Source: Opitutaceae bacterium (GTDB lineage: Bacteria > Verrucomicrobiota > Verrucomicrobiia > Opitutales > Opitutaceae). From it: a stretch of 64,000 bases of DNA. Below the pieces are notes generated by a model. It saw only the letters and a program-made list of their open reading frames with translations, was not told where the DNA came from and searched no databases. A program made the position numbers and the translations under genes. Location of the stretch: assembly GCA_023269585.1 (NCBI GenBank), contig JAHFTC010000001.1, positions 1-64,000 of the forward strand, given 5' to 3'. Of the stretch, positions 1-64,000 are shown piece by piece (within the stretch, counting starts at the first letter, position 1; each line of letters starts with the position of its first letter).

Positions 1-180
1 GTGCAGGCCGAGGCGGACGAGCATCGCGCCGGTGGTGCGGGTGTCCTCGCTGGCGATCACCGAGGCCGTGCCGAGGATGGCGCGGGCGCGGTCGGAGAGG
101 TCGGCGAGGTTGCCGATCGGGGTGGCGACGACGTAGCAGTGGCCCGGTTGCGCGGTGAGGGAGGTGTTGACGTCGCTCAT
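1..180 (-). CDS. rsmI: 16S rRNA 2'-O-ribose methyltransferase RsmI, N-terminal part
   Basis: Only the first 60 codons lie in the window; the gene runs off the left edge. The protein begins MSDVNTSLTAQPG and then shows the tetrapyrrole-methylase-type start CYVVATPIGNLADLSDRA followed by ASVIASEDTRTTGAML. The ATPIGNL and EDTR signatures are typical of RsmI, which uses SAM to methylate the ribose of C1402 in 16S rRNA. A bidirectional terminator-like hairpin lies upstream, after the small lipoprotein gene on the same strand, so this gene probably has its own promoter between 181 and 362. Confidence 0.9.
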   Translation of the reverse strand, partial: MSDVNTSLTAQPGHCYVVATPIGNLADLSDRARAILGTASVIASEDTRTTGAMLVRLGLH

Positions 181-362
181 GTGGTGAGGTTTTCGCGCGG
201 CGCGCGGCAGGCGGCAAACGCTAAGCGAAGCGTCGGATCAGTCAGTCGCGTGAGGAGGGGCGAGAGGCGAGCGGCAGATCGGGATAGCCGGTGGAGGCCT
301 CGCGTTTTCGGACCGGTGAGGATTCGGCAAAGGGCGATGCCGAGGCCCGCCGTGCGGACGCG

Positions 363-395
363 AAAAAGCCCGGGCGGGGAGCCCGGGCGGAAAAA
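363..395 (-). terminator. Rho-independent terminator-like hairpin
   Basis: Two copies of the self-complementary octamer GCCCGGGC (368-375 and 381-388) surround a GGGGA loop. Five A residues lie before and five after, so on the minus strand the stem is followed by a T run. It ends the lipoprotein gene at 414-578. Confidence 0.75.
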
Positions 396-413
396 CGGAG
401 GGGGCGCGTCGGC

Positions 414-578
414 TCAGCGGCCGGCGCCGGGGGTGCTGCCCATGCCGGGCACGTTGCCTTCCCACGTCTGGGGGCGGCTCCACGGAATGGAGTCCTCCTC
501 TTCCTTGGAGACGCAGCCGGTGACGAGGAGGGTGGTGAGACCGAGGAGAGCGGCGAGCAGGAGGCGTTTGAGCGACAT
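414..578 (-). CDS. Small lipoprotein, 54 aa, unknown function
   Basis: The reading frame extends upstream, but the ATG at 578 gives a textbook lipoprotein signal: MSLKRLLL, a hydrophobic stretch and the lipobox LVTGC with the acylated Cys at residue 22. The mature part is only about 32 residues (VSKEEEDSIPWSRPQTWEG and a Gly/Pro-rich end), so it is a small lipid-anchored peptide of the inner or outer membrane. The tail has no recognisable domain. The gene is followed at once by a strong terminator hairpin, which supports a real, separately transcribed small gene. Function is unknown. Confidence 0.7.
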   Translation of the reverse strand: MSLKRLLLAALLGLTTLLVTGCVSKEEEDSIPWSRPQTWEGNVPGMGSTPGAGR

Positions 579-792
579 GGTGAAGAAAAGTGGGGGGACG
601 TTTGCAGCGCGGCGGGCGGTTGGCAAGGGGCAAGCCGGCGGGTCGCGGGGCTGCTTCGGATGGACTGAAGGCGGCGGAGTTTGTTCCCGGAGGCGGGGGT
701 GGGTCGGGGGAACGAGGGGCGCGGGCTCGCGGGATTCTCCGGTCACGCGTGAGGCTTGGCAAACCGGCGGAACACTGCGAAGGGTGTCGCGC

Positions 793-1875
793 ATGCAGAG
801 TCTGGCCGATCTTTCGCCCGAGGAGTTCGCCGCCCGCGTCGTCGCGTGGGGTGGGCGGCCCGTGCACGCGCGGCAGATTCTGCGGCTGTTCTACGAGCGC
901 GACGGGGCGGTGCCGTGGGCGGAGCTCGTGCTGCCGCGCGGGCTGCGCGACCAGATCGAGGGCGAGCTGCGCGCGGGGCCCGCCGAGGTGGCGGCGCGGC
1001 AGGTGGCGGCCGACGGCACCACGAAGCTGCTACTGCGTCTCGATGACGCGCGCACGGTCGAGGCGGTGCTGATGCCGGACTGGAAGGGCGAGCGCGCGGC
1101 GGGTTGTCTGTCGTCGCAGGTTGGTTGCGCGATGGGCTGCGATTTCTGTGCGACGGCGCAGGGCGGTTTCGGGCGCAACCTGACGGCGGGCGAGATCGTG
1201 GACCAGTTCCTGGCGTTGCGGCGCGAGGCGCGCGCGGCGGGGCGGCGGTTGCAGACGCTCGTCTTCATGGGCATGGGCGAGCCGCTCCTGAACCTCGACC
1301 ACGTGAGGGCTGCGGTGGGGCGGATCAGCGGCAACGGCCTCGGTGCGCTCGGCCGCAGGCAGATCACGGTCTCGACCGTGGGCATCGTGCCGGGGATCGA
1401 GGCGCTCGCGGCGGGCGGGCTGGTGGTGGCGCTGGCGGTGTCGTTGCATGCTCCCGACGATGCGACGCGCGCGCGGCTGCTGCCGATGGGGCGGCGCTAC
1501 GGGGTGGAGGAGATCCTCGCCGCCGCGGACCGCTATCAGGCGGCGACGGAGCGCATCAGCACGATCCAGTACTGCCTGCTGGCCGGGGTGAACGACTCGC
1601 CGGAGCACGCGCGGGCGTTGGCGGCGTTGATGGAGGGGCGGCGCATGCACGTGAATCTGTTGCGCTACAACCCGACCGGCGCGGGCCTCTCCGGCACCAT
1701 CTACGAGCCGCCGGCGCCCGAGAGCATCGAGGCTTTCCTGCAGGTGCTGCGCGACGGCGGTGTGGTGGCGCACTACCGACGGCCGCGCGGCGACGGCATC
1801 GACGCGGCGTGCGGCCAGCTGCGGGGCCGGCACGCGGCGCAGACGGCGGACGAGGGCGGTTCGCCGGTGGGTTGA
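793..1875 (+). CDS. rlmN: 23S rRNA / tRNA adenine-C2 methyltransferase RlmN
   Basis: Radical SAM enzyme that methylates C2 of A2503 in 23S rRNA, and A37 of some tRNAs in known homologues. The 360-residue protein has the 4Fe-4S motif C112-x3-C116-x2-C119 (CAMGCDFC), the GMGEPLLN motif, a VSLHAPDD strand and a conserved C-terminal Cys in DAACGQL, which is the methyl-carrying Cys of the family. The frame is open back to base 1, but the family N-terminus fits the ATG at 793 (MQSLADLSPEEF); the upstream part is non-coding repeat and intergenic sequence. Usual family length is 350-400 residues. Confidence 0.93.
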   Translation: MQSLADLSPEEFAARVVAWGGRPVHARQILRLFYERDGAVPWAELVLPRGLRDQIEGELRAGPAEVAARQVAADGTTKLLLRLDDARTVEAVLMPDWKGERAAGCLSSQVGCAMGCDFCATAQGGFGRNLTAGEIVDQFLALRREARAAGRRLQTLVFMGMGEPLLNLDHVRAAVGRISGNGLGALGRRQITVSTVGIVPGIEALAAGGLVVALAVSLHAPDDATRARLLPMGRRYGVEEILAAADRYQAATERISTIQYCLLAGVNDSPEHARALAALMEGRRMHVNLLRYNPTGAGLSGTIYEPPAPESIEAFLQVLRDGGVVAHYRRPRGDGIDAACGQLRGRHAAQTADEGGSPVG

Positions 1876-1887
1876 GCGAGCCGGCCG

Positions 1888-2040
1888 ATGGCCGTGGCGG
1901 GGCAATCGACGAAGGCCGGGCAGATACGGGAAATGGGCGGGGCGGTGCTGCCGAAGCCCTTCCCCGCGGAGACCCAGCTGGCTGCGCTCGCGCGCGTGCT
2001 GCAGAGCGCCGGCGCGGTCGCGGGCCAATGGGGTTGGTGA
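1888..2040 (+). pseudogene. Possible remnant of a response-regulator receiver domain
   Basis: A 50-codon frame in the gap between rlmN and the CLC gene encodes GGAVLPKPFPAETQLAALAR and then VLQSAG. This resembles the last beta strand and helix of a receiver (REC) domain, in which a Lys-Pro-Phe motif precedes the final helix. No aspartate-bearing half is present upstream, so if the resemblance is real this is a 3' remnant of a lost response-regulator gene. It could instead be a chance reading of GC-rich intergenic DNA. Confidence 0.35.
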
Positions 2041-2203
2041 CCGCGGTTCGCTCGGTGGAAGGGCGGCAGAAGTTGCTCGAAGGCGGCGGGACTTCGCGCT
2101 ACGCGTAGGGGCCCCGCATGGCTCCATCCTTCCAACACACCAGCGCGACGCCCGATCTGGGCCGAAGAGGCGGCGCGCGGGCGCGGCGGGTGGAGGGGCG
2201 GCG

Positions 2204-3523
2204 ATGAAACGCCTGCTGGATTGGCGCGAACCCGTGCGCGCGGTGGGGCAGATGGTGCGTGCGACGGCGTTGGCCGCGCCGGTGGGCGTGTTGGCGGGGT
2301 CGGCCAGCGCGCTGTTCCTGTGGTCGCTCGACCGCGTCACGGAGCTGCGGTGGGCGCACAGCTGGTTGCTCTATCTGTTGCCGGTGGCGGGAATGCTCGT
2401 CGGCTGGTTGTACCAGCGGCACGGCAAGGATTCGGGCGCGGGCAACAATCTTATCATCGACCAGATCCACTCCCCGGGCGGCGGGGTGCCGGCGCGGATG
2501 GCGCCGCTGGTGCTCGTGGGCACGTTGCTCACGCATCTGTGCGGCGGCTCGGCCGGCCGCGAGGGCACGGCGGTGCAGATGGGCGGCAGCCTGGCGAGCC
2601 TCTACGCGCGGGTGCTGCGCATCGGACCGGAGAACCTGCGGGTGCTGCTGATGGCCGGCGTGGCCGCGGGGTTCGGCTCGGTGTTCGGCACGCCGTTGGC
2701 GGGCGCGGTCTTCGCGATGGAGGTCCTGGTGATCGGGCGTATCCACTACGCGGCGGTGTTGCCGGTACTGGTGGCGAGCGTGGTGGCCGACGCAACCTGT
2801 TCGGCCTGGGGAATCAACCACACGCAGTACCACATCGCGTTCGCCAAAACCGTGGGGGTTCCGGAGGTGCGCGACGGCTGGCTGGTCGTGAAGGTCGTGC
2901 TCGCGGCGGTGGTCTTCGGGCTGGTGAGCCGGTTCTTCGCGGAGTTCACGCATCTGCTCCAGCGCGGCTACCGGCGCGTGGCGCCCCAGGCCTGGCTGCA
3001 GCCGGCTCTCGGCGGCGTGGCGGTGATCGCGCTTTTCTGGCTGCTGGGCACGGGCGACTACCTCGGGCTCGGGGTGCGCGGCGAGCATCCCGGTTCGGTC
3101 ACGCTGCTGTCGGCTTTCGAGGCCGGCGGGGCCACGCCGTGGAGCTGGTGGTGGAAGCTGGTGTTCACGGCGGTGACGCTGGCCGCGGGTTTCAAGGGCG
3201 GCGAGGTGACGCCGTTGTTCTTCATTGGAGCGACGCTCGGCAATGCGCTCGCCGTGGCGCTCGGGGCGCCGGTGGACTTGTTCGCCGGGTTGGGCTTCAT
3301 CGCGGTCTTCGCCGGCGCGACGAACACACCGCTGGCCTGCACGATCCTGGGCATCGAGTTGTTCGGTGCCGAGCACACGGTGTTTTTCGCGCTGGCCTGT
3401 TTCATCGCGTACTACAGCAGCGGGCACACCGGCATCTACCCCGCGCAGCGCATCGGCGTGCCGAAGCACGGCGGCGGTGGACTCTCCGAGGGCACGACGT
3501 TGCGCGAGGCCCGCGGGCGGTGA
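2204..3523 (+). CDS. CLC-family voltage-gated chloride channel / anion:proton antiporter
   Basis: Integral membrane protein of 439 residues with about ten hydrophobic segments. CLC signatures are visible: the GREG-type motif in GGSAGREGTAVQMGG (its Glu matches the gating glutamate of transporters), and GFKGGEVTPLFFIGATLG, the equivalent of the GGxFxPxLxxGAxxG motif near the C-terminus. The first filter motif reads SGAGNNLIIDQIHSP instead of the classical GSGIP, so ion preference cannot be assigned. No regulatory CBS domains follow. The start is set by the ATG at 2204 with GGAGGGG at 2192-2198; the frame is open further upstream without support. No fluoride-riboswitch fold was seen upstream. 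Confidence 0.85.
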   Translation: MKRLLDWREPVRAVGQMVRATALAAPVGVLAGSASALFLWSLDRVTELRWAHSWLLYLLPVAGMLVGWLYQRHGKDSGAGNNLIIDQIHSPGGGVPARMAPLVLVGTLLTHLCGGSAGREGTAVQMGGSLASLYARVLRIGPENLRVLLMAGVAAGFGSVFGTPLAGAVFAMEVLVIGRIHYAAVLPVLVASVVADATCSAWGINHTQYHIAFAKTVGVPEVRDGWLVVKVVLAAVVFGLVSRFFAEFTHLLQRGYRRVAPQAWLQPALGGVAVIALFWLLGTGDYLGLGVRGEHPGSVTLLSAFEAGGATPWSWWWKLVFTAVTLAAGFKGGEVTPLFFIGATLGNALAVALGAPVDLFAGLGFIAVFAGATNTPLACTILGIELFGAEHTVFFALACFIAYYSSGHTGIYPAQRIGVPKHGGGGLSEGTTLREARGR

Positions 3524-3560
3524 GGCGGCGGAGCGGCGGGGGGGGCGGCGGCGGGGGACG

Positions 3561-3905
3561 TCAACTGTGTGAGCGGCTTAAACGGTGGAGTTCGGTCGCA
3601 GCGCCACCGATGAGCGCCTCCTTCTTGGCGCGTGACCAGCCTTTGAGCTGGGCCTCGCGGTGTCGCGCGTCCGAAAACGAAGCAAACAACTCGATGCGCA
3701 GGAGGGCTTCGGGCGGGTCGAGGTTCGTGGTGCGACAGGCCCGCCCGGCGGCGTGGTCGGTCAGGCGCTGGTCCAAGTCGTTTGAGCACCCGACATAGAT
3801 TATCCCCGACCGGAGCCGTAGGAAGTAGACTACTGCAGTGCCTCGTGACAGTCCCGGGGCCAGACGCCGTGCCGCCTCGAGCAAGAAGTCTCGATGCTCA
3901 GTCAT
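3561..3905 (-). CDS. GIY-YIG nuclease-family protein
   Basis: A 114-residue single-domain protein. The fold signature is present as VVYFLRLRSGIIYVGCSNDL (the GIY...YVG pair), then LDQRLTDHAAG and a late Glu/Lys segment (EAQLKGWSRAKKEALI) as in small UPF0213-like GIY-YIG proteins. These are thought to be DNA-binding or nicking enzymes, but cellular roles are mostly unknown. The gene lies just beyond a long inverted repeat that follows tRNA-Gln on the same strand, so it could be read through from the tRNA promoter. Confidence 0.8.
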   Translation of the reverse strand: MTEHRDFLLEAARRLAPGLSRGTAVVYFLRLRSGIIYVGCSNDLDQRLTDHAAGRACRTTNLDPPEALLRIELFASFSDARHREAQLKGWSRAKKEALIGGAATELHRLSRSHS

Positions 3906-3925
3906 ACCAATGGAAGAATTTGCCC

Positions 3926-4009
3926 TTCGACGCGCTTCGCTTGCTCAGGGCCACTCGTCGCGCTCGTTTTGGCGCTGGCCGCAGGCCGCGAGCAAGCGAA
4001 GCGCGTCGA
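3926..4009. repeat. Long inverted repeat next to tRNA-Gln
   Basis: Arms at 3927-3946 and 3990-4009 are perfectly complementary over 20 bases (TCGACGCGCTTCGCTTGCTC and its reverse complement), separated by a 43-base loop. The repeat starts one base after the CCA end of tRNA-Gln and ends before the GIY-YIG gene. There is no T run, so simple termination is not obvious; it may be a processing hairpin or a dispersed palindromic repeat. Confidence 0.7.
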
Positions 4010-4010
4010 G

Positions 4011-4084
4011 TGGCTGCCCGGCCTGGATTCGAACCAGGACTAGGTGAGTCAAAGTCACCTGTGCTACCCTTACACCACCAGGCA
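4011..4084 (-). tRNA. tRNA-Gln (anticodon TTG)
   Basis: Read on the minus strand, a full cloverleaf can be drawn. The 5' acceptor TGCCTGG pairs with CCGGGCA, followed by discriminator G and an encoded CCA. The anticodon stem GGTGA/TCACC has loop CTTTGAC with anticodon TTG. The T arm is CCTGG-TTCGAAT-CCAGG. The T1-A72 pair and G73 are the usual glutamine identity features. Confidence 0.93.
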
Positions 4085-4448
4085 GTGTGTGCGAGCGGCG
4101 GAACGTGCCGGTGTCGTCGCGGGCCGTCAAGGGCGGAGGCGGGCTTTCCCGGCCGGCTGCTCTTTTTGAAGGGCGGCGAAACCGTGTGGCTGCAGGCGAG
4201 AGGCGAGTGTCGAGGGACAGGCTCCGAAACGTCGGTGGCACAATCAGAGTCGCTCGGCGGCTCCGGGTTCTCCTCGGTGTTCTGGTTCTCGTCACTCCTC
4301 CGCTCGACTCTCGACGGAATGATCACGACTAAACTGCGGACCGGTCCGGCCGATAGGTGGTCATGGCGTTTGCGGCCGGCGGTTCACACAAAAGTGGCCG
4401 GCGGACGGTCGCGGGTGCCTGTGGCGCTATCGTACGTTTCCCATCACT
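4085..4448. other. Intergenic region with degenerate repeat words
   Basis: No convincing gene in 364 bases. It holds a copy of the GCGAGAGGCGAGTGTCGAGG word (around 4196-4215), which recurs near 33700, 33805 and 44970, and a TTCT/CTCG-rich stretch at 4265-4300. It must also carry the promoters for the tRNA (leftward) and the sensor gene at 4449 (rightward), but none stands out. Confidence 0.5.
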
Positions 4449-5000
4449 ATGAAGACCAGACTGCTTCCCATCTGCGCGACCATCGTCGCTTGTGCACTCA
4501 CCCTCTGTTTGCGCGCCCAGGTCGATCCGGCGATCCAGGCCAAGATCGATGCCGAGATCGCCACCGCCAAGGCGCTCGCCGCCGAACCCGCCATCGTCGC
4601 AGCGGTGAAGGGCTACAACGCCGCGCCGTCGGCCGACGCGCAGGCGATGAACCAGGAAAAATGGAAGACGCTCACACTCCTGGATCCGTTGGTCCGCTCT
4701 TTCTCCAAGAATGCCGCCGCCGAGGTGCTGAAAACACGCAAAACCGCTCTCGTGACCGAGGCGTTTCTCTCGGGGGCCGACGGTGGCAAGGTCGCGTTTC
4801 TCGCGAAACCGTCGAACTGGACCCACAAGGGCAAGGCCAAGCACGACCAGCCGATGGAGGGCCAGATTTGGCAGGGCGAAATCGAGGTCGATGAATCCAC
4901 CGGCCTCCAGCAGGTCCAGGTGGCGGTGCCGGTGCTCGACGGCGACAAGCCGGTCGGCGCGCTCGTCATCGGTCTGAGCGTGACGAAGATGAAGGGCTGA
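4449..5000 (+). CDS. Secreted stand-alone PDC/Cache-like sensor protein
   Basis: A 183-residue protein with a signal peptide ([23 protein letters not shown]) and a single periplasmic domain. Features such as [49 protein letters not shown] and the final LSVTKMKG resemble the beta sheet of PDC/Cache ligand-binding domains, with the typical PV-x-D/G-x-VGxL ending. It has no membrane anchor or output domain. A chemoreceptor gene follows 32 bases downstream on the same strand, so a role as a soluble ligand-binding partner of that receptor is a reasonable inference. Confidence 0.6.
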
Positions 5001-5032
5001 CGGCCGCCATCCCCCTGCGAATCCATTTTCCC

Positions 5033-6517
5033 ATGTCGCGCGCCCGGAGCCTGCCGCAGTTGCTGTTGATTCTGGTGACCGGGTTTGCCGTCGTGATGGC
5101 GGCCACGGTCACTTTGTTGCTGTTGACCGCCCAGCGCCAACGCGTTCGCCAGGAGCAGGCCGAACGCGACATTGTCGCGGCTTTCCAGCAGTCCAACGTG
5201 TTGCGTCAGCGGATCGGGACCGGTCGGTCTCTGGTCCAGACTCTGGTGCGGTCCCGCGATCCGGACGAGATCGAGCAGATCCTCGCCAAAGCCAAGGCGG
5301 CTGATGTCGAGATCGCCAAGGAGCTCGGAACCGCCGGTGCTGCGACGCGAGCGGCCTGGCAGCGGCTCAACGAGCGAGAGGCCAAGGCGACGGAGGCCGT
5401 GCTGCTCGGAGACACCGGCCGCGCCTCGGAGTTGCTGCTGCAGGAAGTCGCCCCGGCCGTCGGGGCCCTGGACCAGGCGATCGAGCAGGAGTTGAGCGAG
5501 CAACAGACGCAGCAGAGCCAACGCCTGGCCGCCGAACGCGCCGCCCTCCAGCGCGCGAACTTTTTGATCACCACCGTCGCAGTCGTGACCTTGGCCGGCT
5601 TGGTCGCCTTCGGCTTTCTTCTCCGGCGAAACCTGACGCGCCGGCTGGCGGGAACCGCCGGAGCGCTCGGCCAGATGAGTCGCCAACTTAAGGGTACGCT
5701 GCACGAGCTGGGCGACACCAGCAAACTGTTGGCCGATGGCGCGAGCCAGCAGGCCTCGTCGCTCGAGGAAACCAGCGCGACCCTCGAGGAGATCTCGAGC
5801 ATGACCAAGCGCAACGCGGAGAACGCCGGCACCGCGCGCGAGATCGTGCGGGCGACCCGGACCGCGGCCGAGGCCGGGCATGGCGACATGAAGGAGATGA
5901 CCAGCGCGGTGGCGGCGATCAAGACGTCCTCGGACCAGATCGCATCGATCATCAAGACCATCGACGAGATCGCTTTCCAGACGAACATCCTCGCCCTCAA
6001 CGCCGCGGTCGAGGCCGCCCGGGCGGGCGAAGCCGGGGCGGGTTTCGCCGTCGTGGCCGAGGAGGTGCGCAACCTCGCCCAGCGCAGCGCGGTTGCTGCG
6101 CGCGAGACGGCGGCGAAGATCGAGGATGCCGTGCGGCGCACCGGCGAAGGGGTGCGCATCAGCGACAAGGTCGGGCGGGCACTGGAGGAGATTGTCACGC
6201 GGGTCCGGCGTACCGACGACCTGATCACCGAAATCGCGACCGCCAGCGGCGAGCAGAGCAGCGGGCTCGACCAGCTCAATTCCGCGATGGCCTCGATGGA
6301 CAAGGTCACACAGGCCAACGCCGCCAGCGCCGAGGAGACTTCCGCGGCCGCCCAGGACCTCAATTCCCAGGCGTCGGCCCTCGTGGCCGCCGTCACGGAC
6401 CTCAACCGGCTCGCCGGCTTGGCGGACGAGGGTGTTCAAACCGCCCCGGGCTCCGCCGCCGCGCCGCCGCCGGCCACGGGCGCGACGCAGCCGCGGATGC
6501 GAGCGATGGCGCACTGA
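5033..6517 (+). CDS. Methyl-accepting chemotaxis protein
   Basis: A 494-residue transducer. TM1 is near residues 8-33 and TM2 near 178-200 ([20 protein letters not shown]), enclosing a short helical periplasmic region without a PAS or Cache domain. The cytoplasmic part carries the conserved hairpin tip [20 protein letters not shown], then [20 protein letters not shown]. Gln/Glu pairs in [13 protein letters not shown] and [11 protein letters not shown] are likely methylation sites. A HAMP domain is not obvious. The gene follows a secreted sensor-domain protein, which could supply the ligand specificity its own short periplasmic loop lacks. A cheD gene lies far downstream at 59911-60444. Confidence 0.88.
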
Positions 6518-6621
6518 CGGTCGGGCCGGAACAGGGCGAGGCGGGCGGAGTCCCGGCACCGGCGTGGTGCAAATAGCGTTTGCGCCGGGGTGGGCCGGCG
6601 TTTCTCCTCGCATTTTCGCCC

Positions 6622-8400
6622 ATGAAACTCTGGTCGCAGACCTTCATTCCCACGCTCAAGGAAAGCCCGGCCGACGCCGAGATCGCGTCGCACAAACTGC
6701 TGCTCCGCGCCGGCCTCGTGCGCAAGCTCACCGGCGGCGTGTACACCTACCTGCCGCTCGGCCTGAAGGCCCTCCAGAAGATCAGCCAGATCTGCCGCGA
6801 GGAGATGGAACGCGCCGGCGCCATCGAGGTGCTCATGCCGCATCTCCATCCGGCGGAGACATGGCAGGCGGGCCCGCGCTGGAACGCCGTGCGCGAGGTC
6901 ATGTACTCGGTCTCCAGCGCCGGCGCCGGCAAACGCGCCCCGGCCGAGCCCGAGATGGTGCTGGGGCCGACGCACGAGGAAGTCGTCACGCCGCTGATCG
7001 CGGGCGATGTCACCAGCTACCGCGACCTGCCGAAGAACATTTTCCAGATCCAGACGAAGTTCCGGAACGAGATCCGCCCGCGCTACGGCCTGATGCGCGC
7101 CCGCGAGTTCGTGATGAAGGACGGCTACTCCTTCGACGTCGACGACGCCGCGGCGATCGTCAGCTACCAGAAGATGAAGGAGGCGTACCAGAAGTTCTTC
7201 GCCCGCTGCGGGCTGAAGGCCATCAGCGTCGAGGCCGACACCGGCGTGATGGGCGGTGCGTTCTCGCACGAGTTCATGGTGCCCGCCGAAGTGGGCGACG
7301 ACGATGTCGTCTATAACGAGGCCTCCGGCTACGCGGCCAACCGCGAGAAGGCCACGAGCGGTATCATCCCCGCGGATCTCGCCGACGCCGCCCCGGCGGG
7401 CGCGATCGAGGAGTTCGCCACCCCCGGCGCCACGACGATCAACGCGTTGACGAAGGAGCCGTACAACGTGGCCGCCGACCGGCAGTTCAAGACGCTCGTC
7501 TACATGGGCGACGGCAAGCCGTTCCTTGTGATCATGCGCGGCTGCGACGATCTCGAGGAGGCGAAGCTCGGCTCGCTCGGGTTCACCCTTTTCCGCCCGG
7601 CCACGCCGGACGAGATCGTGCCGGTGATGGGCGCGAAGCCCGGTTCACTCGGCGCCGTGAAGGGCTCGCTCGCCAACGCGGGCGCGTTCGCCGGCATCTT
7701 CGCCGACAACGCGATCCGCCTGATCGGCAACGGCGTGACCGGCGCGAACAAGGACGGTTTCCACCTGCGCAACGTCAACGTGACCCGCGACCTCGCGATC
7801 ACGAAGTTCGGCGATTTCCGCCGCGTGCGTGAGGGCGAGCCCTGCCCGAAGTCGGGCCAGCCGCTGAAGATCGCCCGGGCGATCGAGGTCGGCCACGTGT
7901 TCAAGCTCGGCACGAAGTATTCGGAAAAGTTCAACGCGACCTTCACCGACGACCAGAAGCAGGTGAAGCCGATGGTCATGGGCTGCTACGGCATCGGCGT
8001 GAGCCGCACCTTGCAGGCCGTGATCGAGCAGGCCAACGACGCCGACGGCCTGCGCTGGCCGTGGAATGTCGCTCCGTACCACGTGGTCGTCACGCTCCTC
8101 GACCCGAAGGTGCCGGAGATCGCCGAGCTCGGGAAGAAGCTCGCCGCCGCGGCCGAGGCCGCCGGCGCCGAGGTGCTCATCGACGACCGCGACGAACGCC
8201 CGGGCGTGAAGTTCAAGGACGCCGACCTGATCGGTATCCCGGTGCGCGTGACGATCGGCGGCAAGGGCCTGAAGGAAGGCGTCGTCGAGCTGAAGCTGCG
8301 CAACTCGAAGGATGTCGCCAAGGTGCCCGTGGCCGAGGCGGCGGAAAAGATCGCCCAGACCGTGCGCGACTGCGCGGCGGCGGCCAACCCGGTGGCATGA
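6622..8400 (+). CDS. proS: Prolyl-tRNA synthetase
   Basis: Class II aminoacyl-tRNA synthetase of 592 residues that charges tRNA-Pro. The N-terminus MKLWSQTFIPTLKESPADAE, the segments LLRAGLVRKLTGGVYTYLPL and VLGPTHEEVVTPLI, FRNEIRPRYGLMRAREFVMK (motif 2), and YGIGVSRTLQAVIEQ (motif 3) are diagnostic. The editing insertion domain of bacterial ProRS lies between roughly residues 220 and 400. The anticodon-binding domain follows, with DDRDERPGVKFKDADLIGIP. The frame opens 14 codons earlier, but homologues begin at the ATG at 6622. Its stop codon overlaps the clpS start (ATGA). Confidence 0.95.
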   Translation: MKLWSQTFIPTLKESPADAEIASHKLLLRAGLVRKLTGGVYTYLPLGLKALQKISQICREEMERAGAIEVLMPHLHPAETWQAGPRWNAVREVMYSVSSAGAGKRAPAEPEMVLGPTHEEVVTPLIAGDVTSYRDLPKNIFQIQTKFRNEIRPRYGLMRAREFVMKDGYSFDVDDAAAIVSYQKMKEAYQKFFARCGLKAISVEADTGVMGGAFSHEFMVPAEVGDDDVVYNEASGYAANREKATSGIIPADLADAAPAGAIEEFATPGATTINALTKEPYNVAADRQFKTLVYMGDGKPFLVIMRGCDDLEEAKLGSLGFTLFRPATPDEIVPVMGAKPGSLGAVKGSLANAGAFAGIFADNAIRLIGNGVTGANKDGFHLRNVNVTRDLAITKFGDFRRVREGEPCPKSGQPLKIARAIEVGHVFKLGTKYSEKFNATFTDDQKQVKPMVMGCYGIGVSRTLQAVIEQANDADGLRWPWNVAPYHVVVTLLDPKVPEIAELGKKLAAAAEAAGAEVLIDDRDERPGVKFKDADLIGIPVRVTIGGKGLKEGVVELKLRNSKDVAKVPVAEAAEKIAQTVRDCAAAANPVA

Positions 8401-8705
8401 GCGTCGCGGCGCCCAAGACCAAGCGGAAGACTGCGACGCGGAAGAAAGCCGCGCCGAAGGCCAGTTCGCCGTGGCTGGTCGTCGTGCACAACGACCCGGT
8501 GAACCTCATGTCGTACGTGGTGCTCGTCTTCAAAAAGGTCCTCGGGTTCACGGAGGCGAAGGCGCGCAAGCACATGCTGGAGGTCCACCGGAAGGGCCGC
8601 TCGGTGGTGTGGTCCGGCGAGCGCGAGCGCGCCGAGGCGTACGCGCACACGCTGCAGACGTGGCAGCTTTCCGCCCAGATCGAGCGCTCCTCCGATGGAA
8701 CATAA
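8397..8705 (+). CDS. clpS: ATP-dependent Clp protease adaptor ClpS
   Basis: A 102-residue N-end-rule adaptor that delivers substrates to ClpA/ClpC. After a basic Lys/Ala-rich N-terminus it shows WLVVVHNDPVNLMSYVVLVF, the VxxxNDxxNxxxYVxxV core, then ARKHMLEVHRKGRSVVWSGE and ERAEAYAHTLQTW, all typical of ClpS. The start ATG overlaps the proS stop by 4 bases, so it is translationally coupled. The basic N-terminal extension of about 20 residues is longer than in E. coli ClpS. Confidence 0.9.
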   Translation: MSVAAPKTKRKTATRKKAAPKASSPWLVVVHNDPVNLMSYVVLVFKKVLGFTEAKARKHMLEVHRKGRSVVWSGERERAEAYAHTLQTWQLSAQIERSSDGT

Positions 8706-9162
8706 ACGCCTCGAACTGAAGCTGCCGGCGCCGGTCGTGGGGCCGTTGCTCGAGTTCCTGCTGCCGCTGGCCCGGGAAACGGGCGACGCCGCGCTCGCGT
8801 TCGAACCGAATCTCGACGCGATCGAAGAGGACTTCCGTGGCGACTGGCGCGCCGACATCGCCGGCCACGCGATGGAGGACCAGCTGCGGTTCGCGGCGAT
8901 CTTCGACACCGTGGAGTTTCGCAAGGACGGCGTGGCCGAGTTCGGCCCGGAGGACTGCGAGCCGCTGTTGCGGGCGGCTGCGGCGCTGCGCCTGAAGTTG
9001 CGCACCCGGAAATTGAATGCGATCGCCGACTCCGCGCTCGAGACCGGCGAGATCGACTTCGCCCGGCTGAACAAGGAGGAGCAGCTGGCGGTCACCGCGT
9101 ACATGCTCCTGGCGTCGCTGCAGGAGATCGTGATCCGGCATCTCGACCCGAGCGGGGAATGA
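8695..9162 (+). CDS. Hypothetical protein coupled to clpS (DUF2017-like?)
   Basis: A 155-residue soluble acidic protein whose start lies 11 bases inside clpS, so the two are translationally coupled. It is mainly helical: LPAPVVGPLLEFLLPLA near the start, a middle segment with EDFRGDWRADIAG, and the C-terminal LNKEEQLAVTAYMLLASLQE. In actinobacteria a DUF2017 gene commonly follows clpS, and this protein has a similar size and position, but the family assignment is a guess from context. A role in ClpS-linked protein quality control is inference only. Confidence 0.55.
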   Translation: MEHKRLELKLPAPVVGPLLEFLLPLARETGDAALAFEPNLDAIEEDFRGDWRADIAGHAMEDQLRFAAIFDTVEFRKDGVAEFGPEDCEPLLRAAAALRLKLRTRKLNAIADSALETGEIDFARLNKEEQLAVTAYMLLASLQEIVIRHLDPSGE

Positions 9163-9172
9163 GGGCCGGCGC

Positions 9173-9682
9173 ATGCAACGCCTGACGTGCGACTACTGCG
9201 GTCTGCCCTTCCGCGCGCCGTACAAGCCGGCGACGGAAGCGAAGGCGTATTGCTGCTCCGGGTGCGCGCTGGCCGACCAGCTGGGCATCGAGGGCGAAAA
9301 GTTTCCCATCTCGCCGCAGCTGATCTTCGACCTCGTGCTGGCGTTCGGCGTGTTCAACCAGTTCCTGCTCGTGCTGCTCGCGACGGCGCTGCGGCGGGAC
9401 GGCCGGGTGGAGTCCGCCGTGCTGTGCGTGACGCTCGCGGCGGGGCTCGGCGCAGTGCTGTACCTCGCGGCGCTGGTGTGGCAGTGGCGCAGCCGCTGGC
9501 TGCGCGCGAGCGATGCGTTCCTGTACGCGCTGCTGGCGGCGCCGGCGCTGGGTGGCGCGGTGGTCGGCCTGTGGTTGAAGCGCGGTGACGCCGCGTTGGT
9601 GGCTGCCGTGGCGAATCTGCTGCTGGTCGTGTGGCAAGGGCGCGGGTTCCTGCGGCGGCTCTGGGCACGGCGAAACAAGTAG
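9173..9682 (+). CDS. Membrane protein with Cys-rich metal-binding N-terminus
   Basis: A 169-residue protein. The N-terminus has C6-x2-C9 and C27-C28-x2-C31, like the putative metal-binding domain found at the N-terminus of FixI/CopA2-type P-type ATPases. Hydrophobic segments follow (LIFDLVLAFGVFNQFLLVLL, AVLCVTLAAGLGAVLYLAAL and two more). The same Cys layout occurs at the start of the ATPase gene directly downstream, so the protein is probably a partner in copper handling or cytochrome oxidase assembly. Its TAG stop is provided by the palindromic repeat that begins at 9679. Confidence 0.6.
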   Translation: MQRLTCDYCGLPFRAPYKPATEAKAYCCSGCALADQLGIEGEKFPISPQLIFDLVLAFGVFNQFLLVLLATALRRDGRVESAVLCVTLAAGLGAVLYLAALVWQWRSRWLRASDAFLYALLAAPALGGAVVGLWLKRGDAALVAAVANLLLVVWQGRGFLRRLWARRNK

Positions 9683-9771
9683 GGCGGCGCTTCAGCCCGC
9701 CCTGTTCGGCCCTGCGCTCGGGTGCGGTTCGCGAATCGCATCTTCCGGGTCGCCCTGAAGGGACGACCTAC
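9679..9771. repeat. REP-pair element (distant copy of the RAYT-linked family)
   Basis: Two hairpins sit back to back. The first, 9682-9704, has AGGGCGG/CCGCCCT arms around GCTTCAGC. The second, 9747-9771, has GGTCG/CGACC-type arms around a CCCTGAAGGG core and ends in CGACCTAC. The second is the reverse complement of the left hairpin in the 30257-30580 array. The element starts with GTAG, whose TAG is the stop codon of the gene at 9173-9682. Confidence 0.75.
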
Positions 9772-9851
9772 GGCCTGAGGGATCGCTTGCGCTTCATTCC
9801 CTTCGTTGCCTTCTGTCGGTCCGTCTTTTCCTCGTGGCTGCACCCGAAACC

Positions 9852-12476
9852 ATGAACCCGAAACCCAAAATCGTCGCCACCGCCGGCACGGCGACGTGCA
9901 GCCACTGCGGCACCGCGTTCACGCCGACGGAGGCGCACGGGGAGTTCTGCAGCCCGGGTTGCGCGGCGGTGCACGCGCAGATCGTGCGCGACGGGCTGGA
10001 GCGTTTCTACGAACTCAAGGATCGCGCGGTGGCGCCGGCGGGCAGCGCGGTCTTCCAGCCGCGCGACTACGGCTGGCTGGCCGAAGCGGTTGCGGCCGCG
10101 GAGGCCGGCGACGGGCGGAAGACCGCCGAGCTCGTGCTCGATGTGCAGGGCATCTCGTGTGTGGGGTGCGTGTGGTTGATCGAGCGGCTGTTCCGGCGCC
10201 GCGACGGGGCGGTGCGCATCGAGATCAATGCGACGCAGGGCCGGCTGTTCTGGCGCTGGGAGCCGGGGCGGTTCGACGCCGTAGGCTTTGCGCGCGAGCT
10301 GCAGGCGTTCGGCTACCTCGTGGGCCCGGCGGGCGAGAAACCCGGCGCGGCGGCGGCGCAGGGTCTGCGGTTGCGGCTCGGGCTGGCGGCGGCGTTTGCG
10401 ATGAACACGATGATCTTCGCGCTGCCGTCGTATCTCGGGTTGGAGCGCTCTTCCGAGTTCTGGCCGGTCTTCGAGGCGTTGCAGGCGGGGTTCGCCACCG
10501 CCGGACTGCTCACCGGTGGGAGCTATTTCGCGAAGCGGGCGTGGGCGGCCCTGCGGCACGGGATCGTGAACCTCGACGTGCCGATCACGCTCGGGTTGCT
10601 GATCGGTTACGGCGGTTCGCTCGTTGGATGGCTCGGCGGGCACGAGCATCTGGTGTACTTCGACTTCGTGGCGGTGTTCAGTTTCCTGATGCTCGTCGGG
10701 CGCTGGACGCAGGAGGCGGCGATCGAGCGCAATCGGCTGCAGCTGCTCTCGCTGTCCCGCGAGCCGGCGGAGGTGGTGGTCGAGGAAAGGGGCAAGGGAC
10801 AAGTGACAAGTGGCAGGTCGGAGGACGGAAAGGACGGAGACCGGATGGCGGGCGTAAAGCCCGCCCCACCATCGGAGGAGGCAGCGGATCGCCCCGCCTC
10901 CGAATCTCCGGTTTCCGGTCTCCGCTCTCCGGTTTCCGCGCTGAAGCGCGGCGCGGTGTTTCGGCTGCGCGCCGGGCAGGTCGTGCCGGTGGCGGCGCGG
11001 TTGCTCGACGGTGCGGCGACGGTCACCACCGAGTGGATCAACGGCGAACCGGAGCCGCGCGAGGTCGCGCCGGGGCAGACGATTCCCGCCGGCGCCACGA
11101 GCGTGAGTCTGCACGAACTCCGGTTGGAGGCGCGGGAGGATTGGCGCGATTCGTCGCTCGCGCGGCTGCTGGAGAGCAGCGGCGCGCAGGGTTTCCGGCA
11201 CGAGGTGGCGGAGACGATCGTGCGCTGGTACCTCGTGGTGATTCTGGTGTTCGCCGCGCTCGGCGGCGCGGGGTGGTGGTGGCTCGGCGGCGACGGCCTG
11301 AAGGCGTTGCACGTGATGATCGCGGTGCTCGTGGCGTCGTGTCCGTGCGGCATCGGCGTGGCGTTTCCGCTGATCGAGGAACTGGCGGTGGCGGCGATGC
11401 GGCGTCACGGCGTGTTCGTGCGCGAGCTGTCGCTGTTCGTACGGTTGCGCGGCGTGAAGAAAGCGATCTTCGACAAGACAGGCACGCTCACGCTCGAGAC
11501 GCCGGTGCTGGCGAATCCCGAGACGCTGAGCGCGCTCGAACCGGTGGCGCGGCAGCGGCTCTGGCAGCTCGTGCAGGACAACCCGCACCCGACCGCGCGC
11601 GCCGTGCAGGAAGCGCTCGCCTGGGAAACCGGAAACCGGAGACCGGAGACCGGAAACTCGGAACGCGGAACGGGGAACTCGGAAACCGGAGACCGGAGAC
11701 CGGACATCGGAGACCGGAAACCGGAATGCCGGAACGCTGAACCCGGAACTCTGAACCCTGAGCCGATCCGCCTCGAAGAGGCGGTCGGGCAGGGGGTGCG
11801 GTTGCGCACCGAGGATGGAGTCTGGACGCTGGGCAGGCCTGGGTTCGCCGCTCCGCACTCCGCAGTCCGCGATCCGCAATCGGGCGACGCCGAGCTGGCC
11901 CACGATGGGCGCGTGCTGGCCCGGTTGCATTTCACGGAATCCGCCCGCAGCGATGCGCGGGCGGAGATCGCGGCGCTGCAGCGCGAGGGGCGCGAGGTGT
12001 TCATTCTCAGCGGCGATCGGCCGGAGAAGGTCGCCGTGCTCGCTGCCGCGCTCGGCGTGCCGGCAGGCCACGCGCTCGGAGGGCTCACGCCGGAGCAGAA
12101 GCGCGACTGGGTCCTCGCCCACGACGCCCGCGACACGCTCATGCTCGGCGACGGCGCCAACGACAGCCTGGCCTTCGACGCCGCCTTCGCGCGCGGCACG
12201 CCGGTGATCCACCGCGGCATGCTCGAACGAAAGTGCGACTTCTACTACCTCGGCCGCGGGCTGCGCGGGGTGCGGCGGCTGTTCGGCGTCGCCGAACTCC
12301 GGCGACGCTCAATCCGCCGGGTGTTCGTCTTCGCGGTGTGCTACAATATCGGCACGGTGTCGTTGGCGCTCGCGGGGTGGGTGAACCCGCTGGTCGCGGC
12401 GGTGGCGATGCCGACGAGCGCGCTGCTCAGCCTCGCCCTTGCGACCGCCGGGATGCGCCGCGCATGGCGGGCCTAG
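9852..12476 (+). CDS. Heavy-metal (copper-type) P-type ATPase, FixI/CopA2-like, with repeat-derived insertions
   Basis: An 874-residue P1B ATPase. It begins with a Cys-rich domain (C16, C19, C33, C37), then an HMA domain with GISC-x2-C (C103, C106). The transport motif is C497-P-C499 (SCPCGIGVAFPL), the phosphorylation site is D541 (DKTGTLT), the N-domain HP is in QDNPHPTAR, and the hinge is GDGANDS. The actuator motif reads NGEPEP where TGEP/TGES is usual. Cys-Pro-Cys suggests Cu(I) export, as for FixI in cytochrome cbb3 assembly. Residues about 312-363, 592-638 and 667-677 are encoded by low-complexity repeat DNA that does not look like P-ATPase sequence. ATG at 9852 is preferred over GTG at 9834. 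Confidence 0.85.
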   Translation: MNPKPKIVATAGTATCSHCGTAFTPTEAHGEFCSPGCAAVHAQIVRDGLERFYELKDRAVAPAGSAVFQPRDYGWLAEAVAAAEAGDGRKTAELVLDVQGISCVGCVWLIERLFRRRDGAVRIEINATQGRLFWRWEPGRFDAVGFARELQAFGYLVGPAGEKPGAAAAQGLRLRLGLAAAFAMNTMIFALPSYLGLERSSEFWPVFEALQAGFATAGLLTGGSYFAKRAWAALRHGIVNLDVPITLGLLIGYGGSLVGWLGGHEHLVYFDFVAVFSFLMLVGRWTQEAAIERNRLQLLSLSREPAEVVVEERGKGQVTSGRSEDGKDGDRMAGVKPAPPSEEAADRPASESPVSGLRSPVSALKRGAVFRLRAGQVVPVAARLLDGAATVTTEWINGEPEPREVAPGQTIPAGATSVSLHELRLEAREDWRDSSLARLLESSGAQGFRHEVAETIVRWYLVVILVFAALGGAGWWWLGGDGLKALHVMIAVLVASCPCGIGVAFPLIEELAVAAMRRHGVFVRELSLFVRLRGVKKAIFDKTGTLTLETPVLANPETLSALEPVARQRLWQLVQDNPHPTARAVQEALAWETGNRRPETGNSERGTGNSETGDRRPDIGDRKPECRNAEPGTLNPEPIRLEEAVGQGVRLRTEDGVWTLGRPGFAAPHSAVRDPQSGDAELAHDGRVLARLHFTESARSDARAEIAALQREGREVFILSGDRPEKVAVLAAALGVPAGHALGGLTPEQKRDWVLAHDARDTLMLGDGANDSLAFDAAFARGTPVIHRGMLERKCDFYYLGRGLRGVRRLFGVAELRRRSIRRVFVFAVCYNIGTVSLALAGWVNPLVAAVAMPTSALLSLALATAGMRRAWRA
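10785..10938. repeat. In-frame repeat insertion 1 in the P-type ATPase
   Basis: About 150 bases between the last pre-actuator segment (SREPAEVVVEE) and the actuator strand (LKRGAVFRLRAGQ) consist of three different repeat words. These are a GACAAGTGACAAGTGG word, a GGCGGGCGTAAAGCCCGCC hairpin, and a TCTCCGGTTTCCGGTCTCCG word. Together they add about 52 residues rich in Gly, Ser, Pro, Glu and Asp while keeping the frame open. Confidence 0.75.
10843..10876. repeat. 34-bp hairpin repeat, copy 1
   Basis: The hairpin core GGCGGGCGTAAAGCCCGCC with flanks matches 33885-33918 base for base over 34 positions. Here it encodes MAGVKPAPPS in the ATPase; the other copy is intergenic. Confidence 0.85.
11624..11763. 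repeat. In-frame repeat insertion 2 in the P-type ATPase
   Basis: About 140 bases built from variants of GGAAACCGGAGACCGG and later GAACCCGGAACTCTGAACCC interrupt the nucleotide-binding domain after EALAWE. The encoded segment is strongly polar (repeats of ETGN, ETGD, RRPE). The first half is the reverse complement in style of the last part of insertion 1. Confidence 0.75.
11849..11882. repeat. In-frame repeat insertion 3 in the P-type ATPase
   Basis: A run of CTCCGCACTCCGCAGTCCGC-type words ends in GATCCGCAATCGG. It encodes about 11 residues (APHSAVRDPQS) inside the nucleotide-binding domain. The complementary word GTGCAGAGTGCGGAATGCGG occurs between ubiB and the phasin gene near 51010-51035. 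Confidence 0.65.
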
Positions 12477-12546
12477 GGCGAACACCGCAGCGCGCGGGGC
12501 GAGAACGTGCTTTAGCCTGCGCGCCCCGGTGTTCTAGCATGGCGCC

Positions 12547-15500
12547 ATGCCCCCCCACATCCCCTCTTCGGCGTTGCTGGCCGCAGCGCTGCTCAGCACC
12601 GCTTCCTTCGCGGCCGACCTCCAACCGTTTCGCATGCCTTGGGACGACGCGTCCCCGGGCATCACCAACCTCCAGGCCTGGCAGGCGCAGCCGGCGGGCG
12701 CGGCCGGCCGGGTCACCGTATCACCGGAAGGTCAGTACGAGGTTGGCGGCGAGCGGATCCGGTTCCTCGGCGTGAACGTCTCGGCCACCGCGGCCTTCCC
12801 GACCCACGAACGTGCGGAGGGCCACGCCGCGCGGCTGGCGCGTTTCGGCTACAACGCCGTGCGTTTCCACCACATGGACGCCAACTGGGACCGGGACGGC
12901 GTGATCATCGACTACCTCGGCGGCACGTCGCGCAACCTTTCCGCCGACCGGCTTGACCGCATGCATTACTTCATGGCGCGGCTCGCGGCGCACGGCATCT
13001 ATTCCAACATCAACCTGCTGGTCTCACGGGTCTTCCTCGCCGGTGACGGGCTGGGGGCCGAGATCACCCAGATGGGCTGGAAGGACCAGCAGATCCTCGG
13101 GTTCTTCAACCCGACCGCTTTGGCGTTGCAGCAGGAATACGCGACGAAGCTGCTCACTGCCCCGAACCCGTACCGCGGCGGGCAGTCGCTGGCGCAGGAT
13201 CCGGCGGTCGCGTTCGTGGAGATCCTCAACGAGAACGGCATGCTGCAGAAGTGGTACGACGGGGTGCTCGACGCCATGCCCGCCGTCTACCGGGCGCAAC
13301 TGGCCGGCCGTTGGAACACGTGGCTGGCGGCGCGCTATCCCTCGACGGCCGCCCTGCTGGCGGGGTGGGAGGCGATCGACCAGCCGTTGCAGGCGAGCAT
13401 TCTGACCAACGGCACCTTCGCCTCCGGTCAGACCGGCTGGAATGCGGAACGGCACGCCACCGCGGCGGCGACGTTCACCGCCACAACCGAATTCTCCGGG
13501 CAACCGGCGCTGCGCATCAACGTGACGAGCGCGGGTTCGGCCGACTGGCACGTGCAGTTCAACCAGAGCGGGTTGGCGGTGGCGGCCGGCGGCGTGTACA
13601 CGGTGAGTTTCTGGGCCAAGGCGAGCGGCGCCGTGCCGCTGCGGGCCGGCGTGGCCCGGGCCTACGGCGACTACGGCACGATCGGCGGTACGACGCAGAC
13701 CCTGGGCACCGGCTGGCAGCAGTATTCCTTCGTCGTGCAGGCGACGGCGGCGGACGCCAACGTGCGGCTCAATTTCAACGGCTTCGGCAACCGGCTGTGC
13801 ACGGTGTGGCTGGCCGACGTGAGGCTGCAGCCCGGCGGGAAGATCGGAGCGTTGCCCGAGGGGAGTTCGTTGGAGGCGCGCACGGTCCCGGCGATCGCGA
13901 GCACGGGTGGCACGGTCGCGGCGCGGCGCGACTGGGCCCGGTTCCTCCTCGCGCTCGAGATCGAGTACTGGACGGTCATGCGAAACCATATCAAGAATAC
14001 GATTGGGTATGGCGGCATCGTGTGGGGCTCGATCGCGGCGAACAGCCCGCTCAACGCCCAGGCCGGGCTCGATGCCATGGATTCCCATTCCTACTGGCAG
14101 CATCCCGTGTGGCCGGCGGGGCTGGATTGGGACGCCGTGCAGTGGACGGTCCAGAATCGCTCGATGGTCGACGACACGACGGGCGGGGTGTTGGGTTCGA
14201 TCGCCAACCAGCGGGTGAAGGGCCTGCCGCACAACGTGACCGAGTACCAGCACCCGTCGCCGAACACCTACGGCTCCGAGGGGCCGCTGCTCTCGGCCGC
14301 CTACGGTGCGCTGCAGGACTGGGACAGCCTGTGGATGTTCGACTACCTGACGGGCACCTCCGAGCACGTGACCGGATTCTTCGACCACGGCGGGCACCCG
14401 GCCAAGATGGCCAACAATCTCCTGGCGGCGGCGCTGTTCCGTCGCGGCGATGTCGCGCCGGCGGTGCACGAGTACACGATGGCGCTTACGCCCGAGAGGG
14501 GAGTGGCGATTGCCGCCGAGCAGGGGAGCGCCTGGAACGTGGGCGACGGCGCGCACCTCGGCGTCCCCCCAACTCTCGCGCTGGTCAGCCGGGTGTCGCT
14601 CACGATCGGCGAGGGCGCGACCGGGCTCCCGGCGGTGCCGGCGGCGCCCGGCGGTTCGGTCCTGGTTTCGGATACGGGCGAACTGCGGTGGGACAATTCG
14701 GTCGTCGCCAAGGGCGTGGCGACGGTGGACGCGCCGCGGACCAAGGTCGTGGTCGGCCACCCGGCGGGGCGCAGTTGGAACCTCGGCGGCGTGACGATCG
14801 CGCCCGGGGTCACCCGGCAGGATTGGTGCACGATCGGGGTCTCGTTGCTCGACGGCGCCTCGTTCGCCGGCGCCGCGGGCGCGCGTGGCGTGATTGTGAC
14901 CACCGGTGACATCGAGAACACCGGCATGGTGTGGAAGAACTCGAATCGCGACTCGGTGGGATCCAACTGGGGCACGGCGCCGACGTTGATCGAAGTCGTG
15001 CCGGCCACGATCACGCTGCCGGTCTCGGCGGCCCGGGTGAGCGCGTGGGCGCTGGATGTGCGCGGCCAGCGTACGGCCGCATTGCCGATCACCAATGCCG
15101 GTGGGCGGGCCCAACTCGCGCTCGGCCAGAACGGCGCGACGCTCTGGTACGAGTTCGAGATCGCCGCGGTGGCGCCGGTGGCCCTCACGAGCCAGCCGGC
15201 GGATACGACGACGGCCGCGGGCGGCACGGCGACGCTCACGGTGGGCGCCGGCGGTTTCGCGCCGCTCTCGTACCAGTGGTACCGCGGGGACCGCGGCGAC
15301 GTATCGCAACCGGTGGCGGGAGCGACGGGCGCGGCGTTCACGACCCCGTCGCTGACGGCCTGGACGCGATATTGGGTGCGGGTTGCAAATGAAACCGGCC
15401 ACGCCGACAGCCGCACCGTGTTTGTGCGGGTGAACGGCGGCACGATGACCTTGGCGGACTGGACCGCGCAGGGTGGTGTCCCGGCGGATCAACGCGACGC

Positions 15501-15843
15501 ACTGGCGTCTCCGGCCGGCGATGGAGTGACGAACCTCTTCAAATACGCGCTCGGGATCCCGCCGCTGGAGGCGGTGGGCACCCGGGGGCCGGGTGCGGCC
15601 GTCTATGAGCAACTCGGCCAACCGGCGGCCGTGGCGGTGGTGTTCACGCAGAACGCCGGCGCGTCGGGGCTTCGTTATGCGCTGGAGGTATCCGCGGACC
15701 TGACGGCTTGGACCGAGGTGGCCAGCGTCAGCGACATCCTTGCCGAGAACCCCGATGGCACCCGGCGGGTGCGTCTCCGCGAGGCGGCGCCGCCGGCGGC
15801 GCCGTGGCGTTTCGCGCGACTCAAGGTCGAGTTGGTGCCGTGA
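12547..15843 (+). CDS. Secreted GH5-like (clan GH-A) glycoside hydrolase with CBM-like and Ig-like modules
   Basis: A 1098-residue protein with a signal peptide (SSALLAAALLSTASFAADL). A TIM-barrel start (FLGVNVSATAAFPTHERAE, then GYNAVRFHHMD) leads to the likely acid/base E229 in FVEILNENGM. Residues about 290-430 form a carbohydrate-binding-like jelly roll (ILTNGTFASGQTGWNAE to VWLADVRLQPGG) inserted in the barrel. The barrel resumes (EIEYWTVMRNHIKNTIGYGG) and ends with the likely nucleophile E566 in HNVTEYQHPS. A beta domain, an Ig-like domain (SYQWYRGDRGD) and a C-terminal module with FKYALGIPP follow. Substrate is unknown, probably a plant or microbial polysaccharide. The gene stands alone. 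Confidence 0.75.
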   Translation: MPPHIPSSALLAAALLSTASFAADLQPFRMPWDDASPGITNLQAWQAQPAGAAGRVTVSPEGQYEVGGERIRFLGVNVSATAAFPTHERAEGHAARLARFGYNAVRFHHMDANWDRDGVIIDYLGGTSRNLSADRLDRMHYFMARLAAHGIYSNINLLVSRVFLAGDGLGAEITQMGWKDQQILGFFNPTALALQQEYATKLLTAPNPYRGGQSLAQDPAVAFVEILNENGMLQKWYDGVLDAMPAVYRAQLAGRWNTWLAARYPSTAALLAGWEAIDQPLQASILTNGTFASGQTGWNAERHATAAATFTATTEFSGQPALRINVTSAGSADWHVQFNQSGLAVAAGGVYTVSFWAKASGAVPLRAGVARAYGDYGTIGGTTQTLGTGWQQYSFVVQATAADANVRLNFNGFGNRLCTVWLADVRLQPGGKIGALPEGSSLEARTVPAIASTGGTVAARRDWARFLLALEIEYWTVMRNHIKNTIGYGGIVWGSIAANSPLNAQAGLDAMDSHSYWQHPVWPAGLDWDAVQWTVQNRSMVDDTTGGVLGSIANQRVKGLPHNVTEYQHPSPNTYGSEGPLLSAAYGALQDWDSLWMFDYLTGTSEHVTGFFDHGGHPAKMANNLLAAALFRRGDVAPAVHEYTMALTPERGVAIAAEQGSAWNVGDGAHLGVPPTLALVSRVSLTIGEGATGLPAVPAAPGGSVLVSDTGELRWDNSVVAKGVATVDAPRTKVVVGHPAGRSWNLGGVTIAPGVTRQDWCTIGVSLLDGASFAGAAGARGVIVTTGDIENTGMVWKNSNRDSVGSNWGTAPTLIEVVPATITLPVSAARVSAWALDVRGQRTAALPITNAGGRAQLALGQNGATLWYEFEIAAVAPVALTSQPADTTTAAGGTATLTVGAGGFAPLSYQWYRGDRGDVSQPVAGATGAAFTTPSLTAWTRYWVRVANETGHADSRTVFVRVNGGTMTLADWTAQGGVPADQRDALASPAGDGVTNLFKYALGIPPLEAVGTRGPGAAVYEQLGQPAAVAVVFTQNAGASGLRYALEVSADLTAWTEVASVSDILAENPDGTRRVRLREAAPPAAPWRFARLKVELVP

Positions 15844-15894
15844 TCGCGTTCCACCCGTCCGCACCGGCGGCCGGGTGGGCGGGGCGTGGGGCGT

Positions 15895-16341
15895 TCACCG
15901 GTCCGGCCGTTCGGTGGGGACGATCACGACCGGGCAGGGCGTGCGATGGAGGACCCCGTGGGTGGTGCTGCCGGCGAGCAGTTCGTAGAAAGCGCCATGG
16001 CCGTGGGAGCCCATGACGACGAAGGCCGCGGGAAGGTTGCGCGCCTCATCGAGGATCGCGGCGACGGCGTGGCCTTGGGTGAACTTGGACGTGCAGGTGA
16101 TCTCCTTGGCGTCGAGGAGGCGTTTGAGCTCGCCGAGTTTCCGCAGGGCCTGTTCCTGGGCGAACTCGATCTCCTTGGCGAAGGCTTCGACCGGCATGTC
16201 GTAGGTGACGACATTGACGGGCGGGGCGAGGGCATGGAAGAGCTCGACGCCGCAGTGGAGTGCTTGGGCGAGCTCGGCGGCCTGCGCGACCACCCGGGCG
16301 GTGACGGCGGAGAAATCGACCGGGACAAGGATCGTTTTCAT
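15895..16341 (-). CDS. UspA-family universal stress protein
   Basis: A 148-residue single Usp domain. It begins MKTILVPVDFSAVTARVVAQ and contains the conserved ending VVMGSHGHGAFYELLAGSTT then HGVLHRTPCPVVIVP, the G-x2-G-x9-G(S/T) ATP-binding signature. The frame is open upstream for 71 more codons, but the Usp fold starts at the ATG at 16341. It is convergent with the hydrolase gene to its left and divergent from the REC-kinase gene to its right. Usp proteins bind ATP or AMP and act in stress survival; the specific role here is unknown. Confidence 0.9.
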   Translation of the reverse strand: MKTILVPVDFSAVTARVVAQAAELAQALHCGVELFHALAPPVNVVTYDMPVEAFAKEIEFAQEQALRKLGELKRLLDAKEITCTSKFTQGHAVAAILDEARNLPAAFVVMGSHGHGAFYELLAGSTTHGVLHRTPCPVVIVPTERPDR

Positions 16342-16556
16342 GCGCCACGGTACAGCGCGGAGGCGGCAGGTGCAAACGGCGGGGCGGGGCGGGGGATCCA
16401 AGAACGGGATGCAGGCGTGCACGCGGCACGCCTTGCGAGGGTTGGGCCGTTTGCCCGTCCTTTCGCGAGGGGCGCGGAGGTCGCGGCTTTTTTGTTTTCG
16501 TCGGCGCGCTTCCGCGCCTACCGTCCGGCCGCGCGCTCCCCCCTCGATCTCCACTG

Positions 16557-17714
16557 ATGCCCAAAATTCTCGTCATCGACGATGAAGCCGAAATGCGGCT
16601 CCTCCTCACCAAGGCGCTGGAACGTGCCGGTTACGAGGTGATCGACACCGCCAGCGGCCGCAGCGGCCTCGAGCTGGCGCTCCAGGAGAATCCCGACTTG
16701 GTTCTGTGTGATGTGGGCCTGCCCGACCTTTCCGGATATGAGGTGCTCAAGAGCCTGCGGGCCCGGCCCGACGCGGCCAGCCTGCCGCTGATCCTGGTGA
16801 CCGGACTGGCGGACCTGCAGGGGATGCGCGAAGGCATGCGGCTCGGGGCGGACGACTACGTGCCGAAGCCGTTTGATCTGGAGGAGTTGCTGGCGCTGGT
16901 CGCGGCCCGGTTGCGGAAGGCCGAGGCGTTGCGCCGCGAGGCCGAGGACAAGGCGAAGACGTTGCGCAGCCATATCAGCATGATGCTGCCGCACGAGTTG
17001 CTCAGCCCGCTCTCGGGCATCATCGGCCTGGCCGACATCCTGCGCGACGATACCGGACAACTTCATGCGGCCGAGGCGGCCGAGCTCGGGCGCGACATCC
17101 AGCGGGCGGGCGAGCGTCTCCATCGGTTGATTCGCAACTTCCTGATCTACTCGCAGCTCGAGCTCATGGCTGCCGAGCCCGACCGGCTCGAGGCGCTCCG
17201 GCGCTCGATGCCCAGCCAGTTGCGGCGCGTGCTCGGCGAGGTGGCGGAGCGCCTGGCCGACAAACACGCGCGGCGTGCCGATCTCATCCTCGAGCTCGCG
17301 ACCGCCGAAGTCGCGATCTCCGACCAGAACCTCGCGAAGCTGTGCGAGGAGCTCATCGACAACGCCTTCAAGTTTTCCGACCCCGGGCACCCGGTCGAGG
17401 TGCGGGTGCGCGTCACCGGCGACGTGGCGTGGTTGACGGTGGCCGACGAGGGCTGCGGCATCTCCGACGAGATCATGCGGAGCCTGCACGAGACCCATCA
17501 GTTCGAGCGGCTGTTCGCAGAACAACGGTCAACGGGCCTCGGGCTGGCGATCGCCGTGAAGCTTGCCGAGTTGCACGGTGGGCGCGCCCTGATCCAGAGC
17601 CAGCCGGGCACCGGGACTTCGATCCTCGTGGAACTTCCCTTGGCCACCCCCTTGGTGACCGGCGATGGGAGGGCCCGTCCGGTGGCGGAAGGTAGTGGGT
17701 CGGTCGCGGGGTGA
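16557..17714 (+). CDS. Receiver-histidine kinase (REC-HisKA-HATPase)
   Basis: A 385-residue cytoplasmic protein. The N-terminal receiver has the DD pocket (VIDDE), phospho-acceptor D52 (CDVGLPDLSGYE) and K104 in VPKPFDLEEL. A coiled linker leads to the H box with H146 (MLPHELLSPLSGIIG). The ATPase has an N box (CEELIDNAFKFSD), G1 (DEGCGIS) and G2 (STGLGLAIAVKLAELHGG). The receiver-first order suggests it receives phosphate or a signal from another kinase. A Gly/Ala-rich tail ends the protein. No response regulator is adjacent, so its partner is not identifiable here. Confidence 0.88.
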   Translation: MPKILVIDDEAEMRLLLTKALERAGYEVIDTASGRSGLELALQENPDLVLCDVGLPDLSGYEVLKSLRARPDAASLPLILVTGLADLQGMREGMRLGADDYVPKPFDLEELLALVAARLRKAEALRREAEDKAKTLRSHISMMLPHELLSPLSGIIGLADILRDDTGQLHAAEAAELGRDIQRAGERLHRLIRNFLIYSQLELMAAEPDRLEALRRSMPSQLRRVLGEVAERLADKHARRADLILELATAEVAISDQNLAKLCEELIDNAFKFSDPGHPVEVRVRVTGDVAWLTVADEGCGISDEIMRSLHETHQFERLFAEQRSTGLGLAIAVKLAELHGGRALIQSQPGTGTSILVELPLATPLVTGDGRARPVAEGSGSVAG

Positions 17715-17818
17715 AGTGGGCCGAGTCGCTGCGCGAGGAGCGCCGCGATGAGGGTGGCGGCGGCGCGGCGTGAACTTGCTGCTTGAGAGGCCCGAACGTC
17801 GGCGTACATAGCGCCTTC

Positions 17819-18376
17819 ATGCCGATCTACGAGTACTACTGCCCCGACAACCATCGGATCTACCAGTTTTTCGCGAAGACACTGGCCCAGGGGCAGTCCG
17901 TACCGAAATGTCCTGACAACCCGGCTTTTCGGATGGAGCGGATGATGTCGGCTTTTGCCATCACCGGCCGGGCGGAAGCGAAAAACGACCAGCCGCAGAC
18001 CGGCCCGGAGAGCGACCAAGCAACCGGGGCCGACGGGGCGGAGCCGTTGCACGACGCGGGCGACGACGCACGGCTGGACGCGGCGTTCTCCGAAATGGAA
18101 CGCGAGATGGAAGGGGTCGACGAGAACGATCCCCGTGCCATGGGCCGGGTGATGCGCAAGATGTCCGAACTGACCGGCGAGAAGCTCGACGAGCAGATGG
18201 AGGAGGTCGTGCGGAAACTCGAGGAGGGCACCGATCCCGACAAGCTTGAGGACCAGATGGGGGACGCGTTCCCCGAGGGCGAGGAGGGCGCCGCCGATCC
18301 GATGGGCGGCATGGGTGGCTTTGGCGGCGGGCGCCGGGGTGGGGCCAGCCGCGATCCGAATCTCTACGATTATTGA
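17819..18376 (+). CDS. FmdB-like protein with degenerate zinc ribbon and acidic extension
   Basis: A 185-residue protein starting MPIYEYYCPDNHRIYQFF, the classical FmdB-family opening. FmdB proteins normally have two Cys-x2-Cys knuckles. Here only C8 (with H12 nearby) and C31 remain, so the zinc site looks altered or lost. The rest is acidic and helical (EMEREMEGVDENDPRAMGRV, then KMSELTGEKLDEQMEEVVRK), ending in a Gly/Met-rich GGMGGFGGGRRGG tail. The start is the ATG at 17819; the frame extends a little upstream without support. Function is unknown; FmdB was once linked to formamidase regulation. Confidence 0.65.
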   Translation: MPIYEYYCPDNHRIYQFFAKTLAQGQSVPKCPDNPAFRMERMMSAFAITGRAEAKNDQPQTGPESDQATGADGAEPLHDAGDDARLDAAFSEMEREMEGVDENDPRAMGRVMRKMSELTGEKLDEQMEEVVRKLEEGTDPDKLEDQMGDAFPEGEEGAADPMGGMGGFGGGRRGGASRDPNLYDY

Positions 18377-18543
18377 CCGTTCTGCGCTTTGCGGGCGGCG
18401 CCATGGCACGCGGGCGATCGGCGCGCGACGGCGTAAAGGCGGGCAGTTCTTGGGCCTCGCTCCAATGAACCGGCTCAAGCGGCTGCTTGGTGGGACGATA
18501 CACCGGGTGCCGAGCGAGCCCGTGGCCCGGCTGCCGTATCGCG

Positions 18544-21500
18544 ATGCGCGACCATTCTCAGACCGGGATCCAGCTCGGCGGCCACTCGCTTCCTTCGTGG
18601 GGAGCGAATGTGCTTCTGGCGTGCGTCTATTTTTGTGCGGCGCGCTTTGGCCTGTGGTTTGCGGACGCCTCGGGGGTGCTATCGCCGGTCTGGCCGGCCA
18701 CGGGTCTGGCCCTCGCGGTGATCCGGGCCGGCGGCAATCGTCTCCTTCCCGCGGTTTTTGCAGGCGCCTGTGCCGCTTATATCCTGACCCCGGTTCCGTG
18801 GGTGGTGGTGGCCGGACTCGCGGCCTGTAGAACGCTGGAGGTGTGGGTGGGTGGTTGGATCCTGCAGCGGGCGGCCGGCTGGGGGCGGTGGTTGTACGAC
18901 TACGCGGAGGCGGCGGGTTTTGTTGTGGCCGCGGTGGTGGTTCCGCTCGTGGGCGGGGCCGGGGGCGTCTTGTTGCTGCAGTTGGCGGGAGCGACTGAAT
19001 TCGGGTCCGGCGCGTGGGTCGGGTGGTCCGGCGGTGCGCTCGGGATCGTGTTGGTCACGCCAGTGGTCCATTTGCTGTGGTCCGATGCTTGGGCGGGGAG
19101 GCGGAAGACGGGGTGGACGCTCCGGGTGATCGGACTCCTGGCTGCAACGGCGGCTATCTTCGGGGTCGTCTACTCGGACCCGAGGAGTGCGCCGGCGTTG
19201 TTTCTCCTGTTTCCCGTGATCGCCTTGGCCACCTACTGGTTCGGACCGGCGGGAAGTCGGCTGGCGGCACTGGGGCTGGCGTTCTGCTGCCTGTTGGCCG
19301 TGCGGGGAGATGTCGGGATCTTCGCGGCTGCGGGCGCACCGGAGCGATTGCTCCTCCTCAATCTGTTCGTCGCGACGATCGGTCTGACGGGATTGTTCGT
19401 CCCCTGCCTCTATGCCCCGGGGCGCTCGCTGTTGCCCTTGTGGGTGCTGCTCGGCGGGTGGCTCATCGGCGGCGCGGTGTTCCTGGCGCTCGACCGCCAG
19501 CGGCTGCAGATCGAGCGCCTGCGGTTCGACCGGCTGTGCGCGGATGTCGAGCGCGAGATCGTGCAGCGGATGCGGGCCTGCTCGGACTTGGTGCGCTCCG
19601 GCGCCGGGCTGCTGAAAGCCGCCCCCGCGGTTTCGCCCGGCCAGTGGACGGCGTTCGTCGCCGAACTGGATCTGCCCAACGCGTATCCGGAAGTTACGGG
19701 CCTAAGCGTCGTCCGTCCGGTGGAGGCGGCGCTGCTCCCAAGTTTGGTGCAGGCGTGTCGAAGCGACGGATTGGTCGACTTTGATGTCCACTCGATCCCG
19801 GGCGCGATGGCTGCCGGTGCCCACGGTGGGAGGGAGGAGCATTTCGTCGTCACCCGGATCGAGCCGTTGGCGACCAATCGCGGTGCGCTCGGACTGGATC
19901 TGGCCTCCGAGACGGTGCGGCACACCGCGCTGTTGGAGGCGCGGCGGACCGGTGAGACGCGGATGAGCGGACGCCTCACCTTGGTGCAGGACGCCGCCCA
20001 ACGGGCCGGGTTCATGATCGTGCATCCGCTTTACCAGGATGGGGAGCCCGGGGTGGCTTCGGCCGCGTTGGCGCAGCGCGGTGTCGGCTGGATCTACGCC
20101 AGTTTCGTGGCGGAGCAGTTTTTCGGGCCGATCTGCGCCAATCGGAACCGGGAGATCGAGTTGGCGGTTTATCAGGGTGATCGGCCGGTGCCGGAGAAAC
20201 TCCTCTTCGCCTCGACCCCCCGGCGCAGTCACGAGCGCGTCACCCGCTTGGATTTGGCGGGGCAGGAGGTGACGGCGAGCTGGGGGCGCGGCGCGCACTT
20301 CCGTGCGGGCGACGCGGTCGCGGCGGGCACCGCGGCGGCCAGCCTGACCCTGGTTTCGCTCATGGTGGCCGCGTTGATCGCGACGCTCCAGTCCGCCCGC
20401 CGGCATGCGACCGAACTCGCCGAGGAGCGTACCCGGGAATTGCGCACGACGAGCGAACACCTCGATTCGCTGCTCGAACGGGCCGATTGCCTGCTGTGGG
20501 ACGCCACGGTCGAGATCAGTGGCGATGACTGGACCTGGGTTTTCAACGTGCATCCCTCCGGGCTCTACCAGCGGCTCTTCGGCCGGCGGATGCCGACGCT
20601 CGCGCAGGGGCTCTGGTACCAGTTGAACATCCCGGAGCAGCCCGAGATGGATGCCCGCAGCCGCGCGGCGTTCCTGGGCGACACGGACGGCTACGAGCAG
20701 GAGTTTCGGGTCGTTGACGGGCGCAAGACGGTCTGGCTGCGGGAGAAGGTCGCGATCAACAAGATCGGACCGAAGCGTTGGAAGGTGGCCGCCGTGGTGA
20801 TCGAGGTCACCCAGCGCCGGGCCGCCGAGCTCGCGCTCCAGGCGACCAACCGCGACCTGCAGGCGGAGATCGCGGAGCGGAAACGCGCCGAGGAGGAGGC
20901 GCAGCAGGCGCGCGCCGGGGCCGAGAACGCCAATCGGGCCAAGAGCGAGTTTCTCGCGACGATGAGCCACGAGATCCGCACGCCGATGAATAGCATCATC
21001 GGGTTTGCCGATCTGCTGCTCGAATCGCGTCTAGGCGATGAACAGCGGGACTGGGCGGCGATCATCCGCGATTCGGGCCGCGCCTTGCTCTCGATCATCA
21101 ACGACATTCTCGACCTTTCGAAGATCGAGGCCGGCAAGATCGAGCTGGAGAAACTCGCCTTCTCGCCCGAAGCCGTGGCGCGCGAGATTGTCGGTCTGCT
21201 CGCCGCCAGTGCCCGCAAGAAAGGCGTGCGGCTGGAGATCGAGGCCGGACCGGCGTTGCCGGCGCGGGTGCTGGGCGATCCCGTGCGGTTCCGCCAAGTC
21301 CTGCTCAACCTGATCTCGAACGGACTCAAGTTCACGTCCGCCGGCGAAGTGCGGGTCGTCTTCCGCTGGCAGCCGGCCGACTCATTTTTGCCGCAGGGCG
21401 TGCTCGAGGTGGATGTGCGGGACACCGGCATCGGCATCGCGCCCGACAAAGTCGCACGACTGTTCCAGCGCTTCGTGCAGGTCGACGGCACGACGACGCG

Positions 21501-22098
21501 CCACTACGGCGGGTCCGGGCTGGGGTTGGCGATCGCCCGTCGGCTGGTCGTGCTCATGGGCGGCGAGATCGGGGTGCAGAGCGAGCCCGGCAAAGGATCG
21601 GTCTTCTGGTATCGCTTGCCGTACGATGTGGCCGATGGCGCACCGGTGGAACCGCCACCCGCGGCGGCGCAGCCAACCGTGGCGGTAGCGGTGGAGACCA
21701 ACGGCTCGTCGCACGTGCTCGTGGCCGACGACGTGGAATTCAACCAGCGCCTCGCGGCGCTCATGTTGCGCAAGCTGGGTTGCTCCGTCGACTTCGCCGC
21801 CAACGGCCGCGTCGCCGTCGATAAGATCGCGGCGCAGACCTACGACGTCGTGTTCATGGACTGCCAGATGCCGGAGATGGACGGTTTCGACGCGACTCGC
21901 GAGGTTCGCCGGAGCGAGAGCGAGTCCGGACAGAGGCGCCGTGTGCCCATCGTGGCGATGACGGCCAGTGCGGTCGTCGGCGACCGCGAGCGCTGTCTCG
22001 AGGCCGGGATGGACGACTACGTCGCGAAGCCGCTCGATTTGGAGGATCTGCGGCGGGTGATCCAGCGGTGGGCCGCGGCGGCGAAGCGCAGCGAATAG
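18544..22098 (+). CDS. Hybrid sensor histidine kinase (MASE1-CHASE-PAS-HisKA-HATPase-REC)
   Basis: A 1184-residue membrane kinase. Residues 15-310 hold many hydrophobic segments with [15 protein letters not shown], typical of MASE1. A periplasmic domain follows (about 340-590, with [11 protein letters not shown] and [13 protein letters not shown]) that looks like CHASE. Next come one TM, a PAS-like domain, a coiled coil, the H box with H809 ([15 protein letters not shown]), an ATPase ([25 protein letters not shown]) and a receiver with D1106 ([12 protein letters not shown]). ATG at 18544 is chosen over TTG at 18487 because it sits just before MASE1. No cognate regulator is adjacent. Confidence 0.88.
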
Positions 22099-22124
22099 CG
22101 GCGCGCCCCGGCGGGCCGAGTTGA

Positions 22125-22625
22125 TCACGCGGCGATCGCGAACGCGCGGCGGGCGCGGGTCGTGGCGCGGCGCAGCCGATTGGTGGCGTGGGCGTGGCGG
22201 GGGGCGGGCGCGAGGTGGGCGTAGCGGTCGCGCAGGATCTCACCGGCCTCACGCAGGACGTCGAGCAGGAGCGGCCGCCAGTCTCCCTCCTCGGGCTGAT
22301 GGGCGGCGAGGAAGGCGTTGGCGGCGTCGGCGAGGCGGCCGAAGAACTCCTGCTCGGCCCACGGGCCGCCGGTCAACCGGCTGTCGTTGCGCAGGGCGAA
22401 GAACAGCCAGGACAGCGGCCGGGCGTGTCGGGTGAGAATGCCGAGGTCGCCCTCCCGAGCGGCCGCGGAATCGGTGAGCGCAAAGGCGTCGTCGGTGGCG
22501 AAGATGCCGGCCGCGTGCCAGAGTTCGGCGGTGGGCGCGTAGGTGGAGTGTTCGAGCACGGAGCGGGCGCCGATCTCGGCGGCGAGGGTGATGAGCAGCG
22601 GGTGGCGGAAGGCGGTCGAGTTCAT
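22125..22625 (-). CDS. Hypothetical protein, 166 aa
   Basis: A soluble protein without a signal peptide or recognised domain. It begins MNSTAFRHPLLITLAAEIGA and has the segments HAAGIFATDDAFALTDSAAA and RHARPLSWLFFALRNDSRL, suggesting a small alpha-helical fold. The C-terminus is Arg/Ala-rich (RLRRATTRARRAFAIAA), which could bind nucleic acid or membrane but is also common in high-GC proteins. The gene is convergent with the hybrid kinase gene. Codon use is like its neighbours, which supports a real gene. Confidence 0.5.
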   Translation of the reverse strand: MNSTAFRHPLLITLAAEIGARSVLEHSTYAPTAELWHAAGIFATDDAFALTDSAAAREGDLGILTRHARPLSWLFFALRNDSRLTGGPWAEQEFFGRLADAANAFLAAHQPEEGDWRPLLLDVLREAGEILRDRYAHLAPAPRHAHATNRLRRATTRARRAFAIAA

Positions 22626-22817
22626 GCGCGAACTCTAGCAGCCGGGGTCGGACAAAAGCCGACCGACGTTGTCCGAGCCCTCTGCCTGCGCGCGCCCAAG
22701 GGGGTGGGGAGGCGATTCCCCCGGCCGCGGCGTGGGTAGTGGACCCCACCATTTTTCTTTTAAGGGTTTTACCTACGGACCGATCAACACGGCAACACCG
22801 AGAACACCGTTTCCCCC

Positions 22818-22988
22818 ATGACCATCTTCTTCACCATCGTCGCCCTCGTCCACGTCTGCGGTCTCTACGCGATGCTCCTCGCGCTGCGCCGCGCCCCGGT
22901 TGCCGTCGAGAGCAGCCGCGGCTTCCAGGTGATCGCCCAGCCCGAGGAAATGCGCGAGGTTGTCGGCGCCCAGGCGCGCACGGCCTGA
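22818..22988 (+). CDS. Small membrane protein, 56 aa
   Basis: A short reading frame starting MTIFFTIVALVHVCGLYAML, followed by LALRRAPVAVESSRGFQVIA and a short polar tail ending ARTA. One N-terminal transmembrane helix is clear. It lies in an otherwise empty interval, has normal codon use, and is followed 33 bases later by a near-perfect Rho-independent terminator, which is good evidence that it is expressed. The upstream region (22740-22817) is unusually AT-rich for this genome and may hold its promoter. Function unknown. Confidence 0.65.
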   Translation: MTIFFTIVALVHVCGLYAMLLALRRAPVAVESSRGFQVIAQPEEMREVVGAQARTA

Positions 22989-23021
22989 TCCACTTTGCAG
23001 GGGACTGTGTTTAAGGGTACT

Positions 23022-23052
23022 GCTCCCGGCCCGCGAGGCCGGGAGCTTTTTT
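23022..23052 (+). terminator. Rho-independent terminator
   Basis: The perfect 10-bp stem GCTCCCGGCC (23022-23031) / GGCCGGGAGC (23037-23046) with loop CGCGA is followed by TTTTTTGTTT overlapping the stem end. It terminates the small membrane protein gene. Confidence 0.92.
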
Positions 23053-23089
23053 GTTTACCCGCGACGGGCCGCGCGGCGACAGTCGCCCG

Positions 23090-24268
23090 ATGACCGCACC
23101 CGTACTTCGTCTCAAACACAACGCCGCCGCCCGTGCGCTGCGCGGGCACCCCTGGGTGTTCGGCAACGAGGTGGAGGTCCTGGCTCCAGCAGTCCATGAC
23201 GGCGAGGCGGTCGAATGCCGCGATGCGCGCGGGCGTTTCCTCGGCAGCGGCATCTACAACAGCCGCTCGCAGATCGTCTGGCGCCGTTTCAGCCGCGACC
23301 ATGCGGCCTTCGACGAGGCCTTCGTGCGCGGGGCGCTCGACCGGGCGATCGCGCGCCGCGCGGCGCTCGTGGCCGAGGCGGGCGACGCGACCGCCCGCCG
23401 GTTGGTCTGGAGCGAATCGGACGACCTTCCGGGCCTCGTCGTCGACCAGTTCGGCGATGTCCTGGTGGTGCAGACACAGACCTTGGCGACCGAGCGGCTG
23501 CTCGGCGCGGTGCTGGCCGTGCTCAATGAACGGTTGCAGCCCGCGGAGATCATTGTGCGCAACGACGCGCCGATCCGCCGCCTCGAGGGCCTGCCGTCCG
23601 AGGTGCGGACGTTTTCCGGCCGGCCGTACGAGCCGCGGTGGGTGCGGATCGGCGGGCTCGAGTACTGGCTCGATCTGCAGGGCGGACAGAAGACCGGCTT
23701 TTACCTCGACCAGACCCGCGAGCACGCGAAGGTCGCCCGCCACGCGGCGGGGCGCCGGGTGCTGGACTGTTTCTGCAACCAGGGGAGCTTCGCGCTCCAC
23801 GCCGCGAAGGCCGGGGCCGTGCGCGTGCTCGGTCTGGACAGCTCGGAGGAGGCGATCGCGCTCGCGCGGCGCGATGCCGAGCGCAACGGCGTGATGGGCG
23901 TCGAGTTCGCCTCCGCCAACGTGTTCGACTATCTGGCGACGAAGGACGCGACGCTCTGGGACTTGATCGTGCTCGATCCCCCGCCGTTCGCCCGCTCCCG
24001 CAGCGCACTGGAGAACGCGCTGCGCGGCTACAAGGAGATCAACCTGCGGGCGATGCAGCGGCTCGTGCCCGGCGGCGTGCTCGCCACCTACAGCTGCTCG
24101 CACCATGTGACGGCGGAGGTCTTCCGCGAGGTGGTCGCCGACGCCGCGCACGATGCGAAGCGCAAGGTGCAGGTGCTCGAGTTCTGCCACCAGCCGCCCG
24201 ACCATCCCGTGCTGGTGACGATGCCGGAAAGCGAATACCTGCGCGGCTTCATCCTGCGGGTGGAGTAG
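23090..24268 (+). CDS. RlmI-like class I rRNA large-subunit methyltransferase
   Basis: A 392-residue protein with an N-terminal PUA domain (residues 1-80, LRGHPWVFGNEVEVLA) and a Rossmann methyltransferase. GGQKTGFYLDQTREH, VLDCFCNQGSFALHAAKAGA (SAM-binding motif I), LGLDSSEEAI and DLIVLDPPPFARS (the DPPxF catalytic motif) match the RlmI/YccW family, which makes m5C1962 in 23S rRNA. A late TYSCSHHVT supplies the catalytic Cys region. ATG at 23090 is the family-like start; the upstream frame overlaps the terminator. Confidence 0.88.
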   Translation: MTAPVLRLKHNAAARALRGHPWVFGNEVEVLAPAVHDGEAVECRDARGRFLGSGIYNSRSQIVWRRFSRDHAAFDEAFVRGALDRAIARRAALVAEAGDATARRLVWSESDDLPGLVVDQFGDVLVVQTQTLATERLLGAVLAVLNERLQPAEIIVRNDAPIRRLEGLPSEVRTFSGRPYEPRWVRIGGLEYWLDLQGGQKTGFYLDQTREHAKVARHAAGRRVLDCFCNQGSFALHAAKAGAVRVLGLDSSEEAIALARRDAERNGVMGVEFASANVFDYLATKDATLWDLIVLDPPPFARSRSALENALRGYKEINLRAMQRLVPGGVLATYSCSHHVTAEVFREVVADAAHDAKRKVQVLEFCHQPPDHPVLVTMPESEYLRGFILRVE

Positions 24269-24280
24269 GCAAACGGGCCG

Positions 24281-24311
24281 ATGCGGCGGTGCGCAGATCG
24301 CGCCGCCGCAT
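24281..24311. terminator. Hairpin between convergent genes
   Basis: ATGCGGCGGTGCG (24281-24293) pairs with CGCGCCGCCGCAT (24299-24311) with one T-G wobble and a 5-base loop. It lies between the 3' ends of two convergent genes. There is no T run on either side, so termination is inferred from position and stem strength only. Confidence 0.5.
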
Positions 24312-24351
24312 GGAGGGGATGCGGCGGCACCGCTGGGGGCGGGGCCGCCGG

Positions 24352-27300
24352 TCAGAGCCCGTCGCGGCCGGTCAGAACCGCGCGGATGGCATTGGCGAGA
24401 CCGCTCACCTCGTAGGGCTTCGTCACGCTGGCGGCGAAACCGTGGTCGCGGTAGCGGGCCAGCACCGGGTCGTGGGAGTAGCCGCTGGAGACGATGGCGC
24501 GCACGTCGGGCGTGAGCTTGCGCAGTGCGGCCATCGCCTCGCGGCCGCCCATGCCGCCCGGGACGGTGAGGTCGAGAATGACGAGATCAAACGGCCGGCC
24601 CGCGGCCTGCGCAGCGCGGAAGGTCTCGACGCATTCGGCGCCGTCGGCCGTGAGGACGGGTTCGCAGCCGAGGTGCCGCAGCAGCATCTTGGCGAGCAGC
24701 CGGATGCCCTCCTCGTCGTCCATGACGAGCACGCGCGCGCCGGCGAGATTGATCGGCGCCAGGGCCGAGGCCGGCAGGTCCGTGAACCCGGGAGCGGGCG
24801 CCGGCGCCTCCGGGGCGGCGGGCAGCCAGAGAGTGAAGGTCGTTCCGAACTCGGGCCGCGACTGGACCGCGAGAAGGCCGCCGTGCTTCTGGGCGATCGA
24901 GTAGGCGGTGGCCAGGCCGAAGCGGTCGCCGCCCGTCGCGGCGTTGGCATAGGGATCGAAGACCGCGGCGAGTTGTTCGGCCGGGATGCCGGCGCCGTGA
25001 TCGGTGATGGTTGCCCGGATATACCGCCCGGGGGCGAGCGCGGGCGGCGCGGGCTCGGCCGCCCCGTGGTTGGCGAAGTCGAGCGAGATGATCCCGCCGC
25101 CGGGCATCGCGGTGAGGGCGTGGTGGAGTAGGTTGTGGAGCGCGCGGTGCACCTGCGCGCGGTCGGCGTGGACGGGCCACAGGCCGGGCGGGGTGTGGAC
25201 CTCGGCCCGCACCTTGGCGCCGCTGAGCGCGAGGGCGACGGTGTCGTGGACGAGGGCGGGGAGCGCGAAGGTCTCGCGGATCGGCTCGCCGCCGCGGGCG
25301 AAGGTGAGGATCTGCTGGGTGAGATCACGGGCCCGCTGGGCGCCCGCCTCGGCCTCGGTCAGGCAGTCGCCGGCGAGCGCCATGACCCGGTGGTCGAGCA
25401 TCGCGAGGGTGACGTTGCCCATCACGACGGTGAGCAGGTTGTTGAAATCGTGGGCAATGCCGCCGGCCATCGTCCCCAGCGATTGGAGGCGCTGGGCGCG
25501 CTCAAGCTCGGCCTCGAGATGCGCCTCCTTCTCCAGTTGGACCCGCAACTGGGCGGTCTGCTGCCGGACCTTGCGGCGCAGCGCCAGCACCCAAAGGCCG
25601 ACAAGGGCGGCGGCGGCACCGAGGCCGTAGACGACGGTGCGGGCCCGTTCGGGCGTCCACGCCGGCGCGGCCCGGCGGACCTGGAGGTCGGCGGCGGAGC
25701 GGAGGAGGACCTCGAATCCGGTGCGCTGGCGGTGCTCGTCAAAAATCGACCGATACACGCCGAGGATCTCGATCTCGGCGCCGGCACGCCAGTCGCGGGG
25801 GAGCGGGGGGCCGATCGGGAGCCGGGCGACGACGGAGCCCGAGCTGTGGCGGACCGCGAGGAAATGCTCGCCGCGCAGGTCGGTGATCTCGTCGAGCCGG
25901 CCGGACAGCCGCACCAGCCGGGTGTCGAGGCGGTCCTCGGCGGGCGCCGAGGGATCGAGCGGAATCGGCCGCACGAAGGCGGCGGAACCGATGCGGCGCA
26001 CGGTGGCGTTGCGCAACACCAGGCGAGGGCCGTCGTGGCCGGGAATGCCGACGACCTCGACCCGGTCGCCCGGCGCGTAGCGGGTCTCGTCGTTGGCGAA
26101 CACCGTGAGGCCCTCGTCGCCATCCTGGATGATCAGGAACCGGCCGGGCAGATGCCAGGTGACGATGCCCGCGGTGTGGAGCCAGCGGGTGTTTTTCTGG
26201 AGCGGGCCGAACTGGCGCAGGCCGGCGATGGGGATCTCGGGCAGGCCGAAAAGGTCCTCCGGCGGCGCCTCCTGGACCACCAGGCTGGCGGCGTCGCGCA
26301 CCCAGAGCTGGATGCCGGTGAGCTGGCGTTGGTCGTTGGCGAGCGCGGTGCAGACCCCGCGTATCCGCACGAACGATCCGACGGGCGCGGTGAGGGCGGT
26401 GCCGGCCGGGGCGACCGCGTCGAAATCTCCGGTGGGCGTGGTGAGCCGGAGCCGCAGGTAGGCGCCGTCGGTGCGAATCTCGCGCAGGAGGCCCTCCATC
26501 TCGGCCCAGCGGGCCTCGTCGTTGCCGGTCTCGGCCTGCTCCAGGGAGATGCGGCGCGGTTCGGGTGGAGCCATGCCGGGGCGGGGGACGAACCGAATGG
26601 CGGTCACGGCCGGGGCGAACGCGCCCATCATGCTGAAGCCCTCCACGGACAGCCCGGTGCCGGGCGGCGGCGGCTGGATCCCGGCATCCGACCAGGAAAC
26701 GTGGACCCCGCCGGAGGCGTCCTCGAGGAAAAGGAAGCGTGCTTCCGGTGCCGACCACGTCACGACGCCCTGGAGGCGGACCGCTTCTCCGTTGGCGGCG
26801 CGGGATGGGGAAAGGGAAAGTACCTGTTCGGCGAGCCGCAGGACGGGGTATCCTGCGAGCCGTTCGTGCTCCACCGGCGGGCCGACGCGGCGCACCACGG
26901 CGTGACGCAACTGCCACCGGCCACGGTCGATGAGCGGGAAACCGATTCCCTCGGCGCGCTCGTCGAGGCGCAGGCCGCTTTCCTGCGGGGTGAGCAGCTC
27001 GATTTGACCGGTTTCGTCGCGCACGGTGACGGATTGTCCGTCGGCAACCGCGACGACGCGACCGGCGACACGGACGAGCGCGTCGGGCGCGAGCCGGGGC
27101 ATCTGTTCGGCGGGAACGGCGGGACGGTCGAAGCGGGGGTCGCGGTCGAGCGGCCCGAGGACCGAAACCGGGTCGGGGCCGGAGCAGCCGAGCTCGACCG
27201 ATTGCAGGCGATGGGCGGAATCGAAGCGACCGTTGTACACGCCGCGGACGCGGACCAGACTCCCGGCGTACTGCGGCACCGGTTGGGTGGACGAGATCAG

Positions 27301-27831
27301 GAGGACGGCTTCGACGACGAGGCCGTCGGACACCAGGCTGAGCACCAGGTGATTGGGGTCGTTGAGGCGTTGCCGGTCGACGAGTCCTTCGACTTCGACG
27401 AGGCGCTCGTTGAGGAGGTCGGCGCGGAGGAGTCGTCCGGCGGCGGCCAGCGGGGCGATGGCGGCGTGCTCCTGGAGCACTTCGGCCGAAAGCATCTGCA
27501 CGACGGACGCTGTGGCCGGGATCGTGATACCGGTGAGGCGCACGCGCTGGCCGCTGCGGATCGGCAACGGCTCGGGCGGCGGGAGGATGAAAAACGTGCC
27601 CGTGGCGTCCTGACACCAGAGCTGCCGCCAGAAGGGATCATAGTGCAGGATGGCGACGTCGGCGGTGAAGGTTCGGGGGCGGGCGCGGTCGTCGCCTTTC
27701 AGGTCCCAGAGGTCGCGGAAGCTGAGTATCGGCGGAGCCCCGACACCATCCGCGCCTCGCGCGGCGCCGGGCAGAACGCTTCCCGCAAGCAGGACCAGGA
27801 AGGCCAGGAGGGCGTGGGAAGGGGCGGGCAT
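24352..27831 (-). CDS. Very large hybrid histidine kinase with repeated beta-rich sensor modules
   Basis: A 1159-residue protein with a signal-like N-terminus (ALLAFLVLLAGSVLPGAARG). Its periplasmic region of about 690 residues contains several copies of an OB-fold-like pattern, V-R-L-x-G-V-V-T-W...F-L-F-L-E-D-A-S-G-G, for example LVRVAGRVVAVADGQSVTVR, VRLQGVVTWSAPEARFLFLE and HTAGIVTWHLPGRFLIIQDG. One TM (YGLGAAAALVGLWVLALRR) leads to an H box with H794 (GGIAHDFNNLL), an ATPase and a receiver (LVILDLTVPGGMGG). The ATPase N-box Asn is His (H904) and the G2 box reads GDRFGLATAY, so kinase activity may be weak or reversed. ATG at 27831 gives the signal peptide. Confidence 0.82.
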   Translation of the reverse strand: MPAPSHALLAFLVLLAGSVLPGAARGADGVGAPPILSFRDLWDLKGDDRARPRTFTADVAILHYDPFWRQLWCQDATGTFFILPPPEPLPIRSGQRVRLTGITIPATASVVQMLSAEVLQEHAAIAPLAAAGRLLRADLLNERLVEVEGLVDRQRLNDPNHLVLSLVSDGLVVEAVLLISSTQPVPQYAGSLVRVRGVYNGRFDSAHRLQSVELGCSGPDPVSVLGPLDRDPRFDRPAVPAEQMPRLAPDALVRVAGRVVAVADGQSVTVRDETGQIELLTPQESGLRLDERAEGIGFPLIDRGRWQLRHAVVRRVGPPVEHERLAGYPVLRLAEQVLSLSPSRAANGEAVRLQGVVTWSAPEARFLFLEDASGGVHVSWSDAGIQPPPPGTGLSVEGFSMMGAFAPAVTAIRFVPRPGMAPPEPRRISLEQAETGNDEARWAEMEGLLREIRTDGAYLRLRLTTPTGDFDAVAPAGTALTAPVGSFVRIRGVCTALANDQRQLTGIQLWVRDAASLVVQEAPPEDLFGLPEIPIAGLRQFGPLQKNTRWLHTAGIVTWHLPGRFLIIQDGDEGLTVFANDETRYAPGDRVEVVGIPGHDGPRLVLRNATVRRIGSAAFVRPIPLDPSAPAEDRLDTRLVRLSGRLDEITDLRGEHFLAVRHSSGSVVARLPIGPPLPRDWRAGAEIEILGVYRSIFDEHRQRTGFEVLLRSAADLQVRRAAPAWTPERARTVVYGLGAAAALVGLWVLALRRKVRQQTAQLRVQLEKEAHLEAELERAQRLQSLGTMAGGIAHDFNNLLTVVMGNVTLAMLDHRVMALAGDCLTEAEAGAQRARDLTQQILTFARGGEPIRETFALPALVHDTVALALSGAKVRAEVHTPPGLWPVHADRAQVHRALHNLLHHALTAMPGGGIISLDFANHGAAEPAPPALAPGRYIRATITDHGAGIPAEQLAAVFDPYANAATGGDRFGLATAYSIAQKHGGLLAVQSRPEFGTTFTLWLPAAPEAPAPAPGFTDLPASALAPINLAGARVLVMDDEEGIRLLAKMLLRHLGCEPVLTADGAECVETFRAAQAAGRPFDLVILDLTVPGGMGGREAMAALRKLTPDVRAIVSSGYSHDPVLARYRDHGFAASVTKPYEVSGLANAIRAVLTGRDGL

Positions 27832-27915
27832 GAACCGGGGGGCCGTGCGTTCAGGGCTAGTGGCTCGCTCCCGGGATGCAACCAACCTCTGTGCGTGCGC
27901 CGCCGCGGGCCGCCG

Positions 27916-27953
27916 AAAAAACGACACCCGCCGAAGGAGATTCGGCGGGCGTC
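27916..27953 (-). terminator. Rho-independent terminator
   Basis: The stem GACxCCCGCCGAA / TTCGGCGGGCGTC (27923-27953) has a GGAGA loop. Six A residues at 27916-27921 become a T run on the minus strand. It ends the acidic-tailed protein gene. Confidence 0.9.
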
Positions 27954-27978
27954 GGGGTTGAAATGGTTGTCGAGTTGA

Positions 27979-28809
27979 TCAATGCCGGCCGCGGCGGCCG
28001 CGAGGAGCTTCCTCTTCTTCCTCCTCCTCGTCTTCGTCGTCCTCGTCTTCTTCCTCCTCGTCTTCGTCGCCCTCTTCGCCGCGGGCGCCGAGCTTTTCCT
28101 TGGTCTTGGCCGCGGGATCAGCCTCCGCTGCTTCAGGATCTTTTTCCTCGTCCTCGTCCCACTTGAGGGAGGCGTCGCCCTTGAGCTTCTCCTCGTCCTC
28201 GTCGTCGTCGATGTCGGGGAATTCGTCCTCGTCCGCCTCGGCGGCGGCCTTGACGGGCGTGTCGTCATCGGCTTCCCAGCCTTCGGGCACGTAGTCGAGG
28301 ATGGCGATGACCTCCTCGAAGAGGTGCACGGCCTTGTTCTCCATGAAACGGTTGTTCTGGTCCTCGCGGAGCTGGTCCTCGACCTCGTCGACGGTGAGCT
28401 TCTGCTCGAAGTCGAACAGGTCGTTGAGCATCTTCACCCGGGCGCGGGTGATCTGGTCGAGGAAGTCGGCGTAGGGCCCATTCTCCTCGTCGACCACGTC
28501 GGGCAGCGCGAAGAGCTTGTCCTCGGACTCGAGGAACGAGTCGCGGACGCGCACGAGGCGCACGCGGCCGGCGCCGAGGTCCTTGTCGATGCGGAACGGG
28601 ATGAACGCCGTGTCGATGGCGTCGAGGTCCAGGCCGTATTCACGAAGGGGTTCGCACAGTTCGACGATGTGGTCGACCTGGCGCGGGTCGATGATGCTCA
28701 GGCCGTCCACGTCCCAGTGGACCGTGTCGCTGAGTTCTTCCACCCACCAGTTGTGGTCTTCGCCGAGACGGATGACGGCCCAGTCCAGCGTTGGGGTTGA
28801 TTTCGCCAT
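27979..28809 (-). CDS. Conserved-looking hypothetical protein with long acidic tail
   Basis: A 276-residue protein. The first 180 residues look like a folded domain (TLDWAVIRLGEDHNWWVEEL, DPRQVDHIVELCEPLREYGL, FDFEQKLTVDEVEDQLREDQ). From about residue 195 it is almost all Asp and Glu with a few Lys, ending EEEEEEEAPRGRRGRH, a basic tip after a polyacidic stretch. Such tails are typical of proteins that bind basic partners or of histone-like chaperones, but no family is recognised. It has its own strong terminator and is divergent from pyrD. Confidence 0.6.
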   Translation of the reverse strand: MAKSTPTLDWAVIRLGEDHNWWVEELSDTVHWDVDGLSIIDPRQVDHIVELCEPLREYGLDLDAIDTAFIPFRIDKDLGAGRVRLVRVRDSFLESEDKLFALPDVVDEENGPYADFLDQITRARVKMLNDLFDFEQKLTVDEVEDQLREDQNNRFMENKAVHLFEEVIAILDYVPEGWEADDDTPVKAAAEADEDEFPDIDDDEDEEKLKGDASLKWDEDEEKDPEAAEADPAAKTKEKLGARGEEGDEDEEEEDEDDEDEEEEEEEAPRGRRGRH

Positions 28810-29020
28810 GTTGTTTGAGAGTCGGATTGCCGATGAAAATTCCCGCGTAAAAAAGTGCGTGGATAGGTGCAGCCCAAATCGGGCGGGTCGTCAACACCTT
28901 TAACGAAGGTTTTGTCGCGGGGGTGTCCCCCGCGGGGGATTGGGGTGTTTCCGGCGGCGGGCCGCGACCGATGCGGGCGCTTGAATATTCCGCGGGCGCT
29001 GCGCAGTCTGCCCGGCCTCC

Positions 29021-30076
29021 ATGGGTCTGATCTATGAACAACTGGTCCGTCCGCTCGCGTTCCGCCGCGACCCGGAAACGGTGCACGAAACGGTCGTGGG
29101 CGCGCTGGCGACGCTGGGCCATCTGTCCCCGCTCTGCCGCCTCCTTGAATGGTGGAACGCCCTGCCGGCGAGTGTGCGCAAGCCCGTCGAATGCGCCGGG
29201 CTGCAGTTCCCGAACCGCATCGGCTTGGCCGCCGGTTTCGACAAGAACGCCGAGTGCTGGCCGGCCGCGGCCGCGCTCGGGTTCGGCCACGTGGAGATCG
29301 GCACCGTCACGCGGCTTGCGCAGCCGGGCAACCCGAAGCCGCGCCTGTTCCGTTTCCCCGCCGAGGAGGCCGTCCTCAACCGGATGGGATTCAACAACGC
29401 CGGCGCCGAGGCCATGGCGCGCCGGCTCGCCGGCCAGCCCAAGCGCGGCCACCGGCGCCTCCCGCTCGGCATCAACCTCGGCAAATCCAAGGCCGCCCCG
29501 CTCGACGAGGCCGTGGCCGACTACCTCGCCAGCTTCCACCTGCTCGCCGAGCACGCCGACTACATCGCCATCAATGTCAGCAGTCCGAATACGCCGGACC
29601 TGCGCAAGCTCCAGGAGCACGACCGGCTGGTCGAGCTGCTCGGGGCGCTCCAGCGCGCCAACGCCGAGCGCGAGGCCGCCGTCATGGGCGGCCGCCGTCC
29701 GATCTTCCTGAAGATCGCCCCCGACCTCACCTGGCCGCAGATCGACGACATCCTGCAGATCCTGCACGACCTGCGGCTCGACGGCATCATCGCCACCAAT
29801 ACCACGCTCGAGCGCCCCGGCGCGCTGGCCGGTGTGACCGAGGCCGGCGGACTGAGCGGCCGGCCGCTCTGCCGCCGCTCGACCCAGATCATCAACTACA
29901 TCGCCCGCGCCACGGGCGGCCGCCTGCCGATCATCGGCGTGGGCGGCGTGACCGACGCCGCCACCGCCGGCGAGAAGCTCGATGCCGGCGCCACGCTGGT
30001 GCAGGTGTATTCCGGCTGGATCTACCGCGGCCCGTTCTTCGCCGCCGAACTCGCCCGCGCGTTGTCCTACCGCTGA
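29021..30076 (+). CDS. pyrD: Dihydroorotate dehydrogenase (quinone), class 2
   Basis: A 351-residue flavoenzyme that oxidises dihydroorotate to orotate with quinone in pyrimidine synthesis. It has the class 2 N-terminal membrane-associating helices (MGLIYEQLVRPLAFRRDPET), GLAAGFDKNAECWPAAAALG, FNNAGAEAMARRL, the catalytic Ser loop AINVSSPNTPDLRKLQ, IFLKIAPDLT, and the FMN-phosphate site IIGVGGVTDA with VQVYSGWIYRGP. It lies alone; the other pyrimidine gene in the window, pyrE, is about 15 kb away. Confidence 0.95.
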   Translation: MGLIYEQLVRPLAFRRDPETVHETVVGALATLGHLSPLCRLLEWWNALPASVRKPVECAGLQFPNRIGLAAGFDKNAECWPAAAALGFGHVEIGTVTRLAQPGNPKPRLFRFPAEEAVLNRMGFNNAGAEAMARRLAGQPKRGHRRLPLGINLGKSKAAPLDEAVADYLASFHLLAEHADYIAINVSSPNTPDLRKLQEHDRLVELLGALQRANAEREAAVMGGRRPIFLKIAPDLTWPQIDDILQILHDLRLDGIIATNTTLERPGALAGVTEAGGLSGRPLCRRSTQIINYIARATGGRLPIIGVGGVTDAATAGEKLDAGATLVQVYSGWIYRGPFFAAELARALSYR

Positions 30077-30256
30077 GGGCCGCGCCGGTGGGCGCAAGCC
30101 GGGCCGGCGGCGCCGACTGACTCAGCCGGGCGGGACGCCGGGCGGAGGATCTACGGCGTAATCGGGAGTCGGCGACACTCAACGCAGCGGGGCCGCGGCG
30201 GGTGGTGGCGGCGGAACCGTCGCGGCGCCGCGACGAGCAGCGGAATTGTTCGGTGC

Positions 30257-30580
30257 GTAGGTCGTCCCTTCAGGGCGACCCGACAGGTGTGGGATTGCTC
30301 CCGGGGCCGATGCGAGGGCTGGGCCGAACGGGTCGTGCTGAAGCAGCGACCTACGGCGGGCCGGCGGAGGTAGGTCGTCCCTTCAGGGCGACCCGGCAGG
30401 TGTGGGATTGCTCCCCGGGCCGATGCGAGCGCGGGGCCGGGCGGGTCGTGCTGAAGCAGCGACCTACGGCGGGCCGGCGGAGGTAGGTCGTCCCTTCAGG
30501 GCGACCCGGCAGGTGTGGGATTGCTCCCGGGGCCGATGCGAGGGCGGGGCCGGGTGGGTCGTGCTAAAGCAGCGACCTAC
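30257..30580. repeat. Tandem array of three REP-pair (BIME-like) units
   Basis: Units at 30257-30354, 30370-30467 and 30483-30580 are each 98 bases with a 15-base spacer, giving a 113-base period. Every unit opens with GTAGGTCG and a hairpin with GGTCG/CGACC arms and a CCCTTCAGGG core. It closes with a second hairpin (TGCTGAAGCA core) ending CGACCTAC, so the unit ends are inverted. Units are about 95 percent identical by eye. The last unit overlaps the stop codon of the RAYT gene. Confidence 0.92.
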
Positions 30581-31170
30581 TTTACCCAGGGGTATTGATC
30601 CCATGTGGTTGCTAAGCCGGCCTTCACTGGGTTCTGGCGGATGTACTCGACGATGCGCGCCTGCTCCGGGTCGTCGCGTACCCAATGATCGAACCACTCA
30701 GCCTGCCAGAACGAACCTGCGCGGTGCAGCGTGAGGTTCAGAGTCCGGGCGGAGCGGCCCTTGAAGTGGGCGAGGGCGACGTGCAGTGGGAACGGCGCAG
30801 GGCTCGTCGGCAGGAGCAACAAGTGTACGTGGTTGGGCATCACGACCCTATGCGGGCAGGCCCAGCCGTGCGTGGCCTCGAGTGCGGTCAGTTCGCCTGT
30901 GAGGCGCTCGCACAGACTCGCTTCGATGAACGGGGCGAAGCCGTCGCCGGAGTCTAGATACTTCTCGCTCGCGCGGAAATAGTGCCGCTGCAACTGGGCG
31001 AATTCGGCCGAACGGGGCGCGACGGCCTGGATGGAACGGTGGATCTCGCGGAGACGTTCGGCCGCCGCGGCCGGAATTGATCCCGCGCACCGGATGGTGA
31101 CGAAGTGCGGGCGGCCCTCGACTTCCCAATGGGGGAGGCGTTTGCGCCAACGTTCCCGGGTGTCCGCCAT
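30577..31170 (-). CDS. REP-associated tyrosine transposase (RAYT, Y1 HUH family)
   Basis: A 197-residue single-strand DNA endonuclease of the TnpA-REP type. It has the HUH motif H114-V-H116 in VVMPNHVHLLLLP, and the RAYT C-terminal signatures GSFWQAEWFDHWVRDD and VEYIRQNPVKAGL, with Y176 the likely catalytic Tyr. REP arrays lie immediately on both sides, as expected for a domesticated element whose substrate is the REP hairpin. ATG at 31170 (MADTRERWRKRLPHW) is chosen; a GTG at 31236 would add 22 residues. The TAG stop is part of the adjacent REP (GTAGGTCG). It lacks the IS200/IS605 mobile ends. Confidence 0.92.
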   Translation of the reverse strand: MADTRERWRKRLPHWEVEGRPHFVTIRCAGSIPAAAAERLREIHRSIQAVAPRSAEFAQLQRHYFRASEKYLDSGDGFAPFIEASLCERLTGELTALEATHGWACPHRVVMPNHVHLLLLPTSPAPFPLHVALAHFKGRSARTLNLTLHRAGSFWQAEWFDHWVRDDPEQARIVEYIRQNPVKAGLATTWDQYPWVK

Positions 31171-31236
31171 GGGGCGAAGGGTGGGTGTATCCGGAGTTTC
31201 GGCAAGCCGGGAAGCGGATCGCGCCGTAGTGCGCAC

Positions 31237-31416
31237 GTAGGTCGTCCCTTCAGGGCGACCCGGCGGGTGTGGGATTGCTCCCGGGCCGATGCGAGGGCGG
31301 GGCCGGGCGGGTCGTGCTGAAGCAGCGACCTACGTGCGGGCCGGCAGGGATGGGACAGCTCTCCGGGCTGGTGCGAGGGCGGAGCCGAACGGGGTCGTGC
31401 TGAAGCAGCGACCTAC
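31237..31416. repeat. REP-pair units on the other side of the RAYT gene
   Basis: A complete unit at 31237-31333 (97 bases) is followed by a partial one at about 31335-31416, which has lost the left hairpin but keeps the right one (TGCTGAAGCA core, end CGACCTAC). Orientation is the same as in the 30257-30580 array, so the RAYT gene sits inside one interrupted array. The last repeat ends two bases from the znuB stop codon. Confidence 0.9.
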
Positions 31417-31417
31417 G

Positions 31418-32302
31418 TCACTCGCAGGTGTGCTTGATGGCTTTGCCTTCGCGGAGGCCGCTGAGGAGGCGGGCGACGATGCCGTAGCGCGGGCTGCCGA
31501 GGGCGGAGGCCAGGAAGAACGCGCCGAGGGCGAGCACGATAGCGGCGCCGCTGGGCAGGCCGGCGTGGAAGCTGACGAAGATGCCGACGATCGAGCCGAG
31601 TACGGCTGTGATGGCGGAGAACGCGAGCATCGCGGGCAGGCGGTCGCACCAGAGGTAGGCGGTGACGGCCGGGAGCAGGAACAACCCGAGCGCGAGCACC
31701 ACGCCCATCGCCTGGAGCGCGGCGACGAGGTTGATCACGCAGAGCGCGAGGATGCCGAGGTGCGTGAGCCAGCCGCGTCCGCCGGTGGCGCGGTGGAAAA
31801 CGGGGTCGAAGGTTTCCAGCACGATGCTGCGGCGGAAGAGTGCGAAGACCGTGACGGTGAGCGCCGCGGCGCCGCCGGCGAGGGCGACATCGGAGGGGCC
31901 CACGCCGAGGATGTTGCCGAAGAGGAAGTGCAGGAGGTCGACGCGCGCGGGCAGGCGGCTGACGAGCGCGACGCCGCCGGCGAAGAGCACGAGGAAGAGC
32001 GAGCCGAACGCGGCGTCCTCCTTGATGCGGGTGAGGCGGCTGACGAGGCCGCCGCCGAGCGCGGTGAGCAGGCCGGCGAGCAACGCGCCGAGGAGGAGGG
32101 CGGGCAGGCTGGGCCCGAAAAGCAGATACGCGACACCGATGCCGGGCAGGAGCGAGTGCGAGAGGGCGTCGCCCATGAGCGAGAGCCGACGCAGGACGAG
32201 GATGCAGCCCAGCAGTCCGCCGCTCAGTCCAAGCAACGCCGCCACCAGCAGCCCGCGCTGCAGGAAGGCGTAGCTGAACGGTTCGAGGAGGAAGGAGATC
32301 AT
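31418..32302 (-). CDS. znuB: Zinc/metal ABC transporter permease (ZnuB-like)
   Basis: A 294-residue ABC-3-family permease with about eight membrane segments. GGLLGCILVLRRLSLMGDAL then SHSLLPGIGVAYLLFG is the conserved N-terminal signature, and ALQAMGVVLALGLFLLPAVT is the family's C-terminal signature. It imports Zn(II), possibly Mn(II), with the ATPase at 32953-33783 and the binding protein at 34166-35203. Its start overlaps the stop of an inserted lipoprotein gene by 4 bases. The REP array begins two bases after the stop codon and may stabilise or end the mRNA. Confidence 0.9.
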   Translation of the reverse strand: MISFLLEPFSYAFLQRGLLVAALLGLSGGLLGCILVLRRLSLMGDALSHSLLPGIGVAYLLFGPSLPALLLGALLAGLLTALGGGLVSRLTRIKEDAAFGSLFLVLFAGGVALVSRLPARVDLLHFLFGNILGVGPSDVALAGGAAALTVTVFALFRRSIVLETFDPVFHRATGGRGWLTHLGILALCVINLVAALQAMGVVLALGLFLLPAVTAYLWCDRLPAMLAFSAITAVLGSIVGIFVSFHAGLPSGAAIVLALGAFFLASALGSPRYGIVARLLSGLREGKAIKHTCE

Positions 32303-32940
32303 GGCTTCGGACCAGCCTCCGTGGCGGTTGAAGTGCGCCGAATATAGAGCGGGAGACTCCCGAGCGACCGTTCGGCGGGTGCCTTGGGGTTACGATAACT
32401 CGCGTTACGAACCAGCCTTTTGGTTATCGCCAAGGCGACAACCCGACTGTCGTCGGTTACCGGCCGCTGGACGCTCGTCCCGTCATCCCCTTCAGCCATT
32501 CCTTCATCGAAAATCGCGAACCATCCAGACTTCAGGGGAAGATAGCCCCCCCAACCCAGGCTCGAAACTGGCTCGGTATCGACACGGTGCTTGATTTCCC
32601 CGTAGCGAATTCCAACTGACACGCCTTCGGGGGTTGTTGCGCGCTTATCTTCTATCGAGAGACCTTGAATCTCGCGAGATCTGTCGTCGAGGTAGGTTAA
32701 TGCGAACACCTCGATCTCCCCGGCCTTAACCGGCCAAGCAGTGAAGAAAGTGTTCTCGAAGAGAATCTCGACACGTGTTGCGCCATCGATTCTGGCGGGT
32801 TTGCGGATGGGGGGGATAGGCGATCCAAACTCAATCCAGAGGGGAAGATAGACCCGCGTCAGGTCCGGACTCGGTGCCGTTGTGCATGCCGGAAGTATGA
32901 GTAGGCCGAGGAGCGGAAGCAGTCGCGGATAGAGTTTCAT
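32299..32940 (-). CDS. Lipoprotein of unknown function inside the znu cluster
   Basis: A 213-residue lipoprotein: MKLYPRLLPLLGLLILPACT with the lipobox Cys at residue 19. The mature part looks beta-rich (RVEILFENTFFTAWPVKAGE, LPLKSGWFAIFDEGMAEGD, DSRVVALAITKRLVRNASY). No domain is recognised. Base composition is visibly less GC-rich than the flanking genes and codon use is more varied, a sign of acquisition from outside. It is 12 bases after znuC and overlaps the znuB start (ATGA), so it is co-translated with the transporter. Whether it serves zinc uptake is not known. Confidence 0.7.
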   Translation of the reverse strand: MKLYPRLLPLLGLLILPACTTAPSPDLTRVYLPLWIEFGSPIPPIRKPARIDGATRVEILFENTFFTAWPVKAGEIEVFALTYLDDRSREIQGLSIEDKRATTPEGVSVGIRYGEIKHRVDTEPVSSLGWGGYLPLKSGWFAIFDEGMAEGDDGTSVQRPVTDDSRVVALAITKRLVRNASYRNPKAPAERSLGSLPLYIRRTSTATEAGPKP

Positions 32941-32952
32941 TGGGATGCGCGA

Positions 32953-33783
32953 TTATCCGTTGTTCGCCGCCGGGTAGAACTGGGCGAGGGAGGCGGGGGC
33001 GAGGACTTCGGCGACGGGGCCGGCAGCGAGCAGGCGGGTGTCCAGGAGGAGGGCGTGCGAGAAGACGCGGCGGGCGAGCGGCAGGTCGTGGAGGACGGCG
33101 ACGACGGTGCGGTGGAGCTGTTCCCAGGATTTGAGCACGGCGGCGAGTTCGGCGGCGCTGGGGGCGTCGAGGCCGGCGAAGGGTTCGTCCAAGAGGAAGA
33201 TGTCGGCGCCTTGGGCGAGGGCGCGGGCGAGGAAGACGCGTTGTTGCTGGCCGCCGGAGAGCGCGCGGATCTGGCGGTCCTGCAGGTCGGTGAGCTTCAT
33301 CTCGGCGAGGGCGCGATCGACGAGCGCGTGGTCGGCGGGGCGGAAGCGGCGGAAGGCGCCGAGCGCGGGGTAGCGGCCCTGCTCGACGACGCCGCGCACG
33401 GTGATGGGGAAGTCCCAGTCGACGTCGACGCGCTGCGGGAGGTAGGCGAGGCGGGGCAGGGCGTGTTGCGGGTGGGAGTCGCCGATGCGGATCTCGCCGC
33501 GCGTGAGCGGCATCCAGCCGAGGATGGCGCGCAGGAGGGTACTCTTGCCGGCGCCGTTGGGGCCGAGGATGGCGGTGAGGCTGCCGCAGTGGATCTGCGC
33601 AGTGACGCTGTCCACGGCGAGGCGGCGGCCGTAGGCGACGGTGACGTCCTGCAGGCGGATGATGTCGTGCTGGTGCAGGGAAAGGCCAGAGGCGAGAGGC
33701 GAGAGGCGAGAGGCGGAAAGGGACTGCCCCCGGCTCGTGGGGGCGCCGGGCGGGAGAGGACGGAATTCGGAAGGCGGACTCAC
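32953..33783 (-). CDS. znuC: Zinc/metal ABC transporter ATP-binding protein (ZnuC-like)
   Basis: A 276-residue ABC ATPase with Walker A (GPNGAGKST), Q-loop (YLPQRVDVDWDFPI), signature LSGGQQQRVFLARALAQ, Walker B (IFLLDEPFAGLD) and H-loop (VAVLHDLP). The ABC domain begins at about residue 40 (IIRLQDVTVAYGRR). The preceding residues (SRGQSLSASRLSPLASGLS) are encoded by a tandem GCGAGAG repeat and do not resemble a transporter N-terminus. The only visible start is GTG at 33783, without a clear ribosome site; a non-standard start nearer the ABC domain is possible. Confidence 0.88.
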   Translation of the reverse strand: MSPPSEFRPLPPGAPTSRGQSLSASRLSPLASGLSLHQHDIIRLQDVTVAYGRRLAVDSVTAQIHCGSLTAILGPNGAGKSTLLRAILGWMPLTRGEIRIGDSHPQHALPRLAYLPQRVDVDWDFPITVRGVVEQGRYPALGAFRRFRPADHALVDRALAEMKLTDLQDRQIRALSGGQQQRVFLARALAQGADIFLLDEPFAGLDAPSAAELAAVLKSWEQLHRTVVAVLHDLPLARRVFSHALLLDTRLLAAGPVAEVLAPASLAQFYPAANNG

Positions 33784-33884
33784 AGAAGGGAGCGAGGAGG
33801 AGGACGAGAGGCGAGTGTCGGGAGTCGAGGGCCGGACGCAAGCGGGGGAATGGGGCGGGAGGCGGCGGAATGGGGCGAGTATTC

Positions 33885-33918
33885 GGATGGCGGGCGTAAA
33901 GCCCGCCCCACCATCGGA
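33885..33918. repeat. 34-bp hairpin repeat, copy 2
   Basis: Identical over 34 bases to 10843-10876, with core GGCGGGCGTAAAGCCCGCC. This copy is intergenic. Confidence 0.85.
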
Positions 33919-34009
33919 ACGGAATCGGAGCGGACGACAGAAGGGAACGAAGGTTCGGACGGGGCGCGGATGGGGAAAAGCGGCCGGGGGGAGGAGGGGA
34001 GGGTCCGCC

Positions 34010-34058
34010 GCCCGTGCTGAAGCAACGGGCCACGTGGCGGGGTGCTTCAGCCCCCGCC
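34010..34058. repeat. REP-like hairpin pair, variant arms
   Basis: The first hairpin (34010-34030) has GCCCG/CGGGC arms around TGCTGAAGCA. The second (34036-34058) has GGCGGGG/CCCCGCC arms around a GCTTCAGC-type core. The cores are the same as in the RAYT-linked REPs while the arms have changed in a compensatory way. Confidence 0.7.
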
Positions 34059-34165
34059 GGGAGATACAGCGAGTCGAGTAATCGGAGACGTAGGGTCTCG
34101 CGCGGAGACCACTGCTCGGGGTCTCCGGCTTCGTTCGCTTCGTTTCCTTCGGTCGGTCGGGCCGC

Positions 34166-35203
34166 CTATTTCAGCGCGGCGACGATGCGGGTGGTGTTGG
34201 TGCGGATGAGGCCGAGGTAGGTTTCGGCGCCGGAGCCGGGGGCGCCGAGGCTGTCGGTGAAAAGTGGCTCCGCGAGGCGCACGCCGGCATCGGCGCCGAT
34301 CTGGCGGAGGAGCTTCGGGTTGGTCGTGAGTTCGAAGAAGACGGCGGGGACTTGTTCGTGGCGGATGAGATCGATGATGGTGGCGACAGCGCGGGCGTCG
34401 GGCTCGGCGGAGGAGGAGAGGCCGGCGACGGGGATGGTCTCGAAGCCGTAGGCGTCGGCGTAGTAGCCGAGGGAGTCGTGCGCGGTGGCGAGCTGGCGGC
34501 GCGCAGGCGGGATGGTGGCGATCTGTTGGCGTACCCAAAGATCGAGGGCATCGAGCTCGGCGAGGTAGGCGGTGGCGCGGGCGGAATAATGCGCGGCGGC
34601 GGCGGGGTTGGCGTGGGTGAGGGCGTCGCGGAGGTTGGCGACGTAGGTCTTCACGGCCAGCGGGGACTGCCAGGCGTGGGGATCTGCGGAGGCGGTGGAC
34701 GGTGGACGGTGGACGGTGGACGGTGCAGGTGACTCCGCTTTGTGGTGGTCGTGGGCGCAGGTGGCGGTGTGCTCGTGGTGTGCGGCGGAGCCGGGGCTGG
34801 CGTGCGGTGTTCCCGGGCAGGAGGTCCCTTCCGCGTCGTGGTGGGCGTGGGTGCAGCCGCCGGTGCGGGGCGTGAGGCCGGTGGTGGCGACGACGATCTC
34901 GCCCTTGAAGCCACTGTTCTGCGCGAGGCGGAGGATGGCGGGCTCGAGGTCGAGGCCGTTGACGACGAGGAGGTCGGCGCGGAGGAGGTGCCGCACGTCG
35001 GAGGGCCGGGGCTCGAAGGTGTGCGGGTCGGCCCCGGGTGCGACCAGACAATGAGTACGCACGCGGTCGCCGCCGATCTGGCGGACGAGGTCGTCGAGGA
35101 TGGTGTTGGCGGTGACGACGAACGGGAGGGTGTTGGTGGGCTCGTTGGCGGCGAGACCGAGGGCGGTGGCGCAGCAAAGGGCGAGAGTGGATAGGAGGCG
35201 CAT
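34166..35203 (-). CDS. znuA: Zinc ABC transporter substrate-binding protein (ZnuA-like)
   Basis: A 345-residue periplasmic protein with a signal peptide (MRLLSTLALCCATALGLAA). Likely metal ligands are the His in GADPHTFEPRPSD, the His in ADPHAWQSP, the His in AHDSLGYYADAYG and the Asp in FTDSLG. A His-rich loop (THAHHDAEG to HHEHTATCAHDHH) marks it as a zinc rather than manganese binder. Directly before DPHAW the loop ends in PAPSTVHRPPSTASA, encoded by a GGTGGACGGTGGAC tandem repeat (34694-34728). The ATG at 35203 is chosen; the longer frame is spurious. No Zur-type operator was recognised upstream. Confidence 0.9.
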   Translation of the reverse strand: MRLLSTLALCCATALGLAANEPTNTLPFVVTANTILDDLVRQIGGDRVRTHCLVAPGADPHTFEPRPSDVRHLLRADLLVVNGLDLEPAILRLAQNSGFKGEIVVATTGLTPRTGGCTHAHHDAEGTSCPGTPHASPGSAAHHEHTATCAHDHHKAESPAPSTVHRPPSTASADPHAWQSPLAVKTYVANLRDALTHANPAAAAHYSARATAYLAELDALDLWVRQQIATIPPARRQLATAHDSLGYYADAYGFETIPVAGLSSSAEPDARAVATIIDLIRHEQVPAVFFELTTNPKLLRQIGADAGVRLAEPLFTDSLGAPGSGAETYLGLIRTNTTRIVAALK

Positions 35204-35369
35204 GGAGTGGTGTGTCGCGGAGGAGCGTAGCAAAGGCGTCAAGGGGGAGGGATTTTCGATTTCGGATTGCCGATTTGCGATTGCGGAAAACGGAATGGAC
35301 CGCCGAGCCGGAGTGGGGCGTGTGCGAACGAACAGGAGGCCGAGGTGGAGCTTGGCGTTCCCAGGAGGA

Positions 35370-35400
35370 AAAGAAAAGGGCCGGCGAGTGAGGCCGGCCC
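35370..35400 (-). terminator. Rho-independent terminator of the DUF1015 gene
   Basis: GGGCCGGC (35378-35385) and GCCGGCCC (35393-35400) form the stem, with loop GAGTGAG. On the minus strand the stem is followed by TTTTCTTTTCC. It lies 32 bases beyond the stop codon of the gene at 35433-36650. Confidence 0.85.
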
Positions 35401-35432
35401 GGGGGAGAGAGGACGAGGGACTCAGATGCGGC

Positions 35433-36650
35433 TCAGAACTGGTGCATGAAGAGACCGTCGCGCAGCTTCGGCTCGAACCAGGTGCTCTTCGGCGGCATGA
35501 TCTGGCCGGCATCGGAGATGTCCATGAGCTGCTCGATGGTCACGGCGTGCATGGAGAAGGCGATGGCGGCGCGGCCGCCGTTGACGGCGTCCTCGAGGTA
35601 CTTGGTGCCGCGGATACCGCCGACGAAGTCGATGCGCTTGCTGGTGCGCGGGTCGTCGATGCCGAGCAGCGGGTCGAGGACCTTGTCCTGCAGGAGGCTG
35701 ACATCGAGGCGGGAGACGGGGTCGGCGCCCGGGGGCGGATTGAGCGCGAGGGCGTGCCACTGGCCTTCCATGAAGAGGTGGACGCTGCCGGGGGCGGCGG
35801 GCGCGGGAGTGGGGGCGGAGGTGACGGCGCCGACGCGGCCGAGTTCGCCGAGGAGCTGGCGGGCGGAGCGGCCCTGGAGCTCGAGGACGAGGCGGTTGTA
35901 GGGAAGGATGCGCAGCTGCTTCGCGGGGAAGAGGACGGTGAGGAACCAGTTGTAGTCCTCGTCGCCGGTGTGCGCGGGATTGTCGGCGCGGCGTTCGCGG
36001 GCGACGCGGGCGGCGGAGGCGGCGCGATGGTGGCCGTCGGCGATGTAGGTGCAGGGGACCTGCTTGAAGGCCTCGACGAGGGAGCCGGGGGCGGTGATGC
36101 GCCAGACGGTGTGGCGGATGCCGTCGTGGGCGACGAAGCTCATCAGCGGGGCGCTGGCGATGGCGGCGGCGACGATGGTGTCGATGGCCGGCTGGTCGCG
36201 GTAGGTGAGGAAGACGGGCCCGGGGTTGGCGGAGAGGGTGCCGGTGTGGCGGACGCGGTCGTCCTCCTTGTCCTTGCGGGTCTTCTCGTGCTTTTTGATG
36301 AGGTTGTTGTCGTAGTCCTCCACGTGGCAGAGCGCGGCGACGCCGGTCTGGATGTGGGCGCCCATCTGCTGCTGGTAGATGTAGAGCGAGGGGGCGGCTT
36401 CGCGGACGAGGTGGCCGCCGGCGATGAGCTTCTGGAAGTTCTCCTTGGCGCGGGCATAGACCGGCTCGGAGTAGGGATCGGTGGCGTCGGAGAACTCGAG
36501 GTCGGAGCGGGCGACGCGGAGCATGCTCAGCGGGTTGCCTTCGACGAGGGCGCGGCACTCGGCGGTGTTGACGACATCGTACGGGACGGAGGCGATCTGG
36601 CCGGCGAGCTCGGGTTGAGGACGGAGGGCGCGATAGGAGCGGATTCGCAT
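35433..36650 (-). CDS. DUF1015-family protein
   Basis: A 405-residue soluble protein of the DUF1015 family. Typical features are IRSYRALRPQPELAGQIASV then PYDVVNTAECRALVEGNPLS at the N-terminus, the basic motif KKHEKTRKDKEDDRVRHTG, the central YIADGHHRAASAARVARE with its His-His pair, and the C-terminal QIMPPKSTWFEPKLRDGLFM. The family is widespread and suspected to act on phosphorylated small molecules, but the reaction is not established to my knowledge. The gene has its own terminator and is divergent from dnaB. Confidence 0.88.
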   Translation of the reverse strand: MRIRSYRALRPQPELAGQIASVPYDVVNTAECRALVEGNPLSMLRVARSDLEFSDATDPYSEPVYARAKENFQKLIAGGHLVREAAPSLYIYQQQMGAHIQTGVAALCHVEDYDNNLIKKHEKTRKDKEDDRVRHTGTLSANPGPVFLTYRDQPAIDTIVAAAIASAPLMSFVAHDGIRHTVWRITAPGSLVEAFKQVPCTYIADGHHRAASAARVARERRADNPAHTGDEDYNWFLTVLFPAKQLRILPYNRLVLELQGRSARQLLGELGRVGAVTSAPTPAPAAPGSVHLFMEGQWHALALNPPPGADPVSRLDVSLLQDKVLDPLLGIDDPRTSKRIDFVGGIRGTKYLEDAVNGGRAAIAFSMHAVTIEQLMDISDAGQIMPPKSTWFEPKLRDGLFMHQF

Positions 36651-36794
36651 AATGAAACGCGGGCAACGGAGCAGAGAGGGCGCGGGAAGGCAAGCGGGGT
36701 AGCGGGGCGGCGTGTGAATAAGGTGTGGCGAAAATTAGAGGAACTTCCCGTTGCTTTGGCGGGTGAAGTCTGTCGCCATGCTCCGCTTTCCTGC

Positions 36795-38213
36795 ATGCCC
36801 CCCGAGAACTCACCACGCCGATCCCGCGATGAGGACGCACCGCGCCCGTTGCCCACCGGCGGCCGGACCCCGCCGCACAGCGTGGAGGCGGAAGAATCGC
36901 TGTTGGCGTGCTGTCTGATCGATGGCGGCGACAGCGTGTCGGCCTGCGTCGAGGCGAAGCTGACGGCGGAGGCCTTCTACGAGCCCGGCAACCGGGTGAT
37001 CTTCGAGGTGCTCACCGAGATCTACCGCGCCGGGCATCCGGTGGACGAGTCGGTGCTGGCGGAGGAGTTGCGCAAAAAGAACCTGCTCGACGCCGTGGGT
37101 GGCCTCGTGCGGCTCAACCAGATCACCAACCGCATCCCGACGACGGCGCACCGGACCTATTTTCTGGAGCAGGTGCGCGAGAACGCCCTGCTGCGGCAGT
37201 TGATCGGTGTGGCGACCGGCGCGATCGAGAAATGCTACCAGTACCAGGGTGGCATCGAGGAGTTCATCGATCGGATCGAGCGGGACATGTTCCAGATCAC
37301 GCAGGACCGCACGAACGACTCGGCCCGCGAGATGAAGGAGCCGATCAAGGAGGCCACCGCGGTGATTGCGAAGATGCTCGAGCGCCGTGGCGAGCTGACC
37401 GGCGTGGCCTCGGGGTTCGTGGACCTCGACAAGATGCTCTTTGGTTTCCAGAAGCAGGAAATGACCATCCTGGCGGCGCGCCCGTCGATGGGAAAGACCT
37501 CGCTGGCGCTGAACATCGCGGAGGCGGCGGCACTGCCGGCGAACCCGAAGAAGACGCCGCCGGTGGGCGTGCTGCTCTTCAGCCTGGAAATGGGTTCGTC
37601 GCAGATCGCGCTGCGTATGCTCTGCTCGCACGCGCGGGTGAACATGCAGCGGTTGCGCGACGGCTTCGTCGGTCGCGACAGCGAGGAGACGTCGCGGCTC
37701 GGACGCTCGGCGGAGGCGCTCAAGAACGCCCCCATCATGATCGACGACTCCAGCAGTATCTCGATCATGGAGATGCGGGCGAAGGCGCGGCGCGTGGCGC
37801 AGAAGATGCGCGACAAGGGCGGCCTCGGCATGATCATGGTGGACTACCTGCAGCTCGTCTCGGGCACGGACCCGAAGGCGAACCGCGAGCAGCAGGTGGC
37901 GGAGATTTCGCGCGGGTTGAAGGGCATGGCGAAGGAACTCCACGTGCCGGTCATTGTCCTCTCCCAGCTCAACCGTGCCTCCGAAAAGGAAAACCGCGTG
38001 CCCCGCCTGTCCGATCTCCGCGAATCCGGCTCCATCGAGCAGGATGCGGACGTTGTCCTGATGCTGGCGCGACCGAAAGATGCGGACGAAAAGTTCCAGA
38101 CCGCGGCCGACTCGGCGGATTTGATCGTTGCCAAGCAACGAAACGGACCGGTAGGAGAAATCAAATTAACCTTCCTCAAGGACATTACCCGCTTTGAAAA
38201 CCATATCGCGTAG
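36795..38213 (+). CDS. dnaB: Replicative DNA helicase DnaB
   Basis: A 472-residue hexameric helicase. The N-terminal domain starts PPHSVEAEESLLACCLIDGG; the RecA-like domain has Walker A (ARPSMGKTSLAL), LLFSLEMGSSQIALRMLC, Walker B (MIMVDYLQLVSG), SQLNRASEKENRVPRLSDLR and QDADVVLMLARP, all standard DnaB motifs. No intein is present. The frame is open far upstream (antisense to the DUF1015 gene), but the ATG at 36795 (MPPENSPRRSRDEDAP) gives the usual size. The 3' end overlaps the bamA start by 20 bases. Confidence 0.95.
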   Translation: MPPENSPRRSRDEDAPRPLPTGGRTPPHSVEAEESLLACCLIDGGDSVSACVEAKLTAEAFYEPGNRVIFEVLTEIYRAGHPVDESVLAEELRKKNLLDAVGGLVRLNQITNRIPTTAHRTYFLEQVRENALLRQLIGVATGAIEKCYQYQGGIEEFIDRIERDMFQITQDRTNDSAREMKEPIKEATAVIAKMLERRGELTGVASGFVDLDKMLFGFQKQEMTILAARPSMGKTSLALNIAEAAALPANPKKTPPVGVLLFSLEMGSSQIALRMLCSHARVNMQRLRDGFVGRDSEETSRLGRSAEALKNAPIMIDDSSSISIMEMRAKARRVAQKMRDKGGLGMIMVDYLQLVSGTDPKANREQQVAEISRGLKGMAKELHVPVIVLSQLNRASEKENRVPRLSDLRESGSIEQDADVVLMLARPKDADEKFQTAADSADLIVAKQRNGPVGEIKLTFLKDITRFENHIA

Positions 38214-40551
38214 CACCCCGGCTTGGGGTTGGTTGAGTCTGTTGGTTGCAGTGCTTGTGTTCGCCGGGATCCCGGCGGCGCGGGCGCAGATGGCGGAGGG
38301 GGGCCAGCAACTCACGATCGGCAAGGTCGAGGTGCGCTTCCTCGGCATCCGCAACGTCAGCGAGCAGGTCGTGCGGGCCAACATCCAGATGCGCGAGGGC
38401 GCGCTCTTCGACGAGACGGCGGTGGATCGCGACGTGCGCAACCTCTACCGCACCGGCCTCTTCGAGCTGATCGAGGTGAAGAAGGTGGAGGAGGGCTTCG
38501 ACAAGGTGAATCTCTTCGTCGAGGTGACCCCGAAATTCCGGGTCCTCGCGGTGGAGCTCGACGGCAATCGCGCGCTGCGCACCCGGCGCCTCCTGAAAGA
38601 GGTGACGACCAAGGCCAACACCTCGCTCGACGAGCGCCAGATCAAGGCCGACTCCGAGAAGCTGTTCGAGTACTACCAGAAGAAGGGTTTCTCGCAGGCC
38701 GAGGTGAACTACTCGATCGAACGCGACCGCACCACGGGCTTCGGCCGCGTGATCTTCCGCATCCGCGAAGGCGTGCGCACGCGCATCGGCGACATCCGCT
38801 TCGTGGGCAACGACAGCGTGTCGGCCCGCAAGCTCCGCGGCGCCATGGAGGAGACGCGCCGGTGGTGGATGTTCTCCTGGCTCACCGCCAAGGGCCGGCT
38901 GGAGGACGACAAGTTCGAGGAGGATCTCGACAAGCTGCGGGACTTCTACCGTGAGCGCGGCTACCTCGACATCGAGATCGCGCGCGCCAAGGTGCAGTTC
39001 GAGTATCCGAAACCCGGACGGCTGGTGATCGTGATCCCGGTCGAGGAGGGTCGGCGTTACAAGCTCGGCCGCATGGCGTTCACCGGCAACAAGCTGTTTC
39101 CGGCCCGCTTCCTTTCGCTCGCGCTCAACGAGCGCCCCGGCAACTGGTTCACCCCCTCCAAGCTCGACAAGGATGTCGAGGCGCTCGAGGACTTCTACGG
39201 CAAGAGCGGCTACCTCGACACCCGGGTGCGGCTGGTGCGCCGGCCCAATCTCGAGACCGGCGACATCTACGTGGACTTCGACATCACCGAGGGCGAGAAG
39301 GTCACGCTCGAATCGATCAAGATCGAGGGCAACGAAAAGACCAAGAGCATCGTCATCGCGCGTGAGCTGGTGATCTACCCCGGCCAGACGTTCGACTCGG
39401 TCCGGATGAACGTCAGCAAGATGCGTCTGGAGAACACGCGCTTCTTCGAGGACGTGAATCTCACCCCGGAGGAGACGGCCGTGCCCGGCCGGCGCAATCT
39501 CAAGATCAAGGTCACCGAAGGCCGCACCGGCAACCTGACCTTCGGCGCGGGCTACAGCTCGCTCGAGAAGGCGGTGTTCTACGCCGAAGTGAGCCAGGGC
39601 AACTTCGACCTCCTCAACCGGCGCTCGTTCTTCCAGGGCGACGGCCAGAAGTTCCGCCTGCGTTTCCAGATCGGCTCCCAGTCCAGCGAGATCAGCCTCA
39701 ACTTCGAGGAGCCGTGGCTCTTTGAGAAGCAGCTGGCGGTGGGCTTCGACCTGCACCGGACCTCCTCGGACTACACCTCCAACTTCTACGAGGTGGTGGT
39801 GACCGGTGGGTCGGTCTATACGCGCCGCCGGCTCTTCGAGCTGTTCGAGGGCCAGCTCGCCTACAGCTTCGACAACGTCCAGTACCGCGACGTGGCCACG
39901 AGCGATGCCGAGCTGCTCGCGTGGCTCGAGTCGTACACGGTCTCGAAGGTGAGCTTCACCCTCCTGCGCGACACCCGTGACAAGATGATCAACACCACGC
40001 GCGGCAATCGCATCGAGCTCACGACCCAGCTGGCCGGCGGCCCCTTCGGCGGCGAGCGCAACTTCTACAAGTTCGAAGGGCGGGCGGCGCAGTTCGTGCC
40101 GCTGTTCAAGGCCCAGCAACAGGTGCTGGCAATCCTCCTGCGCGCCGGTGTGCTGGAACGTTTCGGCGAGACCCGGGACCGGCAGCTGCTCAACGAGAAC
40201 TTCGCGCTCGGCGGCCCCACGACGTTGCGCGGTTTCGAGTACCGCGAGGTCGGCCCGCGCAGCGTGACCTCCAACGAGCCGCTCGGCGGCAAGACCTACG
40301 GGTTCCTCAGCCTCGAGTACTCGCTGGATATCGTGAACCCGGTGCGCGTCGCGATGTTCTACGATGCCGGCTTCGTCAACCGCGGCGCCTTCGACTTCAA
40401 CCCGTCGGGCTACAACGACAACTTCGGTTTCGGTATCCGCATGATGGTCATGGGCCAGCCGATGAGCCTCGACTACGGCATCCCGCTGACCGGCGACCGG
40501 ATCAACAAGAAGGGCGGCCAGTTCAACTTCTCCTTCGGCACTCGCTTCTGA
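38194..40551 (+). CDS. bamA: Outer membrane protein assembly factor BamA
   Basis: A 785-residue Omp85 protein with signal peptide (GWLSLLVAVLVFAGIPAARA), five POTRA domains (for example LTIGKVEVRFLGIRNVSEQV, RVLAVELDGNRALRTRRLLK, IGDIRFVGNDSVSARKLRG) and a C-terminal beta-barrel (FGAGYSSLEKAVFYAEVSQG onward, GPTTLRGFEYREVGPRS, final Phe in FSFGTRF). It inserts beta-barrel proteins into the outer membrane. The start is TTG at 38194, inside the end of dnaB, with AAGGAC at 38177-38182 as a weak ribosome site. The downstream neighbours skp and lpxD match the common bamA-skp-lpxD order. Confidence 0.93.
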   Translation: MKTISRSTPAWGWLSLLVAVLVFAGIPAARAQMAEGGQQLTIGKVEVRFLGIRNVSEQVVRANIQMREGALFDETAVDRDVRNLYRTGLFELIEVKKVEEGFDKVNLFVEVTPKFRVLAVELDGNRALRTRRLLKEVTTKANTSLDERQIKADSEKLFEYYQKKGFSQAEVNYSIERDRTTGFGRVIFRIREGVRTRIGDIRFVGNDSVSARKLRGAMEETRRWWMFSWLTAKGRLEDDKFEEDLDKLRDFYRERGYLDIEIARAKVQFEYPKPGRLVIVIPVEEGRRYKLGRMAFTGNKLFPARFLSLALNERPGNWFTPSKLDKDVEALEDFYGKSGYLDTRVRLVRRPNLETGDIYVDFDITEGEKVTLESIKIEGNEKTKSIVIARELVIYPGQTFDSVRMNVSKMRLENTRFFEDVNLTPEETAVPGRRNLKIKVTEGRTGNLTFGAGYSSLEKAVFYAEVSQGNFDLLNRRSFFQGDGQKFRLRFQIGSQSSEISLNFEEPWLFEKQLAVGFDLHRTSSDYTSNFYEVVVTGGSVYTRRRLFELFEGQLAYSFDNVQYRDVATSDAELLAWLESYTVSKVSFTLLRDTRDKMINTTRGNRIELTTQLAGGPFGGERNFYKFEGRAAQFVPLFKAQQQVLAILLRAGVLERFGETRDRQLLNENFALGGPTTLRGFEYREVGPRSVTSNEPLGGKTYGFLSLEYSLDIVNPVRVAMFYDAGFVNRGAFDFNPSGYNDNFGFGIRMMVMGQPMSLDYGIPLTGDRINKKGGQFNFSFGTRF

Positions 40552-40585
40552 TCCGCAACCTGCAAACCCTCCCAACACTGTTTCC

Positions 40586-41179
40586 ATGAAAAACCTCATC
40601 CGTTCCGCTTTTGCCGTCGTCGCGCTCGCCGGCGTCGTCCTCAACCTCAACGCCCAGGTCGCCGTCAAGATGGCGACCGTCGATCTCGAACAGCTCTTCA
40701 CCAAGTATCACAAGACCGAGACCGAGAACGCGAAGCTTGCCGAGCAGGGCAAGAAGGCCAAGGAGCAGATGGACTCGATGGTGAAGGAGCGCGAGGCGAT
40801 CGTGGCTTCGGCGAAGGAACTCCAGGACCAGGTCAAGAGCCCGGTCCTCACCGACGAGGCGCGCAAGAAGGCCCAGGCCGATTTCGAGGCCAAGGTCGGC
40901 GAAGTGCGCGCGATGGAGCAGCGGATGATGGAGTTCAACCAGGAGATCCAGCAGCGTTTCCAGCAGAAGCAGATGCAGTTCCAGCGCGCCGCCGTCGAGG
41001 AGATCAACCGCAAGGCGGCCGAGATCGCCAAGGCGAAGGGCGCCACGCTCGTGGTCAATCAGGGCGCGCTGATCTACGCCGATCCGAGCTTCGACATCAC
41101 CCCCGAGGTGCTCGAGGCCATCAACAAGGATCGCCCGGTGCCGGCCATCAACGTCACCGTTCCGGCCCCGGCCAACTAA
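40586..41179 (+). CDS. skp: Periplasmic chaperone Skp/OmpH-like
   Basis: A 197-residue protein with a signal peptide (MKNLIRSAFAVVALAGVVLN then LNAQ), the Skp opening VKMATVDLEQLFTKYHKTET, and a long Lys/Glu/Gln-rich coiled coil (ENAKLAEQGKKAKEQMDSMV to EFNQEIQQRFQQKQMQFQRA). It ends with IAKAKGATLVVNQGALIYAD then PSFDITPEVLEAINK, as in OmpH proteins. It escorts outer-membrane proteins to BamA, encoded just upstream. A strong terminator follows, so the dnaB-bamA-skp transcript can end here. Confidence 0.9.
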   Translation: MKNLIRSAFAVVALAGVVLNLNAQVAVKMATVDLEQLFTKYHKTETENAKLAEQGKKAKEQMDSMVKEREAIVASAKELQDQVKSPVLTDEARKKAQADFEAKVGEVRAMEQRMMEFNQEIQQRFQQKQMQFQRAAVEEINRKAAEIAKAKGATLVVNQGALIYADPSFDITPEVLEAINKDRPVPAINVTVPAPAN

Positions 41180-41195
41180 GCACCAACCGGTTTCG

Positions 41196-41230
41196 ACCCC
41201 GCCCGCGCAACGGGCGGGGTTTTTTTGTTT
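41196..41230 (+). terminator. Rho-independent terminator after skp
   Basis: ACCCCGCCCG (41196-41205) pairs perfectly with CGGGCGGGGT (41211-41220) over a CGCAA loop, followed by TTTTTTGTTT. Confidence 0.93.
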
Positions 41231-41263
41231 CCAGCCCGGCCCCGCTCCAACCACGCTCGCGCC

Positions 41264-42310
41264 ATGGTGTTCGCCTTCTCCGCGGCTCAGCTCATCGCCA
41301 TCGTTGAACCGCTTCGCGTCGTCGGCGCCACCGGCGCGGCCGTGACCGGCATCGCTTCGTTGGGCGCCGCCGCTCCGGGCGATCTCTCGTTCTTGGGCAA
41401 CCGAAAATACCGCGCGGAAGTGGCCGGGAGCCGGGCTTCGGTGCTGTTGCTGCCCGCCGACCACGAGGGCGAGCCTCCGCCCGGGCAACTGTGGCTCCTG
41501 GTCCAGAATCCTTCGGTGGGCCTCACCCGCCTTTGCCGGCGAATCGAGCAGTTGCTCTGGCCGAAGCCCGCGCCCGGGGTGCACGCCACCGCGGTCGTGG
41601 CGGCCGACGCCGTGCTCTCCCCGGAGGCCCATGTCGGACCGCTGTGCGTGGTCGAGGCCGGGGCGCGGATCGGGGCGGGTGTGGTGCTGCAAGGCGGGGT
41701 CTTTGTCGGTGCGCGGGCCGTGATCGGCGCGGATTCCTGGCTGAGCGCCCACACGGTCGTGGCGTCGGAATGCGTGCTCGGTGCGCGGGTGCGGCTGCAG
41801 CCCGGGGCGGTGATCGGCTCCGACGGCTTTGGCTACGACACCGTGAAGGGCCGGCATGAGAAGATTCCGCAGGTCGGCAACGTCGTCCTGGGCGACGATG
41901 TGGAGGTCGGAGCGAACGCCACGATCGACCGCGCGCGCTTCAGCCGCACGGAGATCGGTGAGGGGACGAAGATCGATAACCTCGTCCAGATCGGTCACAA
42001 CTGCGTGCTGGGTCGTCACTGCCTCATCGTGGCCCAGGTCGGCATCGCCGGGAGCACCACGCTGGGCGACTACGTGGTCATGGGCGGTCAGTCCGGTGTG
42101 GGCGGCCACCTGCGGGTGGGCAGCTTCTGCCAGGTCGGCGGGCAGTCGGGGATCACCCGCGATCTGCCCCCGAAGAGCACCGTCACCGGCACGTACGCGT
42201 TGCCGCTCCTACTCGAGCAGAAATTCCAGGTGTTGCGCGGTCGGCTGCCCGAGCTGTTCAAACGGGTCGACCAGATCGAGGCGCAACTCGGTCTGCGGCC
42301 CGCAGAATAA
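41264..42310 (+). CDS. lpxD: UDP-3-O-acyl-glucosamine N-acyltransferase LpxD
   Basis: A 348-residue lipid A enzyme that N-acylates UDP-3-O-acyl-glucosamine. The N-terminal uridine-binding domain contains [19 protein letters not shown] left-handed beta-helix of hexapeptide repeats follows, with [20 protein letters not shown], the catalytic-His region [20 protein letters not shown] and [20 protein letters not shown] helical C-terminus ends [15 protein letters not shown] at 41264 is chosen; a few upstream in-frame codons overlap the skp terminator region. It shows that the organism makes lipid A. Confidence 0.94.
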
Positions 42311-42364
42311 CCTTCCGCCCCACCGGTGATCTCGCACAGTCTGCTGCCCTCCCCCGAAACGACG

Positions 42365-43312
42365 ATGGAAGACAATATCAAACTTTTTTCCGGCAACGCC
42401 AACCGCGCCCTCGCCGAAGAGATCTGCCGCGCCATCGAGTTGCCGCTCGGCGACGCGACCGTCACGACCTTCCCCGACGGGGAGTCCTTCGTGAAGATCA
42501 ACGAGAACGTGCGCGGCAAGGATGTCTTCATCATCCAGCCCACGTGTCCGCCGACCAACCACCACTTGGTCGAGCTGCTGATCATGATCGACGCCGCCCG
42601 CCGTGCCTCCGCGCAGCGCATCACCGCCGTGATGCCCTTCTACGGCTATGCGCGCCAGGACCGTAAGGACCAGCCCCGCGTGCCGATCACCGCGAAGCTC
42701 GTGGCCAACCTGCTGGTCGCCGCCGGCGCCAACCGGGTGCTCACGATGGACCTGCACAGCCAGCAGATCCAGGGCTTCTTCGACATCCCGGTCGACCACC
42801 TCTACGCCTCGCCAGTGTTTTTCGAATACCTCGCGAAGCACCTCAAGACCGACCGCCTCGTCGTCGTCTCGCACGATGTGGGCGGCATGAAGATGGCCGC
42901 CGCGTACGCCGAAGTCCTCGGCGCCGGCCTCGGTCTCGTCGCCAAGAAGCGCACCACCGCCACGACCGTCGAGGCCATCAGCGTCGTCGGCGACGTGAAG
43001 GGCGCCGACGTGCTCCTGGTCGACGACATCACGGAGACCGCCGGCACCCTCACCGCCGCGGCGAAGATGCTGCGCGACCACGGCGCGGTGAGCGTGCGCG
43101 CCGCCGTGAGCCACTGTATTCTCAGTGAGATGGCCTACACCCGCTTGGGCAACGGCATGATCGACGAGCTCATCACGACCAATACCGTGCCGCTCGAGAC
43201 CCGCGGCCTGCCGATCGCCCGGCTCAGCGTCGCGGCGCTGCTGGGCGAGGCGATTCTCCGGATCCATTCGAATCGCTCGGTCACCGGCCTGTTTAAGGTC
43301 AAGGGCTTCTAG
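42365..43312 (+). CDS. prs: Ribose-phosphate pyrophosphokinase
   Basis: A 315-residue PRPP synthase making phosphoribosyl pyrophosphate from ribose-5-phosphate and ATP. It starts EDNIKLFSGNANRALAEEIC and contains FPDGESFVKINENVRGKDVF, FYGYARQDRKDQPRVPITAK, LTMDLHSQQIQGFFDIPVDH, VVSHDVGGMKMAAAYAEVLG and the PRPP loop VLLVDDITETAGTLTAAAKM. All substrate-binding motifs are intact. ATG at 42365 is the family start. PRPP from this enzyme feeds PyrE, encoded nearby at 45103-45678. Confidence 0.95.
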   Translation: MEDNIKLFSGNANRALAEEICRAIELPLGDATVTTFPDGESFVKINENVRGKDVFIIQPTCPPTNHHLVELLIMIDAARRASAQRITAVMPFYGYARQDRKDQPRVPITAKLVANLLVAAGANRVLTMDLHSQQIQGFFDIPVDHLYASPVFFEYLAKHLKTDRLVVVSHDVGGMKMAAAYAEVLGAGLGLVAKKRTTATTVEAISVVGDVKGADVLLVDDITETAGTLTAAAKMLRDHGAVSVRAAVSHCILSEMAYTRLGNGMIDELITTNTVPLETRGLPIARLSVAALLGEAILRIHSNRSVTGLFKVKGF

Positions 43313-43344
43313 GAGCCACCGCAGTTCCCTCCGCCCCACCTCGC

Positions 43345-44742
43345 ATGAAGGCACGTTCTCTCGCAGTCGGCGTGGCGGCGGGCGCGGCGGTGGGGTTCGG
43401 CCTCGGGTTGTTTCTGCTGCGGGGACGCCTCCCGGCGCCGACCCTCGTCGTCGACCACGCGCCGGCGGCCGCCCCGCTCCCCGGACCGGGGACCTATGCG
43501 GAGGCGCTCGCCGCGGCCCGCCCGGCCGTCGTCTCGGTCTACTCGACGAAGTACGCGCGGTCCCGCGGACCGGTGGCCGCCGGCGGGCAACCCGAACGCG
43601 GACTCGGCTCCGGCGTGATCGTTTCTCCCGAGGGCTACATCCTCACCAACAACCACGTGGTCGAGGGCGCCGATGCGCTGCTGGTGAAGCTCCCCGACGA
43701 GCGCGAATTGCCGGCGCGGTTGATCGGGGCCGACCCGAAGACCGACGTGGCGGTCATCAAGGTCGAAGGGAAAGATCTCCCGCATACGATTATTGGGGAC
43801 AGTGACAAGTTGCGGGTGGGCGATGTCGTCTTCGCCCTCGGCAACCCGCTCGATGTCGGCCAGACGGCCACGATGGGCATCGTCTCCGCCACCGGTCGCC
43901 GCGGTCTCGATCTGCTGGCCCGGGGCGACGGGGATCCCGGCTACGAGGATTTCATCCAGACCGACGCCGCGATCAACGTGGGCAACTCCGGCGGCGCCCT
44001 GGTGGACGCGCGCGGACGCCTGGTCGGCATCAACACGGCGATCATGACGACCTCCCGTGGCAACATCGGCATCGGTTTCTCGATTCCGGTGAACCTCGCG
44101 GCGTTCGTCATGAAGAGCCTGGTCGAGACGGGCACCGTGGTGCGCGGCTACCTCGGTGTGAGTACCCAGGATCTGGACGCCGGGCTGGCCGCGGATTTCG
44201 GGCTCAAGGACACCCGCGGTGTGCTCGTCGCCGAGGTCACGCCGGAGGGTCCGGCCGCGCGGGGTGGGCTGCTCGCGGGCGATGTCGTCACCCGGTTCAA
44301 CGACAAACCGGTGACCAACCGCGACGAACTTCGGCTGCTGGTCTCGCAGATGCTGCCGGGCACGAAGGCGGGGCTGGGCGTGATCCGCGACGGCAAACCG
44401 GTGGCGCTCGAGGTATCTTTGGGCCAGCTCGCCGAGAACCGGCCGGTGGCCGCGCCGGCCGCCGTCGAGTTGCTCGACGGCGTGCAGGTCACGCCCGTGA
44501 GCGATCAGCTCCGGCGGGAGTTTTCGCTCGATGCGGATGCGGCGGGCTTGGTCGTGACGGCGAATGACCGCCGTTCTCCCTACGCGGCGAACCTCCCGAT
44601 CGGCACGTTGATCGAGATGGTCAACAAGGCGGCGGTGGCCGAGGCGCACGCCGCCAAGGCGGCACTACGCCAGGGCCGAAACACGCTGGTCGTGCGCTAC
44701 GGCGGCACCCGGCAATTCCTGTCGATTGAGTTGGCGAAGTGA
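43345..44742 (+). CDS. HtrA/Deg-family periplasmic serine protease
   Basis: A 465-residue S1C protease with an N-terminal membrane anchor (LAVGVAAGAAVGFGLGLFLL). The catalytic triad is visible: H104 in LTNNHVVEGA, D134 in PKTDVAVIK and S215 in INVGNSGGALVD. A PDZ domain follows (VVRGYLGVSTQDLDAGLAA to GVLVAEVTPEGPAARGGLLA) with a second PDZ-like part up to the end. Retention of the anchor and of one clear PDZ resembles DegS-type or AlgW-like proteases. It follows lpxD and prs on the same strand, next to the outer-membrane assembly genes, so a role in envelope quality control fits. Confidence 0.9.
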   Translation: MKARSLAVGVAAGAAVGFGLGLFLLRGRLPAPTLVVDHAPAAAPLPGPGTYAEALAAARPAVVSVYSTKYARSRGPVAAGGQPERGLGSGVIVSPEGYILTNNHVVEGADALLVKLPDERELPARLIGADPKTDVAVIKVEGKDLPHTIIGDSDKLRVGDVVFALGNPLDVGQTATMGIVSATGRRGLDLLARGDGDPGYEDFIQTDAAINVGNSGGALVDARGRLVGINTAIMTTSRGNIGIGFSIPVNLAAFVMKSLVETGTVVRGYLGVSTQDLDAGLAADFGLKDTRGVLVAEVTPEGPAARGGLLAGDVVTRFNDKPVTNRDELRLLVSQMLPGTKAGLGVIRDGKPVALEVSLGQLAENRPVAAPAAVELLDGVQVTPVSDQLRREFSLDADAAGLVVTANDRRSPYAANLPIGTLIEMVNKAAVAEAHAAKAALRQGRNTLVVRYGGTRQFLSIELAK

Positions 44743-44801
44743 GGAGGTGCGAGGGGCTCCGATGGACGGGGAATCCCGTGCCCCGCACCCCGCACGACTC
44801 G

Positions 44802-44821
44802 CGGCGCCCGTTTGGGCGCCG
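44802..44821 (+). terminator. Terminator-like hairpin after htrA
   Basis: CGGCGCCC (44802-44809) pairs with GGGCGCCG (44814-44821) over a GTTT loop, followed by GGTTCTCGG. There is no clean T run, so this is a moderate candidate. Confidence 0.5.
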
Positions 44822-44890
44822 GGTTCTCGGCAGTGGGCTGGTCGGTCCGCCGCCCATGAGCTTTGCGCCGTGACAGGGCGGCTTTTCCTC

Positions 44891-44911
44891 ATGTCAACTA
44901 ATAGTTGACAT
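44891..44911. promoter_or_regulatory. Orphan operator-like palindrome
   Basis: The perfect arms ATGTCAACTA and TAGTTGACAT flank a single central A. Each arm contains a TTGACA-like hexamer reading outward. The shape and AT-rich sequence resemble MarR-type operators. It lies between two genes that point toward each other, so no obvious target gene starts here. Confidence 0.55.
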
Positions 44912-45102
44912 GATCCGGAGGCGGTCGGGCCAAGGGGCGGCCCTGGAGGGGACCGCCGTGATCAGTCGAGCGGCGAACGTCGAGGGACGAGCATCGAGGG
45001 ATGAGGGCGGGACCAGAACGGAGAGGCGGTGAGCCCCAGAGTGTGCCAGCGACGGTTCCGCACTCGTTCCCCGGCACTCGCCCCTCGCGGCGGCGAGACC
45101 GT

Positions 45103-45678
45103 TCAGCTGCCCGGCTTCTCGGCCGGGAGGGCGGCGAGTTCGGCCGGAATCTGGTCGGCCGGGTAGGTCGGGAAGCTCAGTTGCAGGAGCGGGTACACCG
45201 GCACGGGGAAGGTGGTCTTGCCCTCGCTGCGGTCGACGAGCATCGCCACGCCGGCGACGACGCCGCCACGGCCCTGGACGATCTCGAGGCATTCCTGCAC
45301 GCGACCACCGCGGGTGACGACATCTTCGACCACCAGCAGGCGCTCGCCCGGGGCGATCTTGAACCCGCGGCGGAGCACGAGTTTGTCGTTTTCCTTCTCG
45401 GCGAAAATGAAACGCACCTTCGAGCGGCGCGCGACCTCCTGGCCGATCACCAGCCCGCCCATCGCGGGGGCGAGCACGGTCGTGTAGGCGACGCCCGCCG
45501 CTTGGAGCTTGGCGACGAGGAGCTCGGCGAGGCGCTCGACCTCGGGCATGTACTGGCACACCTGCGCGCACTGGAAGAAGTGCCCGCTGTGCAGCCCGGA
45601 GCGGAGGACAAAATGCCCGCGCAGCAGGGCGCGGGTGCGGGTGAAGATGTCGAGAACCTCGGTTTGCGTGTCGGCCAT
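45103..45678 (-). CDS. pyrE: Orotate phosphoribosyltransferase
   Basis: A 191-residue enzyme joining orotate and PRPP to give OMP. The start MADTQTEVLDIFTRTRALLR is followed by GHFVLRSGLHSGHFFQCAQV, VLAPAMGGLVIGQEVARRSK, VRFIFAEKEN and the PRPP motif LLVVEDVVTRGGRVQE, all typical of PyrE. The frame is open well upstream, but the ATG at 45678 gives the family start. It is divergent from the MBL-hydrolase gene at 45772 with only 93 bases between starts. Confidence 0.92.
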   Translation of the reverse strand: MADTQTEVLDIFTRTRALLRGHFVLRSGLHSGHFFQCAQVCQYMPEVERLAELLVAKLQAAGVAYTTVLAPAMGGLVIGQEVARRSKVRFIFAEKENDKLVLRRGFKIAPGERLLVVEDVVTRGGRVQECLEIVQGRGGVVAGVAMLVDRSEGKTTFPVPVYPLLQLSFPTYPADQIPAELAALPAEKPGS

Positions 45679-45771
45679 GGGCGCGACGGTGGAGGGTTCG
45701 CGCGGTTTTGAAAATCCATTTTGCGGCGGGCGCCCCTTGGCATTTCCCCAACTGGTCCTACTGTCGCGGCC

Positions 45772-46620
45772 ATGCCGTTCGCGCCGCCACCGCTGGAAGA
45801 CGAGCTGGGCGACATCCTCGACAAGGCCATGCGCCACGCGGGCCTCACCGAGGACCAGCTCGCTGCGACCACCGGGATCGACGCCGGGCGGATCAAGGAC
45901 GCCGAGGACTACCGCTACGATTTCACCTGCACCGAGCTGCAGAAGCTCGCGATCGCACTCGGGCTCAACGAAGTCGGGGTGTGCGCGCTGGGCGAGGGGA
46001 AGTACCCGCTGCCCGCGCTGCCCCCGCTGCCCTTCGCCCTCCACACCATCGCGTTGCCCTACGGTATCGGCCGGGTGAATGCCTTCGTTCTGGAGAATGT
46101 CGCGACGCGGGCGACGCTGCTCGTCGACACCGTCGATTGTCCTGAGCGGCTGCTGGCCGCCTGGCCCGCTGGGATCGCCTGGCCGGAGCTGGTCCTGCTC
46201 ACGCACTGGGACCACGATCACGCGGGCGGGCTGCCCGGTGTGCTGCGGCGCTGCGGCGGGTTGCCGGTCGTCGCCCCGGCGGCGCGGCCGCTGGTCGGAG
46301 CTGTGGCGGTGGGCGAGGGAGACGAGCGCGTCGCGGGCGGCTTCCGCATCCGGGTTCTCCGCACACCCGGGCATGCCGCCGAGCACAATGCCTACTACGT
46401 CACCGCGGCCGCCGGGCCCGCCGGCGCGGCGGGGGTGTTGTTCTCCGGCGACCTGATCTTTGCCGGTTCGCTCGGCGGCGCGTTCTACTGCTGCCACACG
46501 CTGCGGCACGAGGTACGCCGGGTCATGGATGCGCTTCCGCCGGAGACGGTGATCGCGCCCGGCCACGGCCCGCTCACGACGATCGCCAACGAACGCCGCT
46601 TCAATCCGTTCCTCGGGTGA
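45772..46620 (+). CDS. Metallo-beta-lactamase-fold hydrolase with N-terminal HTH
   Basis: A 282-residue protein. Residues 1-75 look like an XRE-type helix-turn-helix (DKAMRHAGLTEDQLAATTGI then DAGRIKDAEDY and LQKLAIALGL). Residues 85-282 form an MBL domain: FVLENVATRATLLVDT, LTHWDHDHAGG (the HxHxDH zinc motif), RTPGHAAEHNAYYV, LFSGDLIFAGSLGGAFYC and VIAPGHGPLTTI. The MBL part resembles glyoxalase II-like hydrolases. The HTH-MBL fusion is unusual and could be a regulated or DNA-associated hydrolase; substrate unknown. ATG at 45772 is chosen over a longer frame. Confidence 0.78.
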   Translation: MPFAPPPLEDELGDILDKAMRHAGLTEDQLAATTGIDAGRIKDAEDYRYDFTCTELQKLAIALGLNEVGVCALGEGKYPLPALPPLPFALHTIALPYGIGRVNAFVLENVATRATLLVDTVDCPERLLAAWPAGIAWPELVLLTHWDHDHAGGLPGVLRRCGGLPVVAPAARPLVGAVAVGEGDERVAGGFRIRVLRTPGHAAEHNAYYVTAAAGPAGAAGVLFSGDLIFAGSLGGAFYCCHTLRHEVRRVMDALPPETVIAPGHGPLTTIANERRFNPFLG

Positions 46621-46723
46621 GCGGGGTGCGCAGGTGGTCGCTTCCGGCGACTACAAACAGGCATGACAGGGTAGGGATATTCGCATTGCGCCGGGACGGT
46701 CCGGGCTCTGAATCCGGGGCTCC

Positions 46724-47383
46724 ATGAGAACTACAGCCCTTGTTGCCGCGTTGGCGGCGACCGTCCTAGGCGGCATTGCCGCCCACGCCCAGATCGTGCC
46801 GCTTTCAGTCGGCGATTTCTCGCCCGCCGCCACCGTGATCGACTTCTCGCTCCCGGCGGGGAATGAACAGCAGATCACCAACCAGTACGCCAGCCTCGGC
46901 GTCACCTTTTCCGGTGCGCTCTATACGATGCGGAATGCTCCCGATGTGAACGATTTCGCCGCCAATGGCGGGCAGATCGCCTCGAACTGGAGGTATAGCG
47001 GCGGCGGCATTGCCGGCACGACGATCGACATCTGGTTCGCCGCTGGGATTACCCGCATCGGCGTGTATTCGAAGTTTTGGAGCACCGATTCGTTGACGGC
47101 CTCGCTTTTCAACGGCTCTGCTCTGCTCGGATCGGCCTCGATGGAGGGCAATATTCCCATGTCTCCCAAAGTTCTATTCTACGGTGTCCAGACGCCGGTG
47201 CCCTTCGATCATGTGCAGCTGAGCATCAGTGGTCCGGGCAATAACTTCATCGCCTTCGACAACCTCATGTTCGAGCGGGCCATCAGCGGCCCGTCCGGAG
47301 CGGTGCCGGAACCCTCCACCTACGGGCTGCTCGCCGCCGGCGTGCTCCTCGGCATCGCCTTCTGGCGCCGCCAGCGTCGCTGA
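46724..47383 (+). CDS. PEP-CTERM sorting-domain protein
   Basis: A 219-residue secreted protein with a signal peptide (TALVAALAATVLGGIAAHAQ), a beta-rich body (VIDFSLPAGNEQQITNQYAS, LGVTFSGALYTM, VQLSISGPGNNFIAFDNLMF) and a classic C-terminal PEP-CTERM signal: VPEPSTYGLLAAGVLLGIAF then WRRQRR. Such proteins are cleaved and anchored by an exosortase, not encoded in this window, and are often surface or matrix components. The body is like other proteins with one jelly-roll-type domain and an FDNL motif. A clean terminator follows. Confidence 0.88.
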   Translation: MRTTALVAALAATVLGGIAAHAQIVPLSVGDFSPAATVIDFSLPAGNEQQITNQYASLGVTFSGALYTMRNAPDVNDFAANGGQIASNWRYSGGGIAGTTIDIWFAAGITRIGVYSKFWSTDSLTASLFNGSALLGSASMEGNIPMSPKVLFYGVQTPVPFDHVQLSISGPGNNFIAFDNLMFERAISGPSGAVPEPSTYGLLAAGVLLGIAFWRRQRR

Positions 47384-47405
47384 CCACCCCGCACCGACCG
47401 CAACG

Positions 47406-47432
47406 AGCCGCCTGCACCCAGGCGGCTTTTTC
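47406..47432 (+). terminator. Rho-independent terminator of the PEP-CTERM gene
   Basis: AGCCGCCTG (47406-47414) pairs with CAGGCGGCT (47419-47427) over a CACC loop, followed by TTTTTC. Confidence 0.9.
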
Positions 47433-47459
47433 TTTGTCCCGCGGCGGCGCGGGGCCCGC

Positions 47460-49304
47460 TCACAGCGGCATCTCGACGTGGACGGCGGTGGCGCCCGCGA
47501 TGCGGGAGAGCTTGTGGGGGTAGCGTTGGAAAAGGCCGAGCATGGCCTCGTTTTCCGGTGACACCTGGGCGTGGAGGAAGACCAGTCCGCGTTTCTTCGC
47601 CTCGGCGCGGAGGCGGTCGGACAGGACGCGGGCCATCCCGTAGCGGCGCTTGGTCTCGCGGGTGACGAAAGCGACTTCGGCGCCCCGGCCATCGGCATCG
47701 AGGTAGTAGCGGCCGATGGCGTGCAGTTCCTCGCGCGGCCCCTGCACCTCGACGAGGCAAAGGGCGAGGTCGTGCGTCTGGTCGACATTGACGAGCTCGT
47801 AAGCGCGTTCGCGGCCCATGCGGCTGACCATGTAGCCGTAGCGCGACTGGATGGTCTCCTGCGTGTGGGAATAGAAAAACTCCTGGAGGCGGCGCTCGTC
47901 GGAGGGTTGGAGCGGGCGGAGGACGAAGGATTCGTTCTTGAGGGTGAGGCGGGTCGGGGCGAGGCCGTCGGCCCGTCGGGCGGGGGCGGTCGCGAGTTTC
48001 TCGTACACCGGCACCCACTTGCGGGCTTTGGCGACGGCGAGGAGGTCGGCGCGGTGGTCGGGGTGGGCGACCTGGACCAGCTCGAGGGCGCGCTCGCGGA
48101 TGCTGCGGCCGCGGAGTGTGGCGATGCCGTACTCGGTAACCACGTAATGGACATCACCGCGGGAGGCGACGATGCCGGAGCCGGGGGCGAGATCGGTGAC
48201 GATGCGCGAGGAACCGTCGGCCGCGGTGCTGCGCAGGGCGACGATGGGCCGGCCGTCGGGGCAGAGGGCGGCCCCGCGCAGAAAGTCGGTCTGGCCGCCG
48301 AAGCCGCCGGTGAACTTGTGGCCGATGGAGTCGTCGACGACCTGCCCGGTGAGGTCGACCTGCTGCGCACCGGCGATGGCGACCATGCGGCGGTTGAGGG
48401 CGATGGTGGCAGGGTGGTTGACGTAGTCGCTCGGCAGGAACAGCACCTTCTTGTTGCCGTCGACAAAGTCATAGAGCTGGCGGGAGCCCACGGCGTAGGC
48501 GACGACGGACTCGCCGTTGTGCTGGCCCTTGCGCTTGTTGGTTACGGCGCCGGAGCGGAGCAATGCGTGCAGGGCATCCCCGAGCCGGTCGGAGTGGATA
48601 CCGAGGTGTTCGTGGTGGGTGAGCGCGGCGGCGATGGCGGCCGCCGGGGCGGTGGAGCCGATGCGCAACGTGCTCTCGTTTTCCACGAGCAGGGCGACAT
48701 GGGCGGCGATGCGTTCGCCGATGTCGTCGGCCGGAGACGGCGCCGGCTCCGGCAACTCGGCCGGCGCCTCGAGCACGGCGGTGAGGCGTTTCCAGTCGAC
48801 GAGCGTCTCGCCGGCGGTGCGGGGCAGGCGGGGGTTGACCTGGGCGACGACGAGCGGGGCGGTGTCGACGGCGGCGCGGGTGATGTCGCAGGAGACGCCG
48901 AGCGAGCAACGGCCGGCCTTGTCGGGCGGGGTCACCTGCACGAGGGCGACATCGAGCGCGAGAATGCGCTGCCGGAAAAGCGACGGAATCTCGAAGGCGA
49001 ACGACGGCGTGTAGTCGGCGCGGCCGGCGACGAGGGAGCGCTGGATCGCGGGGCCGAGATAGAGGGCGTTGGCGTTGACGTGACCGTGGAACCGTTCCTC
49101 GGCCCAGGGCGATTCCCCGAGGGTGAGGAGGTGGACGAGCTCCACATCGACCAGTTGCTCGGCGCGCGCGAGCAGGGAGGCGACGAGGGCGTGCGGTGTG
49201 GCGGCGTAGGATCCGAGGAAGACCCGGCTGCCGGGCCGCACGAGCGCGGACCAGTCGTCGGGCTGGAGGGGGCGGGGTGGGAGCGGACGGGTCTTGGTGG
49301 CCAC
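47460..49304 (-). CDS. Acetyl-CoA hydrolase/transferase fused to GNAT acetyltransferase
   Basis: A 614-residue two-part protein. Residues 1-430 match the acetyl-CoA hydrolase / 4-hydroxybutyrate CoA-transferase fold (FLGSYAATPHALVASLLARA, LALDVALVQVTPPDKAGRCS, LVVAQVNPRLPRT, GFGGQTDFLRGAALCPDGRP, VVTEYGIATLRGRSIRERA). Residues from about 445 form a GNAT domain (FVLRPLQPSDERRLQEFFYS, ETKRRYGMARVLSDRL as the CoA site). Around the family's catalytic Glu, which I place in a HTEM-like motif, this protein reads GIHSDRLGD with D239. The fusion suggests coupling of CoA metabolism and protein acetylation, but substrates are unknown. Confidence 0.82.
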   Translation of the reverse strand: MATKTRPLPPRPLQPDDWSALVRPGSRVFLGSYAATPHALVASLLARAEQLVDVELVHLLTLGESPWAEERFHGHVNANALYLGPAIQRSLVAGRADYTPSFAFEIPSLFRQRILALDVALVQVTPPDKAGRCSLGVSCDITRAAVDTAPLVVAQVNPRLPRTAGETLVDWKRLTAVLEAPAELPEPAPSPADDIGERIAAHVALLVENESTLRIGSTAPAAAIAAALTHHEHLGIHSDRLGDALHALLRSGAVTNKRKGQHNGESVVAYAVGSRQLYDFVDGNKKVLFLPSDYVNHPATIALNRRMVAIAGAQQVDLTGQVVDDSIGHKFTGGFGGQTDFLRGAALCPDGRPIVALRSTAADGSSRIVTDLAPGSGIVASRGDVHYVVTEYGIATLRGRSIRERALELVQVAHPDHRADLLAVAKARKWVPVYEKLATAPARRADGLAPTRLTLKNESFVLRPLQPSDERRLQEFFYSHTQETIQSRYGYMVSRMGRERAYELVNVDQTHDLALCLVEVQGPREELHAIGRYYLDADGRGAEVAFVTRETKRRYGMARVLSDRLRAEAKKRGLVFLHAQVSPENEAMLGLFQRYPHKLSRIAGATAVHVEMPL

Positions 49305-49339
49305 GGCGGGAGTGTCGCCGAAAAAAGGTGACGCGACGG

Positions 49340-50992
49340 CTATTTGTGGCGGCCGTGGCGGAAGATGTCCCAGACGATCCAGAGGCCGATCACCATTGAG
49401 AGCAGGTAGCCGATGAGGCCCAGTCCCGAGATGCCGAGCACGGTGGGCATGACATTGGCGTGGATGATGAGCGAGGAACCGACGATGAGGGCGGCGACGA
49501 TGAGGGCGAGGGTGAGGCGGGAGCTGGCCTTGTTGATGGCATCGTCGAGGCCCTCGAGGCCGCGGTGCTGGAAGTTGATGGTGAGGTCGTCGTGGCTGAT
49601 GCGCTGGGCGAGGCGGTGCAGGTCGACGGGGAGGTCGCCGAGGCGGGTCATCGCGCCGGCGAGACCGCGGCGAAACTGGCCGAGGAGCACGCGCGGGCTG
49701 TAGCGTTCGCGGTGGAGGTCGGCGAGGATCGGCGTGGCGGCGTGGCGCAGGTCGAACTGCGGGTCGAGGGCGCGGGCGGCCTCCTCGATGGAGAGCACGG
49801 CCTTGGCCATGAGGCAGTAGTCCTGGGTGACGTTGATCCCGTGGCGGCCGAAGATGTTGAGCAGGGAGAGGATGACGCGGCCGATCTCCTGGTGGCCGAT
49901 GGCGTAGTTGAGGTTCTCCCGCAGGGCGAAGGTGACCTCCTTCTCCATCGCGCGGAAATCTGGGCGGCGGTGCGGGGCGGCGAGCACCGAGGCGGCGGCG
50001 ACGATACGCTCGGCGTCGAGGGCGGCGGCGGCCTCGAAGAGCTCGGCGAGGAAGTGCCGCATGCGGCGCGTGAGCTGGCCGACCTGACCCCAGTCGAGGG
50101 CGCAGAGGCGGCCGTCCGGGGTGACGAGGAGGTTGCCGGAGTGCGGGTCGGCGTGGAAGAAACCGGAGACGAGGATCTGATGGAAGAGGGAGCGGGCGCC
50201 CTCAAGCGCGAGGCGGCGGGCCTGCTCGGGCGGGAGGGCGGCCTTCTCGAGGCGGACGCCGTCGATGAAGTCCATCACGAGCACGCGTTCGCGGGTGAAC
50301 TCCTCGTGGGCGGCGGGGGCGAAGACGGTCTGCGTGAAGGGGTTGGTGGCGTTGAAGTAGCGGAGATTCTTGGACTCGTGGCGGAAATCGAGCTCGCGGC
50401 CGAAGGCGACCCGCATCTCCGCGACGACCGCCGGCAGGTTGTAGGGGGAAAATGCCGCCACGCGGTGGTGCAGCTGGGTGACGAAGAAGGAGATGAGGTC
50501 GAGGTCGGAGTCGACGAGCTTGCGCAGGTTCGGGCGCTGGAGCTTCACGGCGACGAGGCGGCCGGTGCTGCGGAGGCGGGCACGGTAGACCTGGGCCAGC
50601 GAGGCGGAGGCGATGGGCGTTTCGTCGAACTCCGCGAAGACGGCGTCGAGATCCTCGCCGAGCTCCTCGACGAGCACCGGCCGCATCTCGGCGAACGGGA
50701 GGGGGTTGACGTTGTCCTGCAGCTTACGGAGCTCGAAGACGAGCGCCTCGGGGATGGCGTCCGGGCGCATGCTCAGGAGTTGCCCGGATTTGACGAAGGT
50801 CGGCCCGAGCTCCTCGGCGGCCATCCGGAAGCGCTCCCACACGCTGCGCTGGCGCTGCTGGGGGATGAAACGATGGAGGAAACCCGGCGGCGGGTTGATC
50901 TGCTGGATGACCTCGGCGAAGCCGTGCTTGGCGAAGACCGTGGCGATCTCCTTGGCGCGGACGGCGTTGGTGACGAAGTCGAAGGGGCTCAT
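49340..50992 (-). CDS. UbiB/ABC1-family atypical kinase-like protein
   Basis: A 550-residue membrane-associated protein. It has the KxGQ motif (LGPTFVKSGQLLSMRPD), an Ala-rich loop (PIASASLAQVYRARL), the Lys of VAVKLQRPNLRK, ELDFRHESKNLRYFN, the catalytic-loop GFFHADPHSGNLLVTPDGRL and the metal-binding DWG of LCALDWGQVG. Two C-terminal hydrophobic helices (LTLALIVAALIVGSSLIIHA and LGLIGYLLSMVIGLWIVWDI) anchor it. UbiB proteins are ATPases supporting quinone synthesis or lipid transport. It lies 147 bases after a phasin-like gene on the same strand. Confidence 0.88.
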   Translation of the reverse strand: MSPFDFVTNAVRAKEIATVFAKHGFAEVIQQINPPPGFLHRFIPQQRQRSVWERFRMAAEELGPTFVKSGQLLSMRPDAIPEALVFELRKLQDNVNPLPFAEMRPVLVEELGEDLDAVFAEFDETPIASASLAQVYRARLRSTGRLVAVKLQRPNLRKLVDSDLDLISFFVTQLHHRVAAFSPYNLPAVVAEMRVAFGRELDFRHESKNLRYFNATNPFTQTVFAPAAHEEFTRERVLVMDFIDGVRLEKAALPPEQARRLALEGARSLFHQILVSGFFHADPHSGNLLVTPDGRLCALDWGQVGQLTRRMRHFLAELFEAAAALDAERIVAAASVLAAPHRRPDFRAMEKEVTFALRENLNYAIGHQEIGRVILSLLNIFGRHGINVTQDYCLMAKAVLSIEEAARALDPQFDLRHAATPILADLHRERYSPRVLLGQFRRGLAGAMTRLGDLPVDLHRLAQRISHDDLTINFQHRGLEGLDDAINKASSRLTLALIVAALIVGSSLIIHANVMPTVLGISGLGLIGYLLSMVIGLWIVWDIFRHGRHK

Positions 50993-51008
50993 CCGAGAAA
51001 TTGCAGAG

Positions 51009-51119
51009 TGCAGAGTGCGGAATGCGGAGTGGCCGGCGGGCGAGCGGGGAAACTGCGTCGCGAGAACGCGGATGCCGGTGGGGAAGACAGACGACCCGCC
51101 GGCGGGGAGGGCCGGCGGG
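51009..51119. repeat. Repeat word and intercistronic hairpin between phasin-like gene and ubiB
   Basis: A run of GTGCAGAGTGCGGAATGCGG-type words (about 51010-51035) is the complement of insertion 3 of the P-type ATPase. A GC-rich hairpin follows at 51095-51119 (CCCGCCGGC / GCCGGCGGG, 7-base loop) without a T run. Confidence 0.65.
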
Positions 51120-51139
51120 GGCGCGGACGGGGGCGGGGC

Positions 51140-51457
51140 TCAGTTCGTCGGAAGCTTGAACATCGCCTCGACCTTCTCCTCGAGCAGCTGGATACGGCGC
51201 TCGAGCTGGGCCACCTCGGTCTTGTGGGCGAAATCGGCCTTGGCGAGGAGTTCGCGAATGCGCTCGGCGAGGTCCTTGCTGGTGGACTCCCACTCCTTGC
51301 GCCCTTCGTCGGCGATCTTGGAGGCGAAGGTGCGGGCCTCGTCGGACGAGACCTTGCCCTGCTGTACGAGGTCCTGCAGCACGACCTCGATCTTTTCCTT
51401 GGTGATGACGGTGGCGCCGATGCCGGCGAGGACGGTTTTCTTGATGAGATCGATCAT
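51140..51457 (-). CDS. Phasin-like / PhaF-domain protein
   Basis: A 105-residue helical protein. It starts MIDLIKKTVLAGIGATVITK then EKIEVVLQDLVQQGKVSSDE, which matches the phasin/PhaI-type opening (short hydrophobic helix, TKEK, then a two-helix segment with a G-K-V-S-x-x-E turn). The rest is a coiled coil (LAKADFAHKTEVAQLERRIQ then LLEEKVEAM). In many bacteria such genes sit beside a UbiB-like gene, as here. Association with polyhydroxyalkanoate granules or membranes is possible; no PHA synthase is visible in the window. ATG at 51457 is chosen. Confidence 0.7.
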   Translation of the reverse strand: MIDLIKKTVLAGIGATVITKEKIEVVLQDLVQQGKVSSDEARTFASKIADEGRKEWESTSKDLAERIRELLAKADFAHKTEVAQLERRIQLLEEKVEAMFKLPTN

Positions 51458-51874
51458 GGCGGCCGGACGGTAGGCCGTGCGTAAGGGAGCAGCAAACGCA
51501 AAGGGTGCCGGATCGGCGGGTGGGCGGATCAGCACGAAGGGTTCCGGCGGCGGCTGCGTCTGTCGTGGGCCGGGTCGGTGGCTGCGGGGCCTCGGCGGCG
51601 GGCCGCCTCAGCCGTGAGACCGCAGAAGAAACCGCGAATTGACGTCAATGGACGCGAGGGCCGGAAGCTGAGTTCAGCGGTCGGGGGCGAGTACCCCAGC
51701 GCCACGGGTTCGGGCCGCCCCTGTCGGTCATTTTCATCCGTGTGGCTTCGTGTCCATTCGCGGTTCCATTGGGTTGTGGCACTCGGCGACCGACAGCGAG
51801 CGCGAGCGGAAAAACGCGGCGCCGGCGCGCGCGGCCTTGCCAGCGCGGGGCGGGACCAATACGCAGATGGGCAC
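51458..51874. repeat. Intergenic region with inverted pair of ACCGCGAAT words
   Basis: No gene. An ACCGCGAATTGACGTCAATG word at 51631-51650 and its inverted, diverged partner CTTCGTGTCCATTCGCGGT at 51746-51764 bound a segment of about 130 bases. The arms share ACCGCGAAT-TGAC/GGAC-type sequence in opposite orientation, like the ends of a small palindromic element. Confidence 0.55.
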
Positions 51875-52423
51875 ATGAAGATCTACGCGACTTACGGACT
51901 CGTCGGGGCGCTGCTCGCCGCTCTGCAGACTTTGGCACTGTTCTTCCTCGGGCTGCACGGCGATCGCATCCATCTTTTGAACGACTGGAAAATCTCGGTG
52001 CCGATCGCCGTGCTGGGCTTCGTGATCAGCGTCGCCGTCGTGATCCTGGGCATCCGGGCGTGGCGCGAGGCCGCGCCGGGGAAGGCGATGAGCTATGGCC
52101 GGGGCGTCGGTGGCGGTTGTCTGGTCGGGCTCTGGCAGGGGCTCGGGATGGCGGTGTTCACGCTGCTGTACGGGTATGGCATCAACCCCGGTCTGAAGGC
52201 GACGATGGTCGCCAACGCGATGGCGGAGATGCAGAAGAAGAATGTGCCGGCCGAGGCGTACCCGATGGCGGAGAAAATGATGAACATCACGATGAGCCCC
52301 GCCGTGCAGGCGTTCGGCGGGTTCGTGTGGCTGGTGGGGCTCGCGCTGGTCGTGTCCCTGATCGCCGCTGCGGTGTTGAAGCGCGCGGCGGTGGAGCCGG
52401 TGGCGGTGCCGCCGGCGGTCTGA
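51875..52423 (+). CDS. DUF4199-like membrane protein
   Basis: A 182-residue protein with four hydrophobic segments: IYATYGLVGALLAALQTLAL, then WKISVPIAVLGFVISVAVVI, then GRGVGGGCLVGLWQGLGMAV, and a final FVWLVGLALVVSLIAAAVL. The pattern GRGVGGGCLVGLWQGL plus a loop with NAMAEMQKKNVPAEAY fits the DUF4199 family of small four-helix membrane proteins common in Bacteroidetes and relatives. Function unknown. ATG at 51875 is chosen because it begins the first helix; the longer frame crosses repeat DNA. A terminator follows. Confidence 0.72.
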   Translation: MKIYATYGLVGALLAALQTLALFFLGLHGDRIHLLNDWKISVPIAVLGFVISVAVVILGIRAWREAAPGKAMSYGRGVGGGCLVGLWQGLGMAVFTLLYGYGINPGLKATMVANAMAEMQKKNVPAEAYPMAEKMMNITMSPAVQAFGGFVWLVGLALVVSLIAAAVLKRAAVEPVAVPPAV

Positions 52424-52446
52424 GCGACGGCGTCCCAGGAATCTCG

Positions 52447-52475
52447 GCCCGCGGTCTTCAGCCGCGGGCTTTTTG
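52447..52475 (+). terminator. Rho-independent terminator overlapping the smr gene end
   Basis: GCCCGCGG (52447-52454) pairs with CCGCGGGC (52462-52469) over TCTTCAG, followed by TTTTTG. The right half of the hairpin is also the last codons (KARG, stop at 52458) of the convergent Smr gene. Confidence 0.88.
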
Positions 52476-52778
52476 CTGACCGGACGCCGCGAGCGTGGCG
52501 CGCGTGGCGCCCCAGCCGCCCTCCGCGGCGTCGCAGAGGGCGAACGAGGCCACGAGCGGCGAGCGCCGCAGCCAGGCGTGGACGCGCTCGCGGAGCGCGC
52601 CGGTGCCTTTGCCGTGCACGATCCTCACCGAGCGGATACCGCGCGCCGTGCAGGCGGCGAGGTAGTCGCCCAGCAGGTCGCCGACTTCCGCCGGGCGGAA
52701 CGTATGCAGGTCGAGCTCGCCGGTGATGGGGAGCGGGAGAGGGGCGTCGCTCGGCTGATCCTCGGCGGGGTCGGTCAT
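52458..52778 (-). CDS. Smr-domain protein
   Basis: A 106-residue protein with one Smr (small MutS-related) domain. ITGELDLHTFRPAEVGDLLG (the LDLHG-type motif, here LDLHTF) and VRIVHGKGTGALRERVHAWL (the HGKGTG motif) are diagnostic. The order LDLH...HGKGxGxLr matches the C-terminal nuclease domain of MutS2 and stand-alone Smr proteins, which nick DNA or RNA and act in ribosome rescue in some species. Its 3' end lies inside the terminator hairpin of the convergent DUF4199 gene. Confidence 0.85.
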   Translation of the reverse strand: MTDPAEDQPSDAPLPLPITGELDLHTFRPAEVGDLLGDYLAACTARGIRSVRIVHGKGTGALRERVHAWLRRSPLVASFALCDAAEGGWGATRATLAASGQQKARG

Positions 52779-52803
52779 CGCGGGCGTGGTGTCCCGGCGT
52801 CGC

Positions 52804-53733
52804 TCAGCGCAGCGTCACTTCGACGAGGAACCGCTGGGTGTGTCCGGGCTCGACGAGGTGCACGCCGAGTTTGTTGCCCGGAGCGTTGGGCGGCCCCATC
52901 CACGGCTCGATGCAGAAGAACGGCGAGTCGGGTTGCTCGGTCCAGGTGACCATGGCGGCGTCGGCCGGGGCGGTCTTGGCGGCGCCGATGCGCACGGTGA
53001 GTTTGTTTCCGCTGGGGCGTTCGGTGACGACGGCGCTGTTGCCGACGAGCTCGAGGTGGACGGCGTCGAGCAGGGCCGGGTGGGACAGGGGTTCCTCGGC
53101 GGCGAAGTGCGGCTGGTCGACGAGGCGACCGGTGGCCGGATCCTGCTTCGCGATACGGAGGGCGGGAATCCGGACCGAGTAGTTGTCGCGGGTGAGGCCG
53201 TCGCTCCAGGGGAGCGTGAAGTAGAAATGGTGCCCGGCGCTCCACGGGATGGGCGTACGGCCGTGGTTGCGCAGGGCGAGTTCGACGTGGAAGCCGAGGG
53301 ACTCGAAGCGGTAGTCGACGGTGAACTCGTAGTCGAAAGGATAGATTTTGCAGTCGGCTGCCGAAGGGTGGAGCAAGGCGCTGAACCCGCCGGCGTCGGC
53401 CCGGACGAGGCGGAAGTCTCCCTGGCGGGCGAAGCCGTGCATGGGCATCCGCAGGCGGACTCCGTCGGGCGAGGCCCAGAACTGCGCCTCCTCACTCTCG
53501 AAACACCGGCCGCAGAAGGGGAACAGGATCGGGTTGCCGCCGCGGACCTTGGCGAAGCCGTCGAGCGAATCGAGCTCGGGCCAGTAGATCACATCGCGCA
53601 GGGTGCCATCGGCGAGATCGAGGTGCCAGTTCATCAGGCGGGCACCGAGCTCGGGCAGGGCGAGGAAGGTCGAGCGGCCGACCTGCCAGCGGAGGAGCTC
53701 CTTGCCGAGATACGGGATGCGTTCCATGCGCAT
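52804..53733 (-). CDS. Aldose 1-epimerase / galactose mutarotase-like protein
   Basis: A 309-residue beta-sandwich protein of the aldose 1-epimerase superfamily. Typical segments are LALPELGARLMNWHLDLADG, GGNPILFPFCGRC, RLRMPMHGFARQGDFRLVRA (the catalytic HGFAR His), YPFDYEFTVDYRFESLGFHV, PWSAGHHFYFTLPWSD (second His region) and FFCIEPWMGPPNAPGN (the Glu). It could interconvert sugar anomers or, as in the YeaD/D-hexose-6-phosphate mutarotase branch, act on phosphosugars. The start is either ATG at 53733 (MRMERIPYLGKE) or ATG at 53727; no ribosome site decides between them. Confidence 0.85.
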   Translation of the reverse strand: MRMERIPYLGKELLRWQVGRSTFLALPELGARLMNWHLDLADGTLRDVIYWPELDSLDGFAKVRGGNPILFPFCGRCFESEEAQFWASPDGVRLRMPMHGFARQGDFRLVRADAGGFSALLHPSAADCKIYPFDYEFTVDYRFESLGFHVELALRNHGRTPIPWSAGHHFYFTLPWSDGLTRDNYSVRIPALRIAKQDPATGRLVDQPHFAAEEPLSHPALLDAVHLELVGNSAVVTERPSGNKLTVRIGAAKTAPADAAMVTWTEQPDSPFFCIEPWMGPPNAPGNKLGVHLVEPGHTQRFLVEVTLR

Positions 53734-53878
53734 TCCGGTGAAGGGGAAAACGCCGCGGAGTGCAAATGCGGAAGGGCTGCCCGGACGGTGTTCCGCTGAA
53801 ACGGCGCCCGGAATTGTAAGTAGAAACCGCGGCCGCGGACTTGCACCGCGCGGAACGAGCGCCAATAACTGCGCCCGC

Positions 53879-55414
53879 ATGTCACGCCTGATTCCTACGC
53901 TCTTGTGCTTGGTCGCCTCATCGCTGTTCGCGGTGCCCGCGGTGGCCGAGAGCGAGGGCCCCGAGCCGGCGGCTCCATCCGCGAGCGCCGCGCCGAACGC
54001 GAGCGCGACCCCATCCGTGAGCGCAGCGCCGACCGCAAGCGCAGCGCCGACGCTGAGCGTGGCCCCCGTGCCGGCACCGAGCCCCGCGCAGCCCGTGCGC
54101 GTGGTAGTGATCCCGGTGCGGGATCAGGTCGCGGATCCGGTGCTCTATATCCTGCGGCGCGGGCTGAAGGCGGCGGGCAAGAACGACTTCGTCATCCTCG
54201 ACATGAAGACGCCGGGCGGCGCGCTCGGCACGGCGCTGGAGATGATGGAAGCGCTCGACAAGTTCGAGGGCCGTACGGCGACCTACATCAACGACGAGGC
54301 GATCTCGGCGGGTGCCTTCATCTCGGCGGTGACCGACGACATCTATTTCGCTCCGAAAGGCATCATCGGCGCGGCGGCCGCGGTGAGTTCGCAGGGGGCG
54401 GAGATTCCGGAGACGATGCGGCTCAAGGTGAACAGCTTCCTCGAGGCCAAGGTGGGCGCCTACACCGAGGGCAAGAAGTACCGGGCGGAGGTGCTCACGG
54501 CGATGTTCGACAAGGATTATGAACTGAAGATCGGCGAGAAGGTGGTCAAGGCGAAGGGCAAGCTGCTCTCGCTCACGGCCACGCAGGCGGCGGAGCTCTA
54601 CGGCGAACCGCCGGCGCCGCTGCTGTCGAGCGGTTCGGCGAAGACGCTGGAGGCGCTTCTCGACGAGAAGCTTGGCGCCGGCAACTACCGCATCGAGCGG
54701 CTCGAGGTCACCTGGTCCGAGCAGCTGGCGCAGTACATCACCAACTATGCGGCGATCCTGCTCGGTCTCGGGATCCTCGCCATCTACATCGAGTTCAAGA
54801 CTCCGGGCTTCGGTGTCTTCGGGATCACCGGTGGCGTGCTGTTGCTGATCGTGTTCTTCGGCCACTATGTGGCCGGTCTTTCCGGCTACGAGGCGGCGTT
54901 GGTTTTCGGACTCGGGCTGTTGTTGCTGCTCGCCGAATTGGTGTTCTTCCCGGGTCTGATTCTGCCGGCGGTGACCGGCGTGCTGCTGATGTTCGGTGCG
55001 CTGCTGTGGTCGATGGTCGACCACTGGCCGAACCAACCGCTGGATTTCTCGGGCGAGATGTTCGTGCAGCCGGCGACCAACCTGTTGCTCGGGTTCGCCA
55101 TCGCGCTCGGGCTGGCGCTGCTACTGGCAAAGTTCATCCCGAAGGGTTGGTTCTTCACCCGGCTCGCCGTCGCAGGCGAAGCGGGTTCGGCCTCGCAGGT
55201 CGCCGGTCTTGCGCCCGCGCAGGCGGCGTATGCGGCGGCGGCGGTCGGGGCGCGCGGCGTCGTGGCGACGGGGCTTTTCCCGAGCGGCCAGATCGAAATC
55301 GACGGGCAGCGTTACGAGGCTCGGCTGGAGCTCGGCACGGCGGTCGCGGGCACAGCGGTGGTCGTGGTGCGCGTGTCTGATTTCGGGCTGATCGTGGAGG
55401 TCGAAAAATCATGA
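53879..55414 (+). CDS. nfeD: NfeD-family membrane-bound serine protease (long form)
   Basis: A 511-residue protein: signal peptide (PTLLCLVASSLFAVPAVAES), then a 40-residue Ala/Ser/Pro linker made of six-residue units (ASAAPN, ASATPS, VSAAPT, ASAAPT, LSVAPV) encoded by 18-base tandem repeats. A ClpP-like protease domain follows (FVILDMKTPGGALGTALEMM, S143 in DEAISAGAFISAV, APKGIIGAAAAVS), then several membrane helices and a soluble OB domain at the end (GLFPSGQIEIDGQRYEARLE). Such proteases work with flotillin-type scaffolds; floA is two genes downstream. Start ATG is at 53879. Confidence 0.9.
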   Translation: MSRLIPTLLCLVASSLFAVPAVAESEGPEPAAPSASAAPNASATPSVSAAPTASAAPTLSVAPVPAPSPAQPVRVVVIPVRDQVADPVLYILRRGLKAAGKNDFVILDMKTPGGALGTALEMMEALDKFEGRTATYINDEAISAGAFISAVTDDIYFAPKGIIGAAAAVSSQGAEIPETMRLKVNSFLEAKVGAYTEGKKYRAEVLTAMFDKDYELKIGEKVVKAKGKLLSLTATQAAELYGEPPAPLLSSGSAKTLEALLDEKLGAGNYRIERLEVTWSEQLAQYITNYAAILLGLGILAIYIEFKTPGFGVFGITGGVLLLIVFFGHYVAGLSGYEAALVFGLGLLLLLAELVFFPGLILPAVTGVLLMFGALLWSMVDHWPNQPLDFSGEMFVQPATNLLLGFAIALGLALLLAKFIPKGWFFTRLAVAGEAGSASQVAGLAPAQAAYAAAAVGARGVVATGLFPSGQIEIDGQRYEARLELGTAVAGTAVVVVRVSDFGLIVEVEKS

Positions 55415-55878
55415 GCCTGATCATCCTCTTCTTTCTGCTCGGATTGATTCTGCTCGCGGTCGAACTGGTCGTGCCCGGAGGCGTGCTCGGCGTGGCCGGC
55501 GGTGTGTTGCTGTTCGGCGGCGTCTGCATGGCATTCTATTACTACGGCATGTCCGGCGGCATGGCCGCGGCCATCGTCGCGCTCCTGCTGCTCGGGGTGA
55601 CGTTTTACCTCGAGATGGTTTGGCTGCCGCGTTCGCGGATGGCCAAAAACCTCTCGATCGATGCCACCATCGACAGCGTGAGCCAACCGCCGCTGGCCCA
55701 GGAGTCTGACGTACTCGGCCGCGAAGCGGTCGCGCTCTCCACGCTCGCGCCGACCGGCTTTGTGCAGGTCGGCGGGCGCCGCTACGAGGCGAGCTGCCGG
55801 AGTGGTTACGCCGCTGCAGGCGAGACCTTGAAGGTGGTCGGCCTCGATGCCTTTCGCTTGATTGTCACCAAACCCTAG
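55411..55878 (+). CDS. Short NfeD-like protein (membrane plus OB domain)
   Basis: A 155-residue protein whose start overlaps the long NfeD stop by 4 bases (ATGA). It has two to three hydrophobic segments (SLIILFFLLGLILLAVELVV, GVAGGVLLFGGVCMAFYYYG, AAAIVALLLLGVTFYLEMVW) and a C-terminal OB-type domain (GREAVALSTLAPTGFVQVGG then RRYEASCRSGYAAAGETLKV). It lacks the protease domain. This is the NfeD1b-type companion that commonly pairs with flotillin genes, and it sits directly before floA. Confidence 0.82.
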   Translation: MSLIILFFLLGLILLAVELVVPGGVLGVAGGVLLFGGVCMAFYYYGMSGGMAAAIVALLLLGVTFYLEMVWLPRSRMAKNLSIDATIDSVSQPPLAQESDVLGREAVALSTLAPTGFVQVGGRRYEASCRSGYAAAGETLKVVGLDAFRLIVTKP

Positions 55879-55890
55879 AACCCGCATCCC

Positions 55891-56895
55891 ATGAATCTGC
55901 CACTGATTGGTTTCATCGTCCTCGCTGTCCTCGGCCTCATCCTGCTCGTCGTCGTCGGCGGCTTGATCGGCGCCTGGGTCAAGGCTCTGTTCAACGGCGC
56001 TTCCGTGCCGATGGGCAAACTCGTCGGACTGAAGTTCGCCGGCATCCCGTTCGGCCTCATCGTCGACGCCCGCATCACCGCGGTGCGCGCCGGCATCCCG
56101 CTCAGCGCCGACCTCATCGCCTCGCATTTCCAGGCGGGCGGCAACGTCGTCCCCACGGTGCAGGCGATCATCGCCGCCAAGAAAGCCGGCATCGCCCTCG
56201 ACTGGGACCGCGCGTGCGCGATCGACCTCGCCACCAAGGGCTCGGGCAAGAGCGTGCTCGAGGCCGTGCGCACCTCCGTCGACCCGAAGGTCATCGACTG
56301 CCCGAATCCCGAGGCCGGCCGCACGACGATCGACGGCGTGGCCAAGGACGGCATCCAGGTGAAGGTGAAGGCCCGCGTGACGGTGCGCACCAACCTCGAC
56401 CGGTTCGTCGGCGGCGCGAAGGAGAACACGATCATCGCCCGCGTGGGCGAGGGCATCGTGACGACCATCGGCTCGGCCGAGTCCTACAAGACAGTGCTCG
56501 AGTCGCCCGACAGCATTTCCAAGACGGTGCTCGCGCGCGGCCTCGACGCCGGCACGGCGTTCGAGATCCTCTCGATCGACATCGCCGACGTCGATGTGGG
56601 CGACAACGTGGGCGCCAAGCTCCAGGTGGCGCAGGCCGAGGCCAACAAGAACATGGCGCAGGCCCAGGCGGAAATCCGCCGCGCCGCGGCCGTGGCGCTC
56701 GAGCAGGAGATGAAGGCCCGCACGCAGGAATCGCAGGCGAAGGTCGTCGAGGCGCAGGCCCAGGTGCCGCTCGCCATGGCCGAGGCGTTCCGCACCGGCC
56801 GGCTCGGCGTGATGGACTACTACAAGATGGAGAACATCCAGTCCGACACCGCCATGCGCGGTTCGATCGCCGGTCCGGATGCGGGCAAAAAGTAA
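55891..56895 (+). CDS. floA: Flotillin-like protein FloA
   Basis: A 334-residue SPFH-type membrane scaffold. An N-terminal hydrophobic hairpin ([20 protein letters not shown]) anchors it. The SPFH region contains [40 protein letters not shown] and [20 protein letters not shown]. The C-terminal Glu/Ala-rich coiled coil ([20 protein letters not shown], then [12 protein letters not shown]) is typical of FloA/YqfA proteins. It organises membrane microdomains and pairs with the two NfeD proteins upstream. A short repeat element separates it from the next gene. Confidence 0.92.
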
Positions 56896-56970
56896 TAAGT
56901 AACAAGTTACAAGTACCAAGAGAAGAGCGCGGACGCCGTAGTCGATTTGTCTCCGTCTCCTTGGTACTTG
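56896..56970. repeat. Repeat element with inverted CAAGTACCAAG words
   Basis: CAAGTACCAAG (56910-56920) and CTTGGTACTTG (56960-56970) are perfect inverted arms around a 39-base loop; the left arm is preceded by TAAGTAACAAGTTA. The AAGTNACAAGT word also occurs in insertion 1 of the P-type ATPase (10791-10815). It begins right after the floA stop codon. Confidence 0.7.
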
Positions 56971-56998
56971 GCACCTGAAACTTCAACCTTCTCTCACC

Positions 56999-57601
56999 AT
57001 GCGCTGGATCCAGTGGATCATCGATAACCCCCAGGTGCTCTTCATCATCGGTGGCGCGATCGCCTTCTGGCTCAACGAGCGCCGGAAGGTGAAGGAGGGC
57101 CGCGAGATGGCCGAAGAGGCCGAACGCGAACCCGGCGACGACGAGATGGAGGAGCGCACGCGCCGCATCCAGGAGGAGATTCGGCGCAAGATCGCCGAGC
57201 GGCAGGGCGACGCGCCGCTACCGGACCAGGCACCGTATGAGATGGAGCGCCCGGCGCCGCCGCCGTTGCTGCGCGTGCCGCCGACCTTGCGGCCCGCGGG
57301 CGGGGATGAGACCGGAGTTTCCGGCGCCGAGGAGCTGGAGCGCGTGATGAATCAACAGCGTCGCTACGCCGAAGAGCTCGAGCGACTGCAGGAGGCGGAG
57401 CGCGCGCGACAGGAGGCGCAGGCCGCCTCCGCCGGGGCGGCGCTTTCGATGGCGGTCTACGACACGACGCCGGCAGCTGCGGCTTCGTCGTCGGCGGCCC
57501 GCGCCGGGGGCGGCGTGCGCGCCGACCTCCGCGACCGCGCTGCTTTGCGGCGAGCGATCGTGTTGCGCGAGGTCCTGGGCGCGCCGAAGGCGCTGCAATA
57601 G
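56999..57601 (+). CDS. Hypothetical membrane-anchored coiled-coil protein after floA
   Basis: A 200-residue protein with one N-terminal membrane segment (IIDNPQVLFIIGGAIAFWLN) followed by a long charged helix (RKVKEGREMAEEAEREPGDD then EMEERTRRIQEEIRRKIAE), a Pro-rich stretch (APPPLLRVPPTLRP) and a second coiled coil (EELERVMNQQRRYAEELERL). The end is Ala-rich then ADLRDRAALRRAIVLREVLG. No family is recognised. Its position at the end of the nfeD-nfeD-floA row and its topology suggest a membrane scaffold partner. Confidence 0.65.
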   Translation: MRWIQWIIDNPQVLFIIGGAIAFWLNERRKVKEGREMAEEAEREPGDDEMEERTRRIQEEIRRKIAERQGDAPLPDQAPYEMERPAPPPLLRVPPTLRPAGGDETGVSGAEELERVMNQQRRYAEELERLQEAERARQEAQAASAGAALSMAVYDTTPAAAASSSAARAGGGVRADLRDRAALRRAIVLREVLGAPKALQ

Positions 57602-57750
57602 GCCGGCGTCATTCGCTCGCGTGCCGAGCGGCACAGCGACGAACCGCTCGCGTGCGGGTGGTCCTGTGCGGGGCTTGTCAGCGGGCGCTGCGGCCGCATC
57701 ATCGCGGCCGGCCGTTTCCGGCCGCCCACTACCGCACCTTCCTTTCGACG

Positions 57751-59046
57751 ATGAAACGCCTTTTCGTGATCCTGCTCGGAATCTCGTTGGTGGCCAACCT
57801 GGCCCTCGTGGCGGTCTTCATCTGGCGCGGCGAGGCGCCGCCCCCTCCGGCCAGCGAACCTTCCCCGGTGGAGACGCCGCTCGCGGCGCCGAAACCCGAG
57901 GAGCTGCCGGGCAAGACCTTGGAGCGGCTGCGGAGCGAGAGCGCGCACGCCTATGCCGGCGCCTTGCGCGAGGCGGGCGTGGCGCCGCGGGCCGCGCGGT
58001 TGCTGGTCGCCGACGCGCTCCGGGAGAAGTACCTCGAGAAACAGCGGGAGCTCATCGGCCCCGGCGATCCGCAGGAATTCTGGAAGACCGCCGCCACCGC
58101 GACCGACCGCGAGAAGCAGGCGGCCTTGCGCAAACTGGCGCGGGAACAGGAGGACCTGATGCACGAAATTTTCGGACCCGATGCCGAGGCGGCGGCCGAA
58201 CACGAGCGGCTGGCACGCATCTACGGTCCGCTGCCGGCGGAGAAGCTGGCGAAGATCGACCGCATCCATAGCGACTACGGCGGGATGGCGGAGGATGTGC
58301 GCTCCCGCTCGGGCGGCCTGCTGCTGCCGGCGGACCGCGAGGCCCTCGAATGGCTCGAGCGGGAACGGCGCAAGGATGTCGCCGGAATTCTCACACCGGA
58401 GGAGCTGGAGATCTACGACCTGCAGGTTTCGGCCACCGCGCGCACGCTGCGGGCGCGGCTGGGCACGTTCGGCCCGACCGAGCAGGAGTTCCGCGCGCTC
58501 TTCCGGCTGCAGCGCGATTTCGACGAACGTTTCGGCGGCGCCGCGGGTGCGGTGGACGAAACCCGCCGGGACGAACGGGCGGCCGCGGAGGCGGAGCTGG
58601 AGCGGCACGTGCGCACGGCCCTCGGCGAAGCGCGCCACGAGGAATACCGGCGGCAACAGGATCCCGGATACCGGACCGTGGCGCGCATCGCGGAACGTTT
58701 CGGCCTGCCGCCGAAGCGCGCCGGCGAGGTGGTGGCGTTTGCCCAGACGGCGCAGACGCGGCTCCAGGCGCTGCGCGACGACAAGGCCGCGACGCCCGAC
58801 GCGGTGCGGCAGGCGATCGCTGCAAGCGCGCGGGAGGCGGGCGAACGCCTCACCGCGCTGCTCGGCCCCGAGGGGGTGGAACTTTACCGGCTGACGTCCG
58901 GGGGCGCTTGGCTGGGGGCGTTGGAAAAGGCGGCGAACGAGGTGGCGCCGAAGTCCGTTCCGGCGGTGATGAAGGAACGCGCCCCCGCCCCCGCCGAAAT
59001 CACGCCGCCGGCGGCCGTCGCACAGCCGGCGCCGGTCCAACCGTAG
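57751..59046 (+). CDS. Hypothetical membrane-anchored helical protein, 431 aa
   Basis: The chosen ATG (57751) gives MKRLFVILLGISLVANLALV with a clear membrane anchor; the frame extends further upstream without support. A Pro-rich linker (APPPPASEPSPVETPLAAPK) is followed by about 330 residues that are almost wholly charged helix (DREKQAALRKLAREQEDLMH, EDVRSRSGGLLLPADREALE, RARLGTFGPTEQEFRALFRL). The tail is Pro/Ala-rich. It is probably a periplasmic or surface helical protein of unknown function. Codon use is normal. It is not part of the floA row by spacing (150 bases after 57601). Confidence 0.6.
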   Translation: MKRLFVILLGISLVANLALVAVFIWRGEAPPPPASEPSPVETPLAAPKPEELPGKTLERLRSESAHAYAGALREAGVAPRAARLLVADALREKYLEKQRELIGPGDPQEFWKTAATATDREKQAALRKLAREQEDLMHEIFGPDAEAAAEHERLARIYGPLPAEKLAKIDRIHSDYGGMAEDVRSRSGGLLLPADREALEWLERERRKDVAGILTPEELEIYDLQVSATARTLRARLGTFGPTEQEFRALFRLQRDFDERFGGAAGAVDETRRDERAAAEAELERHVRTALGEARHEEYRRQQDPGYRTVARIAERFGLPPKRAGEVVAFAQTAQTRLQALRDDKAATPDAVRQAIAASAREAGERLTALLGPEGVELYRLTSGGAWLGALEKAANEVAPKSVPAVMKERAPAPAEITPPAAVAQPAPVQP

Positions 59047-59093
59047 TGCGGCCGGCACGGGGCGATGGCGCGGAGCTGGAGCGAAGCCATGGC

Positions 59094-59116
59094 GTCCAGT
59101 CGGAGACTGGACCTAC
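59094..59116. repeat. Palindrome with REP-like CTAC tail
   Basis: GTCCAGTC (59094-59101) pairs with GACTGGAC (59105-59112) over GGA, followed by CTAC. The arms differ from the RAYT-linked REPs, but the ACCTAC end is shared. Family membership is uncertain. Confidence 0.45.
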
Positions 59117-59189
59117 GGGGTGAGCCGGCCGACAGATGCAGTTGGTCTGCCGCCGGTTGCTCCGCCGAGGGCCGTTCACGGCGCGAGGA

Positions 59190-59825
59190 TCAGGGGTTCG
59201 CGGCGGGCACGACCTCGATCAGCCATTGGCTTGATTGCTTGAGGGCGGGGAGGGTCACGCGGCAGCGACCGGGAGCGAGCAGGGCGGCGGGGATGGTGAA
59301 GCGGCCGGAGGTGCGGGGGCGGCGGGGAGTGAGCTCGGCGGGGTACGGTTCCCAGCGCGGCAGGACGACGAGTTCCGAGCCCTTGCGGAAGCCGTCGAAG
59401 GCGACGAGGTGGGCGCGGGCCTGGTCGAGCTCGGCCTGGAAGTGCACGGTGGCTTCGGCTCCGGAGGGGAGTTGCGCGGCGGCGGCCACGAAAGTGTATT
59501 CGATCGGGAGATGCCAGGTCTCGGGGGAGAGCCGGCGCAGCTCTTCCACGGCGGCGGGGCCGGCGGTGGTCGCGTTGATCGGCGTATCCGTGGCGGGCAG
59601 CTCGACGACGGCCTCGAAGGCGATCTCGGCGTGCGTCCAGCCGGCGGCCTTGAGCTTCGCGGATTCGGAGCGGCGCAGGTTGTCGGCGTAGGGCTCGTGC
59701 GGCTTGGTCGGCTTGGCGTGGGCGAGGCGCACGTAGGTGTAACCGGCGATGCTGACGGCCACGGCCAACGCGATGGGCCACAGGGGCCAGGGTTGGCGGG
59801 CGGGAGGGCGCGGCGAGGCGGACAT
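59190..59825 (-). CDS. Hypothetical secreted or membrane-anchored protein, 211 aa
   Basis: A protein with one N-terminal hydrophobic segment (PLWPIALAVAVSIAGYTYV) and a beta-rich body: HAEIAFEAVVELPATDTPIN, EYTFVAAAAQLPSGAEATVH, GFRKGSELVVLPRWEPYP, SGRFTIPAALLAPGRCRVTL and PALKQSSQWLIEVVPA. The body looks like one or two Ig-like or jelly-roll beta domains outside the inner membrane. No family is recognised. It is on the same strand as cheD (59911-60444) with 85 bases between, so it may share that transcript. Confidence 0.55.
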   Translation of the reverse strand: MSASPRPPARQPWPLWPIALAVAVSIAGYTYVRLAHAKPTKPHEPYADNLRRSESAKLKAAGWTHAEIAFEAVVELPATDTPINATTAGPAAVEELRRLSPETWHLPIEYTFVAAAAQLPSGAEATVHFQAELDQARAHLVAFDGFRKGSELVVLPRWEPYPAELTPRRPRTSGRFTIPAALLAPGRCRVTLPALKQSSQWLIEVVPAANP

Positions 59826-59910
59826 CGGATGCAGTTACGCCAGAGGCGGGCGCGGGGTGGCAACGCCGGAAATGCGGTGCGGAAGCGGGGCCGGCCGCAC
59901 CGGCCGGGTT

Positions 59911-60444
59911 TCAGGCCAGGGAGAACTGCTGCGTGCCGTTGGGCATCTTCATCGAGATGGCACCGCTCTTGACCTCGATGCTGATGGTGCGGTTCTGGGT
60001 GCCACCGACATCGTGGATCGAGGGCCGCAGGCCGTTGGCGCGGAACCAGGCCTCGAGCGCCTGGATGTTGCGTTCGCCGATCTTGAAGGGGTCGGTGCCG
60101 TTGAGGACGCTGGCGCCGCCGGCGACGAAGTATTTGGCGCGCTTCATGTCGCCCTTCACGCCGGTGAAGGCGCGGAAAAGCCCGGGCAGGCCCGTGTCGG
60201 CAAACATCGAGGGCTGGTTCTTCGCCTTGTCGGGAGAAATGCTCGAATCGGGCAACATGTAGTGCAACAACCCGGAGGCCTTGGTCACGGGATCGTAGGC
60301 GATCAGGCCGATGCACGACCCGAGTGCGTAGGTGGTGAGGATCGCGTTGTTGTTGTTGGACACCGCCATATCGCCGACGCCAACCACGACACGTTGGGCA
60401 AACAACGTGCCGAGTCCCGCTGCAGAGAGGGTGGGTGACGCCAT
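59911..60444 (-). CDS. cheD: Chemoreceptor glutamine deamidase CheD
   Basis: A 177-residue CheD. It contains VVVGVGDMAVSNNNN, the catalytic-Cys motif ALGSCIGLIAYDP with the matching His in ASGLLHYMLPDS, KAKYFVAGGASVLNG-type text (KRAKYFVAGGASVLNGTDPF), KIGERNIQALEAWF and IHDVGGTQNRTISIEVKSG. CheD deamidates Gln to Glu in chemoreceptors and interacts with CheC in some species. The receptor at 5033-6517 is a candidate substrate. The ATG at 60444 is used; a longer frame merges with korB in another reading frame and is spurious. Confidence 0.9.
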   Translation of the reverse strand: MASPTLSAAGLGTLFAQRVVVGVGDMAVSNNNNAILTTYALGSCIGLIAYDPVTKASGLLHYMLPDSSISPDKAKNQPSMFADTGLPGLFRAFTGVKGDMKRAKYFVAGGASVLNGTDPFKIGERNIQALEAWFRANGLRPSIHDVGGTQNRTISIEVKSGAISMKMPNGTQQFSLA

Positions 60445-60615
60445 GGAGATCGAAGAAAGGGCGGTTGCCCGAGGCCGGCCGCCGGGCGATGGTGCGCGGC
60501 AAACCGGGTCGGCTGACCTAGGTTGTTCTATTCGGTTGGGGGGCGGGGAACTTGAGGCGGAAAGCAGGCCGGCCGGAGCTTGAATCCGGCGCAATCCTCG
60601 CGACCGACGGACACG

Positions 60616-60645
60616 AAAAAGGCCGCAAGCCAAAGGCTTGCGGCC
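60616..60645 (-). terminator. Rho-independent terminator of korAB
   Basis: GGCCGCAAGC (60621-60630) pairs perfectly with GCTTGCGGCC (60636-60645) over CAAAG. Five A residues at 60616-60620 become a T run on the minus strand. It lies 32 bases beyond the korB stop. Confidence 0.93.
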
Positions 60646-60677
60646 GCGGTGGAAGGGGAAGGCGTTCCGCCTCAGCG

Positions 60678-61589
60678 TCACTTCATCCGGTTGAAGGCGG
60701 TCTGGAGCAGGGTGAGGCCGTCGGCGCCCTTGGCCTTCTCCTGCGCGTGGGCCATGAGCTGGGCTTCGCGGACGTTCTTGGTCGGCTCCTTGACCTCGTA
60801 GTAGACGCCGAACACGCCGGGGCTCGGGATCGAGGCGAGTTTGAAGGCGGCGTTGAGGTCGGTGACGTCGTGCGCCTTCTCGTCGATGGTCTCGAACTTG
60901 CCGCCCTTGCGGGGGTTCATGTTGTCGTAGGCGTCCTCGAAGAACTCGGAGCAGTGTGTCATGACTTCGACCACGCTGAAGCCGTCGTGCTTCATGGCGC
61001 GCTCGATGAGATCGGACATGTGCTGGAGCTGGCCGACGTAGGCGCGGGCGACGAAGGTGGCGCCGGTGCCGAGCAGGCGGCGCATCGGGTTGATGGCGGG
61101 ATCGATCGCGCCGGTGGGGTCGGACTTGGACTTGAAGCCGACGGGGGACGTGGGCGAGGTCTGCTTCTTGGTGAGGCCGTACACCGAGTTGTCCATGATG
61201 ACGTAGGTCATCTTGATGTTCTTGCGCGCGGTGTGGTCGAGGTGGTTGCCGCCGATGGAGAAACCGTCGCCGTCGCCGCCGAAGACGACAACGTGGAGGT
61301 CGTCGCGGCCGAGGCTGACGCCGGTGGCGAAGGCGAGGGCGCGGCCGTGGATGAAGTGGCAGCCGTGGGTGTTGACGAAGTAGGGCAGGCGCGAGGAGCA
61401 GCCGATGCCGGTCACGGTGACGAGCTTGTGCTGCGGGATCTGCAGCTTCTCGAGCACGCGCTGGAAGGCCCCGAGGACGGCGAAGTCGCCGCAGCCGGGG
61501 CACCACGTGGGAGTGTCGGCCTTGAGGCTCGCCTTGTTGACGGTGCAGAGGGGCGCTTCGGCGGGAGTCGGGCAGGTGAGGGAGAACAT
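60678..61589 (-). CDS. korB: 2-oxoacid:ferredoxin oxidoreductase subunit beta
   Basis: A 303-residue TPP-binding beta subunit. It has TWCPGCGDFAVLGAFQRVL (the WCxGCG motif), TGIGCSSRLPYFVNTHGCHF, HGRALAFATGVSLG, the TPP/Mg motif VVFGGDGDGFSIGGNHLDHT and NSVYGLTKKQTSPTSPVGFK. This is the KorB/2-oxoglutarate-type beta subunit that decarboxylates a 2-oxoacid to acyl-CoA with reduction of ferredoxin, or runs in reverse. It follows korA with a 47-base gap on the same strand. ATG at 61589 is chosen. A strong terminator follows. Confidence 0.92.
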   Translation of the reverse strand: MFSLTCPTPAEAPLCTVNKASLKADTPTWCPGCGDFAVLGAFQRVLEKLQIPQHKLVTVTGIGCSSRLPYFVNTHGCHFIHGRALAFATGVSLGRDDLHVVVFGGDGDGFSIGGNHLDHTARKNIKMTYVIMDNSVYGLTKKQTSPTSPVGFKSKSDPTGAIDPAINPMRRLLGTGATFVARAYVGQLQHMSDLIERAMKHDGFSVVEVMTHCSEFFEDAYDNMNPRKGGKFETIDEKAHDVTDLNAAFKLASIPSPGVFGVYYEVKEPTKNVREAQLMAHAQEKAKGADGLTLLQTAFNRMK

Positions 61590-61636
61590 GGGGAAACGGT
61601 TTCGAGTTTCGGGTTTTGGGTTCTCGTGTTCTCGCC

Positions 61637-63466
61637 TCAGCGGGCGATCGGGGTGGCGTCGAGGCGGGCGACGCCGTCGACGATCTCCTTCACCTTGAAG
61701 GTGAGGCCGTCGGTCTTGGTGATGCTGCGGATGGCGGGGTTGCAGTAACGGGCGCGGAGGATGGTCGCGAGCTGGCCGAAGCCGTAGAGGCCTTCGTCGT
61801 TGATTTCGACGACGTCGATCTGGCGGAATTTGGCGAAGATGGCCTCGAGGCCGAGCGGCAACGGGCTGATGTGGCGCAGGTGGAGGTGGCCGACCTTGCG
61901 CCCTTGCGCGCGCAGGGCGTTGGCGGCCTCGCGGACCTGGCCGTAGGTGGAGCCCCAGCCGACGAGCAGGACATCGCCCTCGGCGTCGCCGTAGACTTCG
62001 GGCACGGGGAGCTTGGCGGCGAGGGCCTTGATCTTCTCGCGGCGGCGCGCGGTCATCTTCTGGTGGTTGGGCGCGCTGGCGTTGGGGTGGCCGGCTTCGT
62101 CGTGCTCCAGGCCGGTGACGAGCGGGTACTTCGCGCCGACCATCGGCGTGCCCGGCGGCACGTGGTGGGTGGGCTTGGCGTGCGAGTAGGCGAGGTAGTC
62201 GCCCTCGAGCGCCTTCAATTCGAGGCCCGGCTGCACATAGAGTTTCTGGAGGTCGGGTTCGGGGAAGGCGCCGATGCGGGTCGAGAGCGCCTGATCGGAG
62301 AGCACGATGACCGGCACGGAGTATTCCTTGGCCAACTGCACCGCCTCGTACGCCGCGTAGAAGCAATCGCCCACGGAGCAGGGCGCGAGCACGATGCGCG
62401 GGGCGTCGCCGTGGGTGCCCCCGACGGCTTGGAGGAGATCGCTCTGTTCGACCATGGTCGGCAAGCCGGTGCTGGGACCGCCGCGCTGGACGTTCACGAT
62501 GACGAGCGGCATCTCGGCCATGACGCCCCAGCCGAGGGCTTCCATCTTGAGCGACATGCCCGGGCCGGAGGTATTGGTCACGGCGACATGGCCGGCGTAG
62601 GAGAAGCCGAGCGCGGTGGCGATGGCGGCGATCTCGTCCTCGCACTGCACGTACATGCCGCCGTATTTCGGCAGCGCGCCGCGCAGATCCTCCATGATGC
62701 TGGAGGCGGGGGTGATCGGGTAGGCGGCGCCGAAGCGCACGCCGGCGGTGATCAGGCCCATGACGATGGCCTGGTTGCCATCCATCGTGACGATGGGGCG
62801 GCCGTCGGCGGTTTTGCCGGTGCGGGCCGGGCCGAACTCGAAGGCGGCGCGGAGCTCGTCGCCAAGGTCGTAGGCGAAGCCGGCGTCGAAGGTCTGGAGG
62901 GAGTTGCGCAGGACATCCTCGGACTTCTTGCCGAAGCGCTCCTGCATGATGCCCTTGAGCTTCTCGACGTTGAGGTTGAAGAGGCGGGCGAGCAGGCCGA
63001 GCACGTAGATGTTCTTGCCCTTGTCCTTGGCGTTGCCGCCCACGGCCTCGACGGTGGCGGTGGTGATCGGCACGCCGACGTGGCGCACGCGTTTGTCGGT
63101 CTCGTCGGGTTTGACGTGGTCGGAATCGTAGAGGAGCACGCCGCCGTCGCGCAGTTGGGCGCGGTGGGCTTCGTAGCTGTGCTGGTAGAACGCGACGAGG
63201 AGGTCGGAGCGGTCGCCGGGCGAGAGAATCTCGCCGCTGCCCATGCGGACCTGGAAGATCGACGGGCCGCCGGAGATCGTGGCGGGGATCGTCATGAACG
63301 TCATCACTTCCTGGTCGCTCCGGCCGGCGAGCCGGGCGAGGAAGCCGCCGATGGCCTGGATGCCGTCCTGGGAGTTGCCCGCGAGGCGGATGACGACGTC
63401 GCGAACGATCTGGCCGGAGAGGTTTGCAGTGGTAGCGATGGAGGGGGCGGAGCCAGCGTTTGCCAT
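61637..63466 (-). CDS. korA: 2-oxoacid:ferredoxin oxidoreductase subunit alpha (gamma-alpha fusion)
   Basis: A 609-residue subunit. The first 190 residues form the gamma domain (GQIVRDVVIRLAGNSQDGIQ, GGPSIFQVRMGSGEILSPGD). The alpha domain follows: IVTMDGNQAIVMGLITAGVR, YPITPASSIMEDLRGALPKY, VQCEDEIAAIATALGFSYAG, TNTSGPGMSLKMEALGWGVM and NVQRGGPSTGLPTMVEQSDL. The C-terminal part has DVLLVGWGSTYGQVREAANA. This gamma-alpha fusion plus a separate beta gene is the common two-subunit KOR arrangement. Both genes share one transcript. Expected role: oxidative or reductive TCA step with low-potential ferredoxin. Confidence 0.93.
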   Translation of the reverse strand: MANAGSAPSIATTANLSGQIVRDVVIRLAGNSQDGIQAIGGFLARLAGRSDQEVMTFMTIPATISGGPSIFQVRMGSGEILSPGDRSDLLVAFYQHSYEAHRAQLRDGGVLLYDSDHVKPDETDKRVRHVGVPITTATVEAVGGNAKDKGKNIYVLGLLARLFNLNVEKLKGIMQERFGKKSEDVLRNSLQTFDAGFAYDLGDELRAAFEFGPARTGKTADGRPIVTMDGNQAIVMGLITAGVRFGAAYPITPASSIMEDLRGALPKYGGMYVQCEDEIAAIATALGFSYAGHVAVTNTSGPGMSLKMEALGWGVMAEMPLVIVNVQRGGPSTGLPTMVEQSDLLQAVGGTHGDAPRIVLAPCSVGDCFYAAYEAVQLAKEYSVPVIVLSDQALSTRIGAFPEPDLQKLYVQPGLELKALEGDYLAYSHAKPTHHVPPGTPMVGAKYPLVTGLEHDEAGHPNASAPNHQKMTARRREKIKALAAKLPVPEVYGDAEGDVLLVGWGSTYGQVREAANALRAQGRKVGHLHLRHISPLPLGLEAIFAKFRQIDVVEINDEGLYGFGQLATILRARYCNPAIRSITKTDGLTFKVKEIVDGVARLDATPIAR

Positions 63467-63768
63467 GGGAATTGTGGCGAAGTTAGGGAAGCACGCGTGC
63501 GGGAGTCAATGAGCGTGCGCGAAGACAAGCTTCTTTTCTGCAGGCGAGGACCTCATGGTCGAAGTCGAGGCCCCGGAAACGTTCTGGAAGTCGCGCGAAC
63601 GAGGGTTTTCAATCGGTGCTTCCCGTTGGCACACGTCGGTATGCAATCACCTCTTACGCAGACTCGCTCCATTCAATTGCGGTCCGGGCCGGCCGCGGTG
63701 CGGTCCGGGGCCGCCCGGGCGGCGCGGGCCGGTTCGCCGGGCCGAGAGGGCGCCAATCTCGGGCAACC
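63467..63768. other. Intergenic region between divergent korA and the SulP gene
   Basis: No supported gene in 302 bases. This stretch must hold the promoters of korAB (leftward) and the SulP gene (rightward). AT content is higher at 63590-63680 than around it, but no clear operator or riboswitch was recognised. Confidence 0.5.
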
Positions 63769-64000
63769 ATGAACTTCGTCTCTCCGCTGCGGGCGGGGCT
63801 GTTCGGCCGGTTTGCCGGCTTGGACAAGGACCAGCTGCGTCGCGACCTGCTCGCGGGGCTCAACGTGATGACGATGGCCTTGCCGCTCTCGATGGCGTTC
63901 GCCATCGCGTCCGGCGTGACGCCGGAGCGCGGCCTGTACACGGCGATCATCGGCGGCGCGATCGTGGCGGCGCTGGGTGGTTCGCGCGTGCAGATCGGCG
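63769..64000 (+). CDS. SulP-family anion transporter, N-terminal part
   Basis: The gene runs off the right edge; 77 codons are visible. It reads MNFVSPLRAGLFGRFAGLDK, then DQLRRDLLAGLNVMTMALPL, SMAFAIASGVTPERGLYTAI and IGGAIVAALGGSRVQIG. The RRDLLAGLxV...LPxxMAFAIASGVxPExGLYTAII pattern and the GGSRVQIGG ending are the standard start of SulP/SLC26 sulfate or bicarbonate transporters. Whether a STAS domain follows cannot be seen. The ATG at 63769 fits the family start. Confidence 0.9.
   Translation, partial: MNFVSPLRAGLFGRFAGLDKDQLRRDLLAGLNVMTMALPLSMAFAIASGVTPERGLYTAIIGGAIVAALGGSRVQIG

Follow-up and report, generated by a model that had tools for sequence, protein, structure and literature searches.

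The repeat-word DNA inside the P1B-type ATPase gene of this Opitutaceae bacterium probably belongs to a genome-wide population of dispersed, degenerate heptad repeats, joined at one site by a REP palindrome, which survive in frame as near-neutral disordered loops. The gene lies in the window, that is, the whole stretch of 64,000 nucleotides analysed (positions 1 to 64,000 of contig JAHFTC010000001.1), and its features are collected in Table 1. A first-pass annotation had treated the insertions as a matter of this single gene. That scope is too narrow, as the phenomenon covers many genes.

Table 1. The ATPase gene, its repeat-bearing sites, and further genes of the same genome with in-frame heptad arrays
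Feature	Position in window	Strand	Evidence
ORF of P1B-type (CopA/CcoI-FixI-like) metal-transporting ATPase, 880 aa; GTG start at 9834, stop at 12476	9834..12476	+	Pfam, TIGR01525, Foldseek
Insert 1: two heptad arrays, the second in inverted sense, with a REP palindrome between them	10784..10942	+	repeats, homologue alignment, pLDDT
REP palindrome GGATGGCGGGCGTAAAGCCCGCCCCACCATCGG, with its GTGG tag on the opposite strand	10843..10875	+	copy search, G010 comparison
Insert 2: GGARACC words followed by GGAACNC/TGAACCC words, about 20 degenerate heptads in all	11624..11764	+	repeats, homologue alignment, pLDDT
Site 3: loop of normal length encoded by four heptads of CCGCANT type	11851..11881	+	repeats, homologue alignment
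In-frame arrays beyond the ATPase: PrmA, uracil-DNA glycosylase, DEAD-box helicase, two-domain glycosyltransferase, sulfatase, AMP-binding enzyme (two arrays), SAM methyltransferase

Is the gene an intact ATPase? The reading frame is open throughout, and its product matches the Pfam families E1-E2_ATPase, Hydrolase and ATPase-cat_bd. Its match to TIGR01525 (heavy-metal ATPase) reaches an E value of 1e-64, yet stays under the curated cut-off of the family. A Foldseek search with the structure model returned Cu and Zn P1B ATPases. All the motifs named by the first-pass annotation are there, namely CPC at residues 503-505, DKTGT at 547-551, HP at 585-586 and GDGAND (GDGxND) at 772-777, and together with the fold they place the protein in the P1B type. 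The TGE motif of the P-type actuator domain is absent, NGE standing at residues 403-405 (11040-11048 of the window). This NGE is common to the ATPase family consensus WINGEAEP, and it does not exclude the P1B family because all the other motifs are in place. The genus was sampled with three genomes, all drafts, and the ATPase was present in only two of them, the window genome and G010. These two species are about 0.6 synonymous substitutions per site apart. Their ATPases share 82% of amino acids, and the core gives dN 0.082 and dS 0.605 over 758 codons. The resulting dN/dS of 0.14, with every named motif kept, argues that the core is under purifying selection and agrees with the earlier view that the gene is no pseudogene.

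What, then, interrupts this conserved core? Repeat-word DNA is seen at each of the three places first reported, and the period-7 test given below speaks against chance. As insertions, only two of the three stand. In the alignment of 24 homologues, the loop at site 1 has 67 residues in the window, 56 in G010 and a median of 28 in the rest, an excess of about 39 over the family; the loop at site 2 has 57, 61 and 21, an excess of about 36. The loop at site 3 has 20 residues in both species and a median of 24 in the rest, so that it is of ordinary length and brings no net insertion. The net gain from sites 1 and 2 is about 75 residues, not the 110 or so that had been claimed. Insert 1, whose repeat-word DNA (10784-10829 and 10905-10942) encloses the REP core at 10847-10865, stands at the start of the actuator domain, in the loop that joins model strands 314-317 and 362-365, and insert 2 follows the HP helix in the nucleotide-binding domain. 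Modelling had been proposed as a check, and AlphaFold2 rendered both as low-confidence loops, with pLDDT below 50 at residues 320-360 and 601-644; domain placement in this model is only moderately sure, given a mean pLDDT of 73.6 and a pTM of 0.61. The dN/dS between the window and G010 is 0.84 for insert 1 and 0.89 for insert 2 (43 and 50 codons whose alignment is uncertain), and 0.28 for site 3 over only 14 codons. These rates and the predicted disorder indicate that inserts 1 and 2 are near-neutral disordered loops within a selected gene.

The alignment with homologues, another check that had been proposed, gave a divided answer. Most family homologues in it are without the segments, but G010, the sole congener with the ATPase, has inserts at these sites too, their repeats diverged or replaced: GGTGGRC words open its insert 2 in place of the GGARACC of the window, and its insert 1 has partly different heptad words and no REP. 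Judged from these sequences, the repeats appear to turn over at permissive sites, with no protein sequence being conserved. A few other family members have long, unrelated loops without heptads at the same sites, which shows that sites 1 and 2 tolerate length. We also considered the inserts as a trait of the whole ATPase family and rejected it, since most homologues are without them and the other long loops are heptad-free.

How common are such arrays in the genome? In 398 kb, 16 arrays of period 7 were found at a score of at least 16, while order-1 Markov shuffles gave 0. Lags that are not multiples of 7 gave 0-2 arrays, and 14 and 21 follow as multiples. As period 7 alone is clearly above background, the repeat words are degenerate heptanucleotide tandem repeats, and the supposed mixed set of repeats in the ATPase reduces to 7-bp units plus one REP palindrome. 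The word families in the genome are GGARACC and its relatives, GGTRGAC, CCGCANT, CCTCTCG and others. The ATPase inserts have about 70 matches over the genome. GGTRGAC triplets have 67 overlapping matches there, compared with 0 for reversed-pattern controls and 0-12 in other sampled family members (almost none in most). The earlier statement that the words recur in nearby non-coding gaps is right for the REP, which returns at 33889, and for other heptad arrays of the window (near 33680, 34693, 51002 and 56887), but GGARACC arrays recur only beyond the window, on the same contig at 105002 (inside prmA) and on other contigs. In a sample of 686 kb, whose contigs were partly picked for insert matches so that counts give no fair density, 24 of 53 arrays lie wholly within the 11.5% judged non-coding by a simple hexamer script for gene calls. 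This is a 3.9-fold enrichment (p ~7e-10), and thus arrays are depleted in genes but present there. G010 likewise has 15 arrays at period 7 and 0-2 at other periods that are not multiples; its dominant words, CCGGCAA and CCGTCCA (L247-L266), are unlike those of the window genome, so congeneric species differ in their sets of heptad words. Pairing of inverted arrays as hairpins was tried as an explanation and dropped: an exact 10-mer in common with an inverted partner no more than 400 nt away was seen for only 2 of the 53 arrays, and with a direct partner for 15.

Within the 686 kb, eight conserved genes, the ATPase included, carry heptad arrays in frame. The clearest case is the glycosyltransferase, in which 30 codons of mixed heptads fill a site that is empty in both G056 and G010. 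The flanks are 86% identical to those of G056, and no target duplication is evident at this one clean filled/empty pair. Across three species, the sulfatase loop ranges from short through middling to about 70 residues. In general, the orthologues in G010 and G056 have empty sites or other lengths and words, and all are in frame except PrmA of G010. In the array-bearing genes tested, dN/dS is 0.12-0.35 in the flanks; in the insert regions of genes other than the ATPase it is 0.16-0.87. In G010 PrmA (L240, G010:C98, about position 2250 of a 4-kb contig), the stretch of the heptad site and motif I are missing and the gene is out of frame, which may mean either that the site can be damaging or that the deletion is a misassembly of a small contig. 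GyrB/ParE on C112, the ABC protein at 32956-33783 and several others were not counted as intragenic, their arrays lying upstream of or near the likely start.

Why might such arrays be kept in conserved genes? We propose that arrays arise in, or enter, surface loops of genes, and that an array would survive there if it has no stop on the sense strand and adds a total length that leaves the frame intact. Since 7 and 3 are coprime, each frame of such an array yields one and the same cycle of seven residues. For example, a GGAAACC array encodes a GNRKPET cycle, and a GFRFPVS cycle when read from the opposite strand. One half of the possible heptamers are stop-free on both strands, and so are common words such as GGAAACC, GGAGACC, GGTGGAC and CCGCAAT; of the six-frame readings of intergenic arrays, 82% are open, whereas controls give 71-74%. 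With this openness and the frame-independent cycle, a gene mainly needs the length of the insert to be divisible by 3. The coded peptide would then be a disordered linker, presumably harmless to the enzyme and drifting almost neutrally, while the core would stay under purifying selection, and the array might later change through slippage, substitution and frame-keeping indels. Slippage accounts for growth, but slippage alone does not explain why loci, and even phyla, have words in common; for these to disperse, copying, template switching or some other generator would be required. The spread may therefore combine slippage with copying or template switching among arrays, and it would proceed without a dedicated transposase.

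The REP in insert 1 raises the question of whether a transposase took part. Its minus-strand form is GTGGGGCGGGCTTTACGCCCGCC, and it is a short multi-copy palindrome with a GTAG-type end tag, as REPs are. By tag and description it resembles the GTGG-tagged kind of GTAG-20 in Opitutus terrae (PMC3733652). We consider it unlikely that heptads and REP form a composite mobile element which a RAYT-type transposase carries into genes. The REP has dozens of copies in the 686 kb, some of them adjoining heptads, it is missing from insert 1 of G010, the genome has 11 Y1_Tnp matches, and intragenic REPs are known in O. terrae (PMC3733652), all of which would suit such an element. However, no REP is evident among the heptads of insert 2, of site 3 or of those inserts in other genes that were inspected, the arrays vary in word, length and ends, and the absence of an evident target duplication at the glycosyltransferase site also tells against it. 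Moreover, the RAYT of the window is flanked by GTAG-tagged REP-type repeats, GTAGGTCGTCCCTTCAGGGCGACC, of another family than the REP of insert 1. The RAYT-like Y1 transposase ORF (219 aa) lies at 30577-31236 on the minus strand, with 113-bp repeats at 30257-30595 and 31237-31349. One palindrome of the kind flanking it stands just upstream of the ATPase, at 9745-9772.

The arrays are also found in other lineages. Among 388 genomes of the phylum, 18 have GGARACY triplets, in a patchy distribution, and a 28-base GGARACY pattern occurs in many phyla. At 116 loci with this pattern there were 96 further arrays at period 7, 20 at period 8 and at most 11 at the other non-multiples tested. In-frame arrays were found in MurD (L092:2150-3583) and HypF (L138:2827-5421) of Desulfobacterales and in PriA of an alphaproteobacterium (L113:2130-4334), with Pfam domains around the arrays or on both sides of them. 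A speculative reading, to which we give a low probability, is that a sequence-specific generator, working by an enzyme or by template copying in scattered lineages of many phyla, writes the arrays at new sites and repeatedly makes new disordered segments in housekeeping genes, in which case the GGARACY words shared across phyla would reflect the generator and not common descent.

Heptanucleotide repeats in coding sequence are known to act as switches. In neuO of E. coli K1, tandem AAGACTC at the 5' end makes the gene phase variable, and it is on, with the product translated in full, if the repeat count is divisible by 3 (PMC13001214). The inserts here likewise have a 7-base unit within coding sequence, and G010 prmA is out of frame at its site, as gain or loss of a unit would make it if the arrays turned genes on and off. 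Such a switch is nonetheless very improbable, as the arrays stand in mid-gene loops of housekeeping enzymes, nearly all the orthologues compared are in frame, and the units seem too degenerate for frequent slippage; in insert 2, exact slippable units of the neuO type were not found, no more than two identical units ever following each other. That the loops were selected for a function, such as regulation or interaction, is hardly to be believed: inserts are kept at both ATPase sites in two species as far apart as these, but their sequences are partly swapped for other words at near-neutral rates, and unrelated long loops occupy the same sites in other family members.

Degenerate heptads surviving in frame as near-neutral loops may also be compared with other known repeats. 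Heptanucleotide repeats, some of them intragenic, have been described as GGGAATC in Xanthomonas and GGGGAYT in Nostoc, where 68% are intergenic (PMC4692102), and as the STRR of cyanobacteria; in Geobacter metallireducens, copies of GGACCGG lie inside genes, and one gene may hold two or more (PMC2700814). The present arrays are like these in being degenerate 7-bp units above chance at many loci, mostly intergenic and in part intragenic. Unlike them, several word families coexist here, switch within one array and can adjoin a REP, and in-frame gain in conserved enzymes is seen against empty homologues and a congener. The first-pass annotation had likened the insertions to Rickettsia palindromic elements, palindromic families of about 150 bp which stand in frame in unrelated genes and whose peptide is tolerated (PMC10969869). 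The likeness is good for the in-frame entry of mainly intergenic repeats into unrelated genes, eight of them here, but it fails in structure: instead of a palindrome of about 100-150 bp with a consensus, there are 7-bp arrays of varied word and length, enriched between genes and non-palindromic except for one REP. Among GTAG families, intragenic REPs are most numerous in O. terrae, and neutral loops have been proposed for them (PMC3733652). A GTGG-tagged palindrome inside a gene is found here too, but it is a small part of one insert, the remainder being heptads. The tandem repeats of Borgs also make disordered segments of proteins, as is predicted here, but inside ORFs all their units have lengths that are multiples of 3, and most are perfect (PMC9879509), while the present arrays have a unit of 7 and stay in frame by their total length alone. 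Thus the class of repeat is already known, and its spread into many housekeeping genes is unusually clear in this genome.

One consequence concerns annotation: heptads in translation give peptides such as RRPETGDRKPETG, SGFRFPVSG and VHRPPST, which should not be taken for domains. More generally, the filled and empty sites together with the substitution rates indicate that tandem repeats of a non-triplet unit can feed disordered loops into conserved enzymes with the frame intact; one genome has at least eight such genes, and MurD, HypF and PriA are examples from elsewhere. This makes the arrays a tractable system for two questions, namely why repeats of 7 bp are over-represented in bacteria and how the loops of proteins grow.

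Follow-up and report, generated by a model that had tools for sequence, protein, structure and literature searches.

An island of paired palindromes surrounding a tyrosine transposase gene, within the 64,000-nt stretch of Opitutaceae DNA analysed here (the window), is very probably a REPtron: a single-copy, domesticated RAYT of the Y1 HUH type together with its own GTAG-footed family of REPs in an Opitutaceae-like verrucomicrobium, for which binding and nicking of the repeats are predicted. As REPtrons go, the island is an ordinary one. The reports of Nunvar et al. 2010 (PMC2817692) and Di Nocera et al. 2013 (PMC3733652), in the parts available, make this kind of system a known one; GTAG repeats have already been reported in the same family, in Opitutus terrae, and the supply of TAG stop codons by repeat feet has been in print since 2013 (PMC3733652). 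What is added here is a phase control, a comparison of homologous protein ends, the distribution of a stop-codon trait across RAYTs, and one complete case together with its paralogue.

The RAYT (TnpA-REP) gene occupies positions 30577..31170 on the minus strand, with an ATG start at 31170-31168 and a TAG stop at 30579-30577, and encodes 197 amino acids (219 if the open frame is read from a GTG). Three complete REPINs lie downstream of it with a 113-nt period: unit 1 at 30257..30354 (REPs at 30257-30280 (+) and 30331-30354 (-)), unit 2 at 30370..30467 (30370-30393 (+) and 30444-30467 (-)) and unit 3 at 30483..30580 (30483-30506 (+) and 30557-30580 (-)). Upstream of the gene lie unit 4 at 31237..31333 (31237-31260 (+) and 31310-31333 (-)) and a partial unit 5 at 31341..31416, which consists of the spacer and the right REP only (31393-31416 (-)). 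The island is flanked by pyrD, encoding a quinone-dependent dihydroorotate dehydrogenase (29021..30076, +), and by a metal (zinc-type) ABC transporter permease gene (31418..32302, -), the foot of unit 5 being located one base past the TGA of the latter. The four full units are 92-96% identical in pairwise comparison, and the tandem array would most simply have arisen by local duplication of one REPIN together with a short piece of its flank. No promoter- or terminator-like sites were found at the island.

A preliminary description of this DNA had recognised both the array and the gene, and what it observed holds: three full double-hairpin units of 98 nt on one side of the gene and one full plus one partial unit on the other, all in the same orientation, and a 197-aa protein in which the motifs HVH, FWQAEWFDHW and YIRQNPVKAGL are all present. 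The units have a TCCC-type hairpin on the left and a CTGC-type hairpin on the right, of which the partial unit keeps the right one. What it overlooked is that gene and array overlap, since the TAG that stops the RAYT is the TAG of the GTAG foot of the adjoining unit 3, at its right end.

The protein has the hallmarks of a RAYT, that is, a Y1 HUH nuclease with intact HUH and tyrosine motifs (here NHVH and YIRQNP), the RAYT-type W-Q ... YI..NP arrangement, and REPs of one family on both sides of the gene. The NCBIfam model REP_Tyr_transpos matches it with E=2e-21 and 76.2 bits, slightly below the cut-off of 80, and a paralogue in the same genome passes this cut-off with 83.1 bits. Using a profile of eight homologues, the best relative of solved structure is the E. 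coli TnpA-REP (4er8, E=4e-8), with the IS200/IS605 transposases all ranking behind it. Residues H114/H116, W155, Q156, D161, R165, Y176, N180 and P181 are invariant in the alignment of the eight homologues, at positions that the accessible part of PMC6006769 names for catalysis and GTAG contact; in the alignment with 4er8, the residues by which the E. coli enzyme contacts the GTAG foot correspond to W, Q, D, H and R in the window protein. A tree of 85 RAYTs joins the window protein to this paralogue (SH-aLRT 96), and both belong to a clade whose 36 rows come without exception from Verrucomicrobiota or the window's order. The nearest homologues belong to Opitutia, Opitutaceae and Puniceicoccaceae MAGs, in agreement with the verrucomicrobial host suggested at the outset and pointing to an Opitutaceae-like organism. 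A scan of named genomes with the window RAYT alone gave no match, and one with the alignment of eight RAYTs gave 70 loci.

Each half-unit of the array is a 24-nt REP composed of a GTAG foot, a lower stem GTCG/CGAC, a one-base bulge, a variable upper stem and an apical CTTCAG; because of the bulge, a scan for perfect stems missed it. The genome was searched with the pattern GTAGGTCGNNNCTTCAGNNCGACC and, as a control, with the same pattern reversed. At up to three mismatches there are 136 REPs (65 + 71 by strand) versus a single match for the reversed pattern, and at up to two mismatches 104 versus none, which excludes chance. The RAYT thus has, as had been proposed, a REP family of its own, and its copies are numerous outside the locus rather than confined to it. 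Counts of genomic context rest on 105 REPs, from loci around most of about 100 of the 136 matches, after removal of locus L136, which duplicates part of the window (107 reduced to 105). Seventy-four of these REPs form 37 facing pairs, or REPINs, 41-51 nt apart and most commonly 45, so that inverted pairs at a set distance are the repeated unit; a solitary REPIN of the family elsewhere in the window (9679..9771, REPs at 9679-9702 (+) and 9748-9771 (-)) provides with its left foot the TAG stop of the gene ending there. The foot is GTAG in 84 and GTGG in 16 of the 105 REPs, which comprise 41 distinct sequences, and one exact 24-mer is common to 30 of them. Three variable stem positions are Watson-Crick paired in 38, 36 and 40 of the 41 distinct sequences, compared with maxima of 28, 23 and 30 over 2000 shuffles, through compensatory combinations (T-A/G-C/A-T, T-A/C-G/G-C and C-G/G-C, respectively). 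The family accordingly shows a GT(A/G)G foot beside an imperfect palindrome whose pairing is kept by compensatory change. Dispersed units mostly retain the hairpins only, and spacer identity falls to 70-76% (40 of 72 candidates scored).

The family belongs to the window's species. At up to two mismatches, a search of 95 genomes recovered the 104 copies of the genome itself, nine in the sister species G001 of the same genus, none in G002, and one copy each in six of the remaining 92, with three stray matches for the reversed pattern among all 95. Cognate REPs are thus abundant in the genome that carries the RAYT and few where it is absent (nine in G001, zero or one in the other 93). The G001 genome, a MAG of 94% completeness whose assembly breaks on both sides of the RAYT-island junction, holds its nine copies but has a best RAYT of only 35% identity, so copies can exist, or persist, without the cognate gene.

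Other RAYTs of the lineage are accompanied by other hairpins, and those at the paralogue and at close homologues are akin to the window family yet distinct from it, so that RAYT and REP go together. The paralogue (60% identity) on contig C112 (L045, G000:C112:40047-43451) occupies a separate array built of 204-nt units, in which the hairpins have the CTTCAG tip of the window family but a GTGG foot and a different stem; two hairpins of this GTGG family also stand in the window at 34010-34057, back to back with their feet inside. Among the less closely related RAYTs in this genome, two (C153 and C1) are located among quite different GTAG hairpins, and a further one on C129 has different GTAG hairpins at its end. 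The C129 gene (L044:697-2067 (-)) reads through its REPs without a stop into the downstream frame, giving 457 aa in total. In G081, G092 and G032, where the homologues are 46-49% identical, the hairpins are tipped with CTTCAG or CTTTAG; in G017 and G029, with homologues at 41-42%, the tips are others. The repeats at the homologue in G080 (48%) keep CTTCAG but have a foot other than GTAG, which means that the foot rule is not universal.

By analogy with the TnpA-REP enzymes of E. coli and Stenotrophomonas, the RAYT would bind the folded, single-stranded REP through the GTAG foot and the bulged stem. It may recognise only one REP strand, using GTAG as a guide for a cut at a nearby dinucleotide, as described in the available part of PMC8266576; the predicted nick near the REP would be made by the tyrosine of YIRQNP, and the enzyme could thereby help to spread paired REPs as non-autonomous units, with the inverted partner carried along. 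The RAYT probably copies the hairpins of the array in which it resides. Judging from sequence, the system may be active or recently active: the local units are near-identical, the family is rich in this species but sparse in its sister, and several of the corresponding sites in related species are free of REPs.

Two other readings of the island have to be weighed. A mobile insertion sequence of the IS200/IS605 type, with subterminal hairpins and tandem copies of its ends, would share the Y1 fold family (Pfam Y1_Tnp, 24.2 bits) and would likewise have hairpins on both sides of its gene. This is very improbable, and the element was rejected on copy number and model scores: the gene is single-copy, with its closest paralogue at 60% identity, and the NCBIfam IS200 model gives 17.4 bits against a cut-off of 55; in addition, TnpA-REP is the best solved match, and pairs of the hairpins are found throughout the genome unaccompanied by the gene. 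An IS200-like transposase, which the preliminary description had named as a result that would tell against its reading, is thus not what was found. A relic, in which the RAYT is dead and the REPs either survive as fixed remnants or persist solely as host elements (for transcript ends or mRNA protection), would fit the reduction of dispersed units to their hairpins with spacers at 70-76% identity, as well as the clustering of REPs at gene ends. We nevertheless consider it unlikely, given the intact catalytic and GTAG-contact residues, the 92-96% identity of the four local units, the exact 24-mer shared by 30 REPs, and a copy number that differs about tenfold between species of one genus. A REPtron remains the preferred reading; the points that count against it are the NCBIfam score slightly under the cut-off, the nine copies in G001 despite a RAYT of only 35% identity, and the different foot of the G080 repeats.

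The overlap of the RAYT stop codon with a REP foot recurs in other RAYTs. A survey of the own, related and named genomes started from 104 loci, which reduce to 95 distinct rows and 92 usable ones. In 28 of the 92, the window's included, a recurring GTAG repeat provides the TAG with which the RAYT ends; the repeat follows the gene's own stop in 27, there is none within 200 nt in 24, and 13 RAYTs run on into the repeat (six GTAG and seven GTGG, of which two in phase). The trait requires at least 19 changes on the tree. In a first scan of 98 loci with duplicates kept, the first recurring repeat was found at the stop in 31 cases and at least 9 nt beyond it in 27, never in between, and 40 RAYTs had no recurring repeat within 90 nt.

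Neighbouring genes show a related pattern. For gene ends and reading phases 104 REP sites were used, one REP being too near a locus edge, and genes were scored by codon usage; at 36 of these sites, the end of a confidently coding gene falls no more than 60 nt before or 100 nt after the foot. Its stop is the TAG of the foot itself in 13 genes, lies 3-55 nt before the foot in 23, and lies further on in none of the 36. Coding frames run into a REP foot in 12 cases, all in the TAG phase (12:0:0), and none of the 104 sites is entered in another phase. The same DNA contains 1205 other GTAG sites, for which the corresponding split is 20:52:3.

Nine of the genes ending on a foot were compared with their homologues. 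In eight, the end of the closest homologue is within one residue of that of the protein in the window's genome (G000), and in the ninth, where the comparison is with a paralogue, the ends are six residues apart; more distant homologues differ more, by up to nine residues. Six genes have at least one homologue in a related species that uses its own TGA or TAA with no recognisable REP there, namely those read from their sequences, rather than from searches, as a dihydroxy-acid dehydratase, an SNF2-type helicase, an M32-type peptidase and a nitrilase-like protein, and the genes ending at C52:9679 and C52:86043. In the SNF2-like and nitrilase-like genes the homologue reads C|TGA or C|TAA where G000 passes into the REP. 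In the sister species, ligA has a TAG at the same point from a different REP family, and a second ligase gene carries the same REP at its end. The ligA stop in question (L280, G001:C37) comes from GTAGGACCGGTCTGCGACCGGTC, as if one family had replaced another. Comparison of the sequences indicates that, in the genes compared, REPINs take the place of the native stop and the protein loses little or nothing; a C-terminal truncation of genes by REPINs is not borne out by the homologue ends.

The flush placement at gene ends would result from selection or from a preference for landing at stops. It is rather probable that no landing preference is needed, and that REPINs land anywhere while only harmless insertions survive, placed either after a stop or so that their TAG terminates the frame immediately. 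If insertions in the other phases were purged, a 12:0:0 split would remain, and the harmless ends are those near the native ones. Two observations point, suggestively at most, beyond such filtering: the agreement within one residue in eight of nine closest homologues is tighter than harmlessness strictly needs, and the C|TGA and C|TAA of two homologues resemble the CT cleavage site of TnpA-REP given in the accessible text of PMC8266576.

A different relation to reading frames is seen outside the window, where several related RAYTs lie in frame within larger reading frames. Nine of ten such frames contain a Pfam host enzyme in the same frame, and the tenth is a transposase only. Three hosts, from three Opitutaceae-family genomes, are of the isochorismate-synthase type (L063:874-2994 (+), L064:556-2727 (-) and L081:727-3126 (+)); the others are a creatininase (L072:619-2850), a Cas_NE0113/adenosine deaminase (L077:157-2928), an HsdR (L080:667-3537), two RecG helicases (L239:1555-4380 and L237:1369-4422) and a type ISP restriction enzyme (L227:823-5106), all on the plus strand. 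The enzyme is recognised on both sides of the RAYT in the six non-synthase hosts; the N-terminal side of the three synthases was identified by aligning them with homologues that are not interrupted. The RAYTs inside the synthase-type genes have no stop and are joined by repeat-coded linkers on both sides. By hand count, the synthase halves are about 125 nt or less apart in 42 of 57 genomes, where the gene is uninterrupted, and in two of the 57 (G025 and G007) a RAYT separates them within a single open frame, as in the query. The literature, as far as the accessible parts of it extend, yielded no description of RAYTs nested in frame in host genes, which is no proof of absence.

Comparison with known systems, based on the available portions of the papers cited, places the island among established relatives. 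Nunvar et al. 2010 (PMC2817692) described RAYTs with flanking REPs, in many cases at a very short distance from the stop codon, and with the gammaproteobacterial REPtrons of that study the island shares the REP-flanked RAYT, the GT(A/G)G head of the REPs, their high copy number and restriction to a species, compensatory changes in their stems, and co-divergence of RAYT and REP; the Thioalkalivibrio REP GTAGGTCGGCCTTCAGGCCGAC bears a striking likeness to that of the window. It differs in its verrucomicrobial host, the one-base bulge, the location of the gene within a tandem array of whole REPINs, and the stop codon supplied by a REP foot. Di Nocera et al. 2013 (PMC3733652) found Opitutus terrae to be highly enriched in GTAG repeats whose termini often give flanking ORFs their TAG stop. 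These repeats of O. terrae and the PVC group resemble those of the window in bacterial family, GTAG foot, outward-footed pairs and TAG stops, whereas the dimers of families GTAG-17 and GTAG-19 are only 1-2 bp apart, unlike the window's REPINs; in the part of that paper at hand, the treatment of stop codons includes no phase control or homologue comparison. The REPINs of P. fluorescens (Bertels and Rainey 2011, PMC3116915) similarly disperse as facing pairs at a set distance and form tandem arrays, but differ in RAYT group, host, spacing and hairpins.

At the protein level, the HUH, W-Q and YI..NP motifs align with those of the E. coli TnpA-REP (4er8), which also has a bulged, long REP; in the window RAYT the HUH half is preceded by about 80 additional N-terminal residues, the C-terminal extension is lacking, and D replaces E100. 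The protein may belong to TnpA-Y1 subclass 2.7: the motifs [ND]HVH, WQ and YI[LR][NQ]NP, the change of E100 to D, long REPs and the lack of a C-terminal extension agree with the entry for that subclass in the table of PMC6006769. By the same table, as available, the length of 197 aa is nearer to the median of subclass 2.4 (194) than to that of 2.7 (213), although the HuH-Y distance of about 60 does not fit subclass 2.4, with its median of 88.

The island provides a well-delimited REPtron outside the Proteobacteria, with a paralogue and a sister species at hand. The gene-end pattern amounts to a testable rule for how a repeat family fills a dense genome, namely flush with gene ends and with an in-phase stop; if landing is biased, beyond selective filtering, the GTAG foot would have two roles at once. 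It is possible, if still doubtful, that neutrality towards translation is built into the REP/RAYT cassettes of this lineage, or has been selected for, with the foot as both nuclease guide and portable stop, RAYTs that end on their own REP, and in-frame nesting with repeats as linkers. If so, a REPIN could replace the stop of a gene and leave its protein almost unchanged, and the hairpin at the RAYT stop codon would leave room for self-limiting control.
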